NCBI GenBank assembly: GCA_018333535.1 | Contig: JAGXTA010000030.1 | Location: 1-32,026, forward strand | Source of the DNA: Deltaproteobacteria bacterium | GTDB lineage: Bacteria; Desulfobacterota; BSN033; UBA1163 | Direction of reading: 5' to 3' | DNA length: 32,026 nt | In this document: piece by piece, positions 1 through 32,026 of the stretch | How the letters are laid out: each line of letters begins with the position of its first letter | Numbering within the stretch: the stretch's first letter is position 1 | Position numbers and translations under genes: made by a program | Notes under the pieces: generated by a model | Told to the model about the DNA's origin: nothing | The model's input: only the letters and a program-made list of their open reading frames with translations | Database searches by the model: none

Positions 1-156
1 CCCACAGGCAATCCCTTTGTCTCGTCCATCCAGTTCATAGTGAATGTTGGAGCCCTTAAACATCGGCCTCTCTTGGTCCTCCCAGTTCCTCCGCTCTAAC
101 CTCTTCTCAATTTTCCTCTTGCGCTTTGATAGTATTTTGTGGTTTAATTTCTTCAC
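1..156 (-). CDS. IS1380-like transposase, N-terminal part (runs off left edge)
   Basis: This is a 52-codon fragment starting at a GTG (156-154), 8 nt after an AGGAG ribosome site, and open to the window edge. The N-terminus is very basic. It then reads FKGSNIHYELDGRDKGIACG, which resembles the conserved N-terminal segment of IS1380-family transposases as I remember them; I could not search. The gene would cut and join the ends of its own insertion sequence. Its start region lies in an inverted repeat (155-165 with 221-231) that would hide the ribosome site. Whether the element is intact cannot be seen from here. Confidence 0.6.
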   Translation of the reverse strand, partial: MKKLNHKILSKRKRKIEKRLERRNWEDQERPMFKGSNIHYELDGRDKGIACG

Positions 157-231
157 TCGAAATGCTCCTTTCTGATTGGCTTTTGTTTTTTGATAAAACT
201 ATAATAGCCTTATCTGAAGGGCATTTCGAGT
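155..231 (-). promoter_or_regulatory. Inverted repeat enclosing the transposase ribosome site
   Basis: ACTCGAAATGC (155-165) and GCATTTCGAGT (221-231) are perfect 11-bp inverted repeats. With two one-base bulges and one mismatch the pairing continues toward CTGAT (172-176) and ATCTG (212-216). In the minus-strand transcript the downstream arm contains the AGGAG and ends one base before the GTG. Insertion sequences often use such stems so that outside transcripts do not express the transposase. That role here is inference; the pairing is seen. Confidence 0.55.
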
Positions 232-256
232 ACTTTTTCACTTTCTCCCAAAATAA

Positions 257-613
257 TTATACTTGTTTAGGGACTAGGTCGATCGCGGGAATCCCTGCCT
301 TGCCCGCTGTTGACGAGGCAACGATATTGTGTCTTTCTGATTGAAGAATGGCTTCCATCCGGGCGCGGTACTCGCTTGCAGCGTCCGGCAGGATGATTGG
401 CGCTTCAGACTCTCCGCAACAGTACTGAGCTGGCCCAAAATACAGATGCTTCGGAATATCTTGGGCTGTTGGATGCCATAGCTGAAGGCATACATCAGTG
501 AAGATGAGCGATAGGATGTAGTCCTTGAACTTGGGCGCATCCTTCGCGCCCCGAATGGAACAGGCGGCGTCCCAGATCCAGGATTCGAGGGATTTGTTGT
601 TATTGTTAGTCAT
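257..613 (-). pseudogene. Truncated, chimeric type I restriction HsdM-like fragment
   Basis: The 118-aa reading frame begins with [20 protein letters not shown] followed by [11 protein letters not shown], which is the characteristic N-terminus of type I restriction-modification methylase subunit HsdM. After about residue 40 the similarity stops, where HsdM normally continues with a KRL.DVFDDE segment. The rest ([10 protein letters not shown] onward) is unrelated sequence that I do not recognise. HsdM is usually around 500 residues, and no methylase motifs (NPPF/NPPY), hsdS or hsdR are present. This looks like a gene start joined to foreign DNA by deletion or insertion. A weak AAGGAA lies about 13 nt upstream. 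Not expected to be a working methylase. Confidence 0.6.
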
Positions 614-661
614 AGGTTGAGCAAAGTTCCTTCTTAAGTCGATGTCCTATGCGCCTGTTTC

Positions 662-726
662 GCCTAACGGCTGAGCACAAACGAAGTTGAAAAATTTAGT
701 AGTTAACCGTTTGTGCTCTGTTATCG
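662..726 (-). other. attC-like recombination site 1
   Basis: Read on the minus strand, the site starts with CGATAAC (726-720), which overlaps the stop codon of the Phd-like gene, and ends with a textbook GTTAGGC core box (668-662). The arms GAGCACAAACG (673-683) and CGTTTGTGCTC (708-718) are perfect 11-bp inverted repeats. Overall length is 65 nt, in the usual attC size range. The box layout and the position right after a cassette gene match integron cassettes. No integrase gene is in the window. Confidence 0.5.
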
Positions 727-999
727 GACGTGTGCCGAACGTTTTGGTTTTTCAAGCCGCCGACGCATTTCTTCCGTGGAAATTCCCCCCCCGGCTTTTT
801 GCTTTGCTCGTGACCGCTCGATAAGCGCAATAAACTTTGGATGACTGCTCAAAGAAACGGTTTCAATATCAGCATTGGTGATGCTAACCAGGGCCGCCAC
901 AGGTTTGCCCTCCTTTGTAATAATAAACGGTTCCTTTTTAACCTTTTTTGTGTAATCTGACAGCGGCAGAGTTGCTTTGGCAAATTCAATAGTTTTCAT
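721..999 (-). CDS. Phd/YefM-family antitoxin
   Basis: This is a 92-residue protein with the classic Phd/YefM N-terminal fold signature: MKTIEFAKATLPLSDYTKKV followed by a KKEPFIITKEGKPVAALV strand block. It should bind and neutralise the RelE-like toxin encoded just upstream and repress their shared promoter, as the family does. Residues about 60-92 form the charged C-terminal tail that typically wraps the toxin. The start codon overlaps the toxin stop as ATGA, with AGAGGTGAT as ribosome site. The stop codon is embedded in attC-like site 1. Confidence 0.85.
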   Translation of the reverse strand: MKTIEFAKATLPLSDYTKKVKKEPFIITKEGKPVAALVSITNADIETVSLSSHPKFIALIERSRAKQKAGGGISTEEMRRRLEKPKRSAHVR

Positions 1000-1295
1000 A
1001 ATTTTATCACCTCTTTTCCAATTCTAACATTGTTCCTCTCTTTGATTCCAATCGCTCGAATATAAACAACATACTCCGGATCATCTTCAATATCATAATA
1101 AACGCGCAGATTACCGATTCGCAATTCCCACGGAGCGATTGGGTTAGGGCGCATGGGTTTTCTATTTCTGGTTTCAACAGCTGGTTGATATTGGAGTTGT
1201 TCCTCCACTGTGTCCAGTATCGTCACCTGCTGGCGTGTTGTTAGCACATGAAAATGAACTTCGGTGTCTGGAGAATATTCAATTCGATATTTCAA
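996..1295 (-). CDS. RelE/ParE-family toxin
   Basis: This is a 99-residue protein ending in a RelE-type core: APWELRIGNLRVYYDIED, then VVYIRAIGIKERNNVRIGKE. Family members are small mRNA-cleaving ribosome-dependent RNases or gyrase poisons; which of these applies here cannot be told. The best start is TTG (1295-1293), preceded by a GAAAGGAT ribosome site about 9 nt away; no better ATG fits. The gene order is toxin first, then antitoxin, with an ATGA overlap, the reverse of canonical relBE. The pair sits as a unit between attC-like sites 1 and 2. Confidence 0.8.
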   Translation of the reverse strand: MKYRIEYSPDTEVHFHVLTTRQQVTILDTVEEQLQYQPAVETRNRKPMRPNPIAPWELRIGNLRVYYDIEDDPEYVVYIRAIGIKERNNVRIGKEVIKL

Positions 1296-1339
1296 TTAAG
1301 ATATCCTTTCAAATCGGTGGCGATTGTTCGGCACATGTA

Positions 1340-1443
1340 CGATAACGTTTTCCATTAGCGAAACGGTCGCATTAGGATCAAATAAACCGATGATAGAGAC
1401 CGGCTGTTTCCCGAAGGGCAAGAGCGCCAATGTCGTGTTAGTC
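1340..1443. other. attC-like recombination site 2 (imperfect)
   Basis: Read on the plus strand this shows CGATAAC (1340-1346), CATTAGCG (1353-1360), CGCCAATG (1425-1432) and GTTAGTC (1437-1443). The two inner boxes are inverted repeats with one mismatch, and the outer TAAC/GTTA pair as in attC sites. The span is 104 nt. The stop codon of the DUF5615 gene lies about 30 nt beyond its right end. Neither core box matches the GTTRRRY consensus perfectly and orientation is unclear, so this site is less certain than sites 1 and 3. Confidence 0.35.
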
Positions 1444-1471
1444 GTCATTGTCCCTTTGTGTTCAAAAACAA

Positions 1472-1849
1472 TCACGGCCCCTCCTCCGGTTCTGACTGAT
1501 GTATTCGGATTCGACCAATTTCTACAATCCACAGTTTCTTCTCTATTGTCATTTGAGTGGATGCTTGTAGAAACTGTCGAACCAGTTGCTCCAGTAAAGT
1601 CAGGCTTGAATTTCTTGGAACCCGAATAACAACCACGCCGTTCGCCTGAGCTGGTGGAAAACGGGTCACATCCGCGAAATGTAAGTCCAGTGTTACCAGA
1701 CATCGCCGTTCAGCACAACACGCTTCATAGAGGTGCTGGTCTGAACATCCCTGTAGCCTTTGGTCACGGATCGTTTGAACGTCGTGTCCGGCAGCGCGGA
1801 AAAGTTGCTGAGTTCGGGTTCCAAAGTTTTCATCGAGTTTGAACTTCAT
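1472..1849 (-). CDS. DUF5615 PIN-like toxin
   Basis: This is a 125-residue protein with the DUF5615 (PIN/Mut7-C-like) pattern: MKFKLDENFGTR at the N-terminus (first acidic pair), GHDVQTIRDQRLQGCSDQ, and CLVTLDLHFADVTRFPP (LDLHFAD being the acidic nuclease-like centre). The C-terminus is LWIVEIGRIRIHQSEPEEGP. Family members pair with DUF433 antitoxins and are predicted RNases. The start ATG overlaps the stop of the DUF433 gene (ATGA), so the two are translationally coupled. Length is normal and nothing looks broken. Confidence 0.8.
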   Translation of the reverse strand: MKFKLDENFGTRTQQLFRAAGHDVQTIRDQRLQGCSDQHLYEACCAERRCLVTLDLHFADVTRFPPAQANGVVVIRVPRNSSLTLLEQLVRQFLQASTQMTIEKKLWIVEIGRIRIHQSEPEEGP

Positions 1850-2094
1850 CCTATCGCCTCGCCTGGGAGTTCAACATATCGTTCTCGAGCCATCTCGGCT
1901 CCGTAGGCGATGGCAGCCCGAACATCCTCCTCCGTCAGTTGAGGATATTCTGCAAGAATCTCCTCAATCCCCATCCCGTTGGCCAGAAAGTCAAGAAGTA
2001 GGGATACCCAGATTCGAGTGCCACGAATACAGGGTTTGCCGAAGCAGACATTTGGGTCAATGGAAATACGTTGTAGAAGCGGATTCATCTTCAT
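1846..2094 (-). CDS. DUF433 antitoxin
   Basis: This is an 82-residue protein from the ATG at 2094, chosen because GGAGGAGAA lies directly before it; the ATG two codons later (2088) is equally possible. It carries the DUF433 core: RISIDPNVCFGKPCIRGTRI, LLDFLANGMGIEEILAEYP and LTEEDVRAAIAYG, a winged/homeodomain-like DNA-binding fold. It is expected to repress its own operon and to block the DUF5615 toxin encoded immediately downstream (4-bp overlap). A reading frame continues upstream to 2163 but that part runs into attC-like site 3 and has no ribosome site. Confidence 0.82.
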   Translation of the reverse strand: MKMNPLLQRISIDPNVCFGKPCIRGTRIWVSLLLDFLANGMGIEEILAEYPQLTEEDVRAAIAYGAEMARERYVELPGEAIG

Positions 2095-2144
2095 TTCTCC
2101 TCCTTCTCTTATACTCGTCGAATCGTACTCCAAATTTAGGGAGC

Positions 2145-2211
2145 GGCTAACGTTCAAGACCAAAAGAAGTGTGACAGCATTTGGATATAAATCTTTTGGC
2201 CGGTGTTAGGC
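2145..2211 (-). other. attC-like recombination site 3
   Basis: On the minus strand this 67-nt stretch begins GCCTAAC (2211-2205), a perfect RYYYAAC box that includes the stop codon of the DUF2283 gene. It ends GTTAGCC (2151-2145), one base off the GTTRRRY core. Inner arms CCAAAAGA (2160-2167) and TCTTTTGG (2192-2199) are perfect inverted repeats. On the plus strand the core GTTAGGC is perfect, so orientation is ambiguous. The position right after a small cassette-like gene supports the reading as attC. Confidence 0.5.
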
Positions 2212-2421
2212 GACGTGTCTTTTCAATTCAATTGAGAGCGGTTTCTGCTCCTTTAGTGCGCTGACTTTCAATATGGAGAAACCTATAATGTTCCCTTCAC
2301 CATCGACTTTTTCCATCACTGCATCGTTCTCGGTCTCTTTGAAATAACCGGCCTTTCTTTCAAAGAGAACTTCAAGGTAGTCTCCTTCTTTGTCGTACCA
2401 AACTTTTATCGCCTCGGCCAT
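2206..2421 (-). CDS. DUF2283 small protein (orphan antitoxin-like)
   Basis: This is a 71-residue protein with the DUF2283 pattern: KVWYDKEGDYLEVLFERKAG, then a negatively charged middle and a GFSILKVSAL segment. Members are commonly found beside DUF4258 or similar toxin genes and are thought to be antitoxins, but no partner is visible on either side. GAGGTGA lies 7 nt before the ATG. The C-terminus (KRHVA) and stop codon overlap attC-like site 3, as expected of a mobile gene cassette. Confidence 0.75.
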   Translation of the reverse strand: MAEAIKVWYDKEGDYLEVLFERKAGYFKETENDAVMEKVDGEGNIIGFSILKVSALKEQKPLSIELKRHVA

Positions 2422-2454
2422 AGTGTCTCACCTCTATTAAAGGGTTCCTCTGAA

Positions 2455-2551
2455 AATGTCTTTCCTGCGGAAGCAGGAATCCAGAAGGTTTTGAAATCAC
2501 TGGACTCCCGCCTGCGCGGGAGTGAGGAACTGAGGATTATTAGAGGTACCC
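2455..2551. repeat. Intergenic palindromic repeat (GCGGAAGCAGGAATCC type)
   Basis: The stretch contains CTGCGGAAGCAGGAATCCAG and, further on, CTGGACTCCCGCCTGCGCGGG, two hairpins that face each other. The same kind of core (CCGGCGAAAGCCGGAATCCAG) sits inside the inverted-repeat element at 21001-21133. Here the GATGG...GTAAAAA ends of that element are not visible. The flanks AGAGGTACC (2542-2550) and GAGACACTATG do not show a target duplication. It holds no gene. Confidence 0.55.
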
Positions 2552-2682
2552 TAAAGAGTGTATTAAAATTTAAGGAAAGAAGTCAAGAATTTCTGACAAT
2601 TTCTCCGGTTAACATTGTAATGACAACCATGCCGGGTTGAAGGAGAAATGATTGGGGCAGGAGTAAATTCGAAATGGAATAG

Positions 2683-2763
2683 AACGTAGCGTCGGTATTT
2701 ATTGCCGATGTTTATTCGCCCCCCTGCCTACCGCAGGCAGGCAATAAATGGGGGCGCTACGTT
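2683..2763. repeat. 81-bp palindromic element with AACGTAGCG ends
   Basis: AACGTAGCG (2683-2691) and CGCTACGTT (2755-2763) are perfect 9-bp inverted repeats. Inside are GCCCCC/GGGGGC and TTTATT/AATAAA in mirrored positions and a central CCTGCCT/AGGCAGG hairpin. The element can fold almost end to end, so it looks like a small non-autonomous repeat or REP-like unit. It has no coding potential. It lies just downstream of the rplM-rpsI terminator. Confidence 0.5.
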
Positions 2764-2772
2764 GATTTTAAC

Positions 2773-2802
2773 AAAAAAGGGAGGCGTGAGGGCCTCCCTT
2801 TT
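2773..2802 (-). terminator. Intrinsic terminator of rplM-rpsI
   Basis: GGGAGGC (2779-2785) and GCCTCCC (2792-2798) form a 7-bp GC-rich stem with a 6-nt loop, extended by A/T pairs. On the minus strand the stem is followed by TTTTTTGTT, so it should stop transcription coming from rpsI, which ends at 2828. The flanking A and T runs could also let it work on the plus strand. Confidence 0.85.
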
Positions 2803-2827
2803 CATTTAAATCCATGGGGCAATAAAA

Positions 2828-3217
2828 TTATCGTTTAGAGAACTGCGGCCTGCGCCTGGCTCCACGCAATCCGTACTTTTTTCGCTCTTTAATTCTTGAA
2901 TCCCTTGTTAGAAGGCCGGCCCTTTTCAGGGCATCCTTGAACTCCGCATTGAACTGAAGCAGGGCTTTCGATATCCCATGACGGACAGCCTCGGATTGAC
3001 CGGCGATCCCTCCTCCATGGACATTGGCTTTCACATCGAATTGATTCCTGGTCCCTGTCAGATCAAAGGGCTGCATGATGACCATCTCGCAGGTCTCCCG
3101 CCCGAAATACTCTTTCAGGGCCCTTTCATTGACCACGAACTTTCCCTCGCCAGGCTCCAACCATATCCTGGCAATGGAGGTTTTTCTCTTTCCTGTGGCA
3201 TAAATGGGTTCTGGCAC
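2828..3217 (-). CDS. rpsI: 30S ribosomal protein S9
   Basis: This is a 129-residue S9, the normal length. It opens with YATGKRKTSIARIWLEPGEG, a family hallmark, has GGGIAGQSEAVRHGISKAL in the middle, and ends with the basic tail YGLRGARRRPQFSKR, which reaches the decoding centre of the small subunit. The start is GTG (3217-3215) with AAGGAG 8 nt upstream. It follows rplM by 34 nt as the standard L13-S9 operon and precedes a strong terminator. Confidence 0.98.
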   Translation of the reverse strand: MPEPIYATGKRKTSIARIWLEPGEGKFVVNERALKEYFGRETCEMVIMQPFDLTGTRNQFDVKANVHGGGIAGQSEAVRHGISKALLQFNAEFKDALKRAGLLTRDSRIKERKKYGLRGARRRPQFSKR

Positions 3218-3251
3218 TGTTTTCTCCTTCTGTACGAATTATTCGTCAGCC

Positions 3252-3680
3252 TTAAATTTCAAGTGGAACGGGTTTTTGGGCTTCGTGAGGATGTTTTGCC
3301 CCGGCATAGATCTTCAATTTCTGGATCATCTGACGGCCCAGGCTGGTTTTAGGCAACATCCCCTTCACAGCGATCCGGATCATCTCGGTGGGTTTCTTGG
3401 TCAGCAACTTTTCAGCGCTCATCTCCCGAATTCCGCCCGGATAACCCGTATGACGATAGTAAGTCTTATCTTTCATCTTCTTACCGGTCAGGGCCACCTT
3501 TCCGGCATTGACGACAATGACAAAATCGCCTGTGTCCACATGGGGGGTATAAATCGGTTTGTTCTTTCCCCTCAATATCTTTGCCAGTTCAGTGGCTAAT
3601 CTTCCCAGGACTTTTCCTTCGGCATCCACGAGATACCATTGATGTTCCACTTCTTCTTTTTTAGCCTGATAGGTCTTCAT
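3252..3680 (-). CDS. rplM: 50S ribosomal protein L13
   Basis: This is a 142-residue L13 of full length. Recognisable segments are [39 protein letters not shown] (here [11 protein letters not shown]) and the C-terminal [13 protein letters not shown]. It binds 23S rRNA early in large-subunit assembly and, with S9, forms the universally conserved rplM-rpsI operon. The ATG at 3680 follows AAGGTGG. A candidate promoter lies at 3700-3729 with a very short leader. Confidence 0.98.
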
Positions 3681-3699
3681 AGAACCACCTTAATTTAAA

Positions 3700-3729
3700 A
3701 AGATAAGATATTGTAGTAATGACTGTCAA
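3700..3729 (-). promoter_or_regulatory. Candidate sigma70 promoter of rplM-rpsI
   Basis: On the minus strand TTGACA (3729-3724) is followed after 18 nt by TATCTT (3705-3700). Transcription would begin near 3693, leaving a leader of only about 12 nt that still includes the AAGGTGG ribosome site. The -35 is perfect; the -10 is weak. In E. coli L13 regulates this operon through the leader, but nothing comparable fits in this short leader. Confidence 0.4.
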
Positions 3730-3740
3730 GGATTTATCTT

Positions 3741-3780
3741 TCCCCCTCACCCTTGCCCTCTCCCACAAGGGGAGAGGGAG
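3741..3780. repeat. CCCTCTCCC hairpin repeat after secF
   Basis: CCCTCTCCC (3756-3764) pairs with GGGAGAGGG (3770-3778) around a 5-nt loop, inside the wider pattern CCCCCTCACCCTTGCCCTCTC. This kind of hairpin is scattered between genes in many proteobacterial genomes. It lies between secF and rplM and could slow or end transcription from secF, but there is no T run after it on the minus strand. Confidence 0.5.
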
Positions 3781-3786
3781 AAGAGA

Positions 3787-4698
3787 TCAGCGTTTCTTTT
3801 TCTGTGTGAAATGTTTATTCCAGAGTAGAACAACAGGGCTTGCCACATAGATCGTTGAATAGGTTCCGGAAATGAGCCCCACGATCAGTGCAAAGGCAAA
3901 ATCGTGGATGACCGGGCCTCCGAAGAAGAAGAGAATGAGGACCACCATCATGAGCGTTGCCGTGGTGAGAATCGTCCTTCCAAGGGTTTCGTTGATGCTT
4001 GTATTGAAGATGGTCTCAAGGTTCTCCTTCCTCATCTTCTTGATATTCTCCCGAACCCGGTCGAAGATAACGATCGTATCGTTGATCGAGAATCCGATGA
4101 TCGTCAGGATGACCGCCATCAGGGGCAAAGAATATTCGAGACCCGCGATCGATATGGCGCCGTAAGTGATGATAATGTCGTGGACCAGGGCCGCAATCCC
4201 TCCGAGTCCGAAAGAGACCTGTTTGAATCGCCATGCCACAAAAACCAATATGGCCGCAAAGGAGAGTCCCACTGCCCAGAGGGCTTTTGTCTTCAAATCC
4301 TTCCCCACCTTGGGACCGACGACCTCCACCCTCCGGATTTCCAGAGTTTTGCCCTTGAAACGCTCCTGAATGGAAGCCTGAATCTTCTTGGACATTTCTT
4401 CCAGGTCTTCACCGGTCTTTTCCACCCGGATCAGAAATTCATTCTCTCCTCCAAAGTTCTGAACCATGGCATCCTTTGATCCCATCGCCTCCATGGCCTT
4501 TCGAACCTCTGAGATATCCACGACCTGGGAAAATCTGATCTGAATCAGAATCCCTCCGGCAAAATCAACCCCGTACTTCAACCCATTGTGAAGAAAAATG
4601 GATCCAAGGCTGAGGAGAATGGCGATGGTTGACACCCAGATGGTAAATTTCTTTTTTCCTATAAAGTCGTACTTAGTTCCCGGACGGATCAATTCCAT
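3787..4698 (-). CDS. secF: Protein translocase subunit SecF
   Basis: This is a 303-residue SecF, the usual size. An N-terminal membrane segment (about 19-37) is followed by the periplasmic P1 region with DFAGG (45-49), then five more membrane segments. These include GFSINDTIVIFDRVRENIKK (about 202-221), the conserved SecF motif. With SecD it uses the proton or sodium gradient to pull proteins out of the SecYEG channel. It lies 53 nt downstream of secD in the same direction. The ribosome site before the ATG is weak (only GAG), which suggests translation coupled to secD. Confidence 0.97.
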   Translation of the reverse strand: MELIRPGTKYDFIGKKKFTIWVSTIAILLSLGSIFLHNGLKYGVDFAGGILIQIRFSQVVDISEVRKAMEAMGSKDAMVQNFGGENEFLIRVEKTGEDLEEMSKKIQASIQERFKGKTLEIRRVEVVGPKVGKDLKTKALWAVGLSFAAILVFVAWRFKQVSFGLGGIAALVHDIIITYGAISIAGLEYSLPLMAVILTIIGFSINDTIVIFDRVRENIKKMRKENLETIFNTSINETLGRTILTTATLMMVVLILFFFGGPVIHDFAFALIVGLISGTYSTIYVASPVVLLWNKHFTQKKKR

Positions 4699-4751
4699 AG
4701 TTTTAACTCAGCCTATCCTCTGCCCCGTCTGCCCAGAAGTGGCGCCGGGGA

Positions 4752-6350
4752 TTAAATGCTCAACTTTTTGATCTTTATCTGCAGGGTGAGGAAATCGAAA
4801 GCCCACCGGGTCACATAGACCGCCGTAAAAATATTTGCAAGAATTCCAATGGACAGGGTGACCGCAAAGCCCCTCACCGGACCCGTGCCGAATTGATAGA
4901 GAAAAAGGGCGGCAATCAAAGTCGTCACATTCGAGTCCAGAATGGTGATGAAGGCCCTCCGATAACCCTCATCGATGGCGGCCCGGACCGTCTTTCCCCA
5001 TCTCAACTCCTCCTTGATCCGCTCATGGATCAGGATGTTCGCATCCACTGCCATTCCAATCGAAAGGACGAGACCTGCAATCCCCGGAAGGGTGAGCGTG
5101 GCTCTGAAGATGGCGAGCGTTCCCATCACGAAGATAACATTGAGAATGAGTGCGATATCGGCCACCACCCCTGAAACCCGGTAGTAAAAGATCATAAAGA
5201 GCACCACCAGGGCCGCACTGATTAATGTGGAGATGATCCCCTGGCGGATCGAGTCCTGGCCGAGCGATGGCCCCACGCTTCTCTGCTCGAGGATCTTCAC
5301 GGGCGCCGGCAAGGCGCCGGCCCTGAGAACGATCGCCAGGTCGCCAGCTTCCTTCATATCGAAACGGCCGGTGATCTGGGCTCTTCCACCGCCAATCCTC
5401 TCCTGAATGACCGGCGCGGAATAGACATTGTCATCCAGAATGATGGCCAATCGCTTCTTCACATTGGTTCCGGTGATTTGCTCGAAGAGCTTCCCCCCGA
5501 TATCATCAAATTCCAGCGCCACATAGGGTTCATTGAACTGGGTATCGATGGCAACCCGGGCATCCTTTAACACCTCGCCCGTCATCAGGGTCTTCTCTCT
5601 CAGAAGAAAGGGAATCTTCTTCACCCCTCCGGTCTTCGGATCAACCTGCCTCTGATAGAGGATGACGCTCCCTTCCGGAGCATTGCCTTTCAACGCCTCA
5701 TCGAGGTTGCCCTCCTCATCCACCAGCTTAAACTCCAACAGGGCAGTCTGTCCGATGAGATCGATGGCCCTCTGGGGGTCTTTGATCCCTGGAAGCTGGA
5801 TCAATATGCGATCCGTCCCCTGAAGGGTGATCTCAGGCTCTGCCACACCAAACTGATCGATCCGGTTCCGGATGGTTTCCAATGCCTGATCAATGGCGCT
5901 CTTCCTGACCTGTTCGGCCTGCCGGCTGTCGAGGACAAGTACGATCTTCCATATCCCTTTATCAAGGGCGGTCGTGGAAAGCTCCTGCATCACAGCATAA
6001 CGCTGGCTCAGGATCTTCTCCCATTTGTCCTTGTCGCCTGAAACCTCAAGAACAATCTGATTGCTCTTCTCTCTTTCTAATTTTCCGACGGGGATTCCCT
6101 TCTCCCGAAGGTCATCCTTCAGATTATTCTTAACCCTCTCCACATAACTCTCGACCGCTTTCTCCGCCTCCACTTCAAGGATGAGATGCATCCCACCCTG
6201 CAGATCGAGGCCGAGGTGAACCTTCTCCGTAGGAATGATTTTATAAAACCAGGCCGGCAACTCGGGAGTCAATGTGGGCAAAAAGAGGAGGACGGCAAAA
6301 AGAGTCACCGCCCCATAAATGATCAATCTCAACTTCAGGTTTCTCAGCAT
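4752..6350 (-). CDS. secD: Protein translocase subunit SecD
   Basis: This is a 532-residue SecD from the ATG at 6350, chosen because GAGGG lies 10 nt upstream; a TTG three codons earlier (6359) would be only 2 nt from it. An N-terminal membrane helix is followed by VHLGLDLQGGMHLILEVE, the SecD D1 signature. A large periplasmic P1 domain follows, then five C-terminal membrane segments including LSIGMAVDANILIHERIKEE, which carries the conserved Asp-Asn pair for ion coupling. It forms SecDF with the next gene. Usual neighbours yajC and tgt are absent; upstream is only repeat-rich DNA. Confidence 0.97.
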   Translation of the reverse strand: MLRNLKLRLIIYGAVTLFAVLLFLPTLTPELPAWFYKIIPTEKVHLGLDLQGGMHLILEVEAEKAVESYVERVKNNLKDDLREKGIPVGKLEREKSNQIVLEVSGDKDKWEKILSQRYAVMQELSTTALDKGIWKIVLVLDSRQAEQVRKSAIDQALETIRNRIDQFGVAEPEITLQGTDRILIQLPGIKDPQRAIDLIGQTALLEFKLVDEEGNLDEALKGNAPEGSVILYQRQVDPKTGGVKKIPFLLREKTLMTGEVLKDARVAIDTQFNEPYVALEFDDIGGKLFEQITGTNVKKRLAIILDDNVYSAPVIQERIGGGRAQITGRFDMKEAGDLAIVLRAGALPAPVKILEQRSVGPSLGQDSIRQGIISTLISAALVVLFMIFYYRVSGVVADIALILNVIFVMGTLAIFRATLTLPGIAGLVLSIGMAVDANILIHERIKEELRWGKTVRAAIDEGYRRAFITILDSNVTTLIAALFLYQFGTGPVRGFAVTLSIGILANIFTAVYVTRWAFDFLTLQIKIKKLSI

Positions 6351-6359
6351 ACGTATCAA

Positions 6360-6647
6360 ACCCTCACAAAGAGATTTCTGAAAAAGTCAGGAAATCCCTA
6401 TAAAATCTCTGTAATCATTTTTTAAAAAAGGATTTAGCGAATTACACTAATGATAACGAATTTCACGAATGGGGTCCTATTCGTGTCATTCGCTCTAATT
6501 CGTGCCATTCGTTTCTATTTTCTAAGCAATCAGAGAGCAAAAGGTAGTTTTCCAGAGCTCTCACAAAATGAAACCAAGGGTTTGAGAACCCTTGGATTTC
6601 AGAAACATAGCCTATCGTCAGGTATTTTTCAAGAGGAAAATGAAAAA
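6360..6647. other. Gene-free gap with ATTCGTG direct repeats
   Basis: There is no convincing gene in this gap between secD and the acyl-CoA synthetase terminator. Between about 6437 and 6511 it carries AT-rich words such as TTCACGAAT, TTCGTGTCATTCG (6480-6492) and TTCGTGCCATTCG (6499-6511), i.e. two near-identical 13-bp direct repeats. The secD promoter should be somewhere here, but I could not place one with confidence. Confidence 0.4.
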
Positions 6648-6676
6648 AAGGCCCAGGTGAATCTCACCTGGGCCTT
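6648..6676 (-). terminator. Intrinsic terminator of acyl-CoA synthetase
   Basis: AAGGCCCAGGTGA (6648-6660) and TCACCTGGGCCTT (6664-6676) form a perfect 13-bp stem with a 3-nt loop. On the minus strand it is followed by a T run, so it terminates the acyl-CoA synthetase transcript 22 nt after the stop codon. Confidence 0.92.
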
Positions 6677-6697
6677 AAATCGTCCTACATCCGGTGA

Positions 6698-8275
6698 CTA
6701 CTTCATATCACTCCATTTCCCGTACTTTTCCCTCAAAATTCGGTGGAGGATCTTTCCGGTCGGGGTCATGGGCATCTCTTCATCCTTGATGAAATCGACG
6801 GACTTGGGAATTTTATACCCTGCGATCTTGCCTCTGCAGTGATCGATCAGTTCCTTATCCGTAACCGTCTTTCCCTGGTGGATGGTGACAATTGCCTTAA
6901 TCGCCTCGCCCCATTTCGGGTCAGGAATACCAATCACTGCCACATATTTAACAGCAGGATGGGAACCCAACAAATTCTCCACCTCCGAAGGAAAAACATT
7001 TTCTCCGCCGGTAATGATCATATTCGCTTTTCGATCAACCAGGGTAAAATAGCCATCCTCATCCTGGCAGGCCATATCTCCTGCGGTGAACCATTCGCCC
7101 TGGAAAACCGATTTGGTCTTTTCAGGGTCTTTCCAGTACTCTTTAAAGACATGAGGGGTGCGCGAATAAAGCTCTCCCACCTCGCCTCTTTTGACTTCTT
7201 TTCCGCTCTCACCAAGAATCTTGATCCGGTCCGTGCCCCAGATCTCCCTTCCGATGGATCCGAGTTTCTTAAACTGCTCTTCGGGCCTGAGCAGAGTCAC
7301 CAGCCCTGCCTCGGTTGAACCGTAAGCCTCCCAGAGCTCCGAATTTTTAAAATAGTCCATAATGGCCATCTTCGTGTCTTTTCGGGCCGGTGCGGAAGAA
7401 ATAAGAAGCTGACGGATCGAACTGACATCAATGTTTTTCTTCACCTCATCGGGAAGTGAAAGCATCATAATATAATGGGTAGGAACGAGAGAGGTAAAAG
7501 TGATCTTCTCCTTTTCAATGGTCTTCAATAGGTCGACCGGGTCGAAACTGATCATATTGTAAACAAATACCCTTGCGCTGACATAAGTATAGGTGAAGGA
7601 ATAGTAGATCGAATTGATATGGCACATGGGCATGACGAGCATCACACAATCATCCGGCCTCAAACCCATATTGATCCCGTTTAAGATATACTGGGACAGA
7701 TTCCCCTCATGGGTTCTGACCACGCCTTTTGGTTTACCCGTTGTGCCGGAGGTATACATTATATTCCACATATCGTCCGCATCGACTTCCACGTCCGGCT
7801 CCTCCGGAGAGGCTTTCGCAAGAAGCGATTCATAGGATTGATATCCCTCGGGCGTCTGATTGTCTCCAAAATAGATATAATTCTCCGGCGGTATGTTGGG
7901 AAGCTTGCTTCGCATGGAATTGACTACCGGAACAAAATCCTTTGCTACGAAAAAGGCTTTGCAGTCGGAGTGTTTCACTACATATTCAATTTCAGGAGGC
8001 GCAAGCCGGAACATGACCGGAACAGTCACCTGCCCTCCCTTTGCAGAGCCTGCATAAAACTCCAGCCACTCCACACAGTTGTAAGCCAGGATGGCGAAGC
8101 GGTCTCCTTTCTTTACGCCCAATTTATTCAAGGCGTTGGCAAACCGGCAACTTCGATCATTCCACTCTTTAAACGTCATCTTCCGCACTTTATCAGCGGC
8201 CCCTGGCTTATCCGGATTTTGCTTGGCCATCATCTTAAGAACCGTTCCTGCGGTCATCCATTTGCTGATTGTCAT
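6698..8275 (-). CDS. AMP-forming acyl-CoA synthetase
   Basis: This is a 525-residue class I adenylate-forming enzyme, which activates a carboxylic acid with ATP to an acyl-adenylate and then forms the CoA thioester. Visible motifs are the phosphate loop YTSGTTGKPKG (174-184), YGSTEAG (318-324), the ribose-binding Asp in TAGD (about 400), the hinge DRKANMIITGGENVFPSEVE (about 414-433) and the catalytic lysine in TPTGKIL (K508). Substrate cannot be told; fatty or aromatic acids are likely. AAGGAGG lies 7 nt before the ATG. It is a single-gene transcript with its own terminator. The membrane oxidoreductase pair just upstream would suit reoxidation of carriers from acyl-CoA breakdown. Confidence 0.92.
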   Translation of the reverse strand: MTISKWMTAGTVLKMMAKQNPDKPGAADKVRKMTFKEWNDRSCRFANALNKLGVKKGDRFAILAYNCVEWLEFYAGSAKGGQVTVPVMFRLAPPEIEYVVKHSDCKAFFVAKDFVPVVNSMRSKLPNIPPENYIYFGDNQTPEGYQSYESLLAKASPEEPDVEVDADDMWNIMYTSGTTGKPKGVVRTHEGNLSQYILNGINMGLRPDDCVMLVMPMCHINSIYYSFTYTYVSARVFVYNMISFDPVDLLKTIEKEKITFTSLVPTHYIMMLSLPDEVKKNIDVSSIRQLLISSAPARKDTKMAIMDYFKNSELWEAYGSTEAGLVTLLRPEEQFKKLGSIGREIWGTDRIKILGESGKEVKRGEVGELYSRTPHVFKEYWKDPEKTKSVFQGEWFTAGDMACQDEDGYFTLVDRKANMIITGGENVFPSEVENLLGSHPAVKYVAVIGIPDPKWGEAIKAIVTIHQGKTVTDKELIDHCRGKIAGYKIPKSVDFIKDEEMPMTPTGKILHRILREKYGKWSDMK

Positions 8276-8356
8276 AAAAATCCCTCCTTTTGATCCCCTG
8301 CATCCCGTAACAATCGGAAGCAGAGAGTTTTTAAAAGCTTGTGATATTTTTTACTT

Positions 8357-8385
8357 TCTTTACCATCATTGTATTTTTTTGTCAA
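8357..8385 (-). promoter_or_regulatory. Possible promoter of acyl-CoA synthetase
   Basis: On the minus strand TTGACA (8385-8380) is followed after 17 nt by TAAAGA (8362-8357). The -35 is perfect and the -10 poor. It would give a leader of about 75 nt. The region is AT-rich and no better pair was found before the gene. Confidence 0.3.
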
Positions 8386-8518
8386 GAACCAGTTTTTTCT
8401 TCTAATATTTCAATGAGTTAAATGTAAGCTGTAATTTCGGTTATCGGCCTTCGGTGTGAAGCTTTATCCGTTCGTGGTAAGTCCTTTTCTCGGACTTGCT
8501 CGGGAGATTCGGGAAAAA

Positions 8519-8550
8519 CCCGTTCGTCCTGAGGCTCTCGAAGGATGAGC
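8519..8550. repeat. REP-like repeat (TTCGTCCTGAGGCTCTCGAAGG)
   Basis: CCGTTCGTCCT, GAGGCTCTCGA and AGGATGAGC form an imperfect hairpin. A better preserved relative lies at 30857-30889. Such CCTGAGGCTCTCGAAGG units are dispersed repeats in many bacterial genomes. It occupies part of the non-coding space between the HdrE-like gene and the acyl-CoA synthetase. Confidence 0.55.
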
Positions 8551-8572
8551 AGTGTTCGAAATGATTGAGATA

Positions 8573-9424
8573 TTACATTGCGTGCGGTTTCTGGTTCGCC
8601 CGGTCTGCGATAACGGTGACAGAAGAGGTGAAGATGTGGAGGAGTTTGGAATGGGGAATGTAGACAAACCAGACAAGACAGGGAATGACATGTCCATACC
8701 AGAGAAAGTGAGGGTTGATCGTAATGTTCTTCAGGAAAAGCGATAAAAAATATCCGAAGAAAGAGATCCAGTTATTAGCGCTCGCGGGCGTGAAATCGGC
8801 CATATAAACCCGGCTGGCCGCAACTTCGGGATGGGCGATTCGATATCCCTCTATGAAGAAACCCGACGCTACCATATAGAGAATGAAGACCAGGGTCACA
8901 ATATCCTCTTCTTCTGTTCTCAATTGATCCGGCCTGATGAAAAATCTCCGGATCATTGCCAGAATACAGCCGATCAGGATAAGAAAACTGAAGAATTCGA
9001 GAAAGAAGTCGAGAAAGGGGCGAATACTGCCTGTCTTAAAGACATGGGCAAAGGAAAATAAGGGAATGGAATGGCTCCATTCCACGAGATAGCCAGTTGT
9101 AAAACCCTTGATCATGTCAACGACAAATGTGGCGACAAAACCGACAACGAGCAGGGAATGGGTGAGCCATCGATAAAAGGATTCCCTGAAGAGCTTCTTA
9201 TGAAAAATCACATCAGTGATGACGATTTTAAGATACCAGAGGGGCCTCTTCCAGAAACCCTGCCAGCCTCTGCCCAACAGGATGATCAACTTCCCCCACT
9301 GGGTCGTCTCCTCTGAGCCCTTCAAGGTGCCGCGAAGATAGAGGCTCACCCGGAACCACATTCCCCAGAAGAAGAGAATCATGGAAGGGATGAACATCGC
9401 ATAAAAGATGAGGTGCTTATCCAT
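8573..9424 (-). CDS. NarI/HdrE-like cytochrome b membrane subunit
   Basis: This is a 283-residue membrane protein with about five hydrophobic segments (roughly 5-30, 86-108, 137-160, 175-194, 239-262). Candidate haem-b ligands are H89 in WLTHSLLVVGF and H245, H258 and H263 in the block WYGHVIPCLVWF / YIPHSKLLHIFTS, which matches the NarI/HdrE/DsrM family. It should exchange electrons between a cytoplasmic Fe-S partner and menaquinone. It lies 11 nt downstream of an HdrD-like gene, so the two form one complex. The ribosome site is weak and translation is probably coupled. In many anaerobes the same parts are one protein (ETF:menaquinone oxidoreductase); here they are separate. Confidence 0.85.
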   Translation of the reverse strand: MDKHLIFYAMFIPSMILFFWGMWFRVSLYLRGTLKGSEETTQWGKLIILLGRGWQGFWKRPLWYLKIVITDVIFHKKLFRESFYRWLTHSLLVVGFVATFVVDMIKGFTTGYLVEWSHSIPLFSFAHVFKTGSIRPFLDFFLEFFSFLILIGCILAMIRRFFIRPDQLRTEEEDIVTLVFILYMVASGFFIEGYRIAHPEVAASRVYMADFTPASANNWISFFGYFLSLFLKNITINPHFLWYGHVIPCLVWFVYIPHSKLLHIFTSSVTVIADRANQKPHAM

Positions 9425-9435
9425 ATCGTTTTATT

Positions 9436-10620
9436 CTACTGCATATGTTTCAGAACAAACTCCGTGATATACATCACCTTTAGCGGAACCTTCATCCTTC
9501 TTGCAGTCGATTGGATGGTCCGGGTGCATTGCTGGCATGCGGAAATCACCATGTTTGTTCCGGTTGCCTCAATTTCTTTGATCTTCTCGCGGGCCAGAGA
9601 GATGGAAAGCTCGGGGTCCACCATTTCGAGCAGTCCGCCGCCTCCGCAGCATTTACTCTGTTCTCCATGGTGAGCCAGCTCCACCAGCTCCACCCCCGGG
9701 ATCGATTGCAGTATTTTTCTCGGAGCGTCGTAGATGCCGCTCTGTCTCCCAAGGTCACAGGGATCATGGTAGGTGACCTTGATCCTCTCTTCTTGAAAGC
9801 GGATCTTTCCTTTCTGAATGAGATTTAAAACAAACTGCGTGGAATCAAAAAGATTCAAATCGGTATGATAATGCTCCTGCCAGGTATGGTAGCAGGAGGG
9901 ACAGGAGAAGACAACCGTTCGAGCTCCCTTCGCCTTCACCCCCTCAATATTGTGACGGATGAAACCCTCAATCTCCCGTTTGAACCCTGCGCCGATGAGC
10001 GGAAACCCACAGCACCATTCCTCTCCTCCTAACAGGGTGAAATCAACCCAGCTCCGTTCCAGAATCTGTAAGAAACTCTGAGGGACCTTATGAGCCATGG
10101 GAAAATAGGCGGAGACACACCCGACAAAATAGACCACTTCCGCCTGGTCTTTCTGATACCGGTGGGGAGGAAGATTTTCAAATCTGTCCAGCCAATCTGT
10201 TCTTGAGCTATTAGAATCTCCTGATATGTTATATTTGGCCAGGACATTCTTCTTCATCACTCCAAGGTTTTTGGGATAATGGCCAAGCTCGACCAGCATT
10301 TCTTTAAACGCAAGCCAGAGGCTCCGTGAATCGATCGAGACCGGACACTGCACGCTGCATTCCCCGCAAAGGGTGCAGCGATAGGCCATCTCGGAAAATT
10401 TCTCCAATTCTGCCTCGTCTAACTTTTTTTTGCCGAAAACCCTCGCCCAGAGGCCGTATTGTCCCCGGAGAAATTTTTTCATTGCCTGGATCTTCCCTCT
10501 CGGGTTGATCGCTTCCTCCGTCCTTTGCGAATAAACCGGACAGAAACGCAGGCAGTCGCCGCAGCGGGTGCAGGCATCGATTTCGAGCAACTGTTTGGGG
10601 GATAATTTTGAAAGGTCCAC
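9436..10620 (-). CDS. HdrD/GlpC-like Fe-S oxidoreductase
   Basis: This is a 394-residue cytoplasmic protein. Two ferredoxin-type [4Fe-4S] motifs come first: CTRCGDCLRFCP (C17, 20, 23, 27) and CTLCGECSVQCP (C82, 85, 88, 92). Two cysteine-rich CCG domains follow, marked by EEWCCGFPL and later DPCDLGR plus SKCCGGGGLLE. This is the HdrD/GlpC/LutA-type architecture that in HdrD holds the special disulfide-reducing cluster. The start is GTG (10620-10618). It is co-transcribed with the cytochrome b gene and driven by a near-perfect promoter at 10700-10728. The substrate may be reduced ETF, a dithiol or another carrier; the sequence does not decide. Confidence 0.88.
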   Translation of the reverse strand: MDLSKLSPKQLLEIDACTRCGDCLRFCPVYSQRTEEAINPRGKIQAMKKFLRGQYGLWARVFGKKKLDEAELEKFSEMAYRCTLCGECSVQCPVSIDSRSLWLAFKEMLVELGHYPKNLGVMKKNVLAKYNISGDSNSSRTDWLDRFENLPPHRYQKDQAEVVYFVGCVSAYFPMAHKVPQSFLQILERSWVDFTLLGGEEWCCGFPLIGAGFKREIEGFIRHNIEGVKAKGARTVVFSCPSCYHTWQEHYHTDLNLFDSTQFVLNLIQKGKIRFQEERIKVTYHDPCDLGRQSGIYDAPRKILQSIPGVELVELAHHGEQSKCCGGGGLLEMVDPELSISLAREKIKEIEATGTNMVISACQQCTRTIQSTARRMKVPLKVMYITEFVLKHMQ

Positions 10621-10699
10621 GATGTTTGGGATGGCTCCGACAGGGTTTTGAGTTTTTAAGATCTCATCTGCCTAAGCCACATTCAACTGGAATCAATTT

Positions 10700-10728
10700 T
10701 TTATAACAAATAGGTCCCGGGTTGTCAA
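10700..10728 (-). promoter_or_regulatory. Near-consensus sigma70 promoter of the HdrDE-like operon
   Basis: On the minus strand TTGACA (10728-10723) is separated by exactly 17 nt from TATAAA (10705-10700). Transcription would start near 10693, giving a leader of roughly 70 nt before the GTG of the HdrD-like gene. Eleven of the twelve consensus bases match. Confidence 0.7.
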
Positions 10729-10783
10729 CAAAGTTAAAAAGGTCTGACCAATTTACCGGCCATACCATAAACGATCTCTGAAT

Positions 10784-10813
10784 AATAAAAAAGGGCGTCC
10801 AAATCGAACGCCC
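10784..10813 (-). terminator. Intrinsic terminator of the GcvH-like gene
   Basis: GGGCGT (10793-10798) and ACGCCC (10808-10813) form a 6-bp stem with a 9-nt loop. On the minus strand it is followed by TTTTTTATTATT. It lies 55 nt after the stop of the GcvH-like gene and insulates the downstream promoter at 10700-10728. Confidence 0.8.
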
Positions 10814-10867
10814 GATCATATTTCCATTGGTAATGCCTTTAAACTTTCAACTACCAGATGAACTTTT

Positions 10868-11296
10868 TTATTCCTTCGTCTTTTTCACCCGCTCGACTTC
10901 CGACTTAATGAAGTCTCCCAATGCATCCACCTTCATCAGGTTCTTGAGGTCTTCCTGAAGATTGGACGGACTCACCTTAAACATCCATCCTTTTTGATAC
11001 GGGCTCTCATTGATCAGTTCGGGAGAATCCTCCAACTCCTCATTGGAGGACCCCACCTTTCCTGAAACGGGAGCATAGATCCTTCCGACCCACTTCCCGG
11101 ATTCCAGTGAACCGCAGGGCTTTCCCTGCTCCACTACCTTGCCGATGGAGGGAAGTTCTACAAAGACGATATCGCCTGCCAATTTCTGGGCAAAGTCAGT
11201 CGTGCCCACAGTCACAACATCCCCTTCAACCTTCGCCCAGAAGTGCTCTTTGTGATAATAAAGATCATCAGGAAATTGGTAGCCTTCGATTTCCAT
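10868..11296 (-). CDS. GcvH-like lipoyl-carrier protein (Hdr-associated)
   Basis: This is a 142-residue protein from the ATG at 11296, chosen for the perfect GGAGG 7 nt upstream. It has the GcvH fold signature: GTTDFAQKLAGDIVFVELPS, then SLESGKWVGRIYAPVSGKV, then NEELEDSPELINESPYQKGW. K68 in ESGKW is at the lipoylated position. Glycine-cleavage H proteins usually read ESVKA or similar there. It also has about 15 extra charged C-terminal residues. No other glycine-cleavage genes (gcvT, gcvP, lpd) are present; instead it is divergent from a complete hdrCBA-flx operon. A role as lipoyl dithiol/disulfide carrier for that Hdr, as LbpA is for sHdr in sulfur oxidisers, is inference. Confidence 0.85.
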   Translation of the reverse strand: MEIEGYQFPDDLYYHKEHFWAKVEGDVVTVGTTDFAQKLAGDIVFVELPSIGKVVEQGKPCGSLESGKWVGRIYAPVSGKVGSSNEELEDSPELINESPYQKGWMFKVSPSNLQEDLKNLMKVDALGDFIKSEVERVKKTKE

Positions 11297-11361
11297 CAAA
11301 TTTCCTCCTTTCTTTTTCCAGGGGTTATACAATAAAATTTTCTTCTTAACAAGTCTTTTTT

Positions 11362-11504
11362 GATGGTCTCGTAAAAAATCTGAAAAGGAGATATTGTCGT
11401 TCCTGTACAAGTCCCGCTCTTACCGGGATATTTTGGATAGTTAGAATTCTCTGGATTCCCGTTCCTGCCGCAGGACGGGAATGACGACTTTTTACGATTC
11501 CATC
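11362..11504. mobile_element. MITE-like inverted-repeat element, copy A
   Basis: Ends GATGGTCTCGTAAAAAATC (11362-11380) and GACTTTTTACGATTCCATC (11486-11504) are inverted repeats matching at 16 of 19 positions. Both sides are flanked by TTTTTT (11356-11361 and 11505-11510), a possible 6-bp target duplication. The inside holds TCTGGATTCCCG and a CCTGCCGCAGG hairpin like other copies. There is no coding capacity. It sits between the GcvH-like gene and the hdr promoter. Confidence 0.65.
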
Positions 11505-11513
11505 TTTTTTTGG

Positions 11514-11553
11514 GTCTTAAAAGATTGGGTCTTAAAAGACTGTCTTAAAAGAC
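11514..11553 (+). promoter_or_regulatory. Three GTCTTAAAAGAC operator-like dyads upstream of hdrC
   Basis: GTCTTAAAAGAT (11514-11525), GTCTTAAAAGAC (11529-11540) and GTCTTAAAAGAC (11542-11553) are three near-identical copies starting 15 and 13 nt apart. Each is an inverted repeat (GTCTT-AA-AAGAC). The last ends directly at the -35 of the promoter that follows. This is a typical place for a regulator to act, but no known regulator recognises this word to my knowledge. Alternatively the copies arose by slippage beside the inserted element. Confidence 0.5.
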
Positions 11554-11582
11554 TTGACCAAAAAGGATAAATCATATATATT
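11554..11582 (+). promoter_or_regulatory. Sigma70-type promoter of the hdr-flx operon
   Basis: TTGACC (11554-11559) and TATATT (11577-11582) are separated by exactly 17 nt, ten of twelve bases matching consensus. Transcription would start near 11589, giving a leader of about 120 nt before hdrC. The three dyad repeats lie immediately upstream. Confidence 0.6.
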
Positions 11583-11710
11583 AAACTCATTCAATTTAAG
11601 AAATTTTTCACATAGTCCCTTGCATTAACGGTTGCGATTTTCATAACATCTCATTAATATTAGACTTTTTTCTCTTTGACTTTTTTGCTTAAGTATTGCA
11701 TTCTTAAAGT

Positions 11711-12211
11711 ATGATTCATTCGAAAGACCTCGATCCCCATTTCAAGCTCCTGATCGCCAAAGAGCCCGGCGGTGAAAACATAAAAAAATGTTTCTCCTGT
11801 GGGACCTGTACGGCTGGATGCCCTGTCCGGGAGATTACAGACCGTTATAATCCGAGGAAAATTATCCGGATGGCCCTCCTCGGGATGAAGAAAGAGGTTC
11901 TCTCCAGCCAGTTCATCTGGTTATGCTCTTCCTGCTACACCTGTTACGAAAGATGTCCTCAAGATGTAAGAATCCCTGAGTTGATGAATGCCATAAAGAA
12001 CATTGCCGTAAGAGAGGGTTACATCCCCTCGGCCATGAAAATCCAGATCGAGCTTCTCTCTGCGTTTGGCCGTCTCTTAGAGATTACCGAATTTGAAAAT
12101 GACAAACGGAAAGAATTCGGCCTTCCCCTGATACAGGGCCGGACCGAAGAAGTGAAGAAGATTTTAAAAGAACTCGGGCTCCAGCATGAAGAAGAAAGAG
12201 GACCAGCCTAA
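11711..12211 (+). CDS. hdrC: Heterodisulfide reductase-like subunit C
   Basis: This 166-residue protein has two ferredoxin-type [4Fe-4S] motifs, CFSCGTCTAGCP (C27, 30, 33, 37) and CSSCYTCYERCP (C72, 75, 78, 82), with the helical spacing of HdrC. HdrC carries electrons between the flavin subunit HdrA and the catalytic HdrB. It is the first gene of the operon after the promoter at 11554-11582; no strong ribosome site precedes the ATG. The 3' end overlaps hdrB by 26 bp. This organism type lacks methanogenic coenzymes, so the natural disulfide is not CoM-S-S-CoB. Confidence 0.93.
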   Translation: MIHSKDLDPHFKLLIAKEPGGENIKKCFSCGTCTAGCPVREITDRYNPRKIIRMALLGMKKEVLSSQFIWLCSSCYTCYERCPQDVRIPELMNAIKNIAVREGYIPSAMKIQIELLSAFGRLLEITEFENDKRKEFGLPLIQGRTEEVKKILKELGLQHEEERGPA

Positions 12212-13103
12212 AAACAATTCTTTTACCCTATTTCTCGGATGTACGGTTCCGGTCAGGGCCTTAAACTACGAGATTGCCTCAAGAAAGGTCGCCGAAGCCC
12301 TCGACATCCGCTTCAATGACATCCCGGACTTCAGTTGCTGCGGCTATCCTGTCAAATCGATCAGCCACCATGCCTATCTCCTGATGGCCGCAAGGAATTT
12401 AGCCCTGGCTGAAGCGAAAGGCCATCCAATCTGCACGCTCTGCAGTTCCTGTTGCGGCTCTCTTACGGAGGCCAACCACGAGCTTCAGGAGGATAAAAAC
12501 CTCCGAAAACGAATCAACGAAGACCTCTACCGCTGGGTGGGAATGCGTTACGAAGGAGAGGTGCGGGTTCAGCACCTCACCCGAATTCTTCATCAAGAGA
12601 TTGGAGTGAGAAAGATAAGCGAAAAAGTTCAGTCCGATCTCTCCTCCCTCCGGGTTGCGCCACATTATGGCTGCCACTATACTAAACCTTCGGCTATCTA
12701 CGAAAAGTTGGAAGACCCGGAAAATCCAAAAAGCCTTGACGAATTGATCCGGGCAACCGGAGCCCAATCCCTCTCCTATGAGGATAAGCTCTCATGTTGC
12801 GGAGGCGGGGTGTTGGCGATTGATGAACAGGTCGCCCTTGGGATGGCGCAAAGGAAACTGGAACATATTCAGGCAAAAAAGGCGGACGCCATTGTGCTGA
12901 TCTGCCCATTCTGCAGTGTGATGTATGAATCGAATCAGAAGAAGATCGAAAAGGTCTTTGAAAAGGAGTATAAGCTTCCGGTCCTCTACTATCCCCAGCT
13001 TCTCGGACTGGCCCTGGGAATTGAACCGGACGAATTAGGACTGAAAATGAATCGTATCAGGACAACAGACCTCGTCAAGAAAGTGGTGAGGAGACCGGCC
13101 TGA
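12186..13103 (+). CDS. hdrB: Heterodisulfide reductase-like subunit B
   Basis: This is a 305-residue HdrB with both CCG domains: domain 1 has LGCTVPVR (C19), SCCGYP (C51-C52) and CTLCSSCCG (C83-C90). Domain 2 has HYGCHYTKPS, LSCCGGGVLA and CPFCSVMYESNQ. In methanogen HdrB these cysteines hold two noncubane [4Fe-4S] clusters that split the disulfide, and the complete set is present here, so it looks catalytic. It begins inside the end of hdrC and stops 1 nt before hdrA, so HdrC, B and A are translationally coupled. The physiological disulfide is unknown; the lipoyl protein next door is a candidate. Confidence 0.93.
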   Translation: MKKKEDQPKNNSFTLFLGCTVPVRALNYEIASRKVAEALDIRFNDIPDFSCCGYPVKSISHHAYLLMAARNLALAEAKGHPICTLCSSCCGSLTEANHELQEDKNLRKRINEDLYRWVGMRYEGEVRVQHLTRILHQEIGVRKISEKVQSDLSSLRVAPHYGCHYTKPSAIYEKLEDPENPKSLDELIRATGAQSLSYEDKLSCCGGGVLAIDEQVALGMAQRKLEHIQAKKADAIVLICPFCSVMYESNQKKIEKVFEKEYKLPVLYYPQLLGLALGIEPDELGLKMNRIRTTDLVKKVVRRPA

Positions 13104-13104
13104 G

Positions 13105-16100
13105 ATGAATCCTTCTTCCAAGAAGCCGATCGGGGCGGTGCTCGTCGTGGGCGGAGGAATCGGAGGAATCCAGACCTCCCTTGATCTTGCCGAGTCAGGG
13201 TTGAAAGTCTACCTCCTCGAAAAGAGCTTGAGCATCGGCGGGACCATGGCTCAGCTCGACAAGACCTTTCCCACCAACGATTGCTCCATGTGCATCATGT
13301 CTCCCAAGCTGGTGGACGCGGGCCGTCATCGGAACATCGAAATCCTCACGAATGCGAAAGTTGAAAGGGTTGAAGGAGAACCCGGAAATTTCAAAGTTTC
13401 AATTCATAAGAAGGCTCGCTATGTCACAATTGAAGACTGCAAGGCTTGCGGCGAATGTTCAAAGGTCTGCCCGGTTAAAATCCCCAATGATTATGAGCAG
13501 GGCCTCGTCACCCGCGCAGCCATCTATCAGCTCTTTGCCCAGGCCATGCCCAGCGCTTACGGCATTGAAAAAAAAGGAGACCCTCCCTGCCGGGCGGCCT
13601 GCCCTATCCATGTCAATGCGCAGGGCTATATCGCCCTGATCTCGGCAGGCAAGTTTGAAGAAGCCCTGGCCCTGGTGAGAATAAAAAATCCCTTTCCCGG
13701 AATCACCGGCCGCATCTGCACACATCCCTGCGAATCGGCCTGCAGAAGGAAAGAGATCGAACAGCCCATTGCCATCGATGGCCTGAAGCGATTCGTCTCG
13801 GATTTTGAGAAAGAGGACAAGACTGACCTCTCCGTTGTTCCTGAAAATGGAAAGAGAGTGGCGATCGTGGGTTCGGGCCCGGCAGGCCTTCTTGCGGCCT
13901 GGGACCTGAGAAAGATGGGCTATGGAGCGACCATCTTCGAAGCCCTTCCTGTTGCAGGAGGAATGCTGGCAGTAGGGATCCCCGAATACCGCCTTCCCCG
14001 TTCTGTGCTTCATAAAGAGATCGATTACCTGCGGCAGATGGGAGTCCAGATCAGGCTCAACACCCCTGTGGGCAAAGACCTCTCTCTTCAGGCCCTGAAG
14101 AATCAGGGTTACGATGCCATCTTCATTGCCACAGGCGCACACCTGAGCAGAAAACTTGGTCTCGAAGGAGAAGAGGCTTCCGGCATCCTCCATGCCGTTG
14201 ACTTTCTCCGAAAAGTGGCTCTCAGCCAACCCCTGACATTGGGCGAGAAAGTAGTGGTCATCGGCGGAGGCAATGCGGCCATTGATGCAGCGAGAACAGC
14301 TTATCGGTTAGGGGCAAAAGAGGTGACCATTGCCTATCGACGGACCCGAAATGAGATGCCTGCCCAGGCAGAGGAGATCGAAGAGGCAGAACACGAAGGA
14401 ATTAAAATTGAATATCTAACCGCACCGATTAAACTCCTCCTCGAAAATGGAAATATCCGCGGAGTTCAATGTCAACGGATGGCGCTCGGCGACCCTGATG
14501 AATCCGGCAGGCCCAGACCCATCCCCATCTCCGGGTCAGAATTCCTGATTGAAGCTGACACCCTTATCCCGGCTGTCAGCCAGGAATCTGACCTATCGTT
14601 TCTAAATGAGCATGACGGGATTCGAATCAATCGCTGGGGAAATATCGAAGCCGATCCGCTCACGCTTGAGACCTCTGTCCATAGCATCTTCGCCGGAGGG
14701 GATGCGGTGACCGGCCCCCAGACCTACATCGACGCCATGGCCGCAGGAAGAAAAGCGGCTATCTCCATTGACCGATGGCTGAGGGGAGAAGACCTGAGAA
14801 CAGGCCGGGAAGAAGAAGGCGCTCAGAAGGAATACATTCTCGTTGATACGGAAGGCGTCGAATACCGTCCGAGAGCGCCCATGGTTTCCCTCCCCATCGA
14901 GCAGAGGAGGAGTTTCGATGAGGCCGGCCTCGGACTCAGGCAAGAGGATGTGATCGAAGAGGCAAAACGCTGTCTCCAGTGCGCGGGTTGCTCAGAGTGT
15001 CTTGAATGTGTCAAGGCCTGTGAGGCAAAAGCCATTGACCACCGGATGAAGGATGAGCAGGTCGAGATCGGGGTGGGCGCCATCATCCTCTCTCCCGGCT
15101 TTGATGAGTTTGACCCCTCGATCAAGAGCGAATACGGCTATAAAAGGTTCCCCAATGTCGTCTCGAGCATCGAATTCGAACGTTTTCTTTCCGCATCCGG
15201 GCCTTTCAGGGGAGAGGTTTGCAGGCCATCCGATGGAAAGCATCCCCAAAGGGTAGCCTGGATTCAGTGTGTGGGCTCAAGAGATCCTCACATCGGGAAA
15301 GGTTACTGTTCTTCGGTCTGCTGTATGTACGCCACCAAGGAAGCGGTCATTGCCAAAGAACATGGACCGGGGATGGAGGCAACCATCTTCTTTATGGATA
15401 TGAGGGCCTACGGAAAGGATTTTGACAAATACATCGAGAGGGCAAAAAACGACTACGGCGTTCGATATATCCGATCCCGCATCTCTCATCTCAAAGAATC
15501 TCCGGACACAAATAATTTAATCATCCACTATGAGACCGAAGAGGGAGAGATGGTCTCCGAAGAGTTTGATCTCGTCGTCCTCTCGGTCGGCCTCGAACCG
15601 GTGAGAGAACATCGTGAGATAGCGGAAATTTTCGGCGTCGATCTTAATCCCTACGGGTTTATAAAGACCGATACCTTTCATCCCCTTCAGACGTCCAGAT
15701 CCGGAATCTTTGTGAGCGGCGCTTTCTCGGGACCCAAAGATGTTCCGGAAACCGTGGCACAGGCATCCGCCGCTGCGGCAGAGGCTTCCTCCATTCTTTC
15801 TTCTGCCAGAGGCGAACTGGTCACTGAGGAAGAATATGTTCCCGAGAGGAATGTCGATTATGAGGGGCCCCGCATCGGAGCCTTCATCTGCCACTGCGGA
15901 ATCAACATCGGAGGCGTGGTCAATGTTCCGTCCGTGGCTGAATATGCCCGAACCCTGCCCCATGTCGTCTATGTGGCGGAAAATATCTATACCTGTTCTC
16001 AGGACACGCAGGAAGCGATGAAGAAGGTCATCGATGAACACCGGTTGAACCGGATCGTTGTGGCCTCCTGCACGCCGAGAACCCATGAGCCCCTCTTCCA

Positions 16101-17556
16101 GGATACCATTCGTGAGGCAGGGCTCAACCGTTACCTCTTTGAGATGGCCAACATCCGGGATCAGTGCAGTTGGGTCCACATGCATCAACCCGCAGAGGCA
16201 ACGGAAAAGGCAAAGGACCTGGTGAGAATGGCCATTGCCAAAGCCGCTCTCCTCGAACCCCTTCCCACTCAGATGGTTGAGATGAATCATAAGGCCCTGG
16301 TCATCGGCGGGGGGCTATCAGGAATGGCCGCGGCCCGGAAGATCTCAGAGGCTGGATTCGAAGTCTATCTCATTGAGAAAGAGTCCCGGTTGGGCGGCAA
16401 GGCGAGAAAGATTCACTACCTCCTCGATCGAGACGGCGTCCAATTCCATCTCGAGAAGATGATCAAGGAGGTGGAAAAAGACCCTCGCATTCACCTTCTC
16501 AAAGGGACGACCATTGAAAAGATCAATGGTTTCGTCGGGAATTTCAAAACGCAGGTCGTAAATGGCGATGGGAAAAAAGAGATTGACCATGGAGTGATTG
16601 TGGTGGCAACCGGCGCGGAGGAATACCGGCCACAGGAATTCCTCTACGGCCAGGACACCCGGGTTCTGACGCAGAAAGAACTCGAGGAGAAGGCCGCTCT
16701 TCAGCCCGGATCTTTAAAAGGCCTGAAGAATGTTGTCATGATCCAGTGCGTGGGATCAAGGAATGAAGAAAGGCCCTATTGCAGCAGGGTTTGTTGTTCC
16801 GATGCGATCAAGAATGCCTTAAAACTGAAATCGATCCATCCGGAGATCAATCTCTACATTCTCTATCGGGACATTCGAACCTACGGGTTCAAAGAGGACT
16901 ACTACGAGAAGGCGAGGGAGATGGGAATTCTCTTCATTCGTTACGATCCTGAAAGAGAGCCCCGGGTCGAAAAGGGAGAAGAGGGCCTCCGGGTCATCAT
17001 CCACGAGCCCATCCTTCATGACGATCTCCTCATCGAGACTGATCTTCTCATATTAAGCCCGGGCATGGTCGCTCCACGTGAGGAGAACGAGCGTCTTTCG
17101 AAGATGCTCAAGGTTCCACTAAATCCGGATGGCTTTTTCCTTGAAGCTCACATGAAACTGAGGCCTGTTGATTTCGCCACGGAGGGAATCTTTCTTGCCG
17201 GGCTGGCTCATAGCCCCAAATCGATCGATGAGAGCCTCTCCCAGGCCAATGCCGCTGTCTCCCGGGCGCTGACCCTGTTGACGAAGAAACAGCTTGAGAC
17301 CGTTGGTACTGTCTCCGAGGTCAACGAAAAGACCTGCGCAGGGTGCGGCCTCTGCGAAAGCCTCTGCCCTTATCAGGCGATCGAAGTCGTGTTGAAGAGA
17401 ACAACCGTCGGCGAAAAGCTGGTGGCTCAGGTCAACAAGGTTCTTTGTAAAGGGTGCGGTGTCTGCACCGCCTCCTGCCGTTCCGGTTCAATAGACCTGA
17501 AAGGCTTCAGCACAGAGGAGATTGTCTCACAGATTACTCAACTGGCGATGAGTTGA
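13105..17556 (+). CDS. hdrA: HdrA double-unit fusion with inserted GltD/NfnB-like flavoprotein
   Basis: This is a 1,483-residue flavin/Fe-S protein, about twice a usual HdrA. Residues 1-150 are an HdrA FAD domain (VVGGGIGGIQ; FPTNDCSMCIMSPKLV) with a ferredoxin motif at C112-C122. About 155-570 is a glutamate-synthase-small-subunit-like module: PCRAACPIHVNAQGY (C162, C166), CTHPCESAC (C205-C213), FAD site IVGSGPAGLLAA (about 253), NAD(P) site VIGGGNAAIDAA (about 383) and SIFAGGDAVTGPQT. The HdrA body resumes with the cysteine block RCLQCAGCSECLECVKAC (about 621). From about 925 a complete second HdrA follows (CHCGINIGG; CTPRTHEP; NIRDQCSWVH; VIGGGLSGMAAA), ending in two ferredoxin motifs near 1411 and 1452. 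HdrA is the bifurcating flavin subunit; the insert suggests a direct NAD(P)H site. Confidence 0.93.
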   Translation: MNPSSKKPIGAVLVVGGGIGGIQTSLDLAESGLKVYLLEKSLSIGGTMAQLDKTFPTNDCSMCIMSPKLVDAGRHRNIEILTNAKVERVEGEPGNFKVSIHKKARYVTIEDCKACGECSKVCPVKIPNDYEQGLVTRAAIYQLFAQAMPSAYGIEKKGDPPCRAACPIHVNAQGYIALISAGKFEEALALVRIKNPFPGITGRICTHPCESACRRKEIEQPIAIDGLKRFVSDFEKEDKTDLSVVPENGKRVAIVGSGPAGLLAAWDLRKMGYGATIFEALPVAGGMLAVGIPEYRLPRSVLHKEIDYLRQMGVQIRLNTPVGKDLSLQALKNQGYDAIFIATGAHLSRKLGLEGEEASGILHAVDFLRKVALSQPLTLGEKVVVIGGGNAAIDAARTAYRLGAKEVTIAYRRTRNEMPAQAEEIEEAEHEGIKIEYLTAPIKLLLENGNIRGVQCQRMALGDPDESGRPRPIPISGSEFLIEADTLIPAVSQESDLSFLNEHDGIRINRWGNIEADPLTLETSVHSIFAGGDAVTGPQTYIDAMAAGRKAAISIDRWLRGEDLRTGREEEGAQKEYILVDTEGVEYRPRAPMVSLPIEQRRSFDEAGLGLRQEDVIEEAKRCLQCAGCSECLECVKACEAKAIDHRMKDEQVEIGVGAIILSPGFDEFDPSIKSEYGYKRFPNVVSSIEFERFLSASGPFRGEVCRPSDGKHPQRVAWIQCVGSRDPHIGKGYCSSVCCMYATKEAVIAKEHGPGMEATIFFMDMRAYGKDFDKYIERAKNDYGVRYIRSRISHLKESPDTNNLIIHYETEEGEMVSEEFDLVVLSVGLEPVREHREIAEIFGVDLNPYGFIKTDTFHPLQTSRSGIFVSGAFSGPKDVPETVAQASAAAAEASSILSSARGELVTEEEYVPERNVDYEGPRIGAFICHCGINIGGVVNVPSVAEYARTLPHVVYVAENIYTCSQDTQEAMKKVIDEHRLNRIVVASCTPRTHEPLFQDTIREAGLNRYLFEMANIRDQCSWVHMHQPAEATEKAKDLVRMAIAKAALLEPLPTQMVEMNHKALVIGGGLSGMAAARKISEAGFEVYLIEKESRLGGKARKIHYLLDRDGVQFHLEKMIKEVEKDPRIHLLKGTTIEKINGFVGNFKTQVVNGDGKKEIDHGVIVVATGAEEYRPQEFLYGQDTRVLTQKELEEKAALQPGSLKGLKNVVMIQCVGSRNEERPYCSRVCCSDAIKNALKLKSIHPEINLYILYRDIRTYGFKEDYYEKAREMGILFIRYDPEREPRVEKGEEGLRVIIHEPILHDDLLIETDLLILSPGMVAPREENERLSKMLKVPLNPDGFFLEAHMKLRPVDFATEGIFLAGLAHSPKSIDESLSQANAAVSRALTLLTKKQLETVGTVSEVNEKTCAGCGLCESLCPYQAIEVVLKRTTVGEKLVAQVNKVLCKGCGVCTASCRSGSIDLKGFSTEEIVSQITQLAMS

Positions 17557-17581
17557 ATTAATGGAAAATAGGAAATGAGAA

Positions 17582-18037
17582 ATGGGAAGTGAAGAACACT
17601 GGGAACCCAAAATCTTAGCTTTTCTCTGCAACTGGTGTTCTTATGCCGGAGCAGACCTTGCTGGAACATCGAGGGTGCAGTATTCTCCCAATATCCGGGT
17701 CATCCGTGTCCCCTGCTCCGGAAGGATCAACCCCCTCTTCATCCTGAAAGCCCTTCAGGGCGGAGTGGATGGGGTTCTGGTTTCAGGCTGTCACCCGGGA
17801 GACTGTCACTATCTCTCTGGAAACTATGCCGGGAGAAGGAAGTCCGCCACCCTGAAGCGTTTCCTCGAATTCCTCGGCATTGAGCAGGGTCGCATTCAGT
17901 TCTCCTGGGTCTCGGCTGCCGAAGGGGTGAAGTTTTCCCAGGTCGTTGATGAAGTTACAAAGGATATTAGAAGATTGGGGCCGTTGAAGAAATTTAAAAA
18001 AAGTTCGGCGTTCGGAGTTCAGAGTTCGGAGTCTTAG
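17582..18037 (+). CDS. flxD: MvhD/FlxD-type [2Fe-2S] subunit
   Basis: This is a 151-residue MvhD-family protein. The cysteine set CNWCSYAGAD (C16, C19), VPCSGR (C45) and SGCHPGDCHY (C70, C75) is complete. MvhD/FlxD binds HdrA and passes it electrons from a hydrogenase, formate dehydrogenase or, in Flx systems, an NAD(P)H module. Here the downstream genes are Flx-like. The last residues (SSAFGVQSSES) are encoded by an intergenic repeat of GTTCGGAGTT words, so the original stop was probably displaced. The start ATG lies in another repetitive patch; AGGA is 9 nt upstream. Confidence 0.88.
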   Translation: MGSEEHWEPKILAFLCNWCSYAGADLAGTSRVQYSPNIRVIRVPCSGRINPLFILKALQGGVDGVLVSGCHPGDCHYLSGNYAGRRKSATLKRFLEFLGIEQGRIQFSWVSAAEGVKFSQVVDEVTKDIRRLGPLKKFKKSSAFGVQSSES

Positions 18038-18085
18038 ACTTTTTACGATTCTACTCCGAACTACGAACTCATAACTCCGAACTTC
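17998..18085. repeat. GTTCGGAGTT word repeat and hairpin between flxD and flxC
   Basis: The left half repeats TTCGG.GTTC words and the right half repeats ACTCCGAAC words, so the two halves can pair into a long hairpin. Between them lies AGACTTTTTACGATTCTAC (18033-18051), which matches the right end of the inverted-repeat elements at 11362-11504 and 21001-21133. The repeat encodes the FlxD tail and separates it from flxC, possibly tuning expression within the operon. Confidence 0.6.
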
Positions 18086-18095
18086 CTTAAAAGCT

Positions 18096-19040
18096 ATGGT
18101 CCAGCAACAACTCAGAGAAAAGGCAAAAGAACTCCTTTCCAACAAGACCGTGGATCTCATCATCGGCTTTGGTGAATGGACCCTGCCTCTCAGGACGACC
18201 CCTGTTTTCATCAGGACGCCTGAGGGAGCGAAAAGTCTGGTTTGGAACTCCTTTTGCGAGAACAATCTGACCGCCTACCTCCATAAATTCAGCCGTTTAA
18301 AAGTCGGCCTCGTTGTGAAAGGCTGTGATGCCCGCTCTGTGACCGCTTTAAGTCTTGAGAAGAGATTTCCGAATCACCCTCCTCTTCTCATCGGGATACC
18401 CTGCCAGAGGCTGGTGGATCGGAAAAAAGTGAAGAAAGCCGTAAAGGGAGAAATCCTTCAGGCCGTTGAGCAGGGAGACCTCCTCCTGGTCAAGGGAGAA
18501 AACTTTGAAGTCTCTCTCAAACGGGAAGACTTTCTCTATGCCTCCTGCCGGAGCTGCGCCCATCGAACGCCACATCAGGCTCATATCCTGATTGGAGATC
18601 CCGTGGAAGAAGTCTCTCTCGTCGATGCACATCCGGAGGTCAGCAAATTGGAGGGAATGTCTCCTGAAGAACGATGGAGCTTTTTTGAGAAGGAGACCAG
18701 TCGCTGTATCCGGTGCTACGCCTGCAGGGAAGCCTGCCCCATGTGTTACTGCGCGGAATGCTTTGTGGACAGCTCCCGTCCCAGGTGGATCGAAAAGAGT
18801 CTCTCCCCGTCAGATCTCGCATTCTATCATATCGTTAGGGCTTTCCATCAGACAGGAAGATGTTCGGGCTGCGGCGCCTGTGAGCGGGCCTGTCCCATGG
18901 ATATTCGGCTTACCTTTCTGACACAGAAATTAAATCAGGAGGTCAAGGACCTCTATGGATTTGAAACGGGAATCCAACCGGAGGCCGCTCCTCCTCTTTC
19001 GACGTTCGATCCGGAGGACGAACAGGAATTTATCAAATGA
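18096..19040 (+). CDS. flxC: FlxC-like Fe-S electron-transfer subunit
   Basis: This is a 314-residue protein. The N-terminal half (KVGLVVKGCDARSVTALSLE, LLIGIPCQRLV) resembles the FrhB/FdhB-type flavin domain of F420- and formate-dehydrogenase beta subunits. The second half is cysteine-rich: ASCRSCAHRT, then CIRCYACREACPMCYCAEC (C204 onward) and CSGCGACERACP (C256, 259, 262, 266), enough for at least two [4Fe-4S] clusters. By position it corresponds to FlxC of FlxABCD-HdrABC complexes, which carry electrons from NADH towards Hdr. Its stop overlaps the next start (ATGA). The symbol is given by context and is tentative. Confidence 0.72.
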   Translation: MVQQQLREKAKELLSNKTVDLIIGFGEWTLPLRTTPVFIRTPEGAKSLVWNSFCENNLTAYLHKFSRLKVGLVVKGCDARSVTALSLEKRFPNHPPLLIGIPCQRLVDRKKVKKAVKGEILQAVEQGDLLLVKGENFEVSLKREDFLYASCRSCAHRTPHQAHILIGDPVEEVSLVDAHPEVSKLEGMSPEERWSFFEKETSRCIRCYACREACPMCYCAECFVDSSRPRWIEKSLSPSDLAFYHIVRAFHQTGRCSGCGACERACPMDIRLTFLTQKLNQEVKDLYGFETGIQPEAAPPLSTFDPEDEQEFIK

Positions 19041-20086
19041 TGTTCAATCTGGATAAAAAAGATTTTGATCATTTTCTGAAAGATTTGCTGGAGACCCACG
19101 ATCTCTTCGCCCCTGTTCAGCTGACCGAAGGGGTTTCTGTGTTTAAAAAGATTGATAACCCCGGGGAGGTCAGCCTGTCCCAGCTGGTTCCCCAGAAATC
19201 GGCGAAAGAGGTCTTCTTCCCCCAATCTGAAGTGATGTTCCGCTATCAGATAGCGGGAAATCAGGGGCCCACCGTCTCCGAGCAAAAGATCGAGAGAGAG
19301 AGGATCCTTCTGGGGGCCCGGCCCTGCGATATTGAGGCGATCTCCATCATTGAAAAGGTCTTTACTGGGGAAGACTATACCGATGTCTATTTTGCCGAAA
19401 AGAGAAAGAGGACGACCATCATTGGTCTGGGTTGTAATCATCCCCTCTCCACCTGCTTCTGTTCTTCAACAGGAGGGGGGCCTTTCAATAGGGCCGGATC
19501 CGATCTCTTCTTCACCGACCTTGGCGACGCCTACTTTGTTGAACTGCTCACTGAAAAGGGAATGGCTTTCCGCGTGAACAAATTCTTTAAGGAGGCCGAT
19601 TCAGAAGATTTAGGCTTGATGAAAGAGATTGAAGATAAGGCTTCTCAAAAAGTTGACCGAACGGTCCCCGTGGAGGGAATAGAAAAAAGGCTGGACCTCA
19701 TGGTTGAGAGTCCATTCTGGGACAGGGCTCACGAGAAATGCATCGGCTGTGGAGTTTGCACCTTTCTCTGCCCTACCTGCCACTGTTTCGACATAACCGA
19801 TGAGGCCGTCAACCAAAAGGGACAGCGGGTCAGAAACTGGGATTCCTGCCTCTTCCCGATCTATTCGCTTGAAACCTCCGGCCATAATCCCCGTCCCACG
19901 GGCAGGGAACGAACCCGGCAGAGATTAATGCACAAGTTTAACTATTATCCAAAGAACTTTGGCAGGGTCGCCTGTGTGGGTTGCGGACGATGCATTCTTT
20001 ATTGTCCGGTTCAATTTGACATCCGTGAGGCGCTCGTTTACGCCTCTGCAAAGAGGGGAAAAGGACGGAAAGGAAAGTTCAAATAG
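19037..20086 (+). CDS. flxB: FlxB-like Fe-S subunit (sulfhydrogenase beta / AsrA family)
   Basis: This is a 349-residue protein of the family that includes sulfhydrogenase subunit beta and anaerobic sulfite reductase subunit A. Typical segments are LLGARPCDIEAI and GLGCNHPLSTCFCSSTGGGPF in the N-terminal half. Two ferredoxin motifs follow: CIGCGVCTFLCP with CHCFD (C235-C245) and CVGCGRCILYCP (C313-C323). It relays electrons between the flavin/NAD(P) subunit FlxA and the rest of the complex. It begins within the stop of flxC; a second ATG follows immediately. No sulfite reductase subunit C or hydrogenase genes are present, which favours the Flx reading. Confidence 0.8.
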   Translation: MMFNLDKKDFDHFLKDLLETHDLFAPVQLTEGVSVFKKIDNPGEVSLSQLVPQKSAKEVFFPQSEVMFRYQIAGNQGPTVSEQKIERERILLGARPCDIEAISIIEKVFTGEDYTDVYFAEKRKRTTIIGLGCNHPLSTCFCSSTGGGPFNRAGSDLFFTDLGDAYFVELLTEKGMAFRVNKFFKEADSEDLGLMKEIEDKASQKVDRTVPVEGIEKRLDLMVESPFWDRAHEKCIGCGVCTFLCPTCHCFDITDEAVNQKGQRVRNWDSCLFPIYSLETSGHNPRPTGRERTRQRLMHKFNYYPKNFGRVACVGCGRCILYCPVQFDIREALVYASAKRGKGRKGKFK

Positions 20087-20093
20087 CAGATCC

Positions 20094-20933
20094 ATGAAGA
20101 ACCCATACCTTCCCATTCCAATGATTTTGAAAAAAGCCGAGATCGAGACGAGCGACCGATTGCTTCGGACCCTCGAATTGGGCTTTAAAAATAAGGAGGA
20201 TGAAGAATCTTTCAGGTTCATTCCAGGGCAATTCTGTGAGCTTTCCATCCTGGGGAAAGGGGAAGCCCCCTTCGGAATCGCGTCCTCTCCCATCGAAAAA
20301 ACCGCTTTGAAATTTACGATCAATAAAGCCGGTGTCGTTACGACAGCGCTTCATCAAATCGAGGCAGGCTCCGAGATCGGAATCCGCGGTCCCCTTGGCA
20401 ATGGATACCCGATCGACTTTTTTGAAGGAAAGAACCTTCTGGTAATCGGCGGCGGATTTGCCTTCACCACCCTCCGGTCGCTGGTCGCCTATTATCTCCA
20501 TCCGGAGAACCGGACAAAGGTGAAGCAGATCACGGTCGTCTATGGGGCGAGGATGCCGGGCCTCCTGCTCTATAAGGATGAACTCCTTGAATGGGAGAAG
20601 AGAGATGATATAAAATTGGTGACGACAGTGGATTGGGGAGACAAAGACTGGAAGGGAAAGGTAGGGCTCGTTCCCAATGTCCTCGAAGAGATTGCCCCCT
20701 CTTCGGAAAACACCTGCGCCGTGATCTGCGGCCCGCCCATCATGATCAAATTCACCTTTCCCAAACTGGTTGCCCTCCGCTTTCCCAATGAGCGGATCTT
20801 CACCTCATTGGAGAAGCGGATGAAATGCGGAATTGGAAAGTGCGGCCGCTGCAACATCGGTCATCTCTATGTTTGCAAGGACGGCCCTGTCTTCAGTTAT
20901 GCGCAGTTAGAAAAATTACCAAAGGACTATTGA
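20094..20933 (+). CDS. flxA: FlxA-like FAD/NAD(P)-binding subunit
   Basis: This is a 279-residue protein of the ferredoxin-NADP reductase type (sulfhydrogenase gamma, AsrB, PyrK relatives). The N-terminal FAD domain contains FIPGQFCELSILGKGEAPFG and later IGIRGPLGNGYPIDFF. The nucleotide site is LLVIGGGFAFTTLRSLV (about 119). The C-terminal [2Fe-2S] motif is C245, C250, C253 and C261 (MKCGIGKCGRCNIGHL). It should oxidise NADH or NADPH and feed FlxB. The ATG at 20094, 8 nt after flxB, is preferred; the open frame upstream (from 19959) lies inside flxB. It is the last gene of the hdr-flx operon. Confidence 0.87.
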   Translation: MKNPYLPIPMILKKAEIETSDRLLRTLELGFKNKEDEESFRFIPGQFCELSILGKGEAPFGIASSPIEKTALKFTINKAGVVTTALHQIEAGSEIGIRGPLGNGYPIDFFEGKNLLVIGGGFAFTTLRSLVAYYLHPENRTKVKQITVVYGARMPGLLLYKDELLEWEKRDDIKLVTTVDWGDKDWKGKVGLVPNVLEEIAPSSENTCAVICGPPIMIKFTFPKLVALRFPNERIFTSLEKRMKCGIGKCGRCNIGHLYVCKDGPVFSYAQLEKLPKDY

Positions 20934-21000
20934 TCACGGAATATCGGAAGAGTGGAAAAATGGAAGGGTGGGCAACCCATTATTCCAACATTCCATTATT

Positions 21001-21133
21001 GATGGTCTCGTAAAAAGTCTCTTTAGGCCAGGTTTTGTCATTCCGGCGAAAGCCGGAATCCAGTGTTTTCAATTGGTTAGGTATTGCCTGGACTCCGGTT
21101 TTCACCGGAGTGACGACTTTTTACGAATTCATC
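21001..21133. mobile_element. MITE-like inverted-repeat element, copy B
   Basis: Ends GATGGTCTCGTAAAAAGTC (21001-21019) and GACTTTTTACGAATTCATC (21115-21133) match at 16 of 19 positions as inverted repeats. Both sides carry ATTATT (20995-21000 and 21134-21139), a likely 6-bp target duplication. Inside are two facing hairpins, CCGGCGAAAGCCGG and CTCCGGTTTTCACCGGAG. An open frame through it is in phase with the next gene, but that gene has its own ribosome site at 21185-21189. Confidence 0.72.
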
Positions 21134-21196
21134 ATTATTCCAGAGGTGCAAAAAAAGGGTGTAGAAACACTAATACATTTTCTAAGGAGAGAGACA

Positions 21197-23776
21197 ATGG
21201 ATTATATTAAAGATTTGACCCAAATCGTAGGTGAAAAAAATGTCAAGACCGATGAAATCGAGAGACTTTGTTACTCCAGGGATCTCTCGGTCCACGAGGC
21301 CGTTCCGGATGTCATTGCCTTCGCCAAGACGACAGAAGAAGTTTCAAAAATTATGTCTTTGGCTCAACTTGGAAAAATTCCTGTGACCCCCAGAGGATCG
21401 GGGACAAGCGCTGTGGGGAGTGCCTTGGCAGCCAAAGGAGGCATTTTACTCGACCTGAGCAGGATGAATCGCATTCTCGAGATCGACAAGGAGAACGGAT
21501 ATGTGGTGGTTGAACCTGGCGTCATATGCAACCAGCTCAATACGGCCATTGCCCCCACCCATTTTTTCCCCCCTGACCCTGGAAGTGCGAACCTCGCCTC
21601 CCTGGGAGGAATGGTCTCAACCAATGCCAGCGGAAATCGAGCGTTGAAGTATGGAACAACGAAAAACTATGTCTTGGGGCTGGAAGTGGTGTTGTCCGAC
21701 GGTCGAATCATTAATACAGGGTCGGTCTTGGGCAAGACTTCGTCCGGATATGATCTAACCCAGCTCTTCACCCAGGCCGAGGGGACGCTGGGGGTGATCA
21801 CCCGGATCATTCTAAGAATTCTCCCCGTCCCGGAATATATTGCCTTTGCAGAAGCCCGATTTCCCTCTACCCTGGATGCTGGAAAGGCGGTTCGGGAGAT
21901 CTTGACCTCGGGGATTGCCCTCTCTTCCTGTGAGATTTTGGATAAAGTGACGATTGATGTGGTGAATAAAGCAATGGGCCTCAATATTCCCGATCATGTG
22001 GGATGTCTTCTTTTTATCGAAATTGACGGAAATAAAAAAGCAGTTCAGGAAAACATAGAAAAAATTAATAAAATTTGTGAGGCCAATAATGGAATTGAAA
22101 ATAAATGGGAGGATGATCCTGCGAAACGTCTTAAGATGTGGGCTGCTCGCCAAGGAGTGGTTGCCTCTCTGTCGAAGGTCAAGAGAGGATCGAGGATGCA
22201 ATCGATTATGGATGACCCGGGAATACCGATCACTAAAATCCCGGAAGCCATTATGGAAATCAACAAAATCTCGCAGAAGCACCGTCTCCCCATCAATACC
22301 TTTGGCCACATCGGGGATGGGAACATTCACCCCATCATCATCTCGGATCCCAGAAACAAGGAGCAATGGAATACCATCAAAGAAGTAGCCAAAGACTTAA
22401 TAGACCTCACGATCCGGCTTCGGGGGACGCTCACCGCAGAGCATGGAACAGGAATGGCGAAATCGCCTTATATCAAGAAGGAGCTTGGGGAAACTCTCGA
22501 AGTCATGAAGGAAATCAAAAAAGCCCTTGACCCCAACAATATACTCAATCCTGGAAAGATGGGATTCGATGACTCCATTAAAGACATTTATGAAAATTTT
22601 GCCTTTCTTCCCCTTATGGAAAGGGCTGGTGAGATTCAAACCTTTGGTGAAGCGCTGGATAATGAGATCATGGCCTGTATCATGTGCGGATTCTGTCGAG
22701 CCGGTTGTCCCACATATACGGAGACTTCCCTCGAATCCATCAATGCGCGTGGAAGAGTGATATTGGCCTATCACCTGCTTACCGGGAGACTGAAGCCCTC
22801 AAAAGAGCTGGCGGAAAGATTTTACAAGTGCACCACCTGCTTGAACTGTAATGCCGTCTGCCCCGCAGGAGTCAAGGTTCCCGATATTATCCAGGCGGCC
22901 CGACTGAGATTGGTGGAGGCAGGATATCTTCCGCCCATCCACCGAACGCTCATGGAATCCATTGAAGAAAAAGGAAATCCTTTCGGGGAAGCAAGAGAAA
23001 AAAGGCGAGATATCTATCCCACGGAGTTCAAGCCTAAAGAAAAAGCCACCACCCTTATTTTTTTCGGGTGCGTGGCTTCCTATCAAGATATCAATGTCAT
23101 TCCAAGCACCTTGAAGATAATGGACAAGGCGAAGATCGACTACACGACGTTGGGGACGGAGGAGCATTGCTGTGGATATATCTCTTATCTGGTGGGGGAT
23201 CAAAAAGAATTCGAAAAATGTATCAAGAATAATAAACATCAATTCGAGCGGATGGGTTTCAAAGAAATGGTGACCACATGCGCAGGATGCTATCGAACCT
23301 TTAAAGACCTCTACCCAAAACACGATGGGTCTCTCGGCATTCCGGTTTACCATACGGTAGAATATTTGGGAAAACTCATCACAGACGGCAAGCTCATTTT
23401 CAAGAATGGGGCCAAAATGAAAGTAGCTTATCACGATCCATGTGACATTGGGCGGCATATGGATATCTATGATCCACCCCGAAATGTGATCCGGGCGATC
23501 CCGTCGGTAGAATTGATTGAATTTCCTCAGAGCAGGAATCTTGCCAAATGCTGTGGCGGGGGCGGGGGAATGAAGGCCTTCGATACCGACATGAGTTTAG
23601 AAATATCTTACAAGCGCGTTCAGCAGGTCTCCGGTATCGGAGTTGACCTCATTGTCTCTGCGTGCCCCTCCTGTAAGTCAAACTTACAAGTCGCCGCCGC
23701 AAGGCTCCGAAAGGAGAAAAAGGGCAAGATCAAGGTAATGGACATCACGGAATTGGTGGCTGAAGCCCTGGCCTAA
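21197..23776 (+). CDS. GlcD-GlpC-type FAD-linked oxidase / Fe-S fusion (D-2-hydroxyacid dehydrogenase-like)
   Basis: This is an 859-residue fusion from the ATG at 21197, which has AGGAG 7 nt upstream. Residues 1-460 are an FAD-binding type 4 (vanillyl-alcohol oxidase-like) oxidase: PRGSGTSAVGSALAAKGGIL, then PPDPGSANLASLGGMVSTNA with NRALKYGTTKNYV, and HIGDGNIHP near the substrate site. Two ferredoxin motifs follow: CIMCGFCRAGCP (C494-C504) and CTTCLNCNAVCP (C545-C555). Two CCG domains end it, marked by EHCCGYIS (about 656) and AKCCGGGGGM (about 784). D-lactate and glycolate oxidases have this layout. The substrate cannot be told. It would pass electrons to a carrier, perhaps ETF, quinone or the neighbouring Hdr complex. 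Confidence 0.87.
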   Translation: MDYIKDLTQIVGEKNVKTDEIERLCYSRDLSVHEAVPDVIAFAKTTEEVSKIMSLAQLGKIPVTPRGSGTSAVGSALAAKGGILLDLSRMNRILEIDKENGYVVVEPGVICNQLNTAIAPTHFFPPDPGSANLASLGGMVSTNASGNRALKYGTTKNYVLGLEVVLSDGRIINTGSVLGKTSSGYDLTQLFTQAEGTLGVITRIILRILPVPEYIAFAEARFPSTLDAGKAVREILTSGIALSSCEILDKVTIDVVNKAMGLNIPDHVGCLLFIEIDGNKKAVQENIEKINKICEANNGIENKWEDDPAKRLKMWAARQGVVASLSKVKRGSRMQSIMDDPGIPITKIPEAIMEINKISQKHRLPINTFGHIGDGNIHPIIISDPRNKEQWNTIKEVAKDLIDLTIRLRGTLTAEHGTGMAKSPYIKKELGETLEVMKEIKKALDPNNILNPGKMGFDDSIKDIYENFAFLPLMERAGEIQTFGEALDNEIMACIMCGFCRAGCPTYTETSLESINARGRVILAYHLLTGRLKPSKELAERFYKCTTCLNCNAVCPAGVKVPDIIQAARLRLVEAGYLPPIHRTLMESIEEKGNPFGEAREKRRDIYPTEFKPKEKATTLIFFGCVASYQDINVIPSTLKIMDKAKIDYTTLGTEEHCCGYISYLVGDQKEFEKCIKNNKHQFERMGFKEMVTTCAGCYRTFKDLYPKHDGSLGIPVYHTVEYLGKLITDGKLIFKNGAKMKVAYHDPCDIGRHMDIYDPPRNVIRAIPSVELIEFPQSRNLAKCCGGGGGMKAFDTDMSLEISYKRVQQVSGIGVDLIVSACPSCKSNLQVAAARLRKEKKGKIKVMDITELVAEALA

Positions 23777-23785
23777 TCGCATGAA

Positions 23786-23848
23786 ACAGGTTGAGGTTCA
23801 GGTTGAGGTTGAGTTTAAAGACTTAACCTTAGCCTCAGCCTTAACCTT
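23786..23848. terminator. Hairpin between convergent genes, built from GGTTGAG words
   Basis: The left arm repeats AGGTTGAGGTTCAGGTTGAG and the right arm reads CTTAACCTTAGCC and CCTTAACCTTTT, so the two can pair imperfectly over about 25 bp. On the plus strand it ends in TTTT after the oxidase gene, and it lies directly after the stop codon of the converging gene on the minus strand. A bidirectional terminator is likely. It is also one of several word-repeat tracts in this window. Confidence 0.55.
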
Positions 23849-24376
23849 TTAGGGTAACAGGTACTCCTCCCAGATCTCTTCCATCCGGTCGACCATTTCT
23901 CTGAATTCGTAGAGGAAGGTAATCTCGTCAAGGTATTCTTCAAGGGAACGGGCGGTGGAGGTCTCAACAAATCTCCGGCAGGTTTTTCTCAGGGCCGGAC
24001 GAAGCTGATCGCATCCGAACGCCTTGGTGAGTTTTTCATCAAGAGGCAGGTTGGAATAGGGTGTCTCCGACCGGTCATAAAATCTCCCATGGATACAGCG
24101 AAGGCATCTATTCTTTCTTAACTGAATCGCCCGATCGATCTCCTCATCTACTGCCTGTTGAATCGTCTTTTTGAGGAGGGAGACCCTCTCTTTATGACTC
24201 ATGGTCCTTGTCAACAGGACGATCTCCCTCTTCGTTTCCTCAATCGACCGGGAAATCCCGCCTTTTATAACCTCCGGAGTAAGGACCCGCTCCATCCGGA
24301 TCAATCTGACCTCCTGGAGCAGCAGTGCTTTGACCCCATATCTAAGAACCTTCCTCGATTCCTTATCCAATGGCAT
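23849..24376 (-). CDS. Unrecognised protein with four spaced cysteines
   Basis: This is a 175-residue protein that I do not recognise. Residues 1-88 are helical and highly charged (RSIEETKREIVLLTRTMSHK, then KKTIQQAVDEEIDRAIQL). Four cysteines follow: CLRCIHGRFYD (C91, C94), C122 and C133, with KTCRRFVE at the last. The C-terminal 40 residues are acidic and helical. A small metal or Fe-S site is possible. The start ATG lacks a clear ribosome site; an internal ATG (residue 28) is an alternative. It converges on the FAD oxidase and is separated from DUF454 by 310 bp. Coding bias and unbroken length argue that it is real. Confidence 0.6.
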   Translation of the reverse strand: MPLDKESRKVLRYGVKALLLQEVRLIRMERVLTPEVIKGGISRSIEETKREIVLLTRTMSHKERVSLLKKTIQQAVDEEIDRAIQLRKNRCLRCIHGRFYDRSETPYSNLPLDEKLTKAFGCDQLRPALRKTCRRFVETSTARSLEEYLDEITFLYEFREMVDRMEEIWEEYLLP

Positions 24377-24686
24377 AGAAGTCTATTACCAAAAAAAAGA
24401 TTTCTTGGCAATACTTAAAAACACTCTTCTTTTTGGAAATTGCCATAATTTCTGGTTTTTGGTATATTAGGGCAACGTCACAGAGGGGTGATTCACGTTA
24501 TTTATGAAAAGCTTTTTTAACATCGCTGAAGATAGGGCCATTTTAGAACACTTGTCTTGTATAAGGGGGAAGGGACGTCCATAAAAATATAAAATTCCTA
24601 TTCCCCCGGCAAAACCTTCCTCTAACTCAAACAGCGTGATATCGAGAGTCTCGTATAGGACTGATCTCTCGCAGACGGAGGATAAA
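24377..24686. other. 310-bp gene-free gap
   Basis: There is no convincing gene here. The left part is AT-rich and contains GGCAAT/ATTGCC (about 24403-24446) as a short inverted repeat. The right part (GATATCGAGAGTCTCG region) shows nothing I can name. It should contain the promoter of the unrecognised minus-strand gene, but no clear -35/-10 pair with good spacing was found. Confidence 0.3.
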
Positions 24687-25103
24687 TCATTCTCTTAACG
24701 TGGGGAGGGAGAGGAGGTAGATCGTTACGCCTATAGCGATCACAATCAAAATGATTCTAACGATGAGGGGATGGACGACAAAAATAACCGACGAGAAAAT
24801 GGTCAACCATATGAGGGAAATGGATAAGGCTTTTGCTTTTACTGGAATCCCCTTCCCTTCTTGATATGTTCTGATATATTTTCCAAACCACCGGTGATTC
24901 AGAAGCCAGCGGTAAAACCTTTCTGAACTCCGGGCATAGCAGGCCGCGGCCAGCAGGAGAAAGGGAGTGGTAGGCAAAATGGGCAAAAATATTCCAACAA
25001 TCCCCAGCCCAACAAAAAGTGTTCCGGCGACAATCAACACCTTCCTGATCAGGCTATTTCTATGAACCCTGTTGGATCCCCGGTTCCTTTGCACTTCGAT
25101 CAA
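24687..25103 (-). CDS. DUF454 (YbaN-like) inner-membrane protein
   Basis: This is a 138-residue protein with the DUF454 signature: GLGIVGIFLPILPTTPFLLL, then AAACYARSSERFYRWLLNHRWFG and YQEGKGIPVKAKALSI. There are three or four membrane segments (about 22-53 and 95-133). The family is widespread and its molecular function is not established. The basic N-terminal stretch (about 20 residues) precedes the first membrane segment; an internal start is possible. Neighbours give no functional hint. Confidence 0.85.
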   Translation of the reverse strand: MIEVQRNRGSNRVHRNSLIRKVLIVAGTLFVGLGIVGIFLPILPTTPFLLLAAACYARSSERFYRWLLNHRWFGKYIRTYQEGKGIPVKAKALSISLIWLTIFSSVIFVVHPLIVRIILIVIAIGVTIYLLSLPTLRE

Positions 25104-25170
25104 CCCCCTCCTGAGAAAAATCTAATAAATATTTATGAAAAAGGCAATGCCTGCCCTGTCTGTCATACAC

Positions 25171-25274
25171 TAATACAAACGCAGAATATAATTTGACATG
25201 TAGGGCAAGGCTTTAGCCTTGCCTAAAGCAACCCTGAAGGGTTGCCCTACAAAATATTTAATGCGTTTGTATTA
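25171..25274. mobile_element. 104-bp palindromic element with TAATACAAACGCA ends
   Basis: TAATACAAACGCA (25171-25183) and TGCGTTTGTATTA (25262-25274) are perfect 13-bp inverted repeats. Nested inside are TGTAGGGCAA / TTGCCCTACA, plus two hairpins, GGCAAGGCTTTAGCCTTGCC and GCAACCCTGAAGGGTTGC. The whole unit can fold into a cruciform with two lateral hairpins. It has no coding capacity. It looks like a small non-autonomous transposable repeat; no target duplication is obvious. Confidence 0.65.
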
Positions 25275-25312
25275 ATTGAAAAAGACTGAAGAAGAGTTTA
25301 GAATGATGGGTA

Positions 25313-26188
25313 ATGCATCTTCCAACCGCCATCCTTGAAAGAAAAAGGATTCAGAGAGTCATCTTCTCCATCCGGTCTTCCTCTCGTCAGAACATCTATC
25401 CCCTGATGGAGAGGGTCTATGAGATGGGAGGCTGGTGTTTTGATCTTCCGACGACCAAACATCTCGAATCTTTTAAAACACTGAGGGAGTCAACAGGAAA
25501 TGAGGGCTTAACGGGGTTTGGCCATCTTGAAGCGGAGTCTGGCGTCTCTCTCACGGGAAAACCTCTTCATCAGTTCGAATCGAAAGTGGTCTCAACGATC
25601 ATAAGAAGTGTCATCCCCCCGGATTCAGTCTGGAAACTTTTTCCTTCCCGCCCTTACGGTGAAGTATTGACACAGAAAGAGATTGACCGGATGACGTTTG
25701 ACCCATCTCGCTTTGACCAGGCCCTCTCCCCTTTTCAACTTAAGGAAACTCCATTTCTCCTGATCGGGGGGAAGTATGGCGACTGGCTATTGGGTCTGGG
25801 GAGAGGTGATCTTTTAAAGGAGATGGTATCGGAGGCAAGAAAGAAAGGATTCATCCCCATCTTCTCCGGCCAGTGGGCCACCTTTGTCCTGCCAAAGGCA
25901 AAACCCCTCGATGTGGCGGGGTATGCCATTCCTGTCAATAAGAAAAAGAGTCTGTTCGATCTGGAGCAGGCATGCAAAATGATCAAAAAATTTGATAAGC
26001 CCATCATCAGCCTCGACCCATTATCAGAGGGAGACCTTTTAGAGAAAGCGGAGGAGGCTTTCTCATTTCTTTTTGATGAGTTGAAAATACATTCCGCGAT
26101 TGCAGAAATTAACTCGGAAGATGAAGTCAAGAGCCTCTTCAGGGGGATGGAAAAAGTTCCCTCCCTCATCCCGTTCCGAAAAACATGA
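25313..26188 (+). CDS. Unrecognised 291-aa soluble protein
   Basis: I do not recognise this gene. The protein is soluble, with no signal peptide or membrane segment. Notable stretches are GLTGFGHLEAESGVSLTGKP, a central LIGGKYGDWLLGLGRGDLLKE, PIFSGQWATFVLPKAKPLDV and DKPIISLDPLSEGDLLEK. The alternation of such strand-like segments with helices would suit a TIM-barrel or similar alpha/beta enzyme, but this is only a guess. The ATG is preceded by a weak GATGGGT. Its 3' end overlaps the converging kinase-like gene by 23 bp, so one of the two may be antisense-affected by the other. Confidence 0.65.
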   Translation: MHLPTAILERKRIQRVIFSIRSSSRQNIYPLMERVYEMGGWCFDLPTTKHLESFKTLRESTGNEGLTGFGHLEAESGVSLTGKPLHQFESKVVSTIIRSVIPPDSVWKLFPSRPYGEVLTQKEIDRMTFDPSRFDQALSPFQLKETPFLLIGGKYGDWLLGLGRGDLLKEMVSEARKKGFIPIFSGQWATFVLPKAKPLDVAGYAIPVNKKKSLFDLEQACKMIKKFDKPIISLDPLSEGDLLEKAEEAFSFLFDELKIHSAIAEINSEDEVKSLFRGMEKVPSLIPFRKT

Positions 26189-26738
26189 TGGTTCCCGCTG
26201 TCAGAGGGATGGTGAGGTTATCGTCCAGAGGAATGGGAAGCGCCTCAATTAACGCTGCCCCTAATGCGGCAAAACTTCCTGATAGCCGGTCCAGGCCGGG
26301 ATAGATCCAGACGATGAGAAGGGATGATAAGAAGAAGGCCATCGTCCCTTCAAGCGTCTTCCTGAAGATCGGAACCCTTCCAAAACCCTTCCCTATAAGA
26401 GCTGCCGCCGTATCCGAGACAATGAGGATCAGCAAACTTGCAATGGCAATCGGCTTGGGAAAGAGTAGGATCGTCAGAATCGAAGCAAAGAGGAAATAGG
26501 TCGAACCCATCAGGGTCGGCGCCTCTTTTTCCCGGAGCACCCTTCCGAAAAAATGCTTCCGGAATAAGGAGGCCAATCCCGGGTGAAAATGGCGAAGAAG
26601 ATCGACCACAAGATACAACAAAAAGAAAGGGATGAGAAAAGTTAGAATGGCTGTATCAGAGGTAAGGCCATAGCCAATGGGAATGACCAGCGTAGCCAGA
26701 TGAACCGTCTTTCTCTTAATTTCAATGCCGGTAATCAT
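26166..26738 (-). CDS. Dolichol/phytol/diacylglycerol kinase-like membrane protein
   Basis: This is a 190-residue membrane protein with about six hydrophobic segments. It matches the CTP-dependent SEC59/DGK1/VTE5 family pattern: an N-terminal KRKTVHLATLVIPIGYG, ILIVSDTAAALIGKGFGR, FRKTLEGTMAFFLSSL and the C-terminal EALPIPLDDNLTIPL. Family members phosphorylate a lipid alcohol such as dolichol, phytol or diacylglycerol; the bacterial substrate is unknown. It converges with the unrecognised gene on the plus strand and their ends overlap by 23 bp. Confidence 0.82.
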   Translation of the reverse strand: MITGIEIKRKTVHLATLVIPIGYGLTSDTAILTFLIPFFLLYLVVDLLRHFHPGLASLFRKHFFGRVLREKEAPTLMGSTYFLFASILTILLFPKPIAIASLLILIVSDTAAALIGKGFGRVPIFRKTLEGTMAFFLSSLLIVWIYPGLDRLSGSFAALGAALIEALPIPLDDNLTIPLTAGTIMFFGTG

Positions 26739-26783
26739 TTCCCTCGTCTTTCATGTTTTACTGATCACTGCCTTCTGCCCTTT

Positions 26784-26840
26784 CTCGTCCTTCGTCCATC
26801 GTCTCTCTTCCCTCGTCTATCATCTATCGTCTATCGTCTC
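26784..26840. repeat. CGTCTATCGTC word-repeat tract
   Basis: The tract consists of short, slightly varied copies of CGTCTAT and CATCTAT (26813-26838), preceded by TCGTCCTTCGTCCATCGTCTC. It has no coding value and lies between rluB and the kinase-like gene. It resembles the other word-repeat tracts in this window in unit length but not in sequence. Confidence 0.6.
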
Positions 26841-26855
26841 GCAGGCTAACGGCTA

Positions 26856-27638
26856 TTAGTTCGGTTTATAAAATTTCCTCTCCGAACTCCCTGCCCGTCC
26901 GGCAGGCGGGCGAACTCCCGACTCCGAACAGATTTGTTTAAGCTTCTCCATCTCCTCATCGGTAAGAGAACGCAACTGGCCGACGGCAAGGTTTCCCAGC
27001 CTGACCGGTCCGAACCCCACCCGTTTTAACTTGAGAACGGGATGACCAATGGCTGAAAACATCCTCTTCACCAGATGGTTTCTTCCCTCTGTGACAACGG
27101 CTTCCACCCAGCTATGCTTCTCCATCTGACGGAGGATATGGGTAGAGACAACTCTCGCTTCTCCATCCTCGAGCATCACTCCCCTCTTCAAACGCATCAA
27201 CTCCTTCTTTTCAGGAACTCCTTCCACTTTGGCCCAGTATGTCCTGGGGATGGAAAACTTCGGATGGGAGAGATGATAGGCAAGATCGCCGTCATTGGTC
27301 AGAAGGAGAAGTCCCTCCGCATCGAAATCGAGGCGCCCTAACGGATAGACCCTCCATCTTATCCCTTTGAGGAGGTCCATCACCGTGGGCCTTCCTGCTG
27401 GGTCTTTCACTGTGGAGAGATAACCTTTCGGTTTATTCAAAAGGAGTGTGACCTTGGGCTCAGGCCGGAATAACCTTTTCCCATCCACCTTGATATGATC
27501 TTTCAGGGGATCGGCTTTGAAACCGAGTTGATCGGCCACCTTGCCGTTGACCCATACTCTTCCTTCAAGCATCATCCTCTCTGCTTCCCGTCTTGAGGCG
27601 ATCCCAGCCCTGGCTAATATTTTCTGAATACGTTCCAT
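26856..27638 (-). CDS. rluB: 23S rRNA pseudouridine synthase, RluB/RsuA family
   Basis: This is a 260-residue protein. The N-terminal S4 RNA-binding domain reads MERIQKILARAGIASRREAE with RVWVNGK. The catalytic domain contains LLLNKPKGYLST, the active-site motif YPLGRLDFDAEGLLLLTNDG (D104) and GRNHLVKRMFSAIGHPVLKL. It should make the pseudouridine at the RluB position of 23S rRNA, though RluB, RluE, RluF and RsuA are hard to separate by eye. The C-terminal tail (SGVRPPAGRAGSSERKFYKPN region) is encoded by a repeat of CTCCGAACTCC words and is probably a late extension. scpB is 310 bp upstream in the same direction, the usual order. Confidence 0.9.
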   Translation of the reverse strand: MERIQKILARAGIASRREAERMMLEGRVWVNGKVADQLGFKADPLKDHIKVDGKRLFRPEPKVTLLLNKPKGYLSTVKDPAGRPTVMDLLKGIRWRVYPLGRLDFDAEGLLLLTNDGDLAYHLSHPKFSIPRTYWAKVEGVPEKKELMRLKRGVMLEDGEARVVSTHILRQMEKHSWVEAVVTEGRNHLVKRMFSAIGHPVLKLKRVGFGPVRLGNLAVGQLRSLTDEEMEKLKQICSESGVRPPAGRAGSSERKFYKPN

Positions 27639-27948
27639 ATTAATTTTCTCATCCCTTGGCAGGAGACTGGGGCATAATCCCTTTTTGTCACTCTGAATTT
27701 ATTGATTCACATACGTTCATCACTTCGTGTCAGGATCTCGTAATTGGTTGAATTATGAGCAGTCTCACAATAATGACGACATTGATTTGTAAAATCCCTC
27801 CCCACCTCCCTTTTCCAAAGGGAGGGATTACCCCTCTTTGGCAAAGAGGGGCGAGGGGAGATTCCCCGATGTCTGTGTCAATTCAATTTTGAGACCCTTA
27901 ATAATTAGATCCTGAACCAAGTTCAGGATGACATTTTTATCAATTCCC
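27639..27948. other. 310-bp gap with two hairpin repeats
   Basis: There is no gene. CCTCCCTTT (27805-27813) pairs with AAAGGGAGG (27817-27825), and CCCCTCTT (27831-27838) pairs with AAGAGGGG (27844-27851). The left part, AAATCCCTCCCCACCTCCCTTT, has a close relative at 31741-31774. The stretch also contains CCTGAACCAAGTTCAGGATGA (27911-27931), another short inverted repeat. Any of these could reduce read-through from scpB into rluB. Confidence 0.5.
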
Positions 27949-28488
27949 CTATTCTGACACAGTCTCCGGAGGAGGCTCGATCTCCTTAAGAGTGGGAAGA
28001 TCGGAGAGGGTGTTGAGGTTGAAGAGTTCAAGAAAGGTTTTGGTGGTCCCATAGATGAGAGGCCGTCCCGGAATTTCTTTCCTGCCCACGACCCGGATCA
28101 GTCCCTTCTCCAGCAGTGAGCGGATCACCCATCCCGAATCCACGCCTCGAATCATCTCAATCGTCGGCCGAATCACGGGCTGCCGATAGGCAATGATGGC
28201 CAGCGTCTCGAGTGCGGATTGGCTTAACTTCACCGGCTTCGCTTTCTTCAACCGGTTGACCCATTGGGCCCATTGAGGTTTTGTCCGAAACTGGTATCCT
28301 CCTGCCACTTCCACCAGCTCTAACCCTCTGCACCCCTCCTCACAACCCTTCCTGAGCTGCTCAAGCCCATTTAAAATGGCTGTCTCATCCCATTCGGGAA
28401 GGACCTCTGTCAGGGTATCGAGTTTGACCGGAGACTCAGAGACAAATACAATGCTCTCGATTATTGGTTTAATATCAATTTCATTCAT
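27949..28488 (-). CDS. scpB: Segregation and condensation protein B
   Basis: This is a 179-residue ScpB, with two winged-helix domains. Visible features are the start IKPIIESIVFVSESPVKLDT, the typical AGGYQFRTKPQWAQWVNRLK, LSQSALETLAIIAYRQPVIRP and GRPLIYGTTKTFLELFNLNTL. It dimerises and binds the kleisin ScpA in the SMC complex that compacts and separates chromosomes. scpA, normally directly upstream, is not here; instead hfq lies 9 bp upstream, so scpA must be elsewhere or lost. Confidence 0.96.
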   Translation of the reverse strand: MNEIDIKPIIESIVFVSESPVKLDTLTEVLPEWDETAILNGLEQLRKGCEEGCRGLELVEVAGGYQFRTKPQWAQWVNRLKKAKPVKLSQSALETLAIIAYRQPVIRPTIEMIRGVDSGWVIRSLLEKGLIRVVGRKEIPGRPLIYGTTKTFLELFNLNTLSDLPTLKEIEPPPETVSE

Positions 28489-28497
28489 TTCCTTATC

Positions 28498-28731
28498 CTA
28501 TTTCTGTTCGTATAGTTCTACCCTCTCACCCGTGGTAATCGAGGAGATGGCGTGTTTGTAAATCAATTCATCCCCCTTGCTTCGAAGGATGAGGCAGAAG
28601 TTGTCAAAACTTTGGACGACCCCTTCAAGCTTACGGCCGGTGGTCAGCTCTACGACAACATGGCTCCGATCCCTCCGAATCCGGTTAAGAAACTGATCCT
28701 GAACATTGATCTGATTCTTCATCATCGCCAT
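28498..28731 (-). CDS. hfq: RNA-binding protein Hfq
   Basis: This is a 77-residue Sm-like protein. The N-terminal INVQDQFLNRIRRDR corresponds to the conserved Q-x-x-F-L-N distal/proximal RNA-binding start. Sm1 contains GRKLEGVVQSFDNFCLIL, and Sm2 is the diagnostic YKHAISSI. It forms a hexamer that pairs small RNAs with mRNAs. The first ATG has GGAGGG 4 nt upstream; a second ATG two codons later is possible. miaA upstream and hfq downstream is the standard order. The C-terminus is short, as usual outside gamma-proteobacteria. Confidence 0.95.
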   Translation of the reverse strand: MAMMKNQINVQDQFLNRIRRDRSHVVVELTTGRKLEGVVQSFDNFCLILRSKGDELIYKHAISSITTGERVELYEQK

Positions 28732-28818
28732 TTACCCTCCCTCCCAAAGGATTTCTGAAAAGAAATCTGTTTAATCTTTTTTAAAATCTGTGTAATCAAG
28801 AGAGTCCAGGCATTTTTC

Positions 28819-29763
28819 TCAGGGCTCTCTCAAAAAAGACCTGACCTCCGAAAATATCTTCTCCCGGTCAGCAGATTCGTCGTGCCAGCAAACCTCTCCG
28901 TCCGCCTTAAACCATGTCCATTGACGCTTGGCATAATGGCGGGTCTCTCTCTTCATCTGCCGCACCGCTTCATCCCATCCGAAATCATTCGAAAGGAATT
29001 GTGCCATCTGTTTATAACCCAGACTCTGCATCGGCTTCAATCCCGGGCCATAGCCCATCTGGAGCAATCCTTCCACTTCCTTAAGAAATCCTCTCTTGAT
29101 CATCCGGTCCACTCTCTCTTCAATCCGGCGGTAAAGCTTGTCGCGATCCATTCCCAGGCCAATCTTAAAAGTGAGATAGGGCCGATCGCCAAAGCGATGC
29201 TGATCCCTGAAGAAGGAGATCGGAATACCGGTGGATTCAAAAACCTCCAACGCCCTGATCGTTCGGAAAAGGTCGTTGGAATGGATTCGGGACGCCGCTT
29301 CCGGGTCTACCCCTTTCAATCTCTGATGAAGGGATTCCCTCCCCTTCTGCTCTGCCTCCTGCTTCAATTTTTCACGAACCAGGGGATGGATCTTGGGACT
29401 GGTGAAAAGCCCCTGCGTAAGGGCTTTGATATAGAGACCGGTTCCTCCCACGACAAAGATCGGCGTCCCTTTTTGATGTAAGGAATCAATAATCCTTCTT
29501 CCAAGTGTCCGATAGAGGTCTGCATGAAAGGGCTGATCTGGAGTGACCAGGTCAATCAGATGGTGCTTGATCCTCTGCCGCTCCTCTGGCGTCGGTTTGG
29601 CAGTGCCGATATCCATATAACGATAGACCTGCATCGAATCGGCATTGAGGACTTCACCCCCAAACGCTTCCGCCAGTTCGATGGCCAGGCCTGACTTTCC
29701 TGCTCCGGTTGGCCCGAGCAGAATGACCAACTGGGGTTTCACCCTTTCTATGACTTCGGCCAT
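28819..29763 (-). CDS. miaA: tRNA dimethylallyltransferase
   Basis: This is a 314-residue MiaA of normal length. The phosphate loop LLGPTGAGKSGLAIELA (about 15-31) is followed by NADSMQVYRYMDIGTAKP, the tRNA/prenyl-binding signature, then VVGGTGLYIKALTQGLF and the C-terminal helical region with MKRETRHYAKRQWTWFK. It transfers dimethylallyl from DMAPP to A37 of tRNAs that read codons starting with U. It heads the miaA-hfq-scpB-rluB run. No strong ribosome site was seen before the ATG (29763). Confidence 0.97.
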   Translation of the reverse strand: MAEVIERVKPQLVILLGPTGAGKSGLAIELAEAFGGEVLNADSMQVYRYMDIGTAKPTPEERQRIKHHLIDLVTPDQPFHADLYRTLGRRIIDSLHQKGTPIFVVGGTGLYIKALTQGLFTSPKIHPLVREKLKQEAEQKGRESLHQRLKGVDPEAASRIHSNDLFRTIRALEVFESTGIPISFFRDQHRFGDRPYLTFKIGLGMDRDKLYRRIEERVDRMIKRGFLKEVEGLLQMGYGPGLKPMQSLGYKQMAQFLSNDFGWDEAVRQMKRETRHYAKRQWTWFKADGEVCWHDESADREKIFSEVRSFLREP

Positions 29764-29828
29764 ACGGAGTGCATTTTAATGAATTCACCGATAGACTGCA
29801 AGCGTAAAGTCACTCCTTTAAAATTCTC

Positions 29829-29857
29829 TTGAAATCTGAATCCAGTTTGATTAAATT
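29829..29857 (+). promoter_or_regulatory. Candidate sigma70 promoter of the GAF-Fis gene
   Basis: TTGAAA (29829-29834) and TAAATT (29852-29857) are exactly 17 nt apart. Transcription would begin near 29864, giving a leader of about 65 nt before the GAF-Fis gene, which has AGGAG 7 nt before its ATG. Confidence 0.45.
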
Positions 29858-29930
29858 GAGTTGGTAATTTTACTACAAAGGGACACTATTTCTAACGGGG
29901 TGAAGATTTCATAAACCTCAGGAGCCAAAA

Positions 29931-30743
29931 ATGTCCTCATCATTCTTTGCCAACCCACGAACCAACCCCGAATTGAGAAGCCTCTATGAAATATCCCTGC
30001 TTTCACCCCAGCCCCAGCTCCAAGAGTATTTTCTTGGAGTAATAACCACGCTCTCACATTTTTTTCCTGTCGATTATGCCGCCCTTATCCTTAGCGACGC
30101 CAAGAAGGACTCTCTTCATATGGAAGCCCTTTATGGAATCGAAATGGAAAACCACCCCCATCATGGTCAAAGTGGAAAAGGGATCATTGGCGAGGCCCTT
30201 CAATCCCGGTTACCGATGACCATTCAGAATATCAGCCAGGAACCTTTTTATGAAGGAGCCATCAAGAATCCGAAACAGATGGATAAAATCCGGCCGCCGT
30301 TGCTCTGCATCCCTCTCATGGTCGAGAGTGAACCCATCGGCGTCATGAACATCAACCCTCTTTATGGATCCAGGAGTGACTTCACCGAAGACTTTCATTT
30401 CCTTTCTATTCTTTCGGCAATTCTCTCCCCAACGATCAAAAATTATCACCTGAAGAAAGAGGAGCATCACGCGGGATCGAGAAAATCTAAATTGAAAACT
30501 TCGTTATTGGAAGAGATACTTGAAGAAAGACTGACAGAGGTCTTAAACAGGATCGATCCCTATGTGGAGTCGAAAAGCAGGACCGGCCTTCTTGACGATA
30601 TTATTTCGCTTGTGGAAAAAATCCTGATCAAATCGGCAATGGAAAAAGTAGGCCATGTTCAGACCTCCGCCGCTCAGCTTCTGGGAATCAATCGCAACAC
30701 CCTCCGCACGAAGCTGAAAGATTTAAAAATAAAATCCCGCTGA
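29931..30743 (+). CDS. GAF-domain regulator with C-terminal Fis-type helix-turn-helix
   Basis: This is a 270-residue protein. Residues about 25-175 form a GAF sensor domain (FPVDYAALILSDAKKDSLHM; GKGIIGEALQSRLPMTIQNI; LLCIPLMVESEPIGVMNINP). A charged linker follows. The C-terminal 45 residues are a Fis/NtrC-type helix-turn-helix (SAMEKVGHVQTSAAQLLGIN then RNTLRTKLKDLKIKSR). This is the layout of NifA-type activators minus the central sigma54-activating AAA+ domain, so it cannot open sigma54 promoters itself. It may bind DNA as a repressor, co-activator or Fis-like protein. Targets are unknown. It has a good ribosome site (AGGAG) and its own candidate promoter. Confidence 0.87.
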   Translation: MSSSFFANPRTNPELRSLYEISLLSPQPQLQEYFLGVITTLSHFFPVDYAALILSDAKKDSLHMEALYGIEMENHPHHGQSGKGIIGEALQSRLPMTIQNISQEPFYEGAIKNPKQMDKIRPPLLCIPLMVESEPIGVMNINPLYGSRSDFTEDFHFLSILSAILSPTIKNYHLKKEEHHAGSRKSKLKTSLLEEILEERLTEVLNRIDPYVESKSRTGLLDDIISLVEKILIKSAMEKVGHVQTSAAQLLGINRNTLRTKLKDLKIKSR

Positions 30744-30794
30744 ATATTTCTCCCCTTCCCTCTTTCCTCCCCCCATGGAGGCCGTGTCGTAAGA

Positions 30795-30889
30795 CCATCC
30801 ATGGTTCGACAGGCTCACCATGAATGGACTACAGCACATCAATAACAATTACTTAACCGTTCGCCCTGAGGCTCTCGAAGGGTGAACGG
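30795..30889. repeat. Two REP-like hairpins after the GAF-Fis gene
   Basis: CCATCCATGGT / ACCATGAATGG (30795-30827) and CCGTTCGCCCT / AGGGTGAACGG (30857-30889) are two imperfect hairpins, each with a GACAGGCTC or GAGGCTCTCGA loop. The second is related to the repeat at 8519-8550. They fill most of the gap between the GAF-Fis gene and the QueG-like gene and may act as its terminator region. Confidence 0.6.
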
Positions 30890-30962
30890 CAAAATGCAAT
30901 ACAGTCTTAAGGGGAAGGTAGAAATCAGATGCCTCTTGCAATAAATCCTACGGGAAGTCACA

Positions 30963-31649
30963 ATGCACTCTATGAGAAACCCGGCGGAAAATGTTGAAGA
31001 GATAAAAACCCTCTGCCGCCAGTGGGGTGGTTCCCTCTTTGGGGTTGCCGATCTTAGTCTTGTAAAAAAAGAAGACATCCTTCTTCCCTCCAGCGCCATC
31101 GACCACCTCCCTTTTGCCGTCTCTGTAGGGTATCATCTCTCCGATTCTATTCTCGAAGGAATTGAAGACGCTCCCACGCCTCATTACTTTCATCACTATC
31201 AGAGGGTCAACATCCTCCTCGATACGATCAGCCTCAACGTTTCTTCAGCCATTCAGGAAAAAGGATACCGGGCCATGCCCATTGCAGCCTCACAGATCGT
31301 GGACTGGAAAAGCCAGAAAGGCCATCTCTCACACAAACATATCGCCCTTGCGGCCGGGTTGGGGTGGATCGGCAGGAATAATCTCCTCGTCAATGAAAAG
31401 TTTGGTTCCAGGATTCGCCTCGTCACCGTTCTTACTGACCTTCCTCTGGAGATCGATTCTCCATCTGCAAAAGACTGTGGTTCCTGCCGGGCCTGTATAA
31501 AAGTCTGCCCAGCGGAAGCCATTAAAGAGAGACCGGAAGATTTCGATCATCTCCGATGCTATGAACAACTGAAGGTCTTTTCCAAAGCTCTCCATTTCAG
31601 CCATCATATCTGTGGCATCTGTGTCAAAGCGTGTAAAGGCCCTAAATAG
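30963..31649 (+). CDS. QueG-like 4Fe-4S protein, short paralogue
   Basis: This is a 228-residue protein related to epoxyqueuosine reductase QueG. It keeps SHKHIALAAGLGWIGRNNLL and GSRIRLVTVLTDLPLE from the cobalamin-binding domain, then a ferredoxin motif CGSCRACIKVCP (C172, 175, 178, 182) and further cysteines C199, C217, C220 and C224 for a second cluster. QueG is about 370 residues and has a C-terminal HEAT-like part that is missing here. Such short forms are common in anaerobes and are probably not queuosine enzymes; electron transfer or reductive chemistry is possible. The ATG follows GGGAAG. Confidence 0.75.
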   Translation: MHSMRNPAENVEEIKTLCRQWGGSLFGVADLSLVKKEDILLPSSAIDHLPFAVSVGYHLSDSILEGIEDAPTPHYFHHYQRVNILLDTISLNVSSAIQEKGYRAMPIAASQIVDWKSQKGHLSHKHIALAAGLGWIGRNNLLVNEKFGSRIRLVTVLTDLPLEIDSPSAKDCGSCRACIKVCPAEAIKERPEDFDHLRCYEQLKVFSKALHFSHHICGICVKACKGPK

Positions 31650-31804
31650 CATAGAGCATGGATCATAGCGAATAACCAAAACCAATGATCAGACCTTTTT
31701 AGTTATTGGTGATTGGTATTACCTTGAAAATAACTTCTTTAAATCCCTCCCAACCTCCCTTTGCCAAAGGGAGGAGTAATTATCCCCCTTTGTAAAACTG
31801 ATCC
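31650..31804. other. Gap with hairpin repeats
   Basis: There is no gene. AACCAAAACCAATGATCA and TTATTGGTGATTGGTATTACC (31661-31724) are partly complementary and could end transcription of the QueG-like gene. CCTCCCTTT (31754-31762) pairs with AAAGGGAGG (31766-31774), a copy of the repeat seen at 27793-27840. Confidence 0.45.
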
Positions 31805-32026
31805 TTACCCATAACCTGGGTTGCTGGACACAAGGGGGAAAGAAGAGGGATGGGAGATAGGTGTTGTGGTCAACAGTTTCCACATCGACGACAGATCGTC
31901 AAGTCGTTGTAGCCCCAACCAGAGGCTCTTGGTTCCGGGTTCACCATCCCGTTTGCGGCCAAGAAAGCCTCCAAGAGTGGCGACCATCCGCATCGCTTCT
32001 CGAAGTGTCGGTGGATGGTCTGGGGG
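31805..32026 (-). CDS. IS4/Tn5-like transposase, C-terminal part (runs off right edge)
   Basis: These 73 residues plus stop are read from the window edge: PPTLREAMRMVATLGGFLGR, then KRDGEPGTKSLWLGLQRLDD and LSSMWKLL. This block is the usual C-terminus of IS4-family (Tn5-like) transposases as I remember them, in which PTLREA.R..A.LGGFLGRK.DGEPG.K is highly conserved. The N-terminal catalytic part lies beyond the window. The last 20 residues (TTPISHPSSFPLVSSNPGYG) are less familiar. Confidence 0.75.
   Translation of the reverse strand, partial: PPDHPPTLREAMRMVATLGGFLGRKRDGEPGTKSLWLGLQRLDDLSSMWKLLTTTPISHPSSFPLVSSNPGYG

Follow-up and report, generated by a model that had tools for sequence, protein, structure and literature searches.

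The GcvH-like protein encoded in the window (the whole 32,026-nt stretch of DNA analysed here, contig C30) probably serves HdrABC-Flx, HdrD-NarI and GlcD-HdrD-type 2-hydroxyacid dehydrogenases as a dedicated lipoyl thiol/disulfide carrier, a reading whose likelihood we put at about 0.64; it belongs to a subfamily distinct from GcvH. The window is part of a draft genome of 4.39 Mb in 192 contigs, 97% complete, and its nearest relatives with a name are MAGs assigned to Syntrophaceae, Thermodesulfobacteriota and Deltaproteobacteria. An earlier reading made from the sequence only (the sequence-only reading) had proposed a lipoyl carrier serving Hdr disulfide chemistry and not glycine cleavage. This core idea was strongly supported by gene context, phylogeny, motif, co-occurrence with LipS1 and persistence in genomes without gcvP, but the protein does not fit the published definition of LbpA.

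The gene is divergent from hdrCBA, as first described, and neither gcvP nor gcvT was found in the window, in line with the earlier remark that no glycine-cleavage gene lies nearby (Table 1). The predicted lipoyl residue, Lys68, sits in GKPCGSLESGKWVG; the site thus reads ESGKW and not the common ESVKA, as had been noticed before, and the canonical GcvH of the same genome, to which the carrier is 43% identical, reads ESVKT. Cys61 is the sole cysteine of the protein. A 180-aa ORF starting with TTG is also open across the gene, but it was treated as an upstream extension because AGGAGG stands just 5' of the internal ATG and nearly all homologues share that start.

Table 1 Features of the window around the carrier gene
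Feature	Position	Strand	Basis
AMP-binding acyl-CoA synthetase, kept beside the carrier in relatives	6698-8275	-	Domain and locus comparison
NarI-like membrane protein, presumed partner of the HdrD-like protein	8573-9424	-	Nitrate_red_gam E=3.3e-6
HdrD-like protein, two 4Fe-4S motifs and two complete CCG motifs	9436-10620	-	Domain matches and motifs
Terminator-like hairpin between carrier gene and hdrD	10793-10813	-	Hairpin scan: 4 sites vs 1.1 expected in shuffles
GcvH-like lipoyl carrier, KW-x-G subfamily, 142 aa	10868-11296	-	Pfam GCV_H E=5.9e-43; subfamily motif and tree
Predicted lipoyl Lys68 codon, motif ESGKWVG	11093-11095	-	Sequence
AGGAGG ribosome-binding site ahead of the carrier ATG	11304-11309	-	Direct sequence reading
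HdrC	11711-12211	+	TIGR03290 E=3.1e-35
HdrB, two complete CCG motifs	12186-13103	+	TIGR03288 E=1.9e-88; motif scan
Tandem HdrA, 1483 aa	13105-17556	+	HdrA2 model, 1017 bits in four stretches
MvhD/FlxD-like iron-sulfur subunit	17582-18037	+	Model match
FrhB-like, HydB-like and HydG-like subunits (Flx-like NADH module)	18096-20933	+	Domain matches
GlcD-GlcF fusion, FAD-linked oxidase and two complete CCG motifs	21035-23776	+	Domain matches and motifs

The window holds HdrABC together with MvhD/FlxD-like and NAD/FAD-binding Flx subunits, assigned from domain matches and not from a Flx-specific model. The two complete CCG motifs found in each of HdrB, the HdrD-like protein and GlcDF form the ligand set for paired non-cubane clusters; the sequence-only reading had already ascribed to HdrB the cysteines needed for disulfide cleavage. 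No sHdr cluster of the type hdrC1B1A-hyp-hdrC2B2 was found in the window, where hdrCBA with a tandem HdrA is followed by the Flx-like module. The hdrD-like, narI-like and acyl-CoA synthetase genes, which the sequence-only reading had left unmentioned, lie downstream of the carrier gene on its own strand. Because hdrCBA runs divergently from the carrier gene and a hairpin precedes hdrD, co-transcription of the carrier gene with such genes is visible only in relatives. In addition, short inverted repeats resembling a dispersed palindromic element occupy positions 11411-11483 between gcvH and hdrC.

An alignment of 84 subfamily members with 34 canonical GcvH proteins, short at 142 columns, revealed the K-W-x-G motif (Trp69 and Gly71) in all 84 members and in none of the 34 canonical proteins, which argues that KW is not a chance substitution. 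Ala40 is likewise invariant in the 84 members and absent at that position from the canonical set (n=34). There is no conserved cysteine column in the subfamily (C61 in 35/84, C99 in 35/84 and C106 in 22/84). In a mixture-model tree, canonical GcvH proteins (from this family, Bacilli and solved structures) made up one side of a branch with a support of 99/97 and the carrier fell on the other, while just 59% of 200 bootstrap trees set the subfamily itself apart on one side of a branch. Proteins of the window type were present in 17/17 family genomes, 22/23 class genomes and 61/395 sampled phylum genomes, counts that are inflated by relatedness and drawn from partly incomplete genomes; the phylum count leaves out one further match (G239), which is a canonical GcvH.

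Members of the subfamily are readily taken for gcvH. The window protein scored 138.8 bits against the gcvH equivalog TIGR00527 (cut-off 115.85), and nine of ten diverse members scanned passed, the tenth (from L231) reaching 110.9. All ten passed the broader GcvH subfamily model, and no NCBI GcvH-related model fitted any of them, so that recognising the subfamily corrects a systematic misannotation. Separately, contig C47 of the same genome (L014, 1529-6258) encodes three further GcvH-like proteins in a cluster that also specifies an iron-sulfur protein and a membrane protein of the NrfD type. Two of the three bear an N-terminal hydrophobic segment, the third has no lysine at the lipoyl position, and together they make up a separate, long-branched group in the tree.

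Subfamily loci were scored by tblastn with proteins from the window and contigs C90, C192 and C47, the GlcDF matches taking in GlcD-only and GlcF-only proteins. A Hdr, twin-CCG or GlcD/GlcF homologue was located within 6 kb at 69 of the 84 distinct loci, and Lpl, LipS1, LipS2 or LipT genes at 36; one or the other class was found at 81. Canonical gcvH loci carried gcvP in 14/15 cases, and neither CCG proteins (0/15) nor Lpl or LipS genes (0/15). Where 6-kb flanks were available on both sides, a Hdr/CCG or lipoyl-assembly gene was present in 52 of 53 loci, and chance adjacency of carrier and CCG genes was dropped on this ground. Same-strand neighbours within 250 bp were HdrD-like (27 of the 84 loci), GlcD/F (23), HdrB (16) and Lpl (16), and a same-strand Hdr/CCG protein or Lpl gene stood within this distance at 71.

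Gene order varies, and the association of the carrier with CCG proteins is kept. The orders observed include gcvH-hdrCBA-flx on a single strand (L241, L242 and L244), hdrC-hdrB-gcvH-glcDF (L177-L187), gcvH-hdrD-narI (L202, L204 and L205) and gcvH-hdrD-lpl-lipT-lipS1-lipS2 (L222, L223, L228, L231 and L232). L191 and L225 each have a lactate racemase gene, and L225 has a glycerate kinase gene as well. The sequence-only reading had tied the carrier to the tandem-HdrA/Flx complex; the Hdr-type context stands, but this complex is just one of several partners, the commonest neighbours in the phylum being HdrD-like and GlcD/GlcF-like CCG enzymes. In one relative (G012; L243, 10389-19500), the hdrCB pair next to the carrier is divergent, at 33% and 27% identity, and there are separate HdrA copies, each with an mvhD of its own behind it.

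The carrier also appears to have lipoyl assembly genes of its own. Contig C90 of the same genome encodes a lipoate ligase fused to a cysteine-rich DUF116 domain (Lpl-DUF116; L018, 9634-11190), adjoined by genes for a geranylgeranyl-reductase-type flavoprotein (LipT-like), LipS2 and LipS1; the LipS1 and LipS2 scores lie just below the NCBI cut-offs. The LipS1 genes of this genome are thus on a different contig from the carrier. A search for lipoate-ligase types, as suggested earlier, thus found this set besides LipB/LipA, encoded elsewhere (C192). Lpl, LipT, LipS1 and LipS2 make up the gene set of the sLpl-LipS1/S2 pathway of sulfur oxidisers (PMC10332631). Among the 395 phylum genomes, 51 had both the carrier and LipS1, 10 the carrier alone, 6 LipS1 alone and 328 neither (Fisher p about 5e-47, with genomes taken as independent despite their relatedness). 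When the six LipS1-only genomes were examined as an attempt to falsify this association, two (L270 and L271) proved to carry two divergent KW carriers each, beside LipS1 and LipS2; three of the other four are 62-82% complete, and in one the LipS1 gene runs into a contig end. In both L270 (5050-8555) and L271 (10370-13808), the divergent carriers, reading QSGKWAG and ETGKWVG, flank GlcD and HdrD, and one GlcD-HdrD enzyme may use two different lipoyl carriers. Lpd in L271 was dropped as proof of carrier reoxidation, as its neighbours there encode E1 and E2 of a 2-oxoacid dehydrogenase.

DsrC, with both C-terminal cysteines, is present in the genome of the window, is missing from 12 of the 17 family genomes that keep the carrier (some at 97-98% completeness) and is found in 39 of the 48 carrier genomes outside the family. 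A simple replacement of DsrC by the carrier was therefore abandoned as an explanation.

Cleavage and formation of disulfides is the chemistry of HdrB/HdrD-type CCG clusters, and the lipoyl group is a protein-bound disulfide. Since the carrier is associated with its own lipoyl assembly genes and is encoded against HdrB, HdrD and GlcD/F, it would most simply be their disulfide partner; lipoylation, docking on HdrB and HdrD, redox use of the carrier and the direction of flow are features that we infer. Lys68 would be lipoylated, probably by the Lpl/LipS1/LipS2/LipT set on contig C90, and the dithiolane would shuttle two electrons, as disulfide and dithiol, between enzymes with paired non-cubane (CCG) clusters. 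The putative partners in the window are HdrB of HdrABC-Flx, linked to NADH and ferredoxin, the membrane HdrD-NarI pair, which would lead to the quinone pool, and the GlcD-GlcF fusion of the 2-hydroxyacid dehydrogenase type. Electrons could then pass among the 2-hydroxyacid dehydrogenase, NADH/ferredoxin and the quinone pool via dihydrolipoyl and lipoyl groups in either direction. Its role would be the one played in methanogens by CoM-S-S-CoB and in sulfate reducers by DsrC. That the substrate is a 2-hydroxyacid is only suggested, by GlcD homology and by genes for lactate racemase and glycerate kinase that occur at some loci.

What speaks most against a simple analogy with CoM-S-S-CoB is the low lipoyl potential, about -325 mV for lipoic acid (quoted in PMC8760232), at which a lipoyl carrier would be a weak acceptor for NADH-driven bifurcation and uphill from lactate. 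Electron donation to menaquinone, or confurcation with ferredoxin, would agree better with this value.

Among the alternatives, the strongest, though still unlikely, is an LbpA-like sulfur carrier whose lipoyl group binds sulfane sulfur that is oxidised or transferred by the CCG complex, as proposed for sHdr. As in sulfur oxidisers, a GcvH-like protein stands beside Hdr homologues with a LipS1/S2-type assembly set, and DsrC is present in many carrier genomes. In a Thermoproteota MAG (L069, 3594-5000), moreover, a KW-type GcvH is directly followed by a TusA-like sulfurtransferase and a GlcD-like FAD oxidase, an arrangement that hints at a possible sulfur link in archaea. However, TusA, the sole sulfur-trafficking gene sought, occurred at only 1 of the 114 loci searched, the common neighbours are GlcD/F, joined by lactate racemase at two inspected loci, and the two cysteines that are strictly conserved in LbpA are not conserved in the KW subfamily.

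Somewhat less probable is a lipoyl relay like that of Bacillus subtilis GcvH, in which the protein would pass its lipoyl group to a 2-oxoacid dehydrogenase E2 and the CCG genes would be bystanders. Adjacent Lpl and LipS genes, together with E2 and Lpd genes near some loci, fit such a role, but Hdr/CCG/GlcDF proteins accompany most subfamily loci as given above, many as the closest same-strand neighbours. Additionally, the genome of the window has LipB/LipA beside its canonical gcvH, and the Bacillus relay GcvH reads ESVKT and clusters with canonical GcvH.

We regard as equally improbable a covalent acyl or substrate carrier, whose lipoyl arm would hold an acyl or hydroxyacyl group, and not plain electrons, on its way among the acyl-CoA synthetase, GlcD/F and the CCG enzymes. 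Substrates, and not just electrons, are normal cargo of lipoate, such a function would sidestep the low-potential objection, and the family and some relatives keep the synthetase gene next to that of the carrier. Nevertheless, the synthetase is missing from most wider loci, where the CCG proteins persist, and the carrier has no acyltransferase (E2-type) domain linked with it.

The window carrier is not the glycine-cleavage H protein of this genome. The sequence-only reading had weighed its idea against a firm grouping with canonical GcvH and a complete gcv set without its own gcvH; instead, the carrier lies outside canonical GcvH in the tree, and the gcvP genes reside on contig C192 beside a canonical gcvH (gcvH-gcvPA-gcvPB-lipB-lpd-lipA). 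At an E-value of 1e-40 or below, gcvP was absent from 20 of the 48 carrier genomes outside the family, 15 of 37 among the best genomes, and within the family two genomes at 90-92% completeness were without it. An ordinary second GcvH of glycine cleavage or the reductive glycine pathway, placed here by chance, is thus the least probable reading: the TIGR00527 score and the gcvP genes of this genome agree with it, but the gcv operon has its own gcvH, the carrier has a separate branch and motif, gcvP was found at 0 of the 84 subfamily loci and is missing from many carrier genomes, and an Rfam scan gave no match, hence no glycine riboswitch. A spare copy of the glycine-cleavage system was accordingly dropped.

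We return to the lipoyl thiol/disulfide carrier as the preferred reading. DsrC covers only some of the many bacterial Hdr-type enzymes in organisms without CoM/CoB, and the one-line signature K-W-x-G makes the question of which disulfide such enzymes act on testable. Moreover, LipS1/S2-type lipoyl synthesis outside sulfur oxidisers gains a likely client. We give even odds to a broader proposal, a general lipoyl-protein electron-carrier system in anaerobic bacteria with protein-bound lipoate from a LipS1/S2-type route as the physiological disulfide substrate of non-methanogenic HdrABC, HdrD-NarI and GlcD-HdrD; if true, it would add a further class of lipoate use to 2-oxoacid dehydrogenases, glycine cleavage and sHdr sulfur oxidation. 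Within the open-access literature, no report was found of the bacterial subfamily, its motif or its connection with LipS1/S2 and with GlcD/HdrD enzymes.

The archaeal version of the lipoyl-disulfide idea is already published: in Culexarchaeia, a GcvH in the Ehe/HdrA2B2C2 cluster was suggested to hold the disulfide for HdrB (PMC9723716). The carrier described here shares with it a lipoyl disulfide proposed for HdrB in a non-methanogen, whereas, by its description, the archaeal cluster includes a membrane [NiFe]-hydrogenase, SdhA and CdhA. With glycine-cleavage GcvH the carrier has the fold and the lipoyl lysine in common, but it shows K-W-x-G in place of K-[TA], branches separately, is never beside gcvP and occurs in genomes without gcvP. 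The FlxABCD-HdrABC system with DsrC in Desulfovibrio, as far as it is cited in PMC5296606, similarly joins HdrCBA with a Flx-like NADH module; the window differs from it in having a tandem HdrA in one chain and an adjacent carrier gene, within a family in which most genomes have no DsrC. A further close parallel, which the KW carrier would resemble in its way of working, is LbpA/sHdr (PMC6067878 and PMC10332631), where a GcvH-like lipoyl protein is also tied to Hdr homologues and to an Lpl/LipS1/LipS2/LipT set. Compared with its published description, in which LbpA has two conserved cysteines near the N- and C-terminus (PMC6067878) and hdrC1B1A-hyp-hdrC2B2 as its partners, the KW carrier is without these cysteines and is associated with HdrABC-Flx, HdrD-NarI and GlcD/F.
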